A stretch of DNA of 50,046 bases, taken from Terriglobia bacterium (GTDB lineage Bacteria > Acidobacteriota > Terriglobia > UBA7540). The notes beneath the pieces are model-generated. The model was not told the origin of the DNA. It worked only from the letters and a program-made list of their open reading frames with translations, and ran no database searches. The DNA lies in NCBI GenBank assembly GCA_020073545.1, contig JAIQEZ010000018.1, positions 1-50,046 on the forward strand, read 5' to 3'. Both the position numbers and the translations under genes were made by a program. Shown here in pieces: positions 1-50,046 of the stretch; position 1 is the first letter of the stretch; every line of letters begins with the position of its first letter.

Positions 1-2
1 AA

Positions 3-144
3 GAAGACAAGCGACTGGACCAGATGAACCTGTGGCGATGAGCGGCCACCGTCAAGGTGGCTCAACCAATCTGGGGCCGCGTTAGCGACCCCGCCTAGCC
101 GCTTTGAGCGGCTCACAACTTAAAGCCCCCGGCTTTGCCGGGGG
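3..144 (+). mobile_element. Probable right end of an IS200/IS605-type element with four stacked hairpins
   Basis: An ORF enters from the left edge and stops at 39-41 (its last residues are LDQMNLWR). Directly after it lie four hairpins in about 100 bases: 45-61 (GCCACC/GGTGGC), 73-92 (GGGG.CGC/GCG.CCCC), 97-113 (AGCCGCT/AGCGGCT) and 126-144 (CCCCCGGC/GCCGGGGG). Consecutive subterminal hairpins after a transposase or TnpB gene are the hallmark of IS200/IS605 right ends, and in TnpB elements this segment also encodes the 3' part of the omega RNA. The assignment is inferred: the gene body lies outside the window, and a plain terminator cluster is the alternative, although no T-run follows the last hairpin. 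Confidence 0.4.
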
Positions 145-202
145 ATACTTACTGTTCAATTGACACATCTCAAGTCGTCTGTTAAATTGGAGGATTGGTA
201 CC

Positions 203-1111
203 TTGCGAATCGTATTTCATTATAGAGCAAAGGTTTGGTTCGGACTTGTTCTGACCGCCCTGCTCCTGGCTGCGCCGGGATGTCTGGTGCGCAAGCAAAC
301 TCGCCTTCACCCCTCGCAGGTGCCTCCTCCGGCGCGCGAGGCTACGCTAGCTGAGCTACTTTCCAAGATCAATTCTCAGAGTGAGGCGGTTCGCACGCTA
401 ACAGCCACGGTTGACCTGGAGCCGACGGCCGGGTCGGTTTATTCCGGGATCATCAAAGAGTATCACGACGTGAGGGGTTTCATTCTGGTGGAAAGACCCT
501 CGATGATCCACATGCTGGGCCAAGCGCCGGTTGTGCGGACGAAGATCTTTGACATGGTCTCCAATGGCGAAGAATTCCGTCTGTACATTCCACCCAAGCA
601 GAAGTTCATTGTGGGCAAGACTTCGTTCCGGCGTCCGGCCAAGAATGCGCTCGAAAACTTGCGGCCGCAGCACATCTTGCAGGCCCTGATCGTTCCGCCT
701 ATCGACGCGGAGCACCAAAAGTTTTTTCTGGAAGAGGCCGAGGAGGGCGCGCGGCGCTACTACGTGGTGACGGTCGTCGAGCCGCGAGCCGATGGTGAAC
801 TGGCGCTGCGCCGCAAGGTGTGGTTCGACCGCGCGGACCTGGAACTGGCACGCATGCAATTCTATGAGCCGGGTGGCATATACACGGAGGACGTTCACTA
901 CGCGGCGTACCAGGATTTTCAAGGCATTCATTATCCCACGCACATTGAAGTGGCGCGGCCCGCGGAGGACTACCGGCTGACGCTCACCATCGAGAAGGCC
1001 ACGTTCAACGAGCCCATCGCGCCGGAGAAGTTCGAGCTGACAAAGCCCGAGGGCGCGCAGTTGGTGGACCTGAGCGCGGCGAAGCAAGAGGAGAACCCGC
1101 GTGGTCAATAG
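203..1111 (+). CDS. Outer-membrane lipoprotein of LolB/LolA-like fold (DUF4292-like)
   Basis: The 302-residue product starts at TTG 203 behind GGAGG-like bases (TTGGAGGA at 187-194). It has a basic N-terminus, a hydrophobic segment at about residues 12-26 and a Cys at about residue 27 (LLAAPGC), consistent with a lipoprotein signal although the -3 position is not ideal. The rest, from about residue 45, is a beta-rich domain that opens with an 'AVRTLTATVDLEP' strand and holds many alternating hydrophobic strands, as in LolA/LolB and DUF4292 proteins that cradle acyl chains. It overlaps the ABC permease gene by 11 bases and heads an operon that ends with a LolA-like protein, so a role in carrying lipid or lipoprotein between membranes is inferred. 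The fold call rests on pattern only. Confidence 0.65.
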   Translation: MRIVFHYRAKVWFGLVLTALLLAAPGCLVRKQTRLHPSQVPPPAREATLAELLSKINSQSEAVRTLTATVDLEPTAGSVYSGIIKEYHDVRGFILVERPSMIHMLGQAPVVRTKIFDMVSNGEEFRLYIPPKQKFIVGKTSFRRPAKNALENLRPQHILQALIVPPIDAEHQKFFLEEAEEGARRYYVVTVVEPRADGELALRRKVWFDRADLELARMQFYEPGGIYTEDVHYAAYQDFQGIHYPTHIEVARPAEDYRLTLTIEKATFNEPIAPEKFELTKPEGAQLVDLSAAKQEENPRGQ

Positions 1112-2201
1112 GATGATCCTCGCCAATGTGCTGCACCGTCCGATTCGGACGGCGGTGAGCGTTCTGGCCGTGGCCATTGAAGTGGGTATGGTCATGCTGG
1201 TTGTGGGTCTCTGCCATGGGCTGGTGAACGAAAGCGCGAAGCGCGTGGAGGGCGTGGGAGCTGACATCCTGGTGCAGCCGCCCCAATCATCGTTTCTGTT
1301 CGGGCTGTCGCAAGCCCCCATGCCCATGAAGGTCGGCGAGCGGTTGGAGGAGATTCCCCACGTGCTGGCCGTGACGCCGGTGCTGTTTGTGGTGAATTCG
1401 GTCGCGAATCTGAGCGTCATCTACGGCGTCGACATGACCAGCTTCGACCGCGTCTCGGGAGGCTTTGTTTACCACGCTGGCGGACCCTTCCAGGCGCCGT
1501 ACGACATCCTGGTGGACGATGTGTACGCAAAGGCGAATCGTGTCAAGGTGGGGCAAACGCTGAATCTGCTGAGTCATGAATTCCGCGTGGCGGGCATCGT
1601 TGAACACGGCAAAGGCGCGCGACTTTTCATTCCCCTGGCGACCGCTGAGGACCTGCAGGGCGTACAGGACAGGGCCTCGATATTCTTCGTCAAGTGCACC
1701 GATCCCGCATACGGCGACGACGCTGCCCAGGCAATTCACAAGCTGTTGCCCAAGCATTCGGTCCTGCCCATTAAAGATTATCTGTCGCTGATGACGTCGA
1801 ATAATCTCCCCGGGCTCAACTACTTTATCAGCGCCATGATTGCGATCGCCGTGGCTATCGGGTTTTTGGTTATTTTTCTTTCCATGTATACCACCATTAC
1901 CGAGCGCACGCGGGAGATTGGTATTTTGAAGTCGCTTGGGGCGTCGAAAAGGTATATCATTGCCAATATCCTGAGAGAGGCCACCCTGCTGGCAGCGGTC
2001 GGCATTCTGGCCGGATATGGGGGCTCCCTGATTGCGCGCAGGGCAATCCTGGCGGCCTTTCCCACTCTTTCCGTTGAACTCACGTGGGATTGGAGGTTCT
2101 ACGCCGCGTCCCTGGCATTAATCGGGAGCTTACTGGGAGCCTTCTACCCCGCTTTGCGAGCTGCCCAACTCGACCCGGTGGACGCCCTCGCGTACGAGTA
2201 A
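1101..2201 (+). CDS. ABC transporter permease, MacB/LolC-E (FtsX) type
   Basis: The 366-residue protein has one membrane segment near the N-terminus (about residues 14-38), a long extracytoplasmic MacB-PCD-like domain, and three C-terminal membrane segments (about 245-355) with the conserved loop 'TERTREIGILKSLGAS', which couples FtsX permeases to their ATPase. GTG 1101 is preferred as the start because AGAGGAG lies 7 bases upstream; the ATG at 1113 has no such site. It overlaps the preceding lipoprotein gene and is followed by its ATPase at 2293. Such permeases use mechanotransmission rather than translocation through a membrane pore, which fits extraction of a lipid-linked substrate from the inner membrane. 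Only one permease is encoded, so a homodimer is expected. Confidence 0.85.
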   Translation: MVNRMILANVLHRPIRTAVSVLAVAIEVGMVMLVVGLCHGLVNESAKRVEGVGADILVQPPQSSFLFGLSQAPMPMKVGERLEEIPHVLAVTPVLFVVNSVANLSVIYGVDMTSFDRVSGGFVYHAGGPFQAPYDILVDDVYAKANRVKVGQTLNLLSHEFRVAGIVEHGKGARLFIPLATAEDLQGVQDRASIFFVKCTDPAYGDDAAQAIHKLLPKHSVLPIKDYLSLMTSNNLPGLNYFISAMIAIAVAIGFLVIFLSMYTTITERTREIGILKSLGASKRYIIANILREATLLAAVGILAGYGGSLIARRAILAAFPTLSVELTWDWRFYAASLALIGSLLGAFYPALRAAQLDPVDALAYE

Positions 2202-2292
2202 CCACAGTGGGTTGACGTACGTCGGGAATGATGGGTAGAGAAGTGGAATTGCCGAGCCGCCGCAACAGGAGGGGGGAAAACGAAGGAATCAC

Positions 2293-2964
2293 GTGGAACC
2301 CATCATCTCCACCAAAGGCCTAAAGAAGATTTTCCGCATTGGCAAAGTGGATGTGCCAGCGCTGCGGGGGGTGGACTTGCGGGTGCAGGAAGGCGAGTTC
2401 GTGGCGGTGGTCGGACCCTCCGGATGCGGGAAGTCCACTCTGCTGCACGTGCTGGGCGGCTTAACGAGCCCCACGGAAGGCCATGTGCTGGTAGACGGCA
2501 ACGACTTTCGCGGCATGTCGGACGCCGACCGCACGCGCTTCCGCCGCCACAAGATCGGGTTCGTCTTCCAGCGCTATAACCTGTTGCCCACGCTTACGGC
2601 GCGCCACAACATCTCCATCGCGACCCACATTCAGGGCAACGGGTTCAACCCGCATCGTTTCCAGGCGGTCACGAGCATGCTGGGCATTACGGAGAAACTC
2701 GAACACCGCCCCTACGCGCTTTCGGGCGGGGAACAGCAGCGTGTGGCCATTGCGCGCGCGGTGATCTGCGAGCCCAAGATCCTGCTGGCCGACGAGCCCA
2801 CGGGCAACCTGGACACGGAAAATTCCCAGATCGTGCTCGACATGATGCGCGAACTCAACCGAACCTTCCGGCAAACTATTCTGATGATCACGCACAACCT
2901 TGAGGCCGCCGCCGTCGCCGACCGGATCATCCGCATGCGGGATGGCCGGATTATTTCCGATTGA
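2293..2964 (+). CDS. ABC transporter ATP-binding protein, LolD/MacB family
   Basis: This 223-residue ATPase is complete. Walker A is GPSGCGKST (about residue 43), the signature is LSGGEQQR (about 138), Walker B with the catalytic Glu is [12 protein letters not shown] (about 161), and the H-loop is MITHN. Length and motifs fit the LolD/MacB/FtsE branch that powers FtsX-type permeases. GTG 2293 is preceded by GAAGGA and, further up, an AGGAGG run. It is the cognate ATPase of the permease at 1101-2201. Its stop overlaps the start of the small membrane protein gene downstream, which suggests translational coupling in one operon. Confidence 0.92.
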
Positions 2965-3464
2965 TTCTTCCCGCCTTTGTGGCTATTTTCTTTGGGTTAA
3001 CACTTATGGCCCCGAGCGTGGATTTCCACGGTCAAGCTCTCTCGCCTGCCCAGCCCCAGCCGGGCGAAGCCCCCTGGAGTAAAGTGGGGTCCAAGATCAA
3101 ACTGCTGGTCACGCGCACGATCTTCTGGGCGTACGAACGCGGCACTTGGCAATACGACCTGATTGTGCTTGTCATCCTGGCCTTTATCTTCCTGTCCCCG
3201 CGATCCTGGTTTAACGACCGCCCCACTTTGCAGTTGACCGATCTGCGGCACCACCAGGGCATCGTCGAGATGGGCCGCGCCAATAAGAGCGTGCGCTACC
3301 TGGTGGACGCCCGGTTGGTGGAGTCCCTGGACCAGAAACCCGAGGACGCCATCCCCGTTATCCTCAAGCAGCACGTGCAAAAGCCCTGCACTGTGAAGTC
3401 GATTGTCGCCGTTCGGGACCGCAATCAGGTCATCCTCGGCTACACGGTGTTGGTGGAGGAATAA
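2961..3464 (+). CDS. Small membrane protein of unknown function in the ABC operon
   Basis: The 167-residue frame opens with TTG 2961, overlapping the ATPase stop; ATG 3006 is a shorter alternative. It has a hydrophobic N-terminus and a clear membrane segment at about residues 65-80 ([17 protein letters not shown]). A soluble C-terminal domain follows, of about 80 residues with regular alternation of hydrophobic and charged residues ('[12 protein letters not shown]', '[14 protein letters not shown]'). No family was recognised. Its place between the ATPase and the LolA-like gene, with only tight gaps, suggests an accessory subunit of the same envelope system. That role is an inference from position alone. 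Confidence 0.6.
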
Positions 3465-3525
3465 CTCAGCCGCTCGCCGCTGCGGGTTTCTGTGGCGGGA
3501 CAGGCTTGAACAGGTATGTGATCTC

Positions 3526-4236
3526 ATGCGAAAGGCTTTCAAATCGTGGACGCGCGTGCTGCTCGCCGGCGCGCTGGCGCTCGCCGTGGGGCAACCGGCC
3601 CCCGCTCGCAAAGGCAAGGTGCCGGCGGACCTCCCGGAGGTTCTCTCCCAGATGAATGAGGCGGCCAAGCGCCTGAAAACCGTCTCCGCCAATCTCGAGT
3701 ACACCAAGGTCACGGTGCTCGTGAACGACAAATCCACAGAAACGGGCCAGATCCTCTACCGCAAGACCAAGAACCCGGAGATTCGCATCGACATCCAGAA
3801 GCCCGACCGCAAGGTCATTCTCTTCAAGAAAAACAAGGCGGAAATCTACCTTCCGAAGATCAATCAGATTCAGGAATACGACCTGGAACAGAAAAGCGGG
3901 CTGGTGCAGCAGTTCCTGCTGCTGGGCTTCGGGCAGGAAACTGGCGAACTGAAGAAATCTTACAGCGTGAAGTATCTCAAGGAAGAAGACTTGGAGGGCG
4001 ACGCGACCGCGCTGCTGGAGCTCCTGCCCCGCAAGGAAAACATCGCCACACAACTCGTGAAAATCCAGCTTTGGATCAGCGAGGAGTCCTGGCTGCCCGT
4101 GCAGCAAAAATTCTTTGAAAGCGACGGCGACTACTTCGTCGCGCACTATACCGGCGTGAAAGTGAATCGCGCCCTGCCCGGCTCGACCTTCGAGTTGAAG
4201 CCCGCCCCCGGCGCGAAACGCGTCAAGATGAATTGA
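3526..4236 (+). CDS. LolA-like periplasmic outer-membrane lipoprotein carrier protein
   Basis: ATG 3526 gives a 236-residue product with a typical signal peptide: a basic start, a hydrophobic core 'VLLAGALALAVG', and an Ala-rich cleavage zone near residue 27. The frame is open further upstream to 3403, but that part overlaps the preceding gene. The mature part reads as a LolA-type half-barrel: an N-terminal helix 'AAKRLKTVSANLEY', alternating strands including 'ILYRKTKNPEIRIDI', and a late 'WISEESWLPVQQKF' strand like those in LolA and outer-membrane lipoprotein-sorting proteins. LolA carries lipoproteins across the periplasm after LolCDE releases them, so it matches the ABC genes upstream. 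The substrate here may be another lipid. Confidence 0.7.
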   Translation: MRKAFKSWTRVLLAGALALAVGQPAPARKGKVPADLPEVLSQMNEAAKRLKTVSANLEYTKVTVLVNDKSTETGQILYRKTKNPEIRIDIQKPDRKVILFKKNKAEIYLPKINQIQEYDLEQKSGLVQQFLLLGFGQETGELKKSYSVKYLKEEDLEGDATALLELLPRKENIATQLVKIQLWISEESWLPVQQKFFESDGDYFVAHYTGVKVNRALPGSTFELKPAPGAKRVKMN

Positions 4237-4736
4237 CCCGCAGCGAGCAGCCTTCAGTGTTCAGCTTTCTGCTTTCAGTTGTCCGTTGTCAGTTGGCAGT
4301 CGTCAGTCCCCGACCTTCGTTCGTCGAATCCGCAAACCCAAACACTCGGCAGCCAAGCCTCCGCAACCCCGAAGGAGTTGAAATTCATTAGCCGTGGGCA
4401 AGGGCACGGTTTCTGTGCCCGCCGCCCTGCGGCCCAGAGCCCACTAGCTCTTGCAGAGACTTTGCGCGGAGCCTTCAGGCGGCGGGCCGCCCACGGATTG
4501 CGTCGCAACCAACGTCCCCGACCCTGGAGGGGTCGGACGGTCTGGCCCCTCCAGCGCTGGGATGCTCTCGCGTGCTGCTTTCTTAGCGGGTAGCGCGCGC
4601 CGTGCCGGCAACCCTCCCCGCTCGCCTCCGGTCATTCGTCGCTGCTCTTCGAGTCGAGCCATCAGGCCCCGGCACGTTCCCGGACCGAAGCCCGCCCCGG
4701 CTCTTACAACTGGGAACGGGCCGGGGGACCGGGGCG
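4237..4736. other. Noncoding accessory stretch with word repeats and a hairpin
   Basis: No convincing gene is seen. The first 70 bases hold a degenerate repeat of GTCAGTT-like words (4255-4308). A perfect-stem hairpin lies at 4518-4536 (CCGACCC/GGGTCGG with a short loop). The block around it (a segment with 'CATTAGCCGTGGGC' near 4388, then 'CCCACGGATTGCG' and the 'ACCCTGGAGGGGTCGG' hairpin) resembles a dispersed intergenic repeat I associate with environmental genomes of several phyla. That resemblance is from memory and was not searched. Several overlapping frames of about 100 residues run on both strands here; their Arg/Pro/Gly-rich products look like GC-driven artefacts. Confidence 0.4.
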
Positions 4737-4738
4737 GG

Positions 4739-4926
4739 CATCGGACCATCGGTTCAAGCCGGTGATGGTCGTTCGCTGACTCACTGCTTCACTGACCCAG
4801 TGGTTCAGTCCTTGGTCCCTCGTTGCTGGTCTCGGAATCGTGTCATCGGACCATCGGTTCAGCAGACGATGGTCGTTCATTGACTCACTGATTCACTGAC
4901 CCGGTGATTCAGTCCTTGGTCCCTCG
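4739..4926. repeat. Tandem direct repeat, two units of about 83 bases at 104-105 base spacing
   Basis: Unit 1 (4739-4822) and unit 2 (4844-4926) both begin CATCGGACCATCGGTTCA and both end CAGTCCTTGGTCCCTCG. In between both carry GATGGTCGTTC, then GACTCACTG and TTCACTGACCC with a few substitutions and one indel. Each unit also holds a degenerate 'CACTGA/TCACTG' word series. No reading frame is shared, so this is noncoding repetition. Confidence 0.8.
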
Positions 4927-5070
4927 TCCCTGCTCTTTGGCTGGGGGGCAACCTCTTCGGGCTTCAAACCACTTCCTTTGACTGATGCCAGACTTTGTCC
5001 TGCCTTTCGTCAAACTACTGGTCTGATAGTGAAGTGGGTCAAGAAGTAAGATATAAATTATAAATAGATA

Positions 5071-5099
5071 TTGACAAGTATACTTGTTGAGCATTAAAT
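5071..5099 (+). promoter_or_regulatory. Strong sigma-70-type promoter with palindromic operator in the spacer
   Basis: TTGACA (5071-5076), a 17-base spacer and TTAAAT (5094-5099) form a near-consensus promoter in an AT-rich island. A perfect 14-base palindrome, ACAAGTATACTTGT (5074-5087), covers the end of the -35 box and half of the spacer, a usual place for a repressor. The first plausible start codon downstream is GTG 5710, which leaves a leader of about 600 bases, so the transcript may be an RNA of its own or an unusually long 5' UTR. No translated product is convincing between 5100 and 5700; short frames there lack coding character. Confidence 0.5.
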
Positions 5100-5709
5100 A
5101 CCCGCGTCTAGGCATAACGTGTCCGCCATTACACTTGATTTAAGTAACGAATAGAGGAGCCCTGCACCTCTTTCACGAGGGCAAGACCCCCGGTCAATTA
5201 CACGACAGACTAATTTCCCGGCCCAGACCGTTTGGCCTGCGCAGGAGCACAAATGCTGAACGGAATCGCAAACCCGGAAACTCGTCGACGGCGGCGGTCA
5301 CGGCTTAACAGATTGCACGGATTCGTTCCAGCGGGGCCAGGGTCTTATCCCGGATGGCGTCCAAGTGCAGGTGTCTTAGGACAATCATCTACCGCAGAGC
5401 GCGCTAAATGCGTAAAGGGAAATGCGCCGGGTTCTCTTTTTTGTAGGTGGGGCCAGCGGTCGCTTGGCGTTCCTGCCACCTGGAGCCAGGAACTTAGCAC
5501 CGCCAACCTGGAAGTACGTGTCACTTTTTGTGCTGGGTTCCCGCGTTAGCTATGTAACGACATTTAGCCCCGGCTGGATGACAAGCGTCGGAAGGTCCGC
5601 AACTAAGGACCGCATGACGGGGCGACCTTCAAGAGAACGGGGCTACATAAACGACATTGAGAATCCTGGAAAATGGGCACCTTGGGAGACGCCCAGGGAG
5701 GGGAAACCA

Positions 5710-7023
5710 GTGAGAGACTATCGCGCAATGTTACTGATTGTTGTGTTCAGCTTCGCGATGCCACTTGTTTACGGAAAGGAGAAGCCCAAACCTGTTCCTG
5801 GTAGTTCAGGCGCGTCTTCAACTGCCCAATTCAGCGTCAACCAAGACTACTGCGATCAAAGAGGCCCGTATTCGTATGAGGTCAATCCACCTGTGAAAGA
5901 CAACGCACCTGAGAAGAACAAAGAAACGGAGAAGTACACTATAACGCCATTGGACGAGGGCATGGGCGATCCGCCCACAAATCACATCGACGACTTAACC
6001 AAGTTCACAGATGACGGTAAACCGATCCTGACATCGGATTCTCCTGCGCCGAGCGAACTCATGTCAGATAGTAGTGACGCGAGCCGCTTACTTGTTCGCG
6101 CGTTCACTGCGGGTACATGCATAGGCATTAATCCTTCGAGTTCGACCCAGATGACAGTTTCCGATTTTTCACTGAGGAAGACAGCGTACTATGTAATTAA
6201 CATCGTCCAATGGAAACGACAAGGTTCTCCTCCCTCGTACCAAGTGGCCTCCAATGAATGGTATCTGTTCAACACAACTGACAGCAGTGTCGCGCACCAG
6301 ACTCCCTTCGGTCGGTTTTCACCGAACGTATCAGCGGATACACGCATCTTCGGCAGTAAGAATATCGGTTTTCTCGCAATCCATCTGCGCCCCAGCGACG
6401 TAACGCAGGAGGAGTTTAGGGCGCTCCAGATCGCCTACGACCTTCAAGTTCAGGAGACGCAGGCTGCCAACGTTCAAGATTTAATGGCGCTTATCAGCCT
6501 TGTCGCCGGATTCGGAGTCAAGGCTCTGCCGGAGGAGGAAGCCAAACCACTCAAACCGCCGCCACCGCCAATTGGCCTGTGGGGCGGGGGGCTCGTGAGC
6601 GGACTGGATGCGAAAATGCTACCGTTTAACATCACCTTCCAGGCCAACGTAAAGTTCCAAACCGGCGGTGGTAGTCCTGGCAAACCTCCGCCGGCAACAC
6701 CCGCCGCGGCGGCGGGAGGCGCCGCACCAGACCAAACCACCAACACGCAGGCGCCAAAGGCCGCGTTAGCGTCGAACTGCGATTCAACAATTGATGTCAG
6801 AACGAATAGACAGTCAAACTGCTCGTTCAGCCAGCAGTACGCAGACGAAAGCCTTTACCACTGGGACGTAGGAGGCGGAGTGCCGTTTAATGCTGTGAGC
6901 CAACTCAGTTTCTCCAGCACCGACGGAACGATTACCGGACCCAAGAGTAACGCAACATTGAATGCTTATGCGTTCTTCGATATCTACTTGAAGGCTATAG
7001 ACTTAAAGTCCCCCCCGCTTTAA
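5710..7023 (+). CDS. Secreted protein of unknown function, interrupted by a frameshift at its 3' end
   Basis: GTG 5710 has GGGAGGGG 6 bases upstream and begins a signal peptide (MRDYRAMLLIVVFSFAMPLV). The 437-residue product has a soluble N-terminal part, a Pro/Gly/Ala-rich linker region at about residues 275-350 (PPPPPIGLWGGG, then PATPAAAAGGAAPD), two Cys around a 'DVRTNRQSN' strand, and a C-terminal beta-rich stretch. It stops at TAA 7021-7023, one codon after a run of seven C (7010-7016). The frame at 7017-7340 continues the beta-rich pattern directly, so the true product is probably about 540 residues. Base composition is lower in GC than in neighbouring genes, which suggests transfer. 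No family was recognised; an outer-membrane or surface barrel is a guess. Confidence 0.6.
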   Translation: MRDYRAMLLIVVFSFAMPLVYGKEKPKPVPGSSGASSTAQFSVNQDYCDQRGPYSYEVNPPVKDNAPEKNKETEKYTITPLDEGMGDPPTNHIDDLTKFTDDGKPILTSDSPAPSELMSDSSDASRLLVRAFTAGTCIGINPSSSTQMTVSDFSLRKTAYYVINIVQWKRQGSPPSYQVASNEWYLFNTTDSSVAHQTPFGRFSPNVSADTRIFGSKNIGFLAIHLRPSDVTQEEFRALQIAYDLQVQETQAANVQDLMALISLVAGFGVKALPEEEAKPLKPPPPPIGLWGGGLVSGLDAKMLPFNITFQANVKFQTGGGSPGKPPPATPAAAAGGAAPDQTTNTQAPKAALASNCDSTIDVRTNRQSNCSFSQQYADESLYHWDVGGGVPFNAVSQLSFSSTDGTITGPKSNATLNAYAFFDIYLKAIDLKSPPL

Positions 7024-7340
7024 GCTATCCACACATCATGTTGGGGTTACCGTTTTCGGGTAAGGTTTTCAATAAGCCGTTCTTAGGTCTAGGATTTATT
7101 CACCTGAAGCAGGTCCCTTGGATTAAGAATTTCGTCCCGCTCCAGATGAATCTCTACGCAGGCTGGGTATACGAAAAAGAATTTCGTCCCGGGACTCTGA
7201 GCGTGGGAGCACAAGCCTCACCGGGTGCGCTAGCAAACGACTTGGTTTCATACAGAGCGTGGAAACCTCAGTTTGGGGTCGAGCTCTCAGCCAGGAGCAT
7301 AAAAAGCAGTTTGGCAAACAGCAAGAAGACGGGCCAGTAG
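7017..7340 (+). pseudogene. C-terminal continuation of the 5710 gene in the -1 frame
   Basis: From the C7 run onward this frame reads 'ALSYPHIMLGLPFSGKVF', then 'PFLGLGFIHLKQ', 'NFVPLQMNLYAGWVY' and 'PQFGVELSARS', ending TAG at 7340. The alternation of Gly, aromatic and hydrophobic residues looks like consecutive beta strands and carries on naturally from the end of the upstream frame (FFDIYLKAIDLKSPP). It could start independently at ATG 7038, but no ribosome binding site precedes that codon. A one-base shift back at C7, a missing C in the assembly, or real inactivation would each explain the split. Confidence 0.5.
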
Positions 7341-7467
7341 CCCGGCTGCACTCGAAGGGGTTTAAGAACACCATCCGGTGAACGGTATTCACTGGTCGCC
7401 AAGCGCCGAGCATCCGGATGTGAGATGGCGTGGGAATGTCAGCTCTGTTTTGAAGAAGGACTTGGGT

Positions 7468-7704
7468 GTGATCAAATTGCGAGCTTTCTCTCTGTTGATA
7501 ATTATCGTTGGTGGCTGCTGCCTCGCGCTACAGTTTTGGACACCAGTAAGCGTAGCGCGGACCGGTGTTGAAGGTCCGCGGGTCTTCGCGCCCGCCAGCG
7601 CTCCCGGGCTCGATTCTTTGTTGCTTCGGCGCCGGCCCGCGCGTAAATGGAACGCATGTCCAGGCTGCGGCGTCCCTTCCTTTATGACCGCTACATTTTC
7701 GTGA
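7468..7704 (+). pseudogene. Possible truncated signal-peptide gene
   Basis: GTG 7468 follows GAAGAAGGA at about 9 bases and opens with a basic start and a strongly hydrophobic stretch (LLIIIVGGCCLALQFW), like an export signal. After about 25 residues the frame runs into the REP-like hairpin at 7557-7579 and the rest has no protein-like pattern. A gene disrupted by repeat insertion is one reading; chance is another. Confidence 0.2.
7550..7606. repeat. REP-like hairpin repeat, copy 1
   Basis: The core is GCGGACC (7557-7563), a 9-base loop and GGTCCGC (7573-7579), followed by a tail 'CTTCGCGCCCGCCAGCGCTC'. A second copy is at 7905-7960. The pair flanks a relic of a REP-associated transposase, the arrangement expected of REP sequences mobilised by such enzymes. 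Confidence 0.7.
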
Positions 7705-7775
7705 CCGTGGATGGGCTGGCTGAGTATGCAGGGATAGATCCCGGCGAGCAGGAGAAGCGGTCGGCGTGGCCATAG
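7647..7775 (+). pseudogene. Relic of a REP-associated tyrosine (Y1, IS200-like) transposase
   Basis: The 42-codon frame starts with MERMSRLRRPFLYDRYIFVT, which closely resembles the N-terminus of RAYT/Y1 transposases (a basic start, then RPF..DRY.FVTV). It then jumps at 'DGLAEYAGIDPGEQEKRS', which looks like the family's C-terminal region, and ends at TAG. The catalytic HxH motif and the Tyr helix, normally in between, are gone, so this looks like an internal deletion of a gene of about 200-300 codons. It sits between two REP-like hairpins. The N-terminal match is recognised by eye, not by search. Confidence 0.5.
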
Positions 7776-7904
7776 ATCGCGTGCGTTCATGGCTGCGCCA
7801 ACCGCACGTGTTCCGCGATTCATTGACTGGGTCACGCAAAACATCCGATGAGAGTACTGGCAGATGGCTTGGCTCGACAAGAATATACTCATCATCAGCT
7901 ACCA

Positions 7905-7960
7905 AGCGTAGCGGACCTGTCTTGAAGGTCCGCCGCTTTTCGCGCTCGCCAGCGCTCGAG
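7905..7960. repeat. REP-like hairpin repeat, copy 2
   Basis: GCGGACC (7911-7917), a 9-base loop and GGTCCGC (7927-7933), then 'CGCTTTTCGCGCTCGCCAGC'. It is in the same orientation as copy 1 at 7550-7606 and shares the preceding AGCGTAGCG and the CGC.CGCCAGCGCTC tail. Confidence 0.7.
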
Positions 7961-8146
7961 CGTGGGAGAGGGATTTGAGGGAGGGTTGGGCGAGCAGTAA
8001 GCGTGGGCACTCTGCAGCGGCCGTGGGCACTAAGCAGTAGGCAGAAAGCAGTCGACAGGATCAGGCAGGTTACCGCAAAGAAGAAAGAAGCTCGCGGCCA
8101 GCGAGTTGTGCCGCCGACGGCCGACGCCGGTGAGCCGGTCGAGCAG

Positions 8147-8420
8147 CTTGCTGAAGAACTCGCTGGGACAGTCATCCTGAGGAGCCCCTTCGCTACACTC
8201 AGGGCAAACTCCGGCGACGAAGAATTTCGGCGGTTCCCGGTACCAAGCGAAATGCAGAGATCCTTCTCCCGAGGGCGGGATCAGGATGACAGCAGGGGAA
8301 GGCAGAGATCCTTCGCGGAGTTTACCCTGAGCGAAATGACAAAGATCCTTCTCCCGCAAGGCGGGGTCAGGATGACAGCGAGTGGGCTCAGGATGACATC
8401 CTTGGAACGTTTTTCAGCGC
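8147..8420. repeat. MITE-like element with GCTGAAGAAC/GTTTTTCAGC ends
   Basis: The left end GCTGAAGAAC (8150-8159) and the right end GTTTTTCAGC (8409-8418) form imperfect terminal inverted repeats. Inside are three units beginning GAGATCC or AAGATCC (near 8257, 8305 and 8343), with 'CAGGATGACAGC' after the first and third. A smaller relative with the same ends lies at 21448-21579. There is no coding capacity. Confidence 0.6.
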
Positions 8421-8432
8421 ACCGCTAGGAAA

Positions 8433-9509
8433 TCAGAAGATGTGCAGCCTGATGGTCAGATACTTCTTCGGGTTCTTACGGAAGTCCGTCAAGAACTCCT
8501 TGAGTGACTGGGAACTTTCGGTCAAGTTGTTGAAGAGTGTGGGGTCGGTGGAGAGTTTTCCCAGCGTCCCCTGGCCCTGCTCGATGCGCGTGGTGATGAC
8601 GTTCAGACGATCGAAGGTCTCGTTCAGGCGATTGTAGAGTTGCTCGTCTTTGGCCAGCTTGCCGAGCGAGCCGTGGCCCTGATTGACGTTGTCGATCAGG
8701 GTGTTGGCATCCTTCACCACCTTATTAACGTTGTTGTAGACAGAGGGATCGGAGATAAATTTGGCCAGGGTGCCGTTGCCATGCTGGACGTCATCGACGA
8801 CCTGGTTCAGGCGGTCGAGGGTGGCCACGGTGCGGTTATAGAGCGTCTCGTCGGACATGAGTTTGCCCAGCGTGCCTTCGCCGCGCTGCACGCGGTTCAT
8901 CAGGTCCTGCATACTGCCCGTGGTGGCACTCATCTTGTTGTAAAGCGCCTGGTCGTAAATTAGCTTGCCCATGGACCCCTTGCCGGTCTGTATTTGTGCG
9001 GTGATTTCATTGAGCTTGGAAGAAAGAACCCGGAGGTTCGAGATGACGTCGTTGGCGTTCTGCACGACGGCTTTGATGTCGGCTTCTTCGGAGGTCTTGA
9101 CCGTGCCGCCGTCCGCGACCACGTCCTGGCCAGGTGTGCCGCGCGTAACGTTGACGTAGCTTTCGCCGAGCAGGCCGACCGTCTCCACCGTGGCCACGGA
9201 ATCGGCGCGGATCTCGTTCTGATACCGGCGCGCAATCTTCAAGGTGAGCTCCACGGCCCGTTGTGGATCGGTGTAGGGAGAGATCTGCATCTTCGATACG
9301 TTGCCGACGGCAATGCCGGCCAGGCGCACCTGCGCCCCCTCGCGCAGACCGCTGGCGCCGGAAAAGTAAGCCTTGATCATATAGCGGCTGGTGAGGAATC
9401 CCACTTGGCCGCTGATGAAGAAAACGGCAACGGCAAAAATGACCAGACTGACGATCACCATGATACCGACCCGAAGTTGAGCCCACTTGACACGCTCGCG
9501 TTGTGGCAT
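8433..9509 (-). CDS. mlaD: MCE-domain lipid-transport protein (MlaD type) with five 34-residue repeats
   Basis: The 358-residue protein has an N-terminal membrane anchor (about residues 14-33, IMVIVSLVIFAVAVFFISG), an MCE domain (about 38-120, including 'FSGASGLREGAQVRLAGI' and 'LLGESYVNV') and a long C-terminal part. Residues 173-342 are five back-to-back repeats of exactly 34 residues with consensus G.G(S/T)(L/M)GKL..D..L(Y/F)N, separated by coiled-coil-like helices. MlaD-type proteins form hexameric rings that carry phospholipid in the periplasm; the repeats probably extend the ring as a helical tube. ATG 9509 follows AAGGAG at 8 bases. It is the last gene of the mlaE-mlaF-mlaD operon. Confidence 0.88.
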   Translation of the reverse strand: MPQRERVKWAQLRVGIMVIVSLVIFAVAVFFISGQVGFLTSRYMIKAYFSGASGLREGAQVRLAGIAVGNVSKMQISPYTDPQRAVELTLKIARRYQNEIRADSVATVETVGLLGESYVNVTRGTPGQDVVADGGTVKTSEEADIKAVVQNANDVISNLRVLSSKLNEITAQIQTGKGSMGKLIYDQALYNKMSATTGSMQDLMNRVQRGEGTLGKLMSDETLYNRTVATLDRLNQVVDDVQHGNGTLAKFISDPSVYNNVNKVVKDANTLIDNVNQGHGSLGKLAKDEQLYNRLNETFDRLNVITTRIEQGQGTLGKLSTDPTLFNNLTESSQSLKEFLTDFRKNPKKYLTIRLHIF

Positions 9510-9661
9510 GGTTGGTCTCCTTTACGAAGTTCAGGCCCCTATTGTAGTTCATCCCTCCCGAGGGTGCGAAGGCACAATGGAAATCTTGAGGCTGAGGATC
9601 TGGTGTGAATGAGTCGAGTTTTGCATCACGGGAAAAGCGCGGGACGGGGCTTCGATGATTC

Positions 9662-10468
9662 TCATGCGAGAAACTTGCGTAAGTACGGATCCGGGGAGCG
9701 GGTTAACTCCTGCTCACTGCCCCGGAAATAGACTCCGGCGTCGCGCAGCACCAGGAAGCGGGTGGGAGCGATGGCGTCGGGAGGGCGGATCGGTTTCAGC
9801 GGTACCAGGGTTTGTTTTTCGGTGGAAAAGAAATAGTTGGCGAGCACAAAAGCGTCCTGCAAGCGGTGGGTGACGACCACCGAGGTAACGTGTTGCACAT
9901 CGCGCAGCTTGGCAATGAGCACGTTGATGGTGTGGCCGGTGACGGGATCGAGTCCGCCGGTGGGTGAGTCGTAGAGCATGATGGAGGGGTCGCTGACGAT
10001 GGCGCGCGCCACCGAAACGCGGCGTCGCATGCCCCCCGAGAGCTCCGAGGGCATTTTCTCGATGGCCGGCTCCATTTCGACGAAGCGCAACAGTTCGCGC
10101 ACCCGCCGCTCGATGGCGGCTTCGTCCTCCAGGTGCTCTTCGCGCAGCCGATAGGCGACGTTCTCGAAGACCGAAAGGGAATCGAAGAGCGCCCCTTCCT
10201 GAAAGACAATGCCCATGCGCTTGCGAATGGGTTGCAGGCTGGTTTCCGGAAGGGGAACGAGATCATGACCTTCGATCAGCACCTGCCCAGCGTCGGGCTT
10301 CAGGAGACCCAGGATCAGCTTGAGGATGACGGATTTTCCCGAACCCGTGACGCCGAGCAGAATCAGGGTTTCGCCGGCTCCCAGAGCAAAGGAGATATCG
10401 GAGAGAACACGTTTGCTCTCGAAGGAGAGGGAGACGTTGCGAAGCTCAATGGCGGGTGTTGCGCTCAT
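9662..10468 (-). CDS. mlaF: ABC ATPase of the Mla lipid transporter
   Basis: The 268-residue ATPase has Walker A GVTGSGKS (about residue 39), signature LSGGMRRR (about 143), and Walker B followed by 'YDSPTGGLDP'. The residue after the Walker B Asp is Ser where most ABC ATPases have the catalytic Glu (codon TCA on the coding strand), while the H-loop 'VVTHR' is intact. The neighbours are the MlaE permease upstream and the MCE protein downstream, so the family assignment is firm. I recall related MlaF-like ATPases with the same DSPT motif, so this may be a lineage trait rather than inactivation. It powers phospholipid transfer between the membranes. Confidence 0.88.
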   Translation of the reverse strand: MSATPAIELRNVSLSFESKRVLSDISFALGAGETLILLGVTGSGKSVILKLILGLLKPDAGQVLIEGHDLVPLPETSLQPIRKRMGIVFQEGALFDSLSVFENVAYRLREEHLEDEAAIERRVRELLRFVEMEPAIEKMPSELSGGMRRRVSVARAIVSDPSIMLYDSPTGGLDPVTGHTINVLIAKLRDVQHVTSVVVTHRLQDAFVLANYFFSTEKQTLVPLKPIRPPDAIAPTRFLVLRDAGVYFRGSEQELTRSPDPYLRKFLA

Positions 10469-10574
10469 AGGGTATGGGACAAGGCGGGCTGGGGCCGGGC
10501 CCGATGAATTGGAATCTCACGTCAACCAGGCAGCTCCGAGGTCCGTTCGCGCTGGCCCGCTCGGGAGACAAGGC

Positions 10575-11351
10575 TCAGAAGCCAATCCCGACCAGGAACT
10601 TGGTGATGAAAAAATCGACCACCACGATCAGCACCGAGGCTACTACCATAGCCTGTGTCGTGGCGCGGCCCACACCTTCCGTACCGCCCGTCGTGTGTAG
10701 CCCCTGGTAGCAGCCCACCAAGGAAATCAGGATGGCAAAGAAGAAAGGCTTGACGAGCCCCTGGGTGACATCCTGATACGTCAACGCCTGGTAGGCCGAG
10801 GTCCAGTACTCTGTGGTGGTCAAGCGCACCGTGTAAAAACTGATGAGGTAACCTCCCAGCAGGCCGCAGAAATCGGCCAGAATGGTCAGGAGCGGCAGCG
10901 TAAAGAGTGTGGCAAAGAGCCTGGGGATCACGAGCTTGCGCAGGGGGTCCGTGCCCAGAGCGCGCATGGCATCAATCTGCTCGCTGACCAGCATGGAGCC
11001 GATCTCGGAAGCGATGCCGGTGCTGCTGCGGCCCGCTACCATCAGCGCGGTGAGGACGGGACCGAGCTCCAGGACAATGGAAAGGGCCACCACCTTGCCC
11101 ATCAGCCCCACTTCGCCGAAGGTGCTCAGGGTGCGGTAGGTCTGCAACGCGAGCACGCCGCCCGTGAAAAACCCAATCAGCAGGACAATTGGCAACGAGC
11201 CGAAACCAATCACGTCCATCTGGATGAGTGTGTCGACAATGTATCGAGGCGGTGTGAAGGCCTGCCGCAGAGAGTCAGCCAACAGGATGGTGAATTCCTG
11301 GATTGCCAGCACCCTGCGCTTCACAGCACCTGCAATCAAGGTACTGATCAT
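10575..11351 (-). CDS. mlaE: Mla lipid-transport permease
   Basis: The 258-residue integral membrane protein has five or six hydrophobic segments and typical MlaE features: an amphipathic N-terminal helix, 'GFFTGGVLALQTY' in the first core helix, the segment 'ELGPVLTALMVAGRSSTGI', and 'EIGSMLVSEQIDAMRALGTD' for the coupling loop. It forms the inner-membrane dimer on which the MCE ring sits. It is the first gene of the operon, followed after 106 bases by mlaF. A promoter at 11401-11429 lies upstream. No strong ribosome binding site precedes ATG 11351, so the start is less certain than the family. Confidence 0.9.
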   Translation of the reverse strand: MISTLIAGAVKRRVLAIQEFTILLADSLRQAFTPPRYIVDTLIQMDVIGFGSLPIVLLIGFFTGGVLALQTYRTLSTFGEVGLMGKVVALSIVLELGPVLTALMVAGRSSTGIASEIGSMLVSEQIDAMRALGTDPLRKLVIPRLFATLFTLPLLTILADFCGLLGGYLISFYTVRLTTTEYWTSAYQALTYQDVTQGLVKPFFFAILISLVGCYQGLHTTGGTEGVGRATTQAMVVASVLIVVVDFFITKFLVGIGF

Positions 11352-11400
11352 CGGGTTCGGTCAGTCTTCATTCCGAAGCAATTATTACTACGGACTTGCC

Positions 11401-11429
11401 ACTGTAGCCAGCAGGGCCAGCGAAGTCAA
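11401..11429 (-). promoter_or_regulatory. Predicted sigma-70-type promoter of the mla operon
   Basis: On the minus strand TTGACT (11429-11424), a 17-base spacer and TACAGT (11406-11401) precede mlaE by about 50 bases. Spacing and position fit the first gene of the operon. Confidence 0.45.
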
Positions 11430-12001
11430 GCCCCCGGCGCAGTTTGCGGGGGAGGGAAGTTGGCGACCCGGGTCAGGCTTCTGAAAGGGACGCGGGGGAC
11501 GCGCGCGAACGGGTTCGGCGAACTGGCCGACCGGTGGCTGATTCCTGGGGGGGGCAGTGGCTGGGGAGAAGCTGGGTGTTTTTAGCGCCCAAAATAAAAT
11601 GAGGGGGAAGCTCTCTCCCCCCTCCAAGCGTCGGGTCTTGGGTCTAAACTCCGAGCCGTCGATGGCTACCCTCTAGGATTGTCCAACGTCGACTCGATCC
11701 TGAGTAGAGCACGCTGCCTTCCAATTGGCGGCGGATTCCTGTCGGCGCTCGAGCACCGCTAAACCCTTAAGAATCAGTGTCTCTGGGATGTCGGCACGGA
11801 GCGGGAAAGAAGGATGCCGGCAGATCCACTCTAGATTTCTATATTTGGTAATCCTGAATACAGAATTCTGCAAAGGCTCTCGCGCTAACATGTGCCAGAT
11901 AGTCGGCTACCACCTGACCAAACTCCCTGACCAAGGCGTCGGTGGCATGTTATCCTAAGACATTGCATACGGCCAAATGGTCCACCTGCTGAGATGCTAG
12001 A
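11430..12001. other. Intergenic stretch without a supported gene
   Basis: Between the mla promoter and the promoter of the 12164 gene I see only a minus-strand terminator-like hairpin (11591-11624). A 72-codon minus-strand frame at 11673-11891 and a 77-codon plus-strand frame at 11725-11958 lack ribosome binding sites and protein-like patterns. Confidence 0.5.
11591..11624 (-). terminator. Rho-independent terminator-like hairpin, orphan
   Basis: Read on the minus strand, GAGGGGG/CCCCCTC arms with a short loop (11601-11624) are followed by ATTTTATTTT (11600-11591), a good U-rich tail. No recognised minus-strand gene ends here, so it either insulates the mla promoter or ends an unannotated RNA between about 11630 and 11890. 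Confidence 0.4.
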
Positions 12002-12031
12002 TTGGACGCACAAGGCATCAGTTGATATATT
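12002..12031 (+). promoter_or_regulatory. Predicted promoter of the PHP-phosphatase gene
   Basis: TTGGAC (12002-12007), an 18-base spacer and TATATT (12026-12031) lie about 130 bases ahead of ATG 12164 in an AT-rich pocket of a GC-rich region. Confidence 0.35.
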
Positions 12032-12163
12032 ATCATCCTGCCGCGGTGCAACTGCCGCGCGATCGTGCGGGTGAATAAATCGGGCAGTTGTGGCTCCCGG
12101 AGGGTGAGGCAGTTTCAGAAGAGCGGAGCGTGGCGGCACCATCCGCGTTCCTGAATCCTTGTT

Positions 12164-12946
12164 ATGATTGACATTCACTGTCATCCCTTGCCCGGAGTTG
12201 ATGACGGGGCGCACTCGTTTGACGAGGCGGTCACGATGTGCCAGGTTGCGGCTGCCGACGGTATAACCCATCTGGTGGCCACGCCGCACTACAACTATAG
12301 TTACACGTTCGATCCGGAGCTTAACCGGCAACTGCTTGCGCGGCTTCAGAAAGCCGTGGGCGAGAAACCTCAACTCCTGCTGGGCTGCGACTTTCATCTT
12401 TCCTACGACAACATCCAACAGTGCGTGCAAGGCTCCAGGGATTTCACCATCAACCGAACCTCCTACCTGCTCGTCGAGCTTCCGAACCAGTTCATCCCCG
12501 ACCACCTGAGCCGCGTGTATTACGACATTCAGGTTGCCGGACTCACCCCGATCATCACCCATCCGGAGCGTAACCCGCTCATCCACCGCAAGCCGGAACT
12601 GCTGCGGCACTGGGTCTCGAACGGATGCTTGGTGCAGGTCACGGCGCAGTCGTACACGGGTGGGTTCGGCTCCCGGGCACACAAGTTTTCCGAGCGGCTG
12701 CTCGACGAGGGTCTGGTCCACTTCTTCGCCACCGATGCCCACGACGTGAAACGGCGCCCGCCGATCCTTTCCCACTGCTATCACAAGGTCGCGGAAGCTA
12801 AAGGCCAGGAAATCGCGGATCTGCTGATGCAACAGAACCCCGAGGCGGTCATCCACGGACGTCCTTTGCCGCCGCAGCCGGATTGGGCCGAACTTCGGGG
12901 AGGCGGGGAAAAGCGAAGCTGGTTTTCCTTCTTGTGGCGCCGATGA
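12164..12946 (+). CDS. PHP-superfamily phosphatase of the CpsB/CapC (YwqE) tyrosine-phosphatase family
   Basis: The 260-residue protein starts directly with the metal-binding motif MIDIHCHPLPGVDDG, typical of CpsB/YwqE. The further metal ligands are present in order: 'VATPHYN' (about residue 41), 'THPERN' (about 131) and 'FATDAHD' (about 188). CpsB-type enzymes use bound metal ions to remove phosphate from tyrosine residues of the kinases that control polysaccharide chain length. No kinase or polysaccharide gene is adjacent, so the target here is unknown. The C-terminus carries a basic tail (KRSWFSFLWRR). The family call is strong; the physiological substrate is inferred. Confidence 0.85.
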   Translation: MIDIHCHPLPGVDDGAHSFDEAVTMCQVAAADGITHLVATPHYNYSYTFDPELNRQLLARLQKAVGEKPQLLLGCDFHLSYDNIQQCVQGSRDFTINRTSYLLVELPNQFIPDHLSRVYYDIQVAGLTPIITHPERNPLIHRKPELLRHWVSNGCLVQVTAQSYTGGFGSRAHKFSERLLDEGLVHFFATDAHDVKRRPPILSHCYHKVAEAKGQEIADLLMQQNPEAVIHGRPLPPQPDWAELRGGGEKRSWFSFLWRR

Positions 12947-13158
12947 GACCGTTACCGTCCGGCTGGGCCCGGCCTCAACCCATCCGCAGCTTGTAAGCCT
13001 TGCCGGACAATTCCCAGCGCCTGCGGTCGCCTGCAGGGTCCACCCTATCCAGCCTGAAGCTTTCTCCTGAGCCGCTCGCGATCAGCGGCGAATCCATTGA
13101 GAATCGCAAATCTGTCTGTGAGATTTCGCCGCAACCGGCTGGACGCCAGGAAGTTGCT

Positions 13159-13734
13159 TCATCCTTCGGGTCTTGGTGCAACCTGGGATGGTGGCCGAGC
13201 CGGCGGATCCGCTTGCGCCTTGGCCGACGCCCACTTCTTCAGAAATCCAGTGAGCTTTTTGAGACTATAGGTCCGGCCGTGCTGGAATACACCGGTGTCC
13301 TGCGAATGCAAGAGCGCCCCCTTTGAATCCAAGACAAAGAAGTGGGGGTAGTCTGCGATGCGGGGATAACGCGAGAGGAATTCTTCGTTGGGGTTGTCCT
13401 TGCCGTAGTTGATCTTCACCCGCACGTAATGGCTTTCGCGCAACTCCTGCAGGTTGGGATGATCCTGGAAGAGGTTGTCCATGATGTGGCACCAGATGCA
13501 CCAGTCGCCGCCGACCTCCAGCAAAATGCGCTTCTGGGTTCGCGTGGCCTCGAGGATGGCATCCTGAAGATCCTTCCCGGGGCTTCGCGCCGGATCGTAG
13601 ACGGTCACCGGCGTGTAATTTGAGGGCCCCGGAGGTGGGACTTTCTTATGCCGCCCAAAACTCGCCGAGACTACCACGCACAGGCACACGGCAAGCGCCC
13701 CACCGTGTTTCAACGCTCTCCCTGGTTCTGACAC
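13159..13734 (-). CDS. Secreted thioredoxin-like protein (thioredoxin_7/DUF255 type)
   Basis: GTG 13734 is chosen because AGAGGAGGG lies 7 bases upstream and a signal peptide follows (GALAVCLCVVVSASFG); the frame is open back to 13860 without such support. The 191-residue product has a thioredoxin fold with active site GGDWCIWCHIMD (about residue 73), a CxxC with Ile-Trp between the cysteines. The cis-Pro loop is 'RIADYPHFFVLD'. The C-terminus is Pro-rich. The long spacer between the signal and the domain and the WCxWCH motif suit periplasmic disulfide or cytochrome-related chemistry, but nothing nearby names a partner. Confidence 0.75.
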   Translation of the reverse strand: MSEPGRALKHGGALAVCLCVVVSASFGRHKKVPPPGPSNYTPVTVYDPARSPGKDLQDAILEATRTQKRILLEVGGDWCIWCHIMDNLFQDHPNLQELRESHYVRVKINYGKDNPNEEFLSRYPRIADYPHFFVLDSKGALLHSQDTGVFQHGRTYSLKKLTGFLKKWASAKAQADPPARPPSQVAPRPEG

Positions 13735-13910
13735 TCTCAACCCTCCTCTGGCGCAGGGTCGCCGGTAGCCCGAAAATGGACCGGGTGGCACAAAGAAATC
13801 CCTTGCTCCGAAACAAGTGTCAGTTGTACGGCCGGGCCGCCTTCGGCCCCCGGGGCTCATCCTGCGCCGCGCCCTTTACATGAGGAATCGCCAATCGAAT
13901 GTACGCCCCA

Positions 13911-16580
13911 TTAGTGCTTCACTGCTGTAGACAAGACGGACACAGCCTGAGCGAGCATGTGAGCAAGAGTGCTGGTTTCGGACACGGCATCGTCGGGGAC
14001 GACCGCGTACAACCAGGGCTTGTCGCCCTGTTTCTCATTCGCGACCTCGCACCATTGCATTGCGGCCCGTGCCTTGCCCTTTACGTCTGGATCGTTCAGT
14101 TCGTCACGGGCTTTGACCTCAATTAGGTGGTGGTTCGTTTTTGTTTCGACGATAAAATCGATGTTGTAGGTTTCGCCCTTGAAAAAGATAGGCGTCTGAC
14201 CCAGGGGCGGCCGGGCCCACTTCAAGACTTCCGGGTCATCCTCAAGAGCAATCGCGAATCTGCGTTCAGGGTCCGAGTCAAAGCCGGTCTTATTGATGAC
14301 CGACTTTCGTATTCCGGTGAAAAGGAACCGCCGGATATCGCTTTTTCTGTCCACAAGAGTTCGAAGGTCCACCTCACCGTCCTTTTGGCGGATGGATTTC
14401 GAAAAGGGTTGAAACACCCGAAGGGGGGCCACGATCTTATGGCTGACTTGTGTGTCGTCGTAAATGTGAGCCTGAACTTGCGCGCCAAGGTCTTTAACCA
14501 TTGCGTATCCGTACTGGTGCACCAGCTTGCGTAGTTCGTCTTCGGATTTGCCAGTAGCTGCCAGGTAGTCTCTGGCGAGTTGCAGGATTCGTTCCTTGTC
14601 CTCTGTCGCGTCGAATTCCTCGACTTCATCCAGTAGCAGGCCGGCCAAATGCTTGACGGGTTCTTGAACCTCCTCCAATGTCAGCGCTTCTCCGGTTTCC
14701 TGTTCGCCTGACTTCAGGTCAGCAGAACGGATGTGTTGCTCAACCAGCGAGAAATCGCTCGACGGTTTAGGCGCAAACGGTTTAAACCCGATCTTGGGAT
14801 CAATGTACGTACGAATATCGGGAACGTCGATCTGAAGAGTCAGCGCGTCAACTTCTTTTGCGATACGGTCTCTCAACTCCCGCGTAACCTGCTCGGCATC
14901 AATCGGAACCATCAACTCCTCAGCAGTGGGAAACAGGCCCGCTTGTCCAGGTGCCGGTGTTTCTTCGCCGACTCCGAGGACGCCACCGGCTGCAGCCGCC
15001 GCACGCGAAGCAGCGAGCGCTCGCGACCGGTTGAGGATATCTTCGATAAGCTTCTCTCGACGCTCAGCCTCCAGCAGTTCACCACTTGAAGTCACTTCGC
15101 CACTCTTGACTAATCCTTGGATTACCGCCGTCGTCTCTTCTGAAAAGAGGGTTGGCACCTTGACGGCCTTGAGAGGCTCGCTGTCCTCTTGGGAGAGGTC
15201 TCGAATTGGGTCACGGAATAGGTCAGCCCTGGCGTTCTTTGCCGCTAGGATTTCCTGGTATTTGTCGTGCGACACAATGGAAAGGCGCAGAATCTCAGGG
15301 TCGTCGTGGTTCAATGCCGAGACCTGAGACTCAGTGAGCGGCAGGGGTAAGCGGAGGCCGCGACCGATCGTCTGTTCAGTAAGAATCTCGGAGACAGAAG
15401 CACGGAGCGGGACCATCGTGTAAAGATTCGTGACGTCCCAGCCCTCCTTGAGCATTGTCACATGGACGACCACCTCGACACTGCTGGCAGGGCTCTCCAC
15501 CTCCAAAAGGCGCCGGATGTTTTCGTCGCTTTCTTCTTTAGTATTTGGCTTGGAGTGAATTTCAATCACCTTGCCCTGGTATGCGCCTCCCTCGAACTCA
15601 CTTGACTCAAGATACTCGTGGACCTTCTTTGCGTGCTCTATATCCCGCGTTGAGACAAGTACAAAAGGCTTCACGGGTGGATAGCCATTGGCAGCGCAGA
15701 ACTCAACCAAACGAGCCTTCTTCTCTTCGTGGAGGTAAATACCGTCCTTGAGTTTCAGGGTATCGATGATTGCTTGGTCGGAAGCGGTGAGGTTAGTTCT
15801 TGTCACCACCCGTGGTGACTTCACAAATCTCCCGATGGCCTCCCCGAGACCGAAGGAAAACAGCACATTGCCTTTGAACTTCGGCGTCGCGGTAAACTCA
15901 AGACCCAAGACCGGCTTCAAGTTGTGAACGGCCTTGAGGGAAGCTGGGGCGCGGTAGCGGTGACTCTCATCCATCAAGACGACGAGGTCGCCCATCTGTT
16001 GCAGGATTGCAGCAAAACTATCACCCAGAGTCTCATTGAACCGGTGGAACCGGAACTGGTTACGACCCGCTTCGTCCTTCTCCTGGGCGCTGAATATCTT
16101 GCCGATATTGAAGACAAACACGTTGGCCCTGTCTTCTGAACCGAATAGAGGGCGGCCTATATTAAAGCGTAGATAATTGTCTCCGTCCCACACATCGGGT
16201 TGCGGGAAATCGGCGAGGCCGTTGAAAATGTACTTTGAGTGAGAAGGCTGCAACTCCGCCCGCAGCTTATCGTAGATAGTGCTTCCGGGTGCAAGGATGA
16301 AGAAGTTCCGGTATCCACGAGTCCGCCACAGGTCGTAAATGCAGGCTCCCATCAGGCGCGTCTTGCCGATGCCGGTTGCTAAGGCAAAGCAGAATGATGG
16401 GAACTCCGTGTCGAACTCGATCTTTTCGACGCCGGCCTGCGAGACTGCGGCTTGGGCAACCGCATCCAAAGTTGTTTTCTTGAAATCTACCGCTTCTGCA
16501 GTGGCGTGAAGCCGCTTGAGAGACTCGTGTTGCGGCGCGCGCAATGACATCCAGCGCCCGATTTGGTCAGCGAGGCTCAT
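13911..16580 (-). CDS. res: Type III restriction enzyme Res subunit (helicase-endonuclease)
   Basis: ATG 16580 overlaps the mod stop as TAATG, giving 889 residues. The superfamily-2 helicase motifs are in order: Walker A 'ATGIGKTR' (about residue 68), motif II 'LMDESHR' (about 204), motif III 'EFTATP' (about 231) and motif VI 'QTIGRGLRLP' (about 410). Near the C-terminus 'YNIDFIVETKTNHHLIEVKA' (about 825) is a PD-(D/E)XK nuclease core (D..EVK). Res translocates on DNA and cuts when two unmethylated sites meet, always in complex with Mod. The frame extends 35 codons further upstream, but the coupled start is far more likely. The gene looks intact. Confidence 0.9.
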   Translation of the reverse strand: MSLADQIGRWMSLRAPQHESLKRLHATAEAVDFKKTTLDAVAQAAVSQAGVEKIEFDTEFPSFCFALATGIGKTRLMGACIYDLWRTRGYRNFFILAPGSTIYDKLRAELQPSHSKYIFNGLADFPQPDVWDGDNYLRFNIGRPLFGSEDRANVFVFNIGKIFSAQEKDEAGRNQFRFHRFNETLGDSFAAILQQMGDLVVLMDESHRYRAPASLKAVHNLKPVLGLEFTATPKFKGNVLFSFGLGEAIGRFVKSPRVVTRTNLTASDQAIIDTLKLKDGIYLHEEKKARLVEFCAANGYPPVKPFVLVSTRDIEHAKKVHEYLESSEFEGGAYQGKVIEIHSKPNTKEESDENIRRLLEVESPASSVEVVVHVTMLKEGWDVTNLYTMVPLRASVSEILTEQTIGRGLRLPLPLTESQVSALNHDDPEILRLSIVSHDKYQEILAAKNARADLFRDPIRDLSQEDSEPLKAVKVPTLFSEETTAVIQGLVKSGEVTSSGELLEAERREKLIEDILNRSRALAASRAAAAAGGVLGVGEETPAPGQAGLFPTAEELMVPIDAEQVTRELRDRIAKEVDALTLQIDVPDIRTYIDPKIGFKPFAPKPSSDFSLVEQHIRSADLKSGEQETGEALTLEEVQEPVKHLAGLLLDEVEEFDATEDKERILQLARDYLAATGKSEDELRKLVHQYGYAMVKDLGAQVQAHIYDDTQVSHKIVAPLRVFQPFSKSIRQKDGEVDLRTLVDRKSDIRRFLFTGIRKSVINKTGFDSDPERRFAIALEDDPEVLKWARPPLGQTPIFFKGETYNIDFIVETKTNHHLIEVKARDELNDPDVKGKARAAMQWCEVANEKQGDKPWLYAVVPDDAVSETSTLAHMLAQAVSVLSTAVKH

Positions 16581-18148
16581 TAGACGCGATCCTCCTCGAA
16601 CGAGCACTTGGCCAGAAGGTCTCGGGGAATTTTCTTCACTTCGATGTTGTGTGGCACCTTCAGGCCTGATGCCCGCCGGGTGCAATAAATAAGTAGAGCT
16701 TCTTGCTCTCCCAGTTGCACGGTCACAGAATCGAGATGTCGTTGGCTCAAGAGGCTTGTCGTCACGTACAGAAAATGGTGCTCGCTCGACGCCCCGTGCC
16801 AGCGATTGTCTCTTAGATACCGGAAGTTCTCGATCTTGCAGATAGCCCGGATGAGCATCTTGGCATCGTATTTCGGATTGACGACGTAAACAGGCTTTTG
16901 GGCTGTCGAGAGGTCCTTGTCAGTGACGAGGAGAGACTCTGCGAGCCGATAGAAATTGAATCCCCCTCCGCCCTTCCACCCCACGGCCTCGCTGACCCCT
17001 CCCCGATCGGCTCCGTCGATCACCTTTTGGAGTCTCGGAATTATCACCTCATGGCAGTGTTTTCCAAGTTCCACCATGATCCACCGGCGACGCATCTTAT
17101 GCGCAACGGCACCGGTGGTGCCTGAGCCCCCAAATGAATCAAGAACCACATCCCCGGGGTTCGTTGCGATCTCCAAAATCCTCTTTATCAAGCCCTCCGG
17201 CTTTGGGTTGTCGAATACTGCCTTGCCGTTAAAAAGGGCGATCAAGTCCTTCTTGGCACTGTCGTTCGTTCCCACTTCGTCGGCGCGCCAGATGGTTTCG
17301 GGTGTCAGCCCTCTCCCTTCGGTATCGCTCAGGAACCTCTTGACTCTAGGAACACTTCTTCCATCCTTGCCGAACCAAATGTTTCCCTTTGCAATCTCTT
17401 CTTCCATGCGCTGCTGCGTGTACAGCCAGCATCTGCCCGCGGGCGGATCAAGAAGAACACCTGCGGGCGTCTTCAGCTTATAGAATTGACTCGGTGTACC
17501 GTGGCCCGCCATCGCGTTAGCAGAGACCGATTGCCATGGTCCGCGTGGATCATTGTCAGGGTTCTTATATCGGCCGCGCACCTCATCACTCAATGGAAGC
17601 AGATTTCTCGTTTGTTCAAAGCGCGCTCGATCGCGAGCAAAGACCAGAATGTAATCGTGATTAAAGGAAAAGACGCGCCGGTTCTCACGCGAAGTCCGTT
17701 TCTCCCATATTACCGTTGCAACGAAATTCTGGCGCCCCAAGATCTCATCGAGCAAGACTCTCAGATAACCAGCTTCGTTGTCATCGATGCTTACCCATAG
17801 TGATCCTTCTGGCTGGAGAAGACGTCCGAGAATTTCAAAACGATCTCGCATCAGAGAAAGCCAGATTGAATGCTCGAGCCCGTCCTCAAAATGATCAAAC
17901 GCTGAGCCTGTGTTATATGGCGGGTCGACATAAACGCACCTGATCCCACCGGTAAACTCTTGCTCCAAAGCCTTTAGTGCGAGCAGGTTGTCACCGAAGA
18001 TTAGGCGGTTATCAAATAGGCTCTCGTCGGAGACGCGATGTGGCGCGTGATAGGACCGGGGCGCGTCTTCCAGCAGGATTCGCGGCTCCAGTGCAGGCCG
18101 GTTCTCCTTGCCAACCCACGTTAGCTCTAGTTTTTGCCTACCAGTCAT
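16580..18148 (-). CDS. mod: Type III Mod subunit: site-specific DNA adenine methyltransferase
   Basis: ATG 18148 gives 522 residues; the frame is open for 10 more codons. The catalytic motif DPPYNTG (about residue 78) comes before the SAM-binding motif 'DSFGGSGTTG' (about 334), the order of beta-class N6-adenine methyltransferases. The region between (about 120-320) is the target-recognition part. Mod defines the recognition sequence and is needed both for protection and for Res cleavage. It is translationally coupled to res (TAATG). Its N-terminus resembles a remnant at 19301-19447, evidence that the locus once held a second related methyltransferase. Confidence 0.9.
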   Translation of the reverse strand: MTGRQKLELTWVGKENRPALEPRILLEDAPRSYHAPHRVSDESLFDNRLIFGDNLLALKALEQEFTGGIRCVYVDPPYNTGSAFDHFEDGLEHSIWLSLMRDRFEILGRLLQPEGSLWVSIDDNEAGYLRVLLDEILGRQNFVATVIWEKRTSRENRRVFSFNHDYILVFARDRARFEQTRNLLPLSDEVRGRYKNPDNDPRGPWQSVSANAMAGHGTPSQFYKLKTPAGVLLDPPAGRCWLYTQQRMEEEIAKGNIWFGKDGRSVPRVKRFLSDTEGRGLTPETIWRADEVGTNDSAKKDLIALFNGKAVFDNPKPEGLIKRILEIATNPGDVVLDSFGGSGTTGAVAHKMRRRWIMVELGKHCHEVIIPRLQKVIDGADRGGVSEAVGWKGGGGFNFYRLAESLLVTDKDLSTAQKPVYVVNPKYDAKMLIRAICKIENFRYLRDNRWHGASSEHHFLYVTTSLLSQRHLDSVTVQLGEQEALLIYCTRRASGLKVPHNIEVKKIPRDLLAKCSFEEDRV

Positions 18149-18215
18149 ATTGTTCTGGGTTCGTCTGTGATTCCACAATGCATAGATTTTAAATTAGGCT
18201 CACCAGGTCATCGGG

Positions 18216-19304
18216 CTAACCACCTAATCCTCTGAAGAACGTCACTCGACCAAGAGCGCGGACATTCGTCAGTAAGCGCCGGACGCGGCGTGCTTCGTAC
18301 GGGCAGCGTCTCTTCAAATACTCGCTAGCTAGCCGATGGCTTCCAGTGCCCGGCATCAGTAACCGATAGCGGAACGTGCGAGTTGCCACTCTCACAAAAA
18401 TCGCGATTGGTCGACCACGGGACGGGTATTGAAGGTCAGATGCGGCTTCAAGCTCGAAGCGGTAGTTGTGACTTTTCACAGCGACGCTCGGCCGCACCTC
18501 TGGCGGGCCAGTGAGCCCACGGGTGTCAACGTGAGTGAGCATTATCCGTTGTGTACGACCTGGCTTGGCTCCAAAAAAACCAGAAAATGTGTCTATGTCA
18601 AAGTTCGCCTGATTCCAACGGTTGCCTCCCCTCGGAATTTCGGCGATTAGTACCGCGGTGGCGTCTGTTGTGGCCGGACCGACAGAAATATTACCGTTGC
18701 GATCCTCTACGAGGATGTTACGCTGTGGTCTTGTCTGGGCGCGGTTCCGTCTCGCGTTCTCGCGTGCACGTCTCCGAACGCGGGGGTCGTCAACGGGCAG
18801 CAGATCCGACTCATGAAAGCGAGACCACGAATTCCACTTACGCTGCAGAGTCCTTAGTTGCACCGTCGTTAGTCTCGCAATGGAGAAAGCTTCACAGTTA
18901 CCCCGAAGGCCGCCCGGTGTGAGATTGCCCGAGCCCACGAGGCAGACACCGCCAGAGGGGTGGCGGAACCAACACATCTTCGGATGGAAAACACTTCCGG
19001 GCATACTGCCCAGAAATACGCGAGGCGTCAGGTTGGGGTGCTCCCCAGCGGTGGCTGAAATTGCGTCAAGGGCGTTGATGTCGGTAATTGCATCCACGCC
19101 GACAACCAGTTCAAAAGGCGACTTCGAAAGAAAGCGCGAGAATTCCGGATCTCGAAGCAGAAGCTTAACACCCGGCGCAGAAGCAAAGGCGAATACGCCC
19201 ATTCCACTCGTTGCATCTTCGCAGGCCACCAGTATTTCCTCGAGAAGATATGTGGAATCTGGCCACTGTGAGTCCTGGATGCAAGTTTTCATAGCGTCTT
19301 TCAT
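18216..19304 (-). CDS. Phospholipase-D-family nuclease-like protein in the restriction island
   Basis: The 362-residue protein contains one PLD catalytic motif: 'SVFHPKMCWFR' followed by 'CLVGSGNLTPGGL' (about residues 104-135), matching H.K(x)n GS.N as in NgoFVII-type and DISARM DrmC-type nucleases. One motif per chain means that a dimer would build the active site. The C-terminal half is Arg-rich with a beta-rich domain, plausibly for DNA binding. ATG 19304 overlaps the stop of the Mod remnant as ATGA, so coupled translation is likely; ATG 19313 is also possible. It lies upstream of mod and res on the same strand. Nuclease activity is inferred from the motif and context. Confidence 0.7.
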   Translation of the reverse strand: MKDAMKTCIQDSQWPDSTYLLEEILVACEDATSGMGVFAFASAPGVKLLLRDPEFSRFLSKSPFELVVGVDAITDINALDAISATAGEHPNLTPRVFLGSMPGSVFHPKMCWFRHPSGGVCLVGSGNLTPGGLRGNCEAFSIARLTTVQLRTLQRKWNSWSRFHESDLLPVDDPRVRRRARENARRNRAQTRPQRNILVEDRNGNISVGPATTDATAVLIAEIPRGGNRWNQANFDIDTFSGFFGAKPGRTQRIMLTHVDTRGLTGPPEVRPSVAVKSHNYRFELEAASDLQYPSRGRPIAIFVRVATRTFRYRLLMPGTGSHRLASEYLKRRCPYEARRVRRLLTNVRALGRVTFFRGLGG

Positions 19305-19447
19305 TGCGGCCATGCGGCACGCAATTTGAGCTTCTCCGGGTCTTCGGGCAGGATGCGCGACTCCACTTTCGACCGGTTTTCCTTGCCAACCCGGGTGAGT
19401 TCGAGTTTGCCTTTTGGCGGCCTGTCCCCGTTGTTCCTGATCGGCAT
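19301..19447 (-). pseudogene. N-terminal remnant of a second type III Mod methyltransferase
   Basis: A 48-codon frame from ATG 19447 to TGA 19301 contains GKLELTRVGKENRSKVESRI, which aligns with QKLELTWVGKENRPALEPRI at the start of the intact Mod (18148). The DNA is diverged, so this is an old paralogue and not a fresh copy. The frame ends before any catalytic motif. Its start lies 2 bases after the stop of the SNF2-like remnant, and its stop overlaps the start of the PLD gene, so the native order was helicase, then methyltransferase. Confidence 0.6.
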
Positions 19448-19449
19448 CT

Positions 19450-19587
19450 CTATACTACCTTCCACGCGATCTTGAAAAGAAGCTCCGCCTCGATGCTTTG
19501 TTCGAGGCGTGCCTCAACCTCACTGATGAGCGCTTCTTTCCACCGATCAATTTCGTCCTGAGCATCATACAGCGCCCGCCGCGTCGG
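19450..19587 (-). pseudogene. C-terminal remnant of an SNF2-family helicase
   Basis: The minus-strand frame between TAA 19588-19590 and TAG 19450 encodes 45 residues: 'RRALYDAQDEIDRWKEALI', then 'SEVEARLEQSIEAELLFKI' and 'AWKVV'. I recognise this as the typical tail of SNF2-type helicases that sit beside DNA methyltransferases (pattern: RR.L(Y/F)DAQDEID...LI..(I/V)E..L.Q....LF.I.W). There is no start codon, and nothing upstream continues the homology in any frame, so the rest of the gene has been lost. In class 1 DISARM such a helicase (DrmD) precedes an adenine methyltransferase, which matches the order here. The family call is by eye. Confidence 0.5.
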
Positions 19588-19647
19588 TTATCACCCGCGC
19601 CGTCCCTATCTGATGCTGAAAATAATAACACCCATTCCTTGAAGAGT

Positions 19648-19737
19648 CTCGCCGCGCGAAGCAACAATTTTACGGAAGGGGTGGTGAACGCATGCCGCCA
19701 TTCGTGAGAGACTTCGCCTGTCTCGGATGGCCTCGGG
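19648..19737. repeat. 90-bp direct repeat flanking the vapBC cassette, copy 1
   Basis: This copy matches 20777-20866 at 87 of 90 positions (both begin CTCGCCGCGCGAAGCAACAA and end GGATGGCCTCGGG). It lies between the SNF2 remnant and the toxin gene. It has no convincing coding content; the frames through it differ between the two copies. Confidence 0.9.
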
Positions 19738-19880
19738 ACTCGGTTCTGGGGGGGGCAGGGAACAAGGGACGGGCGATTGCTCATGGAAGATTTCAGATTG
19801 AAGATTGACAGGGCAAAGCTCGCGGTCGAGGACTGACGGCTGAGTGCGATGGACGAGTGATGACGGGACCAAGAGCAAGG

Positions 19881-20300
19881 TTAGGCACCCGCCGAGGAAA
19901 TGACCAGCTTCGCGCCGGTGAGTCCCAAGTGGCGGTCGGTAGACCAGCAAGTGGAGATGTGGCGCTCGTCGATGATGACCAGCCCGTGAGCGTCGGCCAG
20001 CGTCAGCGACTGGTCGTCGAACTTCTTGACCAGCCGGCTGGTCTTGGTCAATTCCTCGCGATCGAAACGCTGAATAGCAGGGACCGAGAGAACGTCAAGG
20101 AAGTTGAGAAACTGGATGGCCCGATTCCGGTCGTATCGCCGCAGAAACCACCCGTGCCCTTCAGCGACGACCAGCGCCGAAGTAACCAGACGGGGCGGGC
20201 TGGAAAACAGTCTCCGAAACAGAGGATGGTAGCTGTCAGACCGGTCCAGGAAGGCAATCAGGGCCGAAGTGTCGACGTAAGTTTCAGTCTTTGTTGCCAT
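19881..20300 (-). CDS. vapC: PIN-domain ribonuclease toxin, VapC family
   Basis: ATG 20300 gives 139 residues, starting right at the PIN fold with 'TYVDTSALIAFLD' (first catalytic Asp at residue 10). The other acidic residues follow in order: Glu in 'ALVVAEGHG', Asp in 'LTLADAHGLVII' and Asp in 'CWSTDRHLGL'. PIN toxins are metal-dependent RNases that usually cut tRNA or rRNA when not bound by the antitoxin. The start lies 17 bases inside the antitoxin gene, so the two are coupled. The frame is open for another 40 codons upstream, but that part overlaps the antitoxin and has no domain pattern. Confidence 0.85.
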   Translation of the reverse strand: MATKTETYVDTSALIAFLDRSDSYHPLFRRLFSSPPRLVTSALVVAEGHGWFLRRYDRNRAIQFLNFLDVLSVPAIQRFDREELTKTSRLVKKFDDQSLTLADAHGLVIIDERHISTCWSTDRHLGLTGAKLVISSAGA

Positions 20301-20508
20301 ACACGATCTCATCGATCGATAGGCTGGACCGTGCGTTACCTGATTCGACCAGTCCTGCGTATCGCATCCAGGCCGGCCGGCCGGAAGGTGGAAGCACTCG
20401 GCGGATCGCCCGACGGACATACTCCGCCACGGAGATTCCCAGCGCTGCCGCTTCCTTCTTAGCCCACTTGTAGTCCTGCTCGCCGAGGCTAACCTGCGTA
20501 CGAATCAT
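20284..20508 (-). CDS. vapB: Ribbon-helix-helix (CopG-like) antitoxin of the VapC toxin
   Basis: ATG 20508 follows AAGGAGAG and gives 74 residues. The N-terminus is a ribbon-helix-helix domain: the strand 'MIRTQVSLGEQDY' and helices 'WAKKEAAALGISVAEYVRRA'. The C-terminal tail (about residues 45-74) is Pro- and Ser-containing and should wrap the toxin. It overlaps vapC by 17 bases. An inverted repeat over the -10 region and start codon (20508-20536) fits autorepression by this protein. Codons further upstream to 20697 belong to repeat DNA, not to the gene. Confidence 0.8.
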   Translation of the reverse strand: MIRTQVSLGEQDYKWAKKEAAALGISVAEYVRRAIRRVLPPSGRPAWMRYAGLVESGNARSSLSIDEIVYGNKD

Positions 20509-20536
20509 GTTATCACTCTCCTTGAACATGATAACA
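20508..20536 (-). promoter_or_regulatory. Operator and extended -10 promoter of vapBC
   Basis: TGTTATCA (20508-20515) and TGATAACA (20529-20536) form a perfect 8-base inverted repeat with a 13-base spacer. On the minus strand the outer arm contains TGTTATCAT, an extended -10 box (TATCAT is 20533-20528), and the inner arm touches the vapB start codon; AAGGAG lies between. A ribbon-helix-helix dimer on each arm would block both polymerase and ribosome. Confidence 0.55.
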
Positions 20537-20695
20537 CAAACCGGAGGACGGAGAATATCGTTTTTCTGACTGCGGCCTCGGAGACAGCGGACAGAACCCT
20601 GTCGGCGACGATTTGTTTTTTCGATTGCGAGCCTGACCCGACCGCTTCGGGGCGGGGATGACCGCCGACTGGACTTGCGCCTGCCGCATTGTGTC

Positions 20696-20715
20696 ATTCC
20701 CGCGAAAGCGGGAAT
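20696..20715. repeat. dRS3-like palindrome ATTCCC-N8-GGGAAT
   Basis: The 20-base palindrome with spacer GCGAAAGC exactly fits the ATTCCC(N8)GGGAAT pattern known from neisserial dRS3 repeats and from similar dispersed repeats in many genomes. It is preceded by GTGTC and followed by CCAGGTGGA, as in those repeats. Reading through it on the minus strand yields the familiar spurious peptide 'HLDSRFRGNDT'. A second palindrome (CCCCC-TGCG-CGGGGG) follows at once. Confidence 0.75.
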
Positions 20716-20776
20716 CCAGGTGGACCCCCCCTGCGCGGGGGTGACAACGCAAGGCCCGGCCGCTTTTCAATTGTTG

Positions 20777-20866
20777 CTCGCCGCGCGAAGCAACAATTTT
20801 GCGGAAGGGGTGGTGAACGCCTGCCGCCATTCGTGATAGACTTCGCCTGTCTCGGATGGCCTCGGG
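20777..20866. repeat. 90-bp direct repeat flanking the vapBC cassette, copy 2
   Basis: Same orientation as 19648-19737 with three substitutions. Its left edge is part of a hairpin (AATTGTTGC at 20769-20777 against GCAACAATT at 20790-20798) whose left arm lies outside the shared 90 bases and is missing in copy 1. Confidence 0.9.
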
Positions 20867-20908
20867 TCATCTCATCATACCCTGGCACACTCCTAAGGAG
20901 GAGAATCC

Positions 20909-21436
20909 ATGAAGAAGACGCTCGTGCTTGTTGCGTTCTTAGCTTTCCTGCTGGCGGCCTGGCCGAACACGGCGCTCGCGCAAGGGGAGTTCGAAAAGGT
21001 TACCGGCGAGGCCTTCATCAAGGCCGTACCCAATGATTTTTACCTGGAAGGAAACCGCATTCCCGTGGAGAAGCGAAACGCCGTTCTGCTAAAGACCCCC
21101 AAAGGCGCCCGGGTGGTTCTGGCGCTGATCGATACGACGGGCTACAGCTCGCGAATCAAGCAGAAGTACACCGGCATGTTGATTTCGGAAGGCAAGGTTT
21201 CCGTGTGCAGCATTTCCATCGACGTGGGCAGCTACGGCTTCGGGTTGGATACTCCCAAACCCCCAAGCAACGAGGGCGCCAAGTTTATGCTTTATAACCA
21301 GGCCGGCGACGAAGTGGGCGGGTGCACCGCCAAGAAAGATGACAGCATAAAGGTACCCCGGCCGCTGGCGGTGAGCATCGCCAAGGGTGTACCGGCAAAA
21401 CTCGATCTGGGCAAGTACACCCTGGAAATCAAGTAG
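20909..21436 (+). CDS. Small secreted protein of unknown function
   Basis: ATG 20909 follows a strong AAGGAGGAG. A classic signal peptide (KKTLVLVAFLAFLLAAWPNT, cleavage near ALAQ at about residue 25) leads a mature part of about 150 residues. It is beta-rich, with a segment 'RVVLALIDTTGYSSRIKQKY', one Cys at 'SVCSISIDVG' and another at 'VGGCTAKKDD', which could form a disulfide. No family was recognised. It stands alone: a repeat element follows 12 bases after the stop, and the vapBC repeat copy 2 ends about 40 bases before the start. A periplasmic or surface role is implied by the signal only. Confidence 0.75.
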   Translation: MKKTLVLVAFLAFLLAAWPNTALAQGEFEKVTGEAFIKAVPNDFYLEGNRIPVEKRNAVLLKTPKGARVVLALIDTTGYSSRIKQKYTGMLISEGKVSVCSISIDVGSYGFGLDTPKPPSNEGAKFMLYNQAGDEVGGCTAKKDDSIKVPRPLAVSIAKGVPAKLDLGKYTLEIK

Positions 21437-21447
21437 CGTCTTCGCAG

Positions 21448-21579
21448 TTTGCTGAAAAACGCTTCAATGATTTCGTCCCTGCTTGCCGCAGGCAGGCTGG
21501 GCCCTGCGGATTGTGGGGGCGGGCCCTTCGCCCCGCAAGACGGGATCAGAACGACAGTCCTGGCGAATTTTTCAGCAGA
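21448..21579. repeat. MITE-like element with TGCTGAAAAACGC-type ends
   Basis: TTTGCTGAAAAACGC (21448-21462) and GCGAATTTTTCAGCAGA (21563-21579) are imperfect inverted ends. The interior contains 'CTTGCCGCAGGCAGG' and 'GGGATCAGAACGACAG', the latter like the 'GGGATCAGGATGACAG' units of the element at 8147-8420. It lies between two genes and has no coding content. Confidence 0.6.
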
Positions 21580-21648
21580 GTGTCACGCGTGACTCTGCAA
21601 TGGGGGGCGCGCCGCACGCTTGCCCCGGCAGACTGCCGCGGAGGAGTG

Positions 21649-23271
21649 TTGATCAGGGGTCCATCTCGAGGGCGGCGGAATCTCGTCCTGGCGTGCGCAC
21701 TGATTTTTCTGCTCGCTTGGGGAGCGCACCGCGCCACCTCCCAGAGCGCTTACGATCTCGTCATCGTTAACGGCTTGATAGTGGATGGTACGGGACGCCC
21801 CGGTTTCCGGGCTGACCTCGGCATCCGCAACGGCCGCATCGAGAAGACCGGCTCGCTGGCCGCGGCGCCAGCGCGCGCGAAGATGGATGCCCAGGGCCAG
21901 GTAATCTCACCGGGCTTCATTGACGTTCACGTTCACATCGAAGATCAGATCGAGCGCTCCACCCACCGCTTCGTTGCCGACAACTTCCTGTTGCAGGGCG
22001 TTACCACCGTCATCACGGGGAACTGCGGCCGCTCGGCGCGGGACATGGCCGCGTTCTTTCGCAAGCTCGCGCGCCTGAAGCTGGCGATCAACGTTGCCAC
22101 CCTGGTGGGTCACAACACCCTCCGCCAGCAGGTGTGCGGCGCGCGCCGGAAGCCCACGCCCGAGCAGATGGCGCGCCTGGAAGCGCAGGTCAGGGCAGGC
22201 ATTGAGGCGGGTGCTCTAGGTTTTTCCACGGGGCTCGGCTACAAGCCCGGGCTCTTCGCGAGTGAAGAGGAAGTGGTGGCGCTGGTTCGCGTCACGGCGC
22301 AGGAGGCAGCGGTCTACGCCACGCACCTCCGCGACGAAGCCGCGGAGGGCAAGGCAGCGCTCGACGAGGCCGTGCGCACGGCCGAGCGTGCGGGCGCACC
22401 CAAGCTGCACATTTCGCACTTCAAGGCCGCGGGGCACTCGCAATGGGGGACGGCGCGCGCCCGGCTGGACGGGGCGCGGCAGGCCGCCGGAAAGCAAACT
22501 CGCCTGACGGCGGATATGTATCCCTACACAGCCGTCAGCAGCACGCTCGAGTATCTGATTCCTCCGGAGGTTTTCCCGCTGCTGGGCGGCCCCGCGGCGG
22601 CCCGGCCCAAAAACCTCGCGCGTGCCATCGATCTTACCCTTGAAAAGTTGCGCCGCGACGGCTGGCCTGATTACTCCAACGTGCGCGTCGCCTTCAGTGA
22701 GAAACAGAAGGAATGGATCGGACGAACTATTCCCGACATTGTGAGGAGCCAGCCGGGCGGCGCGGCCTCGGTGCGTGACCAGGCCGCGTGGATTCTGAAA
22801 AACCAAGCGCGCGGGGACATCCAGATCATTGCCGAAGAGATGAGCGAGCAGGACGTGCGGCAGCTCATCACCGCGCCGGACATGGTTTTCGGATCTGACA
22901 GTTCGGTCCACTATCGCGGCCTGGGGCAGCCCCATCCGCGCGGGGCAGGCACCTTCCCGCGCATTTTCGCGGACTACGTCCGCAATCAGAAGCTGCTGAC
23001 CCTGGAGGATGCGGTCCGGCGCGCCACGGGGTTGGCGGCGGAGATCTTTGGGCTGCCCGACCGCGGATTCATCCGCGAAGGCTATTGGGCCGATATCGTC
23101 ATTTTCGACCCCGCGCGCCTCCAGGACCGCGCTACGTTCGAAGATCCTTGGAAACCGCCGGAGGGGATCGCCTGTGTGATCGTCAACGGAGTCATCGCCG
23201 TGCGCGGGACCAAGTTGACCGGGGCGATGGCCGGGCGTCCGGTGCGTCGCGTGGCGCGTGGGCCGCGCTAA
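21649..23271 (+). CDS. N-acyl-D-amino-acid deacylase-type amidohydrolase, exported
   Basis: The 540-residue frame from TTG 21649 begins with a signal-like segment (NLVLACALIFLLAWGAHRAT); GTG 21589 or 21580 are longer options, and the start is uncertain. The catalytic domain opens 'YDLVIVNGLIVDGTGRPGFR' and carries 'GFIDVHVHIEDQ' (HxH), 'TTVITGNCG', 'ATHLRDE', 'LHISHFKAAG' and 'VFGSDSSVHY', all diagnostic of D-aminoacylases. A further signature 'HPRGAGTFPRIF' is near the C-terminus. These enzymes release D-amino acids from N-acyl forms, often from wall turnover or diet. The usual second-sphere Tyr-Asp in the HxH region is His-Ile-Glu-Asp here. A nested palindromic element starts 4 bases after the stop. 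Confidence 0.85.
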   Translation: MIRGPSRGRRNLVLACALIFLLAWGAHRATSQSAYDLVIVNGLIVDGTGRPGFRADLGIRNGRIEKTGSLAAAPARAKMDAQGQVISPGFIDVHVHIEDQIERSTHRFVADNFLLQGVTTVITGNCGRSARDMAAFFRKLARLKLAINVATLVGHNTLRQQVCGARRKPTPEQMARLEAQVRAGIEAGALGFSTGLGYKPGLFASEEEVVALVRVTAQEAAVYATHLRDEAAEGKAALDEAVRTAERAGAPKLHISHFKAAGHSQWGTARARLDGARQAAGKQTRLTADMYPYTAVSSTLEYLIPPEVFPLLGGPAAARPKNLARAIDLTLEKLRRDGWPDYSNVRVAFSEKQKEWIGRTIPDIVRSQPGGAASVRDQAAWILKNQARGDIQIIAEEMSEQDVRQLITAPDMVFGSDSSVHYRGLGQPHPRGAGTFPRIFADYVRNQKLLTLEDAVRRATGLAAEIFGLPDRGFIREGYWADIVIFDPARLQDRATFEDPWKPPEGIACVIVNGVIAVRGTKLTGAMAGRPVRRVARGPR

Positions 23272-23274
23272 GCT

Positions 23275-23488
23275 GAATTTCTCACCAGGCTGTGCTGCTC
23301 TTCGTCCGGCGGGCAGGAGGGCGGGGTTTTAACCCCGCCGAAAGAGCGGTCTGCAACTCTCTGCGCATCTCGCGCCCCGCGCAGTTTGTCGGAAAGAGTT
23401 GCGCGGGGCGCGAGACGAAGAAATAATTACGAGGGGAGTGGAACGGCGGGGTTAAAACCCCGCCCTCCCTCGTCGTGGTGAGAAATTC
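23275..23488. repeat. Nested palindromic element, copy 1
   Basis: Three perfect inverted repeats are nested: 13 bases (23275-23287 with 23476-23488), 24 bases (23316-23339 with 23445-23468) and 16 bases (23368-23383 with 23400-23415). The 24-base arms are themselves palindromes (GGCGGGGTTTTAACCCCGCC), so the element could fold as one long hairpin or as a cruciform of separate stems. A second copy is at 28159-28371. It is noncoding and fills the gap between two genes. Confidence 0.9.
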
Positions 23489-23538
23489 GGGCCGGGCGGT
23501 TGCACGGTGAGCCGGGCGCAGAAGGATAGGAGGCCGTC

Positions 23539-24588
23539 TTGTTATTGAAGTTCGGTGAGGCCCGTCAAATCCCGCGCCTCATTCCGAGAAGCTCCCTCGC
23601 GCAGGTTTTGACCGCGTTTCTCCTGCTTGGCGCAACGGCTCTCTTGCTTTACGCCTCCGAGAATCCCCGGCACAAGGGAACGAAGCTGGAAGGTTACACT
23701 ACCGCCGTTCAGCCCGACAGCATCACGGTGTTCGACAAGAAGGGCCAAGAGCTGAAGATCCTGACCGACAAGGATTACACCTCCATCGTCGGCCTGGGTG
23801 CGGAGGTGACGGTCTGGTACACGAACCAAGGCGGCGTGTATCGCCTGGAGGATGTCGAATACCCTAACGAAGGCTTCTTCCTGCCTGCTGACCAAATCCG
23901 AGCGAATATCAAGCGGATCATCATTCTGCCCAAGTCGGAGGGCGTGGAAAACACCGCAGGCTTATTCACCGCCATTTCCAAGTATCTTCAGGATAACGCC
24001 GGGTGGTTCGTGGCGCCCCCCGAACTGGCGGAAGAGATCGCGAGTCAGGCCAAAACCTCGCCTTCATCCTTGGACGCGATCGATCCCAAAACCGGCCAGG
24101 TCGATATGCAACGGTTCCTCGAAGCCCAGGGTTCCTTAGTCATGAAGATTGCGGCGGAAACGCGGGTCGATGCGGTGCTGGAAATCAAGGTCGAGAAAGT
24201 GAAGGCCGACGTCCATGGGTCAGTGGCTTCCTGGGACGACGTGACGGAGGTTGTGGGCGGCAAGGGAACCCGGGCTCTCTCCAAGCTCACGCTAATAGGG
24301 GGCAGAGGTTGGGTGTATGCCGCCACGGTGGACATGGATCTGTGGAACCGCAGCGGCCGCTTGCTCTGGAAAAAGCGGCGAGGACTGGCCGCGCTGGGCT
24401 TCCAGGTGGGTATGGGTTCCAATTACCGCGAACGTCCCCTGACGGAAGTCTACGCAGACGGGGAAGCCATGGAGAAGTGGTTAGCCACGACCCTGGGCGC
24501 ATTGGTGCCACCTGTGACGCCAGCGCAGGTTTCTCCCGAGCTGACGAAGCAGCTAGAGAAAGCCATGAAGGCGGGGGAAGAGAAGTAG
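23539..24588 (+). CDS. Secreted or membrane-anchored protein of unknown function
   Basis: TTG 23539 follows GGAGG at 5 bases. The 349-residue product has one N-terminal hydrophobic segment (VLTAFLLLGATALLLYA, about residues 23-41). A small beta domain comes next, with 'DSITVFDKKGQELKILTD' and 'EVTVWYTNQGGVYRLEDV' (about 50-110). The larger domain (about 115-330) has 'RIIILPKSEG', 'VDAVLEIKVEKV' and 'WNRSGRLLWKKRRGL'. That pattern is reminiscent of lipoproteins that report on envelope assembly, but no family was recognised. The tail is charged (LEKAMKAGEEK). It stands alone between a palindromic element and a promoter. Confidence 0.7.
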   Translation: MLLKFGEARQIPRLIPRSSLAQVLTAFLLLGATALLLYASENPRHKGTKLEGYTTAVQPDSITVFDKKGQELKILTDKDYTSIVGLGAEVTVWYTNQGGVYRLEDVEYPNEGFFLPADQIRANIKRIIILPKSEGVENTAGLFTAISKYLQDNAGWFVAPPELAEEIASQAKTSPSSLDAIDPKTGQVDMQRFLEAQGSLVMKIAAETRVDAVLEIKVEKVKADVHGSVASWDDVTEVVGGKGTRALSKLTLIGGRGWVYAATVDMDLWNRSGRLLWKKRRGLAALGFQVGMGSNYRERPLTEVYADGEAMEKWLATTLGALVPPVTPAQVSPELTKQLEKAMKAGEEK

Positions 24589-24644
24589 CAGCAAGGGGCG
24601 AGTCTAAGGAATCTCGGCAGAATTGACGAATGTCACGTATCGAC

Positions 24645-24674
24645 TTGCGTTCCATCCCCCTTTAGGTCTAGAAT
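24645..24674 (+). promoter_or_regulatory. Predicted promoter of the 24849 gene
   Basis: TTGCGT (24645-24650), an 18-base spacer and TAGAAT (24669-24674) lie about 175 bases ahead of the start codon. A TTGACG at 24623 gives no alternative with normal spacing. Confidence 0.3.
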
Positions 24675-24848
24675 AAGTCTCTGCAGGGCTCAGCAAAGTG
24701 GGAAAATCCGGTCGGCACCGAGGCGGGTGCCTGCGTGCCGACGTTTCACCCCGAGGGCGGGCAAAGAGGCAGTGGGGTTCGCGGTCGTGGGTCGCGAGCG
24801 TGCCTTCGGACGCAACGAGCCCAAATCAGCCTAAGAGGACGAGTTGAG

Positions 24849-25178
24849 ATGACAAAGAAGATCTTGCTCGTGGTTTTTTCTCTCTTGGTTTTCGGTTGCC
24901 TGTCGTGGGCGGCCGACCAGTCCTGGACCGGCACGGTCAGTGACTCGCATTGTGGGGTGAACCATTCGACGCCCAGCGCCGAGGCGGCGAAATGCGTCGA
25001 GAAATGCGTTGCCGGCGGAGCCAAATACGTCTTGGTATCTAATGGCAAGGTCTACCAGGTTGATTCCCAAGACAAGTTCCAGGGTATGGGCGGAAAGCAA
25101 GTGAAAGTAACGGGCACTCTGAGCGATGACACCATCACGGTTTCAGATGTGGCTGAGGCCGCGGAACAATCCAAGTAG
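24849..25178 (+). CDS. Small secreted protein, DUF5818-like, paralogue 1
   Basis: ATG 24849 gives 109 residues with a signal peptide (KKILLVVFSLLVFGCLSWA, cleavage near residue 22). The mature part reads 'WTGTVSDSHCG..H', then 'CVEKCVAGGAKYVLVSNGK', 'YQVD' and 'KVTGTLSDDTITV': an OB-like beta barrel with three cysteines. A paralogue with the same order of motifs is at 26047-26379. I associate this pattern with small secreted acidobacterial proteins (DUF5818 from memory). The conserved His and Cys could bind a metal, but function is unknown. A terminator follows at 25211-25249. Confidence 0.75.
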   Translation: MTKKILLVVFSLLVFGCLSWAADQSWTGTVSDSHCGVNHSTPSAEAAKCVEKCVAGGAKYVLVSNGKVYQVDSQDKFQGMGGKQVKVTGTLSDDTITVSDVAEAAEQSK

Positions 25179-25210
25179 CTAGTCCCACGAGGAGCCCGTG
25201 ATTAGCATCC

Positions 25211-25249
25211 GAAGGCCGCTCGGGACCTGCGGGCGGCCTTCTGTCTTTC
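25211..25249 (+). terminator. Rho-independent terminator after the 24849 gene
   Basis: GAAGGCCGC (25211-25219) pairs with GCGGCCTTC (25233-25241) around a 13-base loop, followed by TGTCTTTC. It lies 33 bases after the stop codon. Confidence 0.6.
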
Positions 25250-25421
25250 GGGCGGCACACAGGCGGGAGCCCGCAGGCTTTTGGGACGGGGGAATGTGGG
25301 AAGTGAGGCGCACGACGCCGGAAGCGCGAATCGTGTGGCAAGCCCCTGTAATAGGTATTAATATAGTGGCAAGCAAACATCACAGATCCGCAGCGTTTTG
25401 CGGAAAGCGAGGTGAAAAACG

Positions 25422-25778
25422 ATGAAGAAAGTCCTATTTCTGCTGGTGGCAACTCTCATGCTGACTTATGTCGGGATCTCATCGGCGCTCGCCCAAGAGG
25501 CGGCCCCCGCCGCCGAAAAACCCAAGGCAGCAGCCGTGAAGTCTGAGACACTCTCGGGCACACTGCAAACGGTTGTGGTTGACAAGAAAGTGGTCGTGGT
25601 CGCGGGCTCAAACGGGATTCCCTACAATTTCAAGGTGACTGGCGCCACCAAGATCAAAGTGGGCGGCAGCAAGGCCAAGCTGGCAGAGCTTTCCGGCGCC
25701 ACGGGGAAGCCCATCTCCGTAAAGTTCTTGCCGGAGAAGCGCGCTGGGAACCTTGCGCAGAGCATCGAAGTCCAGTAG
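25422..25778 (+). CDS. Small secreted protein of unknown function
   Basis: ATG 25422 follows GCGAGGTG and gives 118 residues. The signal peptide (KKVLFLLVATLMLTYVGISS, cleavage near ALAQ) is followed by an Ala/Pro/Lys-rich spacer (EEAAPAAEKPKAAAV type) and a beta-rich domain of about 75 residues: 'SGTLQTVVVDKKVVVVAG', 'IPYNFKVTGATKIKVGG', 'KPISVKFLPEK' and 'AQSIEV'. The fold resembles short OB-like domains of periplasmic proteins in the same neighbourhood. It lies between two related secreted proteins, so joint expression in the envelope is plausible. No name is warranted. Confidence 0.7.
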   Translation: MKKVLFLLVATLMLTYVGISSALAQEAAPAAEKPKAAAVKSETLSGTLQTVVVDKKVVVVAGSNGIPYNFKVTGATKIKVGGSKAKLAELSGATGKPISVKFLPEKRAGNLAQSIEVQ

Positions 25779-26046
25779 CTTCGCCGGCATTTGAGGGTAT
25801 CGAGGGGGAGGCTCCTTGCCATGCAGGAGGGTTTCCCTTCTCCCGGTTGTCGAGGAGCCCGCGGCGACAGCTCCCGAGTGAGTGGGTCGCGGCGCGGGCT
25901 TCTCGTTGTTCTACACTCCAGTAACCTGCGATTATCCTGAACATCTAAACTTAATGTCACGATATGACGTGCCGGAGGGGATGCGTCACGAGGATGCTGA
26001 GAAGCCCGGCGCAGAACCTGGAAAATTGAGCTCCAAGGAGGTTGGA

Positions 26047-26379
26047 ATGAAGAGACTTGCTTATCTAGGCCTGGGGTTATTGCTGGCCGCGGGCTTGAGC
26101 CTCGCGGCGTCTGAGAAAGGCGGCGCGAGGACCTTTGTGGGGAGCATCAGCGACTCCATGTGTGGCGCCAAGCACATGATGCCAGGCGAGAGCGACAAAG
26201 ACTGCACGCTCGAGTGCGTCAAGGGCGGAGCGAAGTACATTCTCGTCGATCCCACGGGGAAGATCTACCAACTCAGCGACCAAAAGAGCCCGGAGCCGTT
26301 CGCAGGCAGTAAGGTGCAGGTTATGGGCACGCTGAAGGGCGACACCATCATGGTCAGTTCTATCGAAGCGGCAAAGTGA
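26047..26379 (+). CDS. Small secreted protein, DUF5818-like, paralogue 2
   Basis: ATG 26047 follows a perfect AAGGAGG at 5 bases and gives 110 residues. A signal peptide (LAYLGLGLLLAAGLSLAAS) is followed by 'TFVGSISDSMCGAKHMM', 'CTLECVKGGAKYILVD', 'KIYQLSDQ' and 'KVQVMGTLKGDTIMVSS', the same order as in the 24849 protein. The cysteine spacing (C..C...C) and one His are conserved between the two. Divergence is large, so this is an old duplication or a family normally present in several copies. The frame is open upstream to 25882, but the ribosome binding site decides the start. Confidence 0.8.
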   Translation: MKRLAYLGLGLLLAAGLSLAASEKGGARTFVGSISDSMCGAKHMMPGESDKDCTLECVKGGAKYILVDPTGKIYQLSDQKSPEPFAGSKVQVMGTLKGDTIMVSSIEAAK

Positions 26380-26933
26380 CGCGCCGCCAGAACCAAACGA
26401 AGTCAGGGCCGAGTGGGCCGGCGAGGCCGCCCGGGCCGACTCACCTGAAAGGATCAGCGGGACGATGAAATATCCGCTATAATCTCCGCGATCCGGGTCG
26501 ATCAGCGAGGATCGGAAAAGGCATATGGAAACGGGTCATAACACACCCTCGGGTCAGGAGTGGAAAGTCCGCCGAGTGGGCACGGTCACTTTCGCAATTT
26601 CGAAGCCGAAGAGAAATCGTCGGAAGCTGCGTCAGATGCGCTTGAAGAATCGCCGGCGCGCGCGCTGAGCGGCGATTGCCAACGGAACCTGCCGCCACCT
26701 CATCCAGACCAGTGGAAGCGCGCAAAGCGGAAGGCGATAGGCCTTTCGTCGAGGGGAGAGTGTCGTCGGCATGGGCCGCCCGCGGCGCGTACCCATCACC
26801 GGCTCTGACCTCCATCACGTTGGCCAGTTCTTCGGCCTGGAGGCTGGCCATACAACTCTTGCCTGGCGGAGAGCCTCTATTCATAGAGATGCTTTCGTGG
26901 TCAGGAAACGCAACCGATGACGAGAACCCTGCA
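26380..26933. other. Intergenic stretch with one possible small gene
   Basis: It holds GC-rich DNA with short inverted words (GGCCGGCGAGGCCGCCCGGGCC near 26410), a TATAAT box at 26478-26483 without a clear -35, and a short basic frame at 26525-26668. The minus-strand frame of 205 codons across this region has no protein-like pattern and overlaps the start of the next gene. Confidence 0.5.
26525..26668 (+). CDS. Possible small, highly basic protein
   Basis: ATG 26525 to TGA 26668 encodes 47 residues. The first half holds 'QEWKVRRVGTVTFAISKP' and the second half is strongly basic ('KRNRRKLRQMRLKNRRRAR'), like small nucleic-acid-binding or ribosome-associated peptides. AAAAGG stands 4 bases upstream, and TATAAT (26478-26483) lies 42 bases ahead of the start. 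Arg-rich frames are common by chance in such DNA, so this is only a candidate. Confidence 0.3.
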   Translation: METGHNTPSGQEWKVRRVGTVTFAISKPKRNRRKLRQMRLKNRRRAR

Positions 26934-28109
26934 ATGAAACCAACCTCGAACGTGACGAAGAAAGTCGTCCTGGGAATCGCCCTGATGATGCTCGCCGGCT
27001 TGTTGGGCTTGGCCACGGCGCTGGCGGACCAACCATTGTCGAAGGAGGACCTCACGCTGCTTCTGCTCGGGAACTCCCCGAGCGACAAGATCATTCAGAT
27101 GGTTGAGCAGCGCGGTATTGACTTCCAGATGGACCCGGACCTGGCAAAGAAGTTTCACGACCTCGGCGCGAGCGATGGTTTGATCGATACTCTACAAAAG
27201 GCCGGGAACAGAGTGGCTGCGGCGACTTCCCGTGCGCCCGCGCCCGCACCAGAGAGCAAGCCGAATGCTCCTGCGGCGCCGGCCGCGGCGTCCGCGGCGA
27301 GCGCTCCGGTCGCTGCGAAGGCAAAGCCCGCGGCGGCCACTCCGACCACGCCAAGCGCTCCGGGCCTGAAAGATCCCAGCCCGGAGGAGATCCAGCACAT
27401 CATCCGGGAATTTGCCGCCAAGGAAAAGATCTTCCGGGAGGCGCGCAACAACTACACCTACCACCAGATCAACAAGGTGCAGGAGCTGGGACATGACAAC
27501 GAAGTGGTAGGGGCCTTCGAGCAGGAGTGGGACATCCTCTATGACGACAGCGGCAAGCGCATCGAGCGCGTCACATACGCTCCCACGCCCACGCTGAAGG
27601 GTTTGATCGTGACCCAGGAGGACATCGAAAACTTCCGCAACATTCAGCCCTTTGTCCTCACCACGGATGAGTTGCCGGAGTACGAGGTCAAGTATCTGGG
27701 ACATGTCAAGGTGGATGAGATCACCGCCTATGTATTTTCGGTCCGGCCCAAGGAAATCCAGAAAAACCGGCTCTACTTTCAGGGCGTCGTGTGGGTGGAT
27801 GATCGAGATCTGCAGATCGTGAAGTCGGAAGGCAAGACCGTGCCTGAACTCAAGGGCAAGAAAGGGCAGAATCTCTTCCCACGGTTCACGACCTGGCGCG
27901 AACAGATCGACGGCAAGTTCTGGTTCCCCACCTACACCCTGGCGGATGACACGCTTTACTTCCCGAATGGCCCGCCCGTGCACATGAAGGAAATCATTCG
28001 CTACACCGACTACAAGCAATTCAAGTCGGGCGTCCGCATCCTGACGGTAGAGTCGATCGACAAGGAGAAAGAACCTACGACTCCGCCCCCCGCTGCGCCG
28101 AATAAGTGA
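26934..28109 (+). CDS. Secreted protein with an outer-membrane lipoprotein-sorting-like domain
   Basis: ATG 26934 gives 391 residues with a signal peptide (VVLGIALMMLAGLLGLATAL). Next comes a helical segment (about residues 33-88: 'SKEDLTLLLLGNSPSDKII', 'IDFQMDPDLAKKFHDLGAS') like small modules that pair with SPOR- or TPR-like parts. An Ala/Pro linker runs from about 92 to 142. The large C-terminal domain (about 145-380) has 'NNYTYHQINKVQEL', 'QKNRLYFQGVVWVDDRDLQI' and 'QIDGKFWFPTYTLADDTL'. These look like the strands of LolA-type or outer-membrane lipoprotein-sorting proteins. The tail is Pro-rich. A second palindromic element starts 50 bases downstream. Confidence 0.65.
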   Translation: MKPTSNVTKKVVLGIALMMLAGLLGLATALADQPLSKEDLTLLLLGNSPSDKIIQMVEQRGIDFQMDPDLAKKFHDLGASDGLIDTLQKAGNRVAAATSRAPAPAPESKPNAPAAPAAASAASAPVAAKAKPAAATPTTPSAPGLKDPSPEEIQHIIREFAAKEKIFREARNNYTYHQINKVQELGHDNEVVGAFEQEWDILYDDSGKRIERVTYAPTPTLKGLIVTQEDIENFRNIQPFVLTTDELPEYEVKYLGHVKVDEITAYVFSVRPKEIQKNRLYFQGVVWVDDRDLQIVKSEGKTVPELKGKKGQNLFPRFTTWREQIDGKFWFPTYTLADDTLYFPNGPPVHMKEIIRYTDYKQFKSGVRILTVESIDKEKEPTTPPPAAPNK

Positions 28110-28158
28110 GCGCTGGCTTCTGAGCAAATATGGCAGGTGGTGAGGGGTTCGCTAGCCC

Positions 28159-28371
28159 GGATTTCTCACCACAGGATGCCTTTTCCCCGGGGGTCGGGAG
28201 GGCGGGGTTTTAACCCCGCCGACACAACACCCTCCAATCCTCTGTTCGTCTCGCGCCCCGCGCAGGTCGCTCCCACAAGCTGCGCGGGGCGCGAGACGAA
28301 GGAACATTTACGAGCATCGCGCAACGGCGGGGCTGAAGCCCCGCCCTCCCTCGTTCATGGTGAAGAATTCG
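28159..28371. repeat. Nested palindromic element, copy 2
   Basis: Same layout as 23275-23488: outer arms ATTTCTCACCA (28161-28171) and TGGTGAAGAATTC (28358-28370), middle arms 28197-28220 and 28326-28349, inner arms TTCGTCTCGCGCCCCGCGCA (28245-28264) with its perfect 20-base complement at 28281-28300. In the right middle arm the centre of the palindrome has changed from TTAAAA to CTGAAG while both halves stay self-complementary, which points to selection on structure or to recent copying from a variant. Confidence 0.9.
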
Positions 28372-28419
28372 GGCCAGCCCTTCACCCGCCAGGGGTTCTT
28401 CCTGCTACAATCCCTCCCC

Positions 28420-29175
28420 ATGAAGCTCCTCAGAGTGAATTGGCGCGTAGTGCTGGTGCGCCCGCGAAACCCTTTGAACATCGGCGCGGCGGCGCGGGCG
28501 CTGGCGAACTTCGGTTTGCGCGAACTGGTCGTCGTCGCGCCTTACGAGCCTGTCTGGCAGGAAGCGCGCTCGGCGGCGGTGGGCGCGGAGCAGGTGATAG
28601 AGTCGGCGCGCGCCGTGCCCTCCCTGCTCGACGCCGTCGGCGACACGGCGCTCGTGGTGGGCACCACGACCGGCTCGCGCCGCAACCTTGACCGCGACCT
28701 GCTGACGCTGCCGGAGTTTGCGGCCTGGCTGCGGCGCCGCAAGGTGAGCGGGCGAGCCGCGCTGCTTTTCGGCTCGGAAAAAACCGGCCTTTCCAACGAG
28801 CACCTGAGCTTGTGCCACGCCCTCGTGCGCATTCCCACCGCGACGGACTGCCCTTCGATGAACCTGGGCCAGGCCGTAGCGGTTTGCGCGTATGAACTGG
28901 CGCGTGCGGGCGTGGTGCCAACGCGCTCGCCGCGCCTCACGGTGCACCGCTCCGAGGCCGCCAACCTGCAGTCGCTGGAGCGCCTTTTCGCGCGCGCCGC
29001 ACACGTCCTCGATGCATCAGGTTATCTCAAACCTAAAAGCCGCGCGGCCATGCTGATCAAGCTGCGCCGGCTGCTGCTGGATTTGGAACTCACCAACCAT
29101 GGCGCGCGCATCTTGGGTGGTGTAGTGGCCCAAGTAGAGTGGAAGCTGGGACAGATTATGAAGGGTGAATCGTAA
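28420..29175 (+). CDS. SpoU/TrmJ-family RNA 2'-O-methyltransferase
   Basis: ATG 28420 gives 251 residues. All three SPOUT motifs are present: 'RPRNPLNIGAAARALANFGL' (motif 1, about residue 12), 'ALLFGSEKTGLSNEHL' (motif 2, about 112) and 'CPSMNLGQAVAVCAYEL' (motif 3, about 145). The C-terminal helical extension (about 170-251) is like that of TrmJ, which methylates the ribose at position 32 of several tRNAs, so TrmJ is the best guess; another rRNA or tRNA target cannot be excluded. The frame is open upstream to 28357, but that part lies in the palindromic element. The gene stands alone and is expected to be housekeeping. Confidence 0.85.
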   Translation: MKLLRVNWRVVLVRPRNPLNIGAAARALANFGLRELVVVAPYEPVWQEARSAAVGAEQVIESARAVPSLLDAVGDTALVVGTTTGSRRNLDRDLLTLPEFAAWLRRRKVSGRAALLFGSEKTGLSNEHLSLCHALVRIPTATDCPSMNLGQAVAVCAYELARAGVVPTRSPRLTVHRSEAANLQSLERLFARAAHVLDASGYLKPKSRAAMLIKLRRLLLDLELTNHGARILGGVVAQVEWKLGQIMKGES

Positions 29176-29270
29176 ATAGTGAATTACGAATCCTGAAAGG
29201 CAGCGGTCCCCGATTTTCTAGCAGACAGGATTTCCAATCGACCATTCACCATTTATCATTCGCATCTCGG
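29160..29270. repeat. Intergenic foldback made of GTGAATT-type words
   Basis: 'GGGTGAATCGTAAATAGTGA' and 'AATTACGAATCC' on the left face 'GACCATTCACCATTTATCAT' and 'TCGC' on the right, giving an imperfect stem. The left part begins inside the last codons of the methyltransferase gene, so the repeat may act as its terminator. Confidence 0.5.
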
Positions 29271-29468
29271 CGCCACCACGGGATCGACCTTCGTGGGTCG
29301 CCGCGTGGGTGCGTCTTCCCGACCACTCGCGCGCCATCTGCGCCCCGGCCTATCTGCATGAGCGCAGCGAAGCATCCCGGCAGTTTCTCCACACCGGCGT
29401 AGACTTCAAATACGGGAATTCTTCGCTTCGCCCAGAATGACACGGCGGACGGATCTCGCAACGGGGTG

Positions 29469-30146
29469 CTACAGGTACTGTTCGATCCACCGGCGGATAT
29501 GGGGAATAGAGTTGTAGGGAAATTTGTGCGGGGAAGCGTAGAAGCGGAAATCGAGGGTCGCGGCGCGCTGCGCCAACTGGCGGCGAAACTCCAGGTTCTT
29601 CTCGCGTGAGTACCACTCATCCTGCGAGGCGGCAATGTGCAGCACGTGGGTCCGCGCCGGCTGGTAATGCGGATTCTCCACCCAATCGCCGGGGACGCCT
29701 CCGCACACGGCAATGGCGCCTCGAATCGCGCGCGGATGCGTGAACACATAGCGGTAGTTATACGAACACGCCTGCGAAAAGGCGAGCAGAAACACCTGCT
29801 TGCGGTCGGCATGATGTTTCCGGGTGGCGAGCTGGATCAGTACTTTCAGGTCCCGGTGGTGGAGTTCGATGGATTCTTCCACCTTGTACGTTGTGCCCCA
29901 GCCAAAACCCACCCGGAAGTTCTTGGGGTCGTCGCCGTCGCGGCGAAAGAATTGGTAAGGGCCCTGAAGGGAAATTACCACCAGCTTATGGTCCGCGATC
30001 CGCTGCGCCACGCGCATCATGGAATCCTTGTTTCCCTCGTAACCGTGCAGGGCGATCAACAGCGGCCAGCGTTTCCGGCGAGCCTGTTTGCGAGGCAGCG
30101 CGATTTCGTAGTAGCGACGAAGGGGACTGCGAAAGAATTGTTCCAT
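29469..30146 (-). CDS. Alpha/beta-hydrolase (carboxylesterase/phospholipase-like) with an atypical nucleophile elbow
   Basis: ATG 30146 gives 225 residues; the frame runs 34 codons further upstream without support. The fold is alpha/beta hydrolase: oxyanion strand 'WPLLIALHGYEGNK' (about residue 20), nucleophile 'VFLLAFSQACSYNY' (Ser at about 118), acid 'LHIAASQDEWYSRE' (Asp at about 173) and His in 'ASPHKFPYN' (about 205). The elbow reads AFSQA where esterases of this type usually have GFSQG, which should tighten or distort the turn, so activity is uncertain. The 'RRDGDDPKNFRVGFGWGTT' loop is unusual in length. It has no obvious partner and lies divergent from the permease pair. Confidence 0.7.
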   Translation of the reverse strand: MEQFFRSPLRRYYEIALPRKQARRKRWPLLIALHGYEGNKDSMMRVAQRIADHKLVVISLQGPYQFFRRDGDDPKNFRVGFGWGTTYKVEESIELHHRDLKVLIQLATRKHHADRKQVFLLAFSQACSYNYRYVFTHPRAIRGAIAVCGGVPGDWVENPHYQPARTHVLHIAASQDEWYSREKNLEFRRQLAQRAATLDFRFYASPHKFPYNSIPHIRRWIEQYL

Positions 30147-30672
30147 GGTTGAAGGACAGGTTTCAGGATACAGGATTTGGGGTTGCGGAGCCAGGCTCCA
30201 GGCAGGGATGCCGCGCCCGTGGTATTGTGGCCTGTTGGTGATAAGCATCTACTGCTCGCGAGCACACTGCCAGCCGCGCTCCTGCCTCGGCTTTCCGCGG
30301 TTCCCAAAACGTGCCCGAGAACACTTCTACCAGCCGGCGTCACACAACCGCGTGGGCGAGCCTGCCGAGTCGAGGTGAGGTCGCCAGGAGGGGTGTGGCG
30401 CTGGTGTGGAAAATCCGTGTGCTTCGCACTTCGAACCTGTAATGCCCATCCCCCCTCACTCAAACACTACAACCTCACAAGGGGATACGATGTTAGTAGG
30501 TTGTTCCAACGGCCAGTGGTTCTTGACGGCCCAGCGGGGATAATGGCAAGCTTAACTACCGCGGCTATCCCCTGGGATGCCTCGCATGAGCCGTTCGACA
30601 CGCGTCCCGGCCGCCGCGCCGGAGCGCCCAGCCGATCAATCTCGGCTGCGCCCCGTGCCGGGGGAAGTCAAC
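30147..30672. other. Intergenic stretch between divergent genes
   Basis: About 525 bases separate the hydrolase and the first MacB-type permease. I see no gene, no convincing promoter with normal spacing and no strong repeat. The permease frame is open from 30577, but codons before 30673 are of low quality (Arg/Pro/Ala-rich). Confidence 0.5.
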
Positions 30673-31971
30673 ATGCCCATTTTCAGCAATGCGCGCGCGG
30701 CCGTCGCCAATTTGCGAGGAAAGCTCCAGCAGAAAGCTGGCTTGTGGGTTCCGCTTCGCGAAGCCTTTTGGATGGCGCTTCAGGAACTCCGCAACCACAA
30801 GCTGCGCTCGTTCCTCACCCTACTCGGGATCGTCATCGCCACCACCACGCTGATCGTAGTGATGTCGGTGGTGAACGGCATGAACGTCTATATCGCCACG
30901 AAAATCGCCAACCTCGGCACCAACACCTTCGTGCTTCATCAGTTCAAGTGGGCACAGGGGTACGACGAGTTCCTGAAAGCGCTGCGGCGTAACAAGCCCA
31001 TCCGTCTCGAGGACTACGAGTTCATCCAGGACAGGCTGGTCGGTTACGAGGCCCTCAGCGCCATCGCGCAATTGCAGCCTGGGCCTGAGGCGCGGCACGG
31101 TGGTCACTCGGTCGATGAAGTGAATCTTATAGGAGTCACTGCCAGCCACGCGTACATCGGCCGGGAGAAAGTCCAGTCGGGGCGCTACCTCAGCGACCAG
31201 GACTATCGGCACAATGCGCGTGTTTGCTTCATTGGCCAGGACATTGTCGACAAGCTCTTTCCCTCGGTCGATCCGATTGGCAAGGAGTTAGCAGTGGGGG
31301 GCCAAACCTTCAGCATTGTCGGCGTGGCGGAGAGGGTCGGCTCGGCTTTCGGCGTGAGCCAGGACAACTTCGTGTTTGTTCCGCTCGGCACATTCCGGAA
31401 CCTTTTCATGCCGCACCTAGAGCTCCTTGTTTTTATCAAGGCGCCGGATTCTCAACATCTGATGGAGCTGGAAGACGAGGTCCGGGTCCTCATGCGGGCG
31501 CGCCGCCACGTGCCCTACCACGAGGACGACACCTTCGGGATTAACGCCTCCGAAACGCTGATGAGCGCCTGGCAGAACCTGACCGGCAGTATTTTTGCGG
31601 TCACCATCGGCGTGGTGGCGGTGTTTATGGTGGTGGGCGGCATTGTGATCATGAACATCATGCTGGCCACGGTCACCGAGCGCACCCACGAGATCGGGAT
31701 TCGCAAGTCGGTGGGCGCGCGTCGCAGCGACATCCTGTGGCAATTCTTAATCGAAGCCGCGGCGCTAGCCGCCCTCGGGGGCCTCATGGGAGTGCTCCTC
31801 TCCTATGGCATCGCGTGGCTGGTGGCCGTGGTCTTCACCGCCGAAGTGTCCCTGAGCGCGGTTATCGTGGGAGTTACGCTCTCGACCCTGGTCGGGCTCT
31901 TCTTTGGCATCTACCCCGCAAGGAGGGCAGCCGCTCTGGATCCTATCCAGGCATTACGAGCCGAGAAATAG
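30673..31971 (+). CDS. MacB-type (FtsX) ABC permease, first of a pair
   Basis: ATG 30673 with GGGGGAAG upstream gives 432 residues. The N-terminal membrane segment is 'LRSFLTLLGIVIATTTLIVV' (about residues 48-70), followed by a periplasmic MacB-PCD domain of about 200 residues and three C-terminal membrane segments (about 310-420). The coupling loop is 'TERTHEIGIRKSVGARR'. MacB permeases normally work with an ATPase of the LolD type and an HlyD-like adaptor; neither is encoded here. The gene ends one base before the start of a paralogous permease, so the two are probably made together and may form a heterodimer. Confidence 0.85.
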   Translation: MPIFSNARAAVANLRGKLQQKAGLWVPLREAFWMALQELRNHKLRSFLTLLGIVIATTTLIVVMSVVNGMNVYIATKIANLGTNTFVLHQFKWAQGYDEFLKALRRNKPIRLEDYEFIQDRLVGYEALSAIAQLQPGPEARHGGHSVDEVNLIGVTASHAYIGREKVQSGRYLSDQDYRHNARVCFIGQDIVDKLFPSVDPIGKELAVGGQTFSIVGVAERVGSAFGVSQDNFVFVPLGTFRNLFMPHLELLVFIKAPDSQHLMELEDEVRVLMRARRHVPYHEDDTFGINASETLMSAWQNLTGSIFAVTIGVVAVFMVVGGIVIMNIMLATVTERTHEIGIRKSVGARRSDILWQFLIEAAALAALGGLMGVLLSYGIAWLVAVVFTAEVSLSAVIVGVTLSTLVGLFFGIYPARRAAALDPIQALRAEK

Positions 31972-31972
31972 C

Positions 31973-33232
31973 ATGACGACTTACTGGCGCGCTGTCGGCG
32001 AAAACCTGGGGTTGGCGCTCGACACCCTGCGCACGCACAAGTTCCGGTCGTTTCTCACCGTGTTGGGCGTTCTCATCGGCACCACCACGGTGATCGCGGT
32101 GGCTTCGATCATTGCGGGTCTCGATACGCAGTTGGTACAGACGGCCGAGCAGTATGGCACGAAAGTAGTCTGGGTTTACAAGCTGCAGATGGGTGCGCCG
32201 CACCGCCTGACCCGCGAAGAGCGGCTGCGTAAACCTCTCAGCTACGAGGACGCCATGGCTGTCAAGGAACAATGCCCGGCCGTCGAGGAAGTGTCAGCGG
32301 CTCTGTTCAGAGAGGCGGGCGAGTTCGGCTTGCCACCCTCCACGGCGCGCTACAAGGCCCACACGATGTCGGGTGCACAGTTCATGGGTGTGGATGCCAA
32401 CTATTTGGCTCTTGCGAACTCGTCGCTCGCCGACGGCCGTTTCTTCACCCAGGGGGACGACCTTCACCGCCGCGATGTCACGGTGATCGGCGCCAGCGTG
32501 GTGGAACAGCTATTCCAGCACGAGGACCCCGTGGGCAAGACTATCGTCGTGGATGGACACCCTTTCGAAGTCGTCGGCACTCTCAACAAGTTCAAGGGAT
32601 TCTTGGGCGACAATCCCGATGACCGTGACATCTTTATCCCCCTTTGGACATACAAGAAGCTTTATCCTGCGGCGAAAGATTATTTCCTCAGCCTCCAAGT
32701 TGTCCCTGGAAGGATGGACGAAGCGCAGGACGAAATCCGGGGCGTCCTCCGTCGCCGCCGTCACGTGAAGCCCAGCGAGCCTGACAACTTCGGGATGGCA
32801 ACGGCGGAGTCCCTCATCAACGAGTTTCGCCAGATTATCGGCACGGTGGCGCTGGTGATGGTGGTGATCTCCTCGATTGGTCTGCTGGTCGGAGGCATCG
32901 GTGTGATGAACATTATGCTGGTTTCGGTTACGGAGCGCACCCGGGAAATTGGCGTGCGCAAGGCGGTAGGCGCTCGCCAGCGGGACATCGCGTGGCAGTT
33001 TCTACTCGAGGCCGTTGTGCTCACGGGCTCGGGCGGGCTAGCCGGAATCGCCGTGGGCTGGTTGCTGAGCTTCCTCGTCCGAGTTCTTGTGCCGAGCCTG
33101 CCTTCCACCGTCCCCCTCTGGTCCGTGGTGGCGGGCTTCGTCGTCGCGACAAGTGTCGGTCTGTTTTTCGGCCTTTGGCCGGCCTTGAAGGCTGCGCGAC
33201 TCGATCCCATCACGGCCCTGCGGTATGAGTAG
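31973..33232 (+). CDS. MacB-type (FtsX) ABC permease, second of a pair
   Basis: ATG 31973 gives 419 residues. Layout is as in its neighbour: membrane segment 'FRSFLTVLGVLIGTTTVIAV' (about residues 24-46), a periplasmic domain with 'MGVDANYLALANSSLADGRF' and 'DRDIFIPLWTYKKLYP', and three C-terminal membrane segments with coupling loop 'TERTREIGVRKAVGARQ'. Identity to the first permease is clear in the membrane parts and low in the periplasmic parts, as expected of subunits with different substrate contacts. No ATPase gene follows; the next gene is a CNNM-type transporter with its own start. Confidence 0.88.
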   Translation: MTTYWRAVGENLGLALDTLRTHKFRSFLTVLGVLIGTTTVIAVASIIAGLDTQLVQTAEQYGTKVVWVYKLQMGAPHRLTREERLRKPLSYEDAMAVKEQCPAVEEVSAALFREAGEFGLPPSTARYKAHTMSGAQFMGVDANYLALANSSLADGRFFTQGDDLHRRDVTVIGASVVEQLFQHEDPVGKTIVVDGHPFEVVGTLNKFKGFLGDNPDDRDIFIPLWTYKKLYPAAKDYFLSLQVVPGRMDEAQDEIRGVLRRRRHVKPSEPDNFGMATAESLINEFRQIIGTVALVMVVISSIGLLVGGIGVMNIMLVSVTERTREIGVRKAVGARQRDIAWQFLLEAVVLTGSGGLAGIAVGWLLSFLVRVLVPSLPSTVPLWSVVAGFVVATSVGLFFGLWPALKAARLDPITALRYE

Positions 33233-33458
33233 CGCCCTTGTGATCGCCGGTCTTAGCCCCGTATGCTGAATTCGCGAGGTGTGGCGGGGAAGCATGCCTG
33301 CCTGGCGTAGCCAAGCACTCTTCCCTCGATTTCATGGTGACAGGGCTTTCCGACTAACATCTGCCTCCCGGATTTCGCAGCAATCCACGCCGGAAGTTGC
33401 GGTGGGCATTTGGAGTTTAGCCCAGCCTCGCCTAAAATAATGCCATTCCTGGTGCACC

Positions 33459-34829
33459 ATGCTAGCTTTGTTGAAAACCTCTCTGATTATCGGCTTGTTG
33501 ACGCTCAACGCCTTTTTCGTGGCGGCGGAATATGCCTTGCTGAGCGTGCGCCGCACCCGAATGGAGCAACTCGCCAATGAGGGCAATCCTCGGGCGCGCC
33601 TGGTGCTCGACCTGCTCTCCGACATGGTCGCTCTGTTCTCCGGAACTCAGCTCGGGATCACGGTGGTCAGCTTGCTGATGGGCTGGATCGGTGAGGCTAT
33701 CATGGCGGACGGGATCAAACACTTGTTGGAGGGATACCTCGGCCGAGTCGCGCGCGCCGCCGTCGCGCACTCCATATCCGTGGGCATCGCTTTTCTGCTG
33801 ATCACGATGTTGCTGATGGTGCTGGGAGAACTGGTTCCCAAGGCACTGGCTTATGGGGGTGCGGAACGGTTCTCGTTGCTGGTGGCGCGGCCCCTGCGCG
33901 TTTTCCTGCAACTGAGCCGTTATCCCGTCTGGCTGCTGGACGCACTGGCCAACGGTGTGCTGCGCTCGCTGCACCGGTCTCCCGCCCGGAGTCACGGCAC
34001 GCTCCACACCGCGGAAGAAGTGAAGCTCATCGTGTCCAGCATTCGCAAGCGCGGGCTGCTTGACGAGGAACAAGAGGAAATGATCAGCAGTGTCTTCGAC
34101 CTGGACCGCGTCCGCGTGCGCGAAATCATGGTGCCGTGGAATCGCATCACTTGTTTGCCTGCCACGCCCGACCTCCAGGCGCTCCTCGACCGCGTGGTGA
34201 AGGATCAGCACTCCCGGATACCCATCTACGATGGCCTGCCCGACCAGATCGTCGGCGTCCTGTATACCAAGGATCTGCTCGCCGCGCTGCTGGAAAGGGC
34301 GCACGCGGGCACGCCGGTGGACGCGGGCTTCGATCTGCGTGCGATTCTTCACCAGCCCATGATCGTTCCGGAAGCGATGTCGTTAACCCAAATGTTGAAG
34401 GAGGCGCGCCGTCGCCATTCGCAGATGGCGCTCGTGGTGGATGAGTTCGGTACCCTCGTGGGCCTGGTCACGATCGAAGATGTGCTGGAACAAATCGTGG
34501 GTGAGATCCAGGATGAATACGACCACGAGGAAATGGCCATTCGCAAGGTCGGGGAGAACGTGCTGGTGGTGGATGCCTCGGTGAGCCTGCGCGACCTGGC
34601 GGATGAGCGTGACATAGTGCTGCCTCGCAGCGCGGGGTGCGAGACACTGGCGGGATTTGTGCTGGCCCGGCTCGGGATTATCCCGCAAGGCGGGGAGAGT
34701 CTCGTTTTTGAATCCCGCCGCTATACTGTGGTCGAGGTGGAAGGTCGCAGGGTGTCGAAGGTTCGCATCGAGACACTGCCCTTCGCCGCAGCCCCGGCAG
34801 GACCTGCCGCCCAGCCATCCGGCCACTAG
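33459..34829 (+). CDS. CNNM/CorC-type membrane protein (DUF21, CBS pair, CorC_HlyC domain)
   Basis: The 456-residue protein begins with a DUF21 membrane domain of four segments (about residues 1-180, starting 'LLKTSLIIGLLTLNAFFVAA'). A pair of CBS domains follows (about 205-335, with 'VREIMVPWNRITCLP', 'HSRIPIYDGLPDQIVGVLYT' and 'VDEFGTLVGLVTIEDVLEQI'). It ends with a CorC_HlyC domain (about 350-435). This is the bacterial magnesium/cobalt efflux-type CNNM family, often mislabelled hemolysin. Nucleotide binding by the CBS pair controls ion movement. The last gene on this strand before a convergent block, it has its own start 226 bases after the permease pair. Confidence 0.9.
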   Translation: MLALLKTSLIIGLLTLNAFFVAAEYALLSVRRTRMEQLANEGNPRARLVLDLLSDMVALFSGTQLGITVVSLLMGWIGEAIMADGIKHLLEGYLGRVARAAVAHSISVGIAFLLITMLLMVLGELVPKALAYGGAERFSLLVARPLRVFLQLSRYPVWLLDALANGVLRSLHRSPARSHGTLHTAEEVKLIVSSIRKRGLLDEEQEEMISSVFDLDRVRVREIMVPWNRITCLPATPDLQALLDRVVKDQHSRIPIYDGLPDQIVGVLYTKDLLAALLERAHAGTPVDAGFDLRAILHQPMIVPEAMSLTQMLKEARRRHSQMALVVDEFGTLVGLVTIEDVLEQIVGEIQDEYDHEEMAIRKVGENVLVVDASVSLRDLADERDIVLPRSAGCETLAGFVLARLGIIPQGGESLVFESRRYTVVEVEGRRVSKVRIETLPFAAAPAGPAAQPSGH

Positions 34830-34965
34830 TGCCGTTCCAACTTTCTGAAGCAAGATTCCAGCGAGGCCACCCCCAGGAAGCTTGCGCTGCCTTCCGACGG
34901 CGTCTTGGCCCAACAAGTTGGAACCGCACCAGGTTTTGAGGATGCGGGGCACGAAGCCGGAAAAG

Positions 34966-35799
34966 TCAGGCGGACTCGGGGACTACTGGGGAGGGGCTCC
35001 CCAACATCACGCCAACTTCCACGCCACGGTTCACATCCAGGGTTTTCGCGGCCGATCCCCGGTTGGTACAAATCTCGATATAGCCGGAACTTCCCACGAT
35101 CGCGAAGATTTCCGAGGGCTTACCCATCGAATACGCCAGGTTCAGCCGCGTGATCTCCTGCTGGTTGATGATGATCTTGAAGGGCGGCGGATTTTCCGAA
35201 AACAACTGAGACACGTCTTCCGGCGTGAGATTAGTGATAATGTTTCCGAACTTGTCTACCTTCAAGACGACCCCTTTGATCAAGTTGTCGCTAACGCGCT
35301 TGGGCTTGGGCGAGGTGAACTTGGCGTAGTCGGTGACGAGGTCGCCGAATTTATCCACTTCCACCCACTTGCTCAGCCAGCCGACGACTGGAGCGAAGAT
35401 GTCGCGTCCCTGAAAAGTATTGCTGACCGGATTGAGGAAGTAATGGTCGGCCGTGATGTGGCGGACCTCCACGTTCTGTTCGCGTTCGTAAATCAACGAG
35501 AGCACGCCGTTATCGGGAGCGACGAACCTGTAGGCCCCGGTGCGCGCCAGCAAGGGGCGGCGCGCGGTGCCAACGCCGGGGTCAACGACCACCAGGTGAA
35601 TCGTATCGGGCGGGAAGAACCGATAGCTCTGGGCCAGCGTGAAGGCGGCGTCAAATATATCGTAGGAGGCGACCTCGTGGCAGATGTCCACGATCTCGAC
35701 GTCGGGGTTGATGTTCAAAATGACACCCTTCATCGTCCCGACGAAATGGTCGGCCGTGTCAAAATCCGTGATCAGCGTAACGATGGGCTGGCGGGGCAA
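34966..35799 (-). CDS. S-adenosyl-L-methionine hydrolase/hydroxide adenosyltransferase (DUF62 family)
   Basis: The 277-residue protein starts 'PIVTLITDFDTADHFVGTMK', typical of this family: Asp of 'TDFD' and the following Gly-rich turn contact SAM. Further motifs are 'VVVDPGVGTARRPLL' (about residue 71), 'FVAPDNGVLSLIYE' (about 92) and, in the C-terminal domain, 'VLKVDKFGNIITNL' and 'YIEICTNRGSAA'. It converts SAM to adenosine and methionine using hydroxide from water; related fluorinases and chlorinases use halide. The family's Asp/Arg/His triad and absence of halogen-pocket signatures favour hydrolase. It is the last gene of a minus-strand series and lies convergent to the CNNM gene. Confidence 0.88.
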   Translation of the reverse strand: MPRQPIVTLITDFDTADHFVGTMKGVILNINPDVEIVDICHEVASYDIFDAAFTLAQSYRFFPPDTIHLVVVDPGVGTARRPLLARTGAYRFVAPDNGVLSLIYEREQNVEVRHITADHYFLNPVSNTFQGRDIFAPVVGWLSKWVEVDKFGDLVTDYAKFTSPKPKRVSDNLIKGVVLKVDKFGNIITNLTPEDVSQLFSENPPPFKIIINQQEITRLNLAYSMGKPSEIFAIVGSSGYIEICTNRGSAAKTLDVNRGVEVGVMLGSPSPVVPESA

Positions 35800-35906
35800 G
35801 TTCCTCTCCTACTCCTGAATTCTTTCGGCGTGGGACCAAGGCAAACTTACGGAAACCCGAGAGCCTTGTCAAGTTGGTTGGCGCGGTCCGGAGGGCGGTG
35901 CGCGCT

Positions 35907-36728
35907 TCACGGCCCGCGCTGAATGCGACCGAAGTGCGTGAAGTCGTAGTCTGAGTCCAATTCGACGACGCGCAGCCAGGCGCGGAGGGCGTTATCCGTC
36001 TCCCCGAGTTCGACGAAGCTGAAACCCAGACCGTGGTGGACAAAGGCATCCGCACTGCGGTACGTCAAGGCTTCTTCATAAGCTGCCTGTGCGCCGAGCC
36101 AGTTTCTGAACCGGAGGCACTGGAAGCCGCGCTCGCAAGCGGCGGCCCAAGGTCGAAGCGCGGGTGTGACCTTTATCGAGACCGGCCACTCCTGCAGCAA
36201 GTTCAGGAGCTGTCGCGAGCAATCCAGCAGATTGTCGCGCGCGGGGGAATTCGCGAAGATCGCCACAGACTGCACGAGTTCGCGAAGCGCGCGGTTCAAG
36301 TCCTGCGCCGACGGGTTCTGGGAATAGAGCAGGCTCAAGCCGGTGCGGTAATGTTCCCGGCTCTCGAGCAGCGACTCGGCCCTCATCAGAAACTCTTCCG
36401 CCTTCGCGTGGCGCGGGTCAATCTGCAGCGCCCGCCGGTGGCAAGCCGCCGCCCGGTCTAGCTGCCCCAGTGTTCCGTAAGCATTGCCCAAAAGATAATG
36501 TGAGTTGGCATTCGCCGGCACGGCCCGCACGGCTCGGGAAAGGGCTTCCACAGCGTCCGCGGGGCGTTGGGTTTCGAGGTAGCACACCCCGAGTTGGCTC
36601 CAGGCATCCGCGTTGTCGGAGTCCTCGGCGGCCACCTCTTCCAGGAGGCTTATCGCCGCAGGGAAATCCGCCTGGGCGAGCGCCTGCATGGCGCGTGCAA
36701 GCTTCTCTCCTGGCGCAAAGTCCGTCAC
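35907..36728 (-). CDS. Tetratricopeptide-repeat protein
   Basis: The 273-residue protein has about three N-terminal TPR units (about residues 5-110), for example 'AISLLEEVAAEDSDNADAWS', 'AVEALSRAVRAVPANANSHY' and 'AAACHRRALQIDPRHAKAEE'. Further helices and one C-terminal TPR (about 215-262, 'AFVHHGLGFSFVELGETDNA') follow. There is no signal peptide, so it is cytoplasmic. TPRs hold partner proteins; none is identifiable. It lies 65 bases after the aldo/keto reductase gene and 107 bases before the SAM hydrolase gene on the same strand, which may form one transcript. Confidence 0.8.
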   Translation of the reverse strand: MTDFAPGEKLARAMQALAQADFPAAISLLEEVAAEDSDNADAWSQLGVCYLETQRPADAVEALSRAVRAVPANANSHYLLGNAYGTLGQLDRAAACHRRALQIDPRHAKAEEFLMRAESLLESREHYRTGLSLLYSQNPSAQDLNRALRELVQSVAIFANSPARDNLLDCSRQLLNLLQEWPVSIKVTPALRPWAAACERGFQCLRFRNWLGAQAAYEEALTYRSADAFVHHGLGFSFVELGETDNALRAWLRVVELDSDYDFTHFGRIQRGP

Positions 36729-36793
36729 GGCGGTTTTTGTTCACCCTGCGGGATCTGCCGCCCTCGCGGGCGGCGCAACGGGCACTCCAAGAC

Positions 36794-37900
36794 TCACTTG
36801 CTGAACATGGCGCGAAATTGCTCCAGGTTGAGTGGGGGCGTCTGCGCCGTACCGAGATTCTCGGTGACGTGATCTCGATGGCTCATACCCACCAACGCGC
36901 AGGTGATGCCCGGGGTGGAGCGCACAAACTGAATGGCCCGCTGCGCGTCGGTCTGCAGTCCCGGGAACCGGTTGTGAAGATCCTTCGGCAGTCCCTCCGT
37001 CAGTTTCCGCTGCAAAAGACTGGCACTGGCGAAAACCAACATTCCGTTCGCCCGCGCTACCTGCAGGACGGGGACGGCCCTGCCGTCCCAGCGCTGTGTG
37101 CTGGCTGCCAGGGCTTCCGGCATGGCGAGGTTGAAGGGAAGTTGAATGGCGCGAAAATGGTGGTCCTTGCCGCCCACTTCCTCGGCGGTTCGCAAAAGGT
37201 CCGCGAGCGACAGAGCTTCGCCCGACTCCAGCCCGACGCGATAGGCGTTCCAGGTGGAGGTTCCGTAGGCGCGAATCTTGCCGTCGCCGACGGCTTTCTC
37301 CAAAGCTGCGAAAGCCGCCCGTATCCGCCGGTTAAATTCCTCGCGCGAAACGTGGGGAATTTGCGTTTCGGGATTATGCAAGTAATAAATATCCAGTGTT
37401 TCGAGACCGAGATTCCGCCGGCTTACCTCGATCTGGTTCTCGAGATACTTCGGTGACATCACGTGGCAGCCGGCGACGACTTCTTCCAGCCGGACCAGGC
37501 CGGGCTCGATCAGGGTCTTCTGAAAATACGCGGAGGGGTCCTCGGGTTCGCTGTTATCGAACGTCAGGAAGCCGCCTTTGCTGGCAATGATCACCTCGTC
37601 GCGGCGAACTTTGCCCGCGGAAATCGCTCCGGCAAGCGCTTGGGCGATGGCGCGCTCGCTTCGCTGATGGCGGTAGTTCACGGCCGTGTCAATGACGTTG
37701 ATTCCGCACTCCAGGGCGTGGGCCACCGCCTCGCGATAGAGCGCATCGTGAGCAGCGGTGGGCTCACCCAGGTAGGTCCCGATTCCGATCGAGGATACCC
37801 AGAGACCTTGGACTTCACGGAAGTTTCCCGGGAGCTGCGATTCGAAGCGGTGCCGATAACGGGCTGTTCCTTCGGGCGTGGCATGGCCTGGCACCAGCAT
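36794..37900 (-). CDS. Aldo/keto reductase
   Basis: The 368-residue TIM-barrel protein has the catalytic Asp and Tyr in 'NVIDTAVNYRHQRSERAI' (about residues 72-89), Lys in 'VIIASKGGF' (about 107) and His in 'DIYYLHNPE' (about 175). The NADPH-binding end 'QFVRSTPGITCALVGMSHRD' is near residue 330. It is longer than the usual 300-330 residues because of an N-terminal extension and an insertion around 'PEDPSAYFQKTLIEPGLVRL'. It would reduce aldehydes or ketones with NADPH; the substrate cannot be told. The gene is 69 bases after the stress-protein gene in the same direction. Confidence 0.88.
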   Translation of the reverse strand: MLVPGHATPEGTARYRHRFESQLPGNFREVQGLWVSSIGIGTYLGEPTAAHDALYREAVAHALECGINVIDTAVNYRHQRSERAIAQALAGAISAGKVRRDEVIIASKGGFLTFDNSEPEDPSAYFQKTLIEPGLVRLEEVVAGCHVMSPKYLENQIEVSRRNLGLETLDIYYLHNPETQIPHVSREEFNRRIRAAFAALEKAVGDGKIRAYGTSTWNAYRVGLESGEALSLADLLRTAEEVGGKDHHFRAIQLPFNLAMPEALAASTQRWDGRAVPVLQVARANGMLVFASASLLQRKLTEGLPKDLHNRFPGLQTDAQRAIQFVRSTPGITCALVGMSHRDHVTENLGTAQTPPLNLEQFRAMFSK

Positions 37901-37969
37901 GTATGCAGATTCTCCTGAAACCCAGAATTCCTTTTAACCTGAATTCCCCGCTAGAGCAAGGGCATAGGG

Positions 37970-38398
37970 TCAGTTCATTTCAGCCCTGACCAAAAAGAGC
38001 GGGATGGTGCTTTCATGCCGCACTCTCGTGATGGTGGTGCCGTGGATTAGATCGGAGATCAACCGGTGCCCGTGCGTGGCCATGGCGATGAGATCGCAAT
38101 GCTCGGCCTGCACGGTTTTCAGGATAGCGCGCGCGGGCTCACCGCTCTCGTGGCGCAGCGTGACCTGAAAATTCTCGCCGCGGAGTTCAGCACTGACTCT
38201 TTCCAGATATTCCCGGTCTTCTTTGATTTCCTGGGAATCGGAGAGATTCAGGTTCTCCTGCCACTGTGCCGCCCAGCCGGTAGAAACGTGCAACAAGAGG
38301 ATTTCCGCGCCCGTCAAGCGCGCCAGCTCCTTGACGCGCGGCAGGAGGAAAGTGTCGGCCTTACTGTGGTCGAGAGCGACAAGAATCTTTTTGAACAT
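37970..38398 (-). CDS. Universal stress protein (UspA family)
   Basis: ATG 38398 gives 142 residues. The strand 'KKILVALDHSKAD' opens the fold, and the ATP-binding signature 'MATHGHRLISDLIHGTTITR' (G-x2-G-x9-G(S/T) type, about residues 108-127, here G.RLISDLIHGT) is present in slightly altered form. The middle helix region 'DREYLERVSAELRGENFQV' is as usual. Usp proteins bind ATP and appear under nutrient and redox stress. It lies 11 bases downstream of the Nramp transporter gene, so the two are surely cotranscribed, linking it to metal supply. Upstream extension to 38701 overlaps that gene and is not used. Confidence 0.88.
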   Translation of the reverse strand: MFKKILVALDHSKADTFLLPRVKELARLTGAEILLLHVSTGWAAQWQENLNLSDSQEIKEDREYLERVSAELRGENFQVTLRHESGEPARAILKTVQAEHCDLIAMATHGHRLISDLIHGTTITRVRHESTIPLFLVRAEMN

Positions 38399-38409
38399 CG
38401 CCAGCCTCG

Positions 38410-39750
38410 CTAACGAATCCAGTCTCGAACGGTCTGAACCAGAAGATAAGCGTTGAGTAAAGCGATAATCCCCGCCACGGCCCATGAAAGCAGTTGCAGC
38501 CAGCGGGGATTTGCGAATTCTCCCATTTTGCGCCGGTCGCCCGTAAACCGCACCAGGGGGATGACGGCAAAGGAGAGCTGCAGGCTCAAGATCACTTGGC
38601 TGAAAATCAGGAGCTTCGCGGTGCCCGCCTGGCCGAAGAAGATTACCGTGATCACGGCCGGGATAATGGCCAGAAGACGCGTGATCAGCCGGCGAAGCCA
38701 CGGAGTGAGACGCAGGTTGAGGAATCCTTCCATCACAATCTGACCCGCCAGGGTTCCGGTCAGGGTGGAGTTCTGCCCGGAACAGAGCAGGGCCACTGCA
38801 AACAGGACGGCGGCCAGTTGCGATCCCAGTAAGGGAGTTAAGGTGTGGTACGCGTCTTGGATTTCCGCCACGTGTTTGTACCCGGCCTGATAAAACGTCC
38901 CTGCCGCCATAATCAGAATGGCAGCATTAATCAGAAAAGCAGAGTTGAGGGCGATGCAGGAATCCAGAAAGTTGTAACGCAGCGCCGTCCTCATGCCTTC
39001 CGGCGTGCGGTCGATGGCCCGCGTCTGCACCAGAGAGGAATGGAGGTACAGATTATGCGGCATAACGGTGGCGCCCAACATGCCGATGGCGATGTAGAGC
39101 ATCTCGTGGTTCGTGAGGATCTCCGGGGTAGGAATGAAGCCCTTCGCAATTTCCACGACATTTGGCCGCACTAGCAGCAGTTCGATGAGGTAGCACCCGC
39201 CGATGATCGCGATCAGCGAGACCACCACCGCCTCCAGGTAGCGGAAACCTTTGTGTTGCAGGTACAAGATGGCCAGCACATCCAGCGCCGTCACGCAGAC
39301 TCCGAGCAGCAGGGGAATGTGAAAGAGCAGGTTAAGGGCAATGGCGGAGCCGATCACCTCCGCCAGGTCGCATGCCGCGATCGCAATCTCGCAGAGAACC
39401 CACAGGACGATGCTGGTCCCTCGCGAATAATAGGCCCGGCAGGCTTGCGCAAGGTCAAGTTGCGTGGCAATGCCCAGCCGGGCGGCAAGCGCCTGGACCA
39501 GAATCGCCATCAGGTTCGACATCATCAGAACGAAGATCAACGTGTAAGCGAAGCGCGAGCCGCCGGCGAGGTCCGTGGCCCAGTTGCCGGGGTCCATGTA
39601 TCCGACCGCCACGAGAAAGCCCGGCCCGGAGAAGGCCAGCACCTTTCGCCAGAAGCCGGCCCCTACAGGGACAATCACGCTCCTGTGCACTTCGGGTAGG
39701 GAAGGGGAGGCGGGCGCGTTGTTGTGCGATGTCATCGAAGGTGGACTCAT
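38410..39750 (-). CDS. mntH: Nramp-family divalent metal transporter
   Basis: ATG 39750 gives 446 residues with eleven hydrophobic segments. The metal site is complete: 'GYMDPGNWATD' in segment 1 (Asp and Asn ligands) and 'GATVMPHNLYLHS' in segment 6 (Ala and Met ligands). The proton-linked 'CDLAEVIGSAIALN' segment 3 is also present. Nramp proteins import manganese and ferrous iron with protons. The N-terminal tail before the first segment is Ser/Pro-rich. It heads the series with the universal stress protein 11 bases downstream. No Fur or MntR box was recognised upstream, and the frame is open to 39915 through GC-rich DNA without a better start. Confidence 0.9.
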   Translation of the reverse strand: MSPPSMTSHNNAPASPSLPEVHRSVIVPVGAGFWRKVLAFSGPGFLVAVGYMDPGNWATDLAGGSRFAYTLIFVLMMSNLMAILVQALAARLGIATQLDLAQACRAYYSRGTSIVLWVLCEIAIAACDLAEVIGSAIALNLLFHIPLLLGVCVTALDVLAILYLQHKGFRYLEAVVVSLIAIIGGCYLIELLLVRPNVVEIAKGFIPTPEILTNHEMLYIAIGMLGATVMPHNLYLHSSLVQTRAIDRTPEGMRTALRYNFLDSCIALNSAFLINAAILIMAAGTFYQAGYKHVAEIQDAYHTLTPLLGSQLAAVLFAVALLCSGQNSTLTGTLAGQIVMEGFLNLRLTPWLRRLITRLLAIIPAVITVIFFGQAGTAKLLIFSQVILSLQLSFAVIPLVRFTGDRRKMGEFANPRWLQLLSWAVAGIIALLNAYLLVQTVRDWIR

Positions 39751-39866
39751 CGGACGATCAGTATCAGTGCCCTTCCTCTGGCCGTCCAGGTTTTCAGGCG
39801 TCGGGGCCAGCGCAAATCGTGTCGCGATTCTCCGTCCCAGCGGCCCGAACGCGGGGCTTCCGCGAG

Positions 39867-41378
39867 TTAAGCGGTCTCGAGCGCCTGGAGCCGCGCTGCA
39901 ACGTCCCGCAGCCACCCTTCATCTCGGATGCTCGGAAGATTCGCGCGTGCGTTCTCGATGCCACCGCGCTGCGCCGTCTCCGCGAGGCTGGCGGCCACGC
40001 GGAGGTCCGAAGCGGCATGTGAAATGGTGATTCCCGATAGGCTTTCGATCTCGCGTGCGACAGCCACCGCCATCTCCGCTGTCTCCATAGGTACGGCGGC
40101 AGCCGTCTTGCTGGCTGCCTCAATGCCCTGGTTGCGAGTTACTTGTTCTGCGTCCGTGGATCTCGGCAGTTTGAAAGCGCGCAGGACGGCTTCATAGCTC
40201 TGCGCGTCACGATCCACGTTTTCCATCAGCCGCCCCCGCAATGCGGTCAAGCGCGAGCGCGTGGCTCCGAGAGCCGTGTGATGCACCTCGAGCGATTTTC
40301 GCTTCAACGAAACACCGCAAACCATTTCGCCCAAGCCCGCGGCCAGCGCCCCGGCGAGCGCCGCGACGCTCCCGCCGCCGGGTGTCGGCGTGGGCGCAGC
40401 CACCGCACTGACGAACTCCTCGGCAAGCGCCCGCAGTGGCGCCTCGGCAGGACAGGGTTGCGGCGCCTGCGCGTTCAGGACTTGCTCCAAGCGGTTTTCG
40501 ACAATTAATTCCGGCCGGAAGTCTTCGATTCGCAAGTAATGCACCGCGGCGTCTTGGAGCGCGCGGCGGGGAACCAAGCCTACGATCTCGCTGCCAACGA
40601 CCTGGACACCCTGCCCCGCGGCTTCCTCGACGACCGCGTCGAAAACCGTTCCGAGGGAGGTCGTCTCAAAATCTGTCAGGTTGATCGACACCTGAGCAAG
40701 GTTTCGGGCCTGCAATTCCACGCCCATAGCCTTAACGCACGCAAAGCCGCCGCTCGAGGCGCGAATCTTTTTGGCGATGGCTTTGGCCAGCGTGACGTCC
40801 GGTGTGCTCAGGTTGATGTTGTAGGCAATCAGGAATTTGCGCGCTCCCACGACCGTGGCCCCGGCCGTCGGATGGAGCGCTGCCTCGCCGAAGTCCGGGC
40901 GCCGTTCGGGGTTGGTCCGGACCTCCTCGCTCACTCCTTCAAACTGGCCGCGCCGGATATTCTCCAAATTCTTCCGCTCCGGCTTGCGTGCCGCCGCCTC
41001 GTAAAGATAAGTGGGGATTTTGAAGCGTCGCCAGCTTTCCTCCGCAACCCATTCGGCGATGCGCACACAGTCCTCGAGCGTGACGCCCGCGATGGGGACG
41101 AAGGGAACCACGTCGGTCGCTCCCAGGCGCGGGTGCGCTCCTTGGTGATGGTTCAGGTCGATCAGCTCGGCCGCTTCGCTGATGCCGCGCAGCGCAGCTT
41201 TGCCCACACTTTCCCGAGTTCCGGCGATGGTGATCACCGAGCGGTTATGGTCAGCATCCATCTCCTTGTCCAGCAGGTAAACGTCCGGCCCGGCAAGGAG
41301 AGCCCGGATGATCGCTTCCACAACGGCGGAATCGCGCCCTTCGCTGAAGTTGGGAACACATTCAACAAGAGTCTGCAT
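39867..41378 (-). CDS. ftcD: Fused glutamate formiminotransferase-formimidoyltetrahydrofolate cyclodeaminase
   Basis: The 503-residue protein has the formiminotransferase part first (about residues 1-300: 'TLVECVPNFSEGRD', 'DLNHHQGAHPRLGATDVVPF', 'GGFACVKAMGVELQARNLAQ') and the cyclodeaminase part second (about 315-500: 'APTPTPGGGSVAALAGALAA', 'AVPMETAEMAVAVA', 'SDLRVAASLAETAQRGGIEN'). It moves the formimino group from formiminoglutamate to tetrahydrofolate and then releases ammonia to give methenyl-THF. This is the last step of histidine degradation by the route used in animals. HutI and hutU lie upstream on the same strand. Many bacteria use separate proteins, so the fusion is notable but known. 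Confidence 0.92.
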   Translation of the reverse strand: MQTLVECVPNFSEGRDSAVVEAIIRALLAGPDVYLLDKEMDADHNRSVITIAGTRESVGKAALRGISEAAELIDLNHHQGAHPRLGATDVVPFVPIAGVTLEDCVRIAEWVAEESWRRFKIPTYLYEAAARKPERKNLENIRRGQFEGVSEEVRTNPERRPDFGEAALHPTAGATVVGARKFLIAYNINLSTPDVTLAKAIAKKIRASSGGFACVKAMGVELQARNLAQVSINLTDFETTSLGTVFDAVVEEAAGQGVQVVGSEIVGLVPRRALQDAAVHYLRIEDFRPELIVENRLEQVLNAQAPQPCPAEAPLRALAEEFVSAVAAPTPTPGGGSVAALAGALAAGLGEMVCGVSLKRKSLEVHHTALGATRSRLTALRGRLMENVDRDAQSYEAVLRAFKLPRSTDAEQVTRNQGIEAASKTAAAVPMETAEMAVAVAREIESLSGITISHAASDLRVAASLAETAQRGGIENARANLPSIRDEGWLRDVAARLQALETA

Positions 41379-41404
41379 GGTGGAAATGTATCACGAGACT
41401 GCGA

Positions 41405-41581
41405 AACTGTCCGTGGTCAGTAGTCCCTTGTCCGTTGTAAGTTTTCGGTTGTCAATTGCCAGTTATCAGTTTAAAGCGATCGGCAATCAACCGTCAGCTC
41501 CTGCAATCTTCCCTGAGTCCCGCGACAGGTAATTGAAAACGGATCACTGGCAACAGACCAGGGACAACGGACAAAGGACTA
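41405..41581. repeat. Intergenic foldback made of GTCCGTT/GTCAGTT-type words
   Basis: TAGTCCCTTGTCCGTTGT (41421-41438) faces ACAACGGACAAAGGACTA (41564-41581), an 18-base inverted repeat with one mismatch. Between them lie further degenerate words (GGTTGTCAATTGCCAGTTAT near 41450). The right arm covers the hutI stop codon, so the structure may end hutI transcription ahead of ftcD. Confidence 0.65.
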
Positions 41582-42850
41582 AATACGAGAATAGACAATT
41601 CCCCCTCGCTTCACGGTCATCAGGCAATGATTCACCGCGAAGTAATAAGGAATGTCGCGATAATCATCTACGTCTAGCACGATCAAGTCGGCTAGCTTGC
41701 CGGCCTCGAGTGATCCGATTCGATCCGCGCGGCGCAAGGCGAAGGCGCCATTGACGGTGGCGGCGGCAATGGCTTCCGCGGGCGTCATGCGCAGCTGCGT
41801 ACAGGCTAGAGAAACAACGAATTGCATATTCAAAGTCGGGCTGGTGCCCGGATTGAAGTCCGTGGCCAGCGCCACGACGGCTCCGGCGGCAATGAGTTTT
41901 CGTGCGGGAGGATAGGACTTCAGTCCCAGATGGAAATTCGCCCCAGGCAAGAGGGTGGCGACCACGTTCGACCGCGCCAGGGCACGGATATCCACGGCCG
42001 AGAGTTTGTCGAGATGGTCGGCCGAGGCCGCGCCCATTTCGATCCCGAGGCGCGTGGCGCCCGTGTGGGTGAGTTGTTCGGCATGAATGCGCGGCACGAG
42101 GCCCAGCTTCCTGCCAGCCGCCAGCACGCGGCGGCAATCGTCCACGTTGAACGCGCCGCGGTCGCAGAAACAGTCGATGAACTCCGCAAGCTTTCTGCGC
42201 GCGACCGAGGGAATCAGATCCTCCGTGACGATCTCCACATATTTGGCGCAGCGTCCTCGAAAGCTCGCGGGGAGCGCATGCAGGGCTAGCAGCGTGGGCA
42301 CTAGATCAAGAGCGGATTCCTTCTGCAACCGGCGAATCACGTGGAGGAGTTTCAACTCCTGTGCGATATCCAGCCCGTAGCCGGTTTTCACTTCTACGGT
42401 GGTAGTGCCGTGCGCGGCGAATTGCTCGAGATACTTTCGGGCCTGTTTAGCCAGAGAATAAACGCTGGCTTTGCCCACCTCCTGCGCTGAGGACTGAATT
42501 CCGCCTCCGGCGCGCGCGATCTCCTCGTAAGTCTTGCCGCGCAGGCGCAGCTCGTAGTCGTTGACTCGGCTGCCTGCGAAAACCAGATGCGTGTGCGAAT
42601 CGACGAAGCCGGGCATGACGACGGCCGCGCGGCAGTCGATCGCTTCGGCGCGCATGCGCAACGCCTCGCGCTCGAGGGAGCGAGTTCGGCCGACGCGAAG
42701 AATCTCATCGCCCTGCGTCAGTACACCGCCTCGGGGCAGGATTCTGAGTTCACTAAGCGCCGGGCCGCGCCGGGGAACTGGCAGCCCCGCCAGCGTCAGA
42801 AGCTGCGCGGCGTTCCGGAAAAACAGTGGCGGTGGAGAAGTGCGTGGCAT
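41579..42850 (-). CDS. hutI: Imidazolonepropionase
   Basis: The 423-residue amidohydrolase carries 'VVMPGFVDSHTHLVFAGSR' (HxH metal site, about residue 78), 'GGGIQSS' loop and 'TTVEVKTGYGLD' (about 142), 'IHAEQLTHTGA' (about 256) and 'ALATDFNPGTSPT' (Asp at about 330). These match imidazolonepropionase, which opens the ring of imidazolone propionate to give N-formimino-L-glutamate. The product is the substrate of FtcD, encoded 200 bases downstream. The gene lies downstream of hutU, with the small fmdB-like gene on the other strand between the two. Confidence 0.93.
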   Translation of the reverse strand: MPRTSPPPLFFRNAAQLLTLAGLPVPRRGPALSELRILPRGGVLTQGDEILRVGRTRSLEREALRMRAEAIDCRAAVVMPGFVDSHTHLVFAGSRVNDYELRLRGKTYEEIARAGGGIQSSAQEVGKASVYSLAKQARKYLEQFAAHGTTTVEVKTGYGLDIAQELKLLHVIRRLQKESALDLVPTLLALHALPASFRGRCAKYVEIVTEDLIPSVARRKLAEFIDCFCDRGAFNVDDCRRVLAAGRKLGLVPRIHAEQLTHTGATRLGIEMGAASADHLDKLSAVDIRALARSNVVATLLPGANFHLGLKSYPPARKLIAAGAVVALATDFNPGTSPTLNMQFVVSLACTQLRMTPAEAIAAATVNGAFALRRADRIGSLEAGKLADLIVLDVDDYRDIPYYFAVNHCLMTVKRGGIVYSRI

Positions 42851-42909
42851 AGGATGAGGTCAGGCTTTTTGCTAGAATAGCTCCGACCGCAGTCAGGAGG
42901 TTTACATCG

Positions 42910-43074
42910 ATGCCCACCTACGAGTATGCCTGCAAAGATTGCAGGAAAACCTTCACCCTGACGATGACCCTGGGAGAACACGAAAAAGCGCGCGTCGCTT
43001 GCCCGAAGTGCAAGAGCAAGAAGGTCGAGCAACAGTTTGCCGCGTTCTTCGCGGTTACTTCCAAGAAAAGCTGA
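42910..43074 (+). CDS. FmdB-family zinc-ribbon protein
   Basis: The 54-residue protein starts MPTYEYACKDCRKTFTLTM, the FmdB signature, and has two CxxC knuckles (Cys 8/11 and 31/34) for one zinc. ATG 42910 follows AGGAGGT at 8 bases, so expression is well supported despite the small size. FmdB-like proteins are thought to act as regulators or assembly helpers. The hut genes on both sides run on the opposite strand, so this gene interrupts the cluster. The C-terminus has 'VEQQFAAFFAVTSKKS', common in the acidobacterial and deltaproteobacterial members I recall. Confidence 0.85.
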   Translation: MPTYEYACKDCRKTFTLTMTLGEHEKARVACPKCKSKKVEQQFAAFFAVTSKKS

Positions 43075-43080
43075 ATAGGA

Positions 43081-43161
43081 CAGTGACGAGCGACAAGTGA
43101 AGAGTGACAAGCAAGAAATGCCAGGGTCTGGCTTGCCACTTGTCACTCGTCACTTGTCACT
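43081..43161. repeat. Intergenic foldback made of GTCACTT-type words
   Basis: Degenerate copies of GTGACAAG on the left (43083-43112) face CTTGTCACT-type copies on the right (43133-43161), giving a long imperfect stem. It lies between the convergent fmdB-like gene and hutU and reaches into the end of hutU, so it may serve as a terminator in both directions. Confidence 0.65.
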
Positions 43162-44849
43162 TTCGGAATTTTCACTCCCACCTTCTTCGCGAAGTTGATG
43201 GCTTCTTCGTAGCCCGCGTCCGCGTGGCGCGCCACACCGATGCCGGGGTCGTTGGTGAGCACGCGCGCGAGGCGCTTGGCCATTTCAGGGGTGCCATCCG
43301 CGACGATGACTTGTCCGGCGTGCAGCGAATAGCCGATTCCCACGCCGCCGCCGTGATGGAATGACACCCAGCTCGCGCCGGAGGCCGTGTTGAGCAGCGC
43401 GTTCAGCACCGGCCAATCGGCGATGGCGTCGCTCCCGTCCTTCATGCTCTCGGTTTCCCGGAAAGGCGACGCAACGGAGCCGCAGTCGAGGTGATCGCGC
43501 CCGATGACGATGGGCGCCTTCAACTCGCCTTTCGCCACCAGATCGTTCATGCGCTCTCCGAACAGCGCGCGCTCGCCGTAACCCAGCCAGCAAATGCGCG
43601 CGGGCAGTCCTTGAAACTTCACGTGCTTCCGCGCCAGCCGAATCCAGCGATTCAAAATCGCGTTGCCGGGGAAAAGTTCCAGCACCAAGTCGTCCGTGCG
43701 ATAGATATCCGCGGGTTCACCGGAAAGCGCCACCCAGCGGAACGGCCCACGACCCTCACAAAACAGCGGCCGAATGTAGGCGGGAACGAAACCGGGGAAG
43801 TTGTAGGCGTCTTTAACGCCGCCGTGCTCGAAAGCCATGGTGCGGATATTGTTTCCGTAGTCGAAGGTTGCCGCGCCGAGCTTCTGCAGCTCCAGCATTC
43901 CGGTTACGTGCCGCGCGATGGATTCGTACGAGCGCTGCAAGTAATCCTCCGGATTCTTGTGGCGGAGTTCGGCGGCCTCTTCCAGGCTCAGCCCGGAAGG
44001 GATGTAACCATTCAGCGGATCGTGAGCGCTGGTCTGGTCGGTGAGCAAGTCGGGGACAATGCCGCGCCGCGCTAGCTCCGGGATAACGTCGGCGCAGTTG
44101 CCGACCAGCCCCACCGATACGGCCTGCTTTTGACGCACCGCGTTCTTGAGGATGCGGATCGCCTCGTCCAGCGAGTTGACGCAGATATCACAGTAGCCTG
44201 TCCGGATGCGGCGCTTAATGCGCTCGGCGTCAACCTCGATGCCGAGAAACGCCGCGCCGTTCAGGGTGGCGGCCAGCGGCTGCGCTCCGCCCATGCCGCC
44301 CATTCCGCCCGTGACCACGAGCTTGCCGGCGAGGCCGCTCGCAAAGTGCTTCTGTGCTGCCGCCGCGAAAGTCTCATAAGTGCCTTGCAGGATCCCTTGG
44401 GTGCCGATATAAATCCAGCTTCCCGCCGTCATCTGGCCGTACATGATCAGGCCCAGGCGTTCGAGTTCGCGAAACTTTTCCCAGGTGGCCCAGTGGCCCA
44501 CCAGGTTGGCGTTGGCGATCAGCACGCGCGGAGCCGCTTCGTGAGTCTGGAAAACCCCCACGGGTTTCCCGGATTGCACCAGTAGCGTCTCATCATTCCC
44601 CAGGCCTTTCAGCGCTTCGACTATGGCGTGGTAGCACGCCCAATTGCGCGCGGCCTTGCCAGTGCCACCATAGATGATCAAATCTTGCGGGCGCTCGGCG
44701 ACTTCTTCGTCGAGATTATTCATGAGCATCCGCATGGCGGCTTCCTGCTGCCATCCCCGGCAGGTGAGAGTCGTGCCACGCGGCGCGCGAACGGGTTGGT
44801 AGGATACGCTGGAAGGAAGTGTACTCTCAATCGCACCCGGCTGTGCCAT
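43143..44849 (-). CDS. hutU: Urocanate hydratase
   Basis: The 568-residue protein is of full family length. Landmarks are '[16 protein letters not shown]' (about residue 56), the glycine-rich NAD loop '[19 protein letters not shown]' (about 178), '[13 protein letters not shown]' (about 224), '[12 protein letters not shown]' (about 289), '[15 protein letters not shown]' (about 423) and '[19 protein letters not shown]' near the C-terminus. It adds water to urocanate with tightly bound NAD to form imidazolonepropionate, the substrate of HutI. It is the first gene of the histidine-degradation set here; histidine ammonia-lyase is not in the window. Confidence 0.95.
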
Positions 44850-44997
44850 GCTGGTTCTCCCCCGGAAATCTTAGCCCATCGTTACAGGAAGCGAAAGGGT
44901 GGCTTTCGAGCGCCGCGCCGGCATGTGCCCGACCGGCGCGAAAAGAACAAGATGGCGGTGGACTTCTGCGGGCAAAGCGGTAAAATTTCAAGATTGC

Positions 44998-46872
44998 ATG
45001 GGCTCAAGCGAATTCAGAACGCTCAACGAATTGTTCGTGAAGGCGGTCGCCAAACACTCCAAGCCGGACTGTTTCCTGTCTAAAAGCGCCGGGAGATATC
45101 AGGGCCTTTCTTCGCAGGACGCGTTGCGCCGAGTGGCGGCGCTGGCCTCGGTGCTCGATCGCCTGCGCGTCGAGCGCGGTGACCGCGTGGCCATCCTCTC
45201 GGACAATCGCTTGGAGTGGGCGCTGACGGATTACGCCCTAATGGGTCTGGGCGCCGTCCCGGTGCCGATTTATACCACCCTCCTCGAACCCGACATTGAA
45301 TACATTCTGCGCGATTCCGGAGCGAAAGGAATTGTGGTGGCGACGGAATCGCAGCTTGAGAAAATCACAAACGTTCGTCCCCGGCTTCCGGACTTGGCAT
45401 TTGTTCTGGCGATGGACTGCGCCAAGCTGCAAGGCACCGGCGCGGAATGCTGGGAGAGCAGCGTCGCGCTCGAACTCGGCTGGCCCGGCAACGCGGTGGA
45501 GTCGTTCTCGGCCAAGGCGCTGGCCGCGCAAGCGGAGGACATCGCCACGATTCTTTACACCTCCGGGACGATGGGCCAGCCCAAGGGCGTTATCCTGACG
45601 CACGCCAACATCGTGTCCAACATCCAAGCGTGCCAAGAGCTTTTCCCGCTGACTCGCAATGACGTGTGCATGTCGCTGCTGCCGCTCTGTCACATCTTCG
45701 AACGCATGCTCGATTTCCTTTGCTTCTGGATGGGTGTGTCGATCGCTTACGCAGAGAGCCTGGATGCTCTGCCGCTGAATCTGCGCGAAGTCCGGCCAAC
45801 GATCATGGGCGTCGTCCCGCGCGTGCTTGAGAAGATTCATGACCGCGTCATGGAAGTCGTCCGCAGTGCGCCACCTTCAAAACAGAAGCTCTTTTGCTGG
45901 GCGGAAGGAGTGGGGAAGCGAGCCTTGCCCGATCAACTCAAGGGACAGCGTCTGCCGCTGGGGGTGCGGATGAAGCATGCGATCGCGGACGCGTTGATTT
46001 TCTCCAAGGTGCGCGAGCAACTGGGCGGCCGCGTGGCGATCCTGGTTTCCGGCGCCGCTCCCCTGGCGCGGGATCTGGCGGAATTCTTCTTCGCGATGGG
46101 GCTGCCGGCCTACGAAGGCTACGGGTTGACGGAAACCTCGCCGGTGATTGCCGTGAATTATCCGGGGCACACGAAGCTGGGAACCGTGGGCCCAGTGATC
46201 AAGGGAGTCGAAGTCCAGTTCGGCGAAGAGAGCCGCGATCCCGAGGCTGGAGCGGGCCGTGAAATCCTGGTGAGGGGCGCGAACGTTTCACCCGGTTATT
46301 ACCACCTGGAGGAAGAAAACCGCGCGGCGTTTGCGGACGGCTGGTTTCACACCGGCGACCTGGGGGCAATGGACGAGGAGGGAAACCTGCGCATTACCGG
46401 CCGCAAGAAAAACCTCTTCAAGACTTCGGGAGGAAAATACGTATCAGCAGAGAAGCTGGAAAACCTCTTCCAGAGTCATCCCTATGTGCACCAGATCGTG
46501 GTGCTGGGCGACGCACGCAAGTTCGTGGGCGCGCTGGTGGTGCCCAACTTCACGCGGCTGGAAGAGCACGCGCGCGCGCACGGCCTGGCCCTTCAGAGCC
46601 GCGAAGAGCTGGTCGCACATCCGGAAATCCGCGCTTTCATGCAGCAGCTCGTGGACGAAACCCTGCGCTGGCTGCCGCCGCACGAGAAGATTCGCCAGAT
46701 TGTCCTCTTGCCGCGCGAACTGACGATGACGGCCGGCGAAGTTTCTCCGACCTTGAAGGTGAAGCGGCACGTGGTGGAAGAGAAATATCGCGACCTGATT
46801 GATGAGATGTTCTCGCGACATGCGCCGCAGGGACAGAGCACGCCCGACGCGGCTCAGCGGCGGTCGGTGTAG
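44998..46872 (+). CDS. Long-chain acyl-CoA synthetase (AMP-forming)
   Basis: ATG 44998 gives 624 residues; the frame is open back to 44899, but those codons overlap the hutU promoter region. The adenylate-forming motifs are in order: 'ILYTSGTMGQPKGVIL' (about residue 184), 'GYGLTETSPVIAVNYP' (about 378), 'GWFHTGDLGAMDEEGNLRIT' (about 448) and 'GRKKNLFKTSGGKYVSAEKL' with the catalytic-loop Lys region near 470. Length and the long middle domain fit the long-chain (FadD15/AAE) branch that activates fatty acids for breakdown or lipid synthesis. It is divergent from hutU and has no beta-oxidation gene beside it. Confidence 0.9.
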   Translation: MGSSEFRTLNELFVKAVAKHSKPDCFLSKSAGRYQGLSSQDALRRVAALASVLDRLRVERGDRVAILSDNRLEWALTDYALMGLGAVPVPIYTTLLEPDIEYILRDSGAKGIVVATESQLEKITNVRPRLPDLAFVLAMDCAKLQGTGAECWESSVALELGWPGNAVESFSAKALAAQAEDIATILYTSGTMGQPKGVILTHANIVSNIQACQELFPLTRNDVCMSLLPLCHIFERMLDFLCFWMGVSIAYAESLDALPLNLREVRPTIMGVVPRVLEKIHDRVMEVVRSAPPSKQKLFCWAEGVGKRALPDQLKGQRLPLGVRMKHAIADALIFSKVREQLGGRVAILVSGAAPLARDLAEFFFAMGLPAYEGYGLTETSPVIAVNYPGHTKLGTVGPVIKGVEVQFGEESRDPEAGAGREILVRGANVSPGYYHLEEENRAAFADGWFHTGDLGAMDEEGNLRITGRKKNLFKTSGGKYVSAEKLENLFQSHPYVHQIVVLGDARKFVGALVVPNFTRLEEHARAHGLALQSREELVAHPEIRAFMQQLVDETLRWLPPHEKIRQIVLLPRELTMTAGEVSPTLKVKRHVVEEKYRDLIDEMFSRHAPQGQSTPDAAQRRSV

Positions 46873-46907
46873 GAAAGGTCGAGAATAGCTGCTCCATTCG
46901 GTAATCG

Positions 46908-47039
46908 GGTGACCCCCTCATCCGGTCCCGCCCTGCGGGACCACCCTCTCCCCCAAGGGGGCGAGGGGCATAACCTCGAATAAACTCTCCAGTCGGTCCC
47001 GCAGAGCGGGACAGAGGGGCCGGGGGTGAGGGGGTCGCC
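46908..47039. repeat. Foldback element with GGTGACCCCCTCA ends
   Basis: GGTGACCCCCTCA (46908-46920) faces TGAGGGGGTCGCC (47027-47039), 12 of 13 positions paired. Inside are two hairpins, GGTCCCGCCCTGCGGGACC (46925-46943) and GGTCCCGCAGAGCGGGAC (46995-47012). It lies between the convergent acyl-CoA ligase and phosphoglycerate mutase genes and could also end transcription. Confidence 0.7.
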
Positions 47040-47077
47040 TACCAGCCGGAGGGCGAGGTTCCTTCGTAACACCGCCC

Positions 47078-47827
47078 TCAGCTCTTGCGCTTCGCTTGGT
47101 CCGCGACGGCCTGCGCAGCGCGCGCCACGGCTTCGGGATCGCCTAGATAGTAGTGGCGCAGCGGCTTCAGCTCGTCATCCAGCTCGTAGACCAAAGGAAT
47201 TCCTGTAGGAATATTCAATCCCACAATATCCGATTCTGAGACGTTATCCAGGTACTTCACCAGCCCGCGCAAGCTGTTGCCGTGTGCGGCAACGACGACG
47301 CGCTTGCCGGAGCGTACCACGGGCGCGATGGTATCGTGCCAGTAAGGCAGGGTGCGCGCCACGGTGTCTTTCAGGCACTCGGTGAGCGGTAATTCCTGGC
47401 GGGACAATCCTGCATAGCGGGGGTCCTTGCCGGGATAGCGGTCGTCGTCGGGCGTAAGCGCAGGCGGCTGGATGTCGTAACTGCGCCGCCAGATTTTCAC
47501 TTGCGCCTCGCCATATTTCTCGGCGGTCTGCGCCTTGTTCAGTCCCTGCAGCGCGCCGTAGTGGCGTTCGTTTAGGCGCCAGGTGTTGTAAACAGGGATC
47601 CACATCTGATCCATTTCTTCCAGCGCCACCCACAGGGTCTTGATGGCGCGCTTCAACACCGAGGTGAACGCCACGTCGAACACAAAGCCGTCTTTGCGGA
47701 GCTGGCGGCCCCCTTCCACGGCTTCCTGCAGGCCCTTCTCGCTCAGCCCCACGTCCGTCCAGCCGGTAAAGAGATTCTCCTTGTTCCAGATGCTTTCTCC
47801 GTGCCGCAAGAGCACCAACTTGAACAT
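47078..47827 (-). CDS. gpmA: 2,3-bisphosphoglycerate-dependent phosphoglycerate mutase
   Basis: ATG 47827 gives 249 residues. The phosphohistidine motif '[20 protein letters not shown]' is at the N-terminus (His about residue 9), '[13 protein letters not shown]' (Glu/His/Tyr) is at about residue 88, and the second His is in '[13 protein letters not shown]' (about 183). Length fits the dPGM family, which interconverts 3- and 2-phosphoglycerate in glycolysis and gluconeogenesis. AGGAGA stands ahead of the start. The frame has 11 more codons upstream without support. It stands alone. Confidence 0.93.
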
Positions 47828-47894
47828 GAATGCGTCTCCTTCCAGAATCGTCCTCGGCAAGATTCGAGCCGCTTATTATATGTGGATTTGGAAT

Positions 47895-47935
47895 CTCATG
47901 GTGAATAGTGAATTCTGAATTATGAAAGGCAGAAG
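47895..47935. repeat. Short run of GTGAATT-type words
   Basis: 'GGTGAATAGTGAATTCTGAA' and 'TTATGAAAGG' repeat a degenerate 8-base word, as at 29160-29270. It lies upstream of gpmA, next to the end of the PH-like gene on the same strand. Confidence 0.45.
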
Positions 47936-47951
47936 CCTCGAGGCTGATGAG

Positions 47952-48425
47952 TTACTTGTGGGCGTTCACTCGATTCTGCACCCAGCAAACAGCTTCGGGA
48001 GTTCTCTGTCGTCGAAATGCTCGCCACATCCCGACTCGATCCGAATAGTGGAAGTCAATTCTTCTGCTTCCTTCCACCGGATGCGCGGTTACGATCACAA
48101 GCCTCGCGAAGTCCCAGCCGCCCCAGTGGGCCTCTCGAACCTGATCCCAGGGCACAAAGTGCTGCCTGAAGTAGCGCCTGAACGTTATGCCTTTCTCATC
48201 GGCGTATCCGTAGGCGCACCAGTGGAACGTGATTGAAAGAAGGGTAGCCGTAACCACACAGACAGCCTTCGTGAGGACATCCGCACGGGGAGGAAAGATG
48301 TCGCAAAGGAGCACGATGGTGAAGAGAGCTCCAATAAACTGACCCGCCCTCCAAAATGTTAGAATGAAAAGAGAACCCAACGGTCTCCGTTGCGCCACGA
48401 GCGGTACATTCGAAGCGGTAGCCAT
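47952..48425 (-). CDS. Small membrane protein with a bacterial PH-like domain
   Basis: The 157-residue protein has two membrane segments near the N-terminus (about residues 17-42, 'LFILTFWRAGQFIGALFTIV', and about 52-72, 'KAVCVVTATLLSITFHWCAY'). A domain of about 85 residues follows with 'EKGITFRRYFRQHFVPWDQV' and 'RRIDFHYSDRVGMWRAF'. The pattern of two membrane helices, then 'G(I/L)...R......PW..V', is that of YdbT/YcxB-like bPH domains. Its role is unknown. It is followed at 90 bases by gpmA in the same direction and preceded at 26 bases by the LysR-type regulator gene, so a shared transcript is possible. Confidence 0.55.
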   Translation of the reverse strand: MATASNVPLVAQRRPLGSLFILTFWRAGQFIGALFTIVLLCDIFPPRADVLTKAVCVVTATLLSITFHWCAYGYADEKGITFRRYFRQHFVPWDQVREAHWGGWDFARLVIVTAHPVEGSRRIDFHYSDRVGMWRAFRRQRTPEAVCWVQNRVNAHK

Positions 48426-48451
48426 ATGAACGAGGCCAAAAATCTAGCTGA

Positions 48452-49339
48452 TTATACACCCGCGAGGAGTGACCGGGCGACTTCGAGGAAGCCCTGCGCG
48501 GCGGCGGAGAGCGTGGAATGGCGGCGGTAGATCAGCCGGAGTTTCCGTTGGATGCGCAGCTCGCTTACGGGCACGGCAATGAATTCGTGCCGCGCCAGCT
48601 CTTCCTGGACGCACATGCGCGGAACGAAGGCGACGCCCATACCCATGCCGACGAATTTCTTGATGGTCTCGACGGTGGGCAGCTCGGCGGCGATCTGGAG
48701 GGGCGTATGGTGGCGCGCGAAGGTTTCGATGACGCGCTGCCGGTAAGGCGAAGAAATGTTATGCGCGATGAACTGCTCTTGCCCGAGCGCGCGAATGCTA
48801 ACCCCACCGGAGCGGGCCAGACGATGGCTGCGCGGCACGATCAGGCAGAGTTCATCCACGCTCACCACCGCCGATTCCAGGTCGGGGTTCTGCGGGTTGA
48901 AGGACAGGACGCCCAGGTCGATTTCGTAGCGGAGCAGGGCGCTGGGAATTTCGCGCGAAAGGCTGCGCTTGACGGCCACCTGCACGCGGGGATGGCGTTC
49001 GCGGAAACGCTTGAGTACGGGGAGCAGATAAAGCGCCGTGCTCTCATTGGCGCCAATGGTGACCTTGCCGCGCTCGAGCGCCCGCAGTTCCGCCAGGGCC
49101 GCGCGGGCTTCCTGGCGAAGGTTCAGGACCTTCTTGGCATAGTCGTAGAAGAGGCGGCCGGATGCGGTGAGCACGCCGCTCTTGGTCGAGCGGTCGAGGA
49201 GCGGCTCCCCGGCCCACTCCTCCAGGCGGCGGACGGCTTGGCTGACGGCCGGTTGGGTGCGCAGCAAGCGGGCGGCGGCGCGCGAGAAGCTCCTCTCCTC
49301 GACTACGGCGACGAAAGCCTCGATCTGGGTAATTTCCAC
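48452..49339 (-). CDS. LysR-type transcriptional regulator
   Basis: The 295-residue protein begins with the family's winged helix-turn-helix ('EAFVAVVEERSFSRAAARLL', then 'QPAVSQAVRRLEEWAGEPLL', about residues 8-52), a linker helix, and a periplasmic-binding-type effector domain (about 92-290, 'VTIGANESTALYLLPVLKRF', 'GMGVAFVPRMC'). LysR proteins commonly control a divergent neighbour; here that is leuA at 49660. The intergenic region holds a palindrome with LysR-box form (49486-49506). The effector is unknown but may be a branched-chain amino acid intermediate. ATG 49339 is followed directly by the HTH, so the start is credible. Confidence 0.9.
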   Translation of the reverse strand: MEITQIEAFVAVVEERSFSRAAARLLRTQPAVSQAVRRLEEWAGEPLLDRSTKSGVLTASGRLFYDYAKKVLNLRQEARAALAELRALERGKVTIGANESTALYLLPVLKRFRERHPRVQVAVKRSLSREIPSALLRYEIDLGVLSFNPQNPDLESAVVSVDELCLIVPRSHRLARSGGVSIRALGQEQFIAHNISSPYRQRVIETFARHHTPLQIAAELPTVETIKKFVGMGMGVAFVPRMCVQEELARHEFIAVPVSELRIQRKLRLIYRRHSTLSAAAQGFLEVARSLLAGV

Positions 49340-49659
49340 GGAGACCTCTCAAGGGTGGTCGAAAGGTGAAAGTCGAAAGCAAGTGGGATTTCCTTCAACT
49401 TTTGACTTTTGACCTTTGACCTTCGACCTGCTTCCTCAAGGATTTGTCGCTCAGAACAGGCGGGAGGTAACTTTCCCGCCAAGCAATCATAAGGATTGCT
49501 TATGATATCAGAAAAATTATAAACTTGACTCGACCATCCGACCGGTCGGAAAATGAGCCCATCGAATCCTCGGGTGATCGGGCCGGTGGGCCAGGGCACG
49601 TGGGACCAAGAAGATTGCCCAGCGGCCGCTGGAAATTCGCATGACCGCTGGAGGCGAAG
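49340..49659. promoter_or_regulatory. Divergent LysR/leuA control region
   Basis: In order it holds: a foldback of TTTGACC-type words (49360-49430, GTCGAAAGGTGAAAGTCGAA against TTTGACC/TTCGAC copies), a hairpin GGCGGGA/TCCCGCC (49460-49480), a perfect inverted repeat ATCATAAG-N5-CTTATGAT (49486-49506), and a 12-base palindrome CCGACCGGTCGG (49538-49549). The ATAAG-N5-CTTAT core contains T-N11-A, the LysR-box form. The AT-rich part around 49500-49530 is the likely leuA promoter area, but no clean -35/-10 pair was found. A 41-codon frame from ATG 49553 overlaps the leuA start and lacks leucine codons, so it is not a typical leader peptide. Confidence 0.55.
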
Positions 49660-50046
49660 ATGCCTGACAAGCTCGTAGTTTTTGACACCACGCTGCGTGA
49701 CGGCGAACAGTCTCCGGGCTGCAGCATGAACCTGGAGGAAAAGCGCGAGATGGCGCGGCAGCTTGAGCGTCTGGGTGTGGACATCCTGGAAGCGGGCTTC
49801 CCCATTGCGTCCCAGGGCGATTTTGAGGCGGTGAAGGCTATCGCGGCAGAGATCCGGCGGCCGATCGTCGCCGCCCTGGCGCGGGCCAATCAACTCGATA
49901 TCGACCGCGCCTGGGAAGCGCTGCAAGGCGCCCAGCGGCCGCGCATCCACACGTTTCTCGCCACCTCGGACATCCACCTTCAGTACAAGCTGCACAAGAC
50001 GCGCGAGGAAGTGCTGAAGATGATCAGCTGGGCGGTGGGCCACGCG
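49660..50046 (+). CDS. leuA: 2-isopropylmalate synthase, 5' part
   Basis: ATG 49660 follows GGAGGCGAAG and the frame is open to the window's end (129 codons seen). It starts '[20 protein letters not shown]', the DRE-TIM metallolyase signature with the catalytic Arg-Asp pair and a metal-binding Asp. '[20 protein letters not shown]' and '[17 protein letters not shown]' follow, as in 2-isopropylmalate synthase. The enzyme condenses acetyl-CoA and 2-oxoisovalerate in leucine synthesis. Homocitrate and citramalate synthases start similarly, but the [12 protein letters not shown] and TSDIH stretches favour LeuA. It is divergent from the LysR gene. Confidence 0.88.

Follow-up and report, generated by a model that had tools for sequence, protein, structure and literature searches.

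The window, a 50,046-nucleotide stretch of DNA from a Terriglobia bacterium, contains an island whose genes all lie on the minus strand in the order SNF2 tail, Mod head, PLD, mod, res (Table 1). A vapBC-like pair (PIN and RHH matches) follows beyond the SNF2 tail, before the conserved chromosomal gene. It lies between the two copies of a 90-bp direct repeat, the only two in the assembly. The conserved flank, placed by alignment to a genome of the same genus, begins inside the outer copy, which suggests that the repeat is a boundary duplicated on arrival of the module. An empty site was sought in the genus; the right flank alone is conserved and the pre-insertion state was not recovered.

Table 1. 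Features of the island and its borders (positions in the window).
Feature	Position	Strand	Description
Thioredoxin-like gene	13159-13860		Borders the island on the res side
res	13911-16580	minus	Intact type III Res; open frame extends to 16685
mod	16580-18148	minus	Intact type III Mod, adenine methyltransferase
PLD gene	18216-19313, probable start Met4 at 19304	minus	Predicted BfiI-like PLD restriction endonuclease
Truncated Mod head	19301-19447	minus	48 codons and stop; former Mod
SNF2 (DrmD-like) helicase remnant	19450-19587	minus	Last 45 codons and stop
90-bp direct repeat, inner copy	19648-19737		97% identical to outer copy
90-bp direct repeat, outer copy	20777-20866		Conserved chromosomal flank resumes at ~20826
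Conserved chromosomal gene	20909-21436	plus	Borders the island on the opposite side

The mod and res genes are intact, as the initial annotation had them. Mod matches PADLOC model PDLC03636 (4e-172) and Pfam N6_N4_Mtase (4.9e-43), and its DPPY and FxGxG (DSFGGSGT) motifs, together with the type III profile, identify it as a type III N6 methyltransferase. Res matches PDLC03648 (PADLOC REase_III, 3e-108) and Pfam ResIII (1.6e-20). It combines an SF2 motor with a C-terminal PD-(D/E)XK-like domain, the latter weakly matched by a TnsA-like nuclease model (residues 817-880, 3.2e-5), and it adjoins Mod as in a type III restriction-modification system. The island resembles systems of the EcoP15I/EcoP1I kind in its intact Mod and Res, the expected motifs and the mod-res order, but differs from them in having a DrmD-like SNF2 gene (as a remnant) and a cargo gene before Mod-Res. 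To our knowledge, classical type III loci are preceded by neither.

Upstream of the PLD gene lie two short fragments that had been read from the sequence as the tail of an SNF2 helicase and the head of a second Mod, and profile searches bear out both identifications. The 45-codon fragment (open frame 19587-19453, stop at 19450) is the sole match when all 1306 six-frame segments of the window are searched with an SNF2-tail profile built from 24 SNF2 C-termini. The fragment aligns to model positions 28-70 of 70 (E = 1.1e-15), and 28 of 43 residues are the same as in the tail of the intact SNF2 proteins of L012, L059 and L062. A Mod-head profile that left out the window's own sequences finds 19447-19301 (E = 6.7e-9) and the intact mod, and nothing else in the window; PADLOC MTase_III also matches the fragment (E = 0.0028). 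Given these E-values, the fragments are therefore not chance matches. The SNF2 stop stands 2 bases before the ATG of the Mod head, as had been noted, and the two remnants are in operon order with SNF2 upstream. Both look like debris, because conserved W, P and R residues are gone from them. A search for an intact DrmD-like helicase elsewhere in the assembly found none; SNF2 has been lost from the island apart from its tail. L069 and the IMG/VR viral contig L100 likewise keep an SNF2 tail upstream of Mod; in L100 the remnant (9837-9986) lies directly upstream of Mod and records loss of SNF2 on mobile DNA too.

The order SNF2 helicase, cargo gene or genes, Mod and Res was found in about 40 loci, mostly in Acidobacteriota, with others on plasmids of several phyla and on two viral contigs. 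A search for PLD relatives led to genome G191 (L010), with an intact SNF2-PLD-Mod-Res operon, and to G365 (L012), with SNF2-AAA-PLD-Mod-Res; L085, on a Roseomonas plasmid, is a further intact SNF2-PLD-Mod-Res relative. The expectation that PLD would be found beside Mod and Res elsewhere is borne out by these three loci. Of the intact SNF2-mod-PLD-mod-res order to be looked for in relatives, SNF2-PLD-Mod-Res is what was recovered in L010 and L085, and in L012 an AAA gene intervenes. The search for Mod relatives gave many further SNF2-linked loci in the phylum, and tblastn with SNF2 returned 50 plasmid records; the 10 that were inspected come from several phyla and are arranged as SNF2-[cargo]-Mod-[cargo]-Res. 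The cargo comprises RecF-like AAA, OLD-like AAA with TOPRIM, YhcG PD-(D/E)XK nuclease, AbiJ, AbiV HEPN, Abi family, AIPR, Schlafen-type, protein kinase, DUF262, DUF4276, DUF3800, DUF4411, VapC and PLD proteins. Most of it is of the Abi/toxin type, and some SNF2-Mod-Res loci carry no cargo.

In the Mod tree, SNF2-linked Mods fall on one side of a branch (93/96) and those without SNF2 on the other. The window Mod is nested in the SNF2-linked type III clade as sister to the L010 Mod (100/99), and the window Res is 72% identical to the Res of L138, an SNF2-YhcG-Mod-Res locus in which SNF2 is intact. With an SNF2 gene, here as a remnant only, upstream of a Mod of this clade and then Res, the island is, judged by its sequence, a degenerate SNF2-cargo-Mod-Res locus that has lost SNF2. 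Each of its proteins is of a known kind; the arrangement and the pattern of exchange are the new part. The cargo-bearing type III slot is widespread and little described; in the open literature, as distinct from subscription journals, we found no description of an association of SNF2 with type III restriction-modification or of Mod-head scars.

The window's Mod head and the start of the intact mod form a 72-nt direct repeat with 78% identity (18062-18133 and 19337-19408). A recent copy of the island's own mod is not favoured as the origin of the head; the L060 Mod is nearer (60 of 72 bases, against 56 of 72 for the window's own Mod), a margin too small to fix the source. Against the Mod of L137, codons 1-45 of the window Mod are 51% identical and codons 46-310 are 86-88% identical, and this jump puts a putative junction near codon 45-60. 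Truncated Mod heads stand before cargo, between it and the preceding gene, in four other loci (L012, L058, L072 and L105, the last with two; E = 6e-4 to 6e-15). None was found away from cargo on either strand of 90 sources, the remaining matches being true mod starts or weak matches within Mod. The L072 and L105 remnants are nearest to the Mod of their own locus, so scars of this kind may arise by more than one route. In L105 (oriented along Mod) two truncated heads, at 4065-4115 and 4737-4811, succeed each other before the intact Mod, as if there had been two entries of cargo.

An exchange is recorded in L012, which can be compared with two SNF2-AAA-Mod-Res loci of the same genus, L059 and L062. 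SNF2 (96%), AAA (94%) and Res (96-97%) are nearly identical between them. The first ~320 codons of the L012 Mod are foreign to L059 and L062, and the remainder is 90-97% identical. Directly after the AAA gene of L012 stands a decayed Mod head, followed by PLD; 52 of 69 bases of this head are like L059 and 31 of 69 are like the Mod of L012 itself. The PLD cargo therefore arrived together with a new 5' part of Mod, and the old Mod head was left. The Mods of L059 (10535-12169) and L062 (10184-11818) differ at codons ~100-310 and are otherwise alike, which amounts to a simple swap of the recognition region with the cargo unchanged.

No useful match came from searching PHROGs or PDB sequences with the PLD protein by itself; the family profile alone, built from 16 relatives, reached BfiI (2c1l, E = 1.3e-4). 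H110, K112, N130 and E141 of the window PLD are invariant in the family and align with H105, K107, N125 and E136 of BfiI, which we take to be its catalytic residues. They form a single HxK...N...E active site in an N-terminal PLD nuclease domain (residues ~1-185), which is followed by a DNA-recognition domain (residues 213-364). The AlphaFold model (mean pLDDT 86) matches the fold of BfiI, SauUSI and the R protein of NgoAVII, and BfiI is the best match by both profile and Foldseek; the structure comparison lists some PLD families only, and absence from its list is uninformative. In the predicted fold, residues 213-364 superimpose on the DNA-bound BfiI C-domain (3zi5; Z-score: 11.3, r.m.s.d.: 3.5, 138 aligned) and residues 219-352 on LlaJI.R1 (6c5d; Z-score: 11.1, r.m.s.d.: 2.8, 117 aligned), as expected of a C-terminal B3-like DNA-recognition domain. 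Profile and model together show a predicted BfiI-like restriction endonuclease with a DNA-recognition domain of its own.

The PLD active site and B3-like domain of BfiI, a type IIS enzyme of the PLD superfamily, have been described (PMC4081073). The window PLD shares with it the N-terminal nuclease, the aligned H/K/N/E residues and the fold of the C-terminal recognition domain; it differs in its very low sequence identity outside the motif and in its place inside a type III operon, without a dedicated methylase of its own. CglI and NgoAVII (PMC4267653, PMC5737866) also have an endonuclease with PLD and recognition domains (fold match 4rct) beside a helicase-like ATPase and a methylase, but in both the ATPase is a DEAD-family N/H protein in complex with R, whereas the ATPases in loci of the window kind are type III Res and, in relatives, SNF2. 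As CglI and NgoAVII show (PMC4267653), a PLD endonuclease can rely on a helicase-like ATPase, so that a dependence of this PLD on Res, or on SNF2 in the intact relatives, is possible by analogy.

Elsewhere the PLD family is mostly found as an endonuclease-like gene in methylase cassettes, either with an Eco57I-like and an N6/N4 methylase or with a Dam-like and a short methylase. No relative was confirmed in viral contigs. The window PLD is sister to the second, type II-like PLD-Dam-MT group (100/100). A sister grouping of the window and L010 PLDs was rejected (p-AU 0.0014), so PLD probably entered SNF2-Mod-Res operons more than once.

These type II-like cassettes (L005, L013, L014 and L030) have two separate methylases and neither Res nor SNF2, yet they contain the closest kin of the window PLD and a methylase recognition region like that of the window Mod. 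The test of specificity was framed post hoc, after the data had been seen, and covers few loci. Against the cassette PLDs the window PLD is 43-49% identical in the recognition domain and 31-36% in the nuclease domain; in nearly every other PLD the nuclease domain is at least as similar as the recognition domain. The L010 and window Mods rank first and second of 38 in recognition-region similarity to the cassettes' short methylases (~54%, against 43-46% in the catalytic core), and the recognition region is more alike than the core in only 4 of the 38. Between L012 and L085, which make up the other PLD-bearing pair, the recognition-region match (61%) is the best that either has. These parallel matches of recognition parts to the same cassettes point to a PLD that probably reads the same DNA sequence as Mod, the two being a matched endonuclease and methylase. 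Against shared specificity count L137, which has the window's Mod recognition region (88%) with YhcG as cargo, and L065, which has a similar region and in which no PLD was seen; as a rule, recognition regions are exchanged without regard to cargo. The Dam-like methylase of the cassettes was not found in the window's genome, which also counts against it and leaves host protection without an explanation.

The reading we favour, and consider probable as a whole, is that the island is a degenerate SNF2-cargo-Mod-Res operon in which PLD was inserted at the 5' end of mod and shares the specificity of Mod. Insertion would have stranded the old Mod head upstream as a scar. PLD and Mod would read one DNA sequence, and methylation by Mod would mark self DNA for both nucleases. 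Like other type III enzymes, Res would cut once two unmodified sites had communicated in an ATP-driven process, and PLD would cut near unmodified sites by PLD chemistry, which needs no metal. Phage or plasmid DNA that lacks the modification would then be attacked twice. Type III methylation of one strand may leave newly replicated host DNA exposed to such a cutter; PLD may need two sites, as BfiI does, or be controlled by Res. The initial annotation had offered an undescribed compact system, with PLD working with Mod and Res, as one possibility; the partnership with Mod is the part of it that is probable. More tentatively, and with slightly greater doubt than belief, we propose a general slot at the 5' end of mod, where cassettes would bring cargo with a new Mod head, sometimes with the whole recognition region, and leave a scar. 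A BfiI-like PLD would arrive there matched to the Mod recognition region, and the result would be a type II/III hybrid in which one methylase serves a pair of unrelated restriction enzymes.

PLD might instead be one more interchangeable Abi or effector cargo with a target of its own, housed or triggered by the type III complex and sharing nothing of the specificity of Mod. The Abi/toxin character of most slot cargo, which has no expected tie to Mod specificity, the usually independent variation of recognition regions and cargo, and L137 with the window's recognition region and no PLD are all as such cargo would predict. We nevertheless hold it unlikely: PLD has a BfiI-type DNA-recognition domain, the recognition parts of PLD and Mod match the same type II-like cassettes more closely than their catalytic parts do, and in L012 PLD and the 5' part of Mod were replaced together.

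The Mod head could also be a retained leader that supplies the ribosome-binding site and start of a mod gene and translates PLD by coupling. Its TGA does overlap the ATG of PLD Met4 (ATGA, 19304-19301), the overlap of Mod-head stop and PLD start seen in the original reading; Met4 aligns with Met1 of PLD relatives, and the head remnant of L058 also ends at the start of its cargo gene. Yet the residues conserved in Mod heads have been lost, remnant lengths vary among loci and the L012 remnant has no such junction with PLD, which makes a leader a rather improbable explanation compared with the scar that we prefer.

The initial annotation had also proposed a decayed class 1 DISARM system (DrmD, DrmMI, DrmC) joined to a type III system. 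Class 1 DISARM shares with the island and its relatives a DrmD-like SNF2 helicase (in the relatives), an adenine methylase and a PLD protein. The SNF2 proteins of intact relatives match PADLOC DrmD strongly (E = 1e-203 to 1e-219), and this DrmD-like sequence explains the resemblance; against DrmD_b they score 685-734 bits, where the NCBIfam cut-off is 950, and the window itself retains a 45-codon tail only. Neither DrmA nor DrmB (DUF1998) has a PADLOC match among the island genes and their neighbours, and the window PLD, BfiI-like rather than DrmC, has no PADLOC match to DrmC at E <= 1. The methylase is a type III Mod of the SNF2-linked clade with a Res of its own. No fusion is needed, as a single SNF2-Mod-Res operon recurs in different phyla, and PLD is cargo within it. 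Membership of DISARM was rejected for want of DrmA and DrmB, and both the decayed DISARM-like system and its joining to a type III system are highly improbable. An assembly or binning artefact, to which a draft genome of 261 contigs might be prone, is scarcely credible for fragments inside a 50-kb contig beside a flanking gene conserved in the genus, with like scars recurring in other assemblies.

The SNF2 helicases of the type III operons L010 (6711-10181) and L012 (12811-15684) are matched by PADLOC and NCBIfam DrmD models. Current models thus label the SNF2 gene of type III operons DrmD, and automated calls may mistake such helicases for DISARM parts.

If the favoured reading is right, a gene slot with readable scars would be a concrete route for the exchange of weapons among restriction systems, and the island would be a natural example in which a single methylase licenses two endonucleases that differ in mechanism. 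It would also offer a test of how a one-strand methylase coexists with a type IIS-like cutter. The comparison points in addition to two groups of uncharacterised PLD restriction cassettes. One of them, Eco57I-like methylase, N6/N4 methylase and BfiI-like PLD (L015-L018, L020-L029 and L031), is widespread, with hosts in Planctomycetota, Acidobacteriota, Pseudomonadota, Nitrospirota and Chloroflexota.
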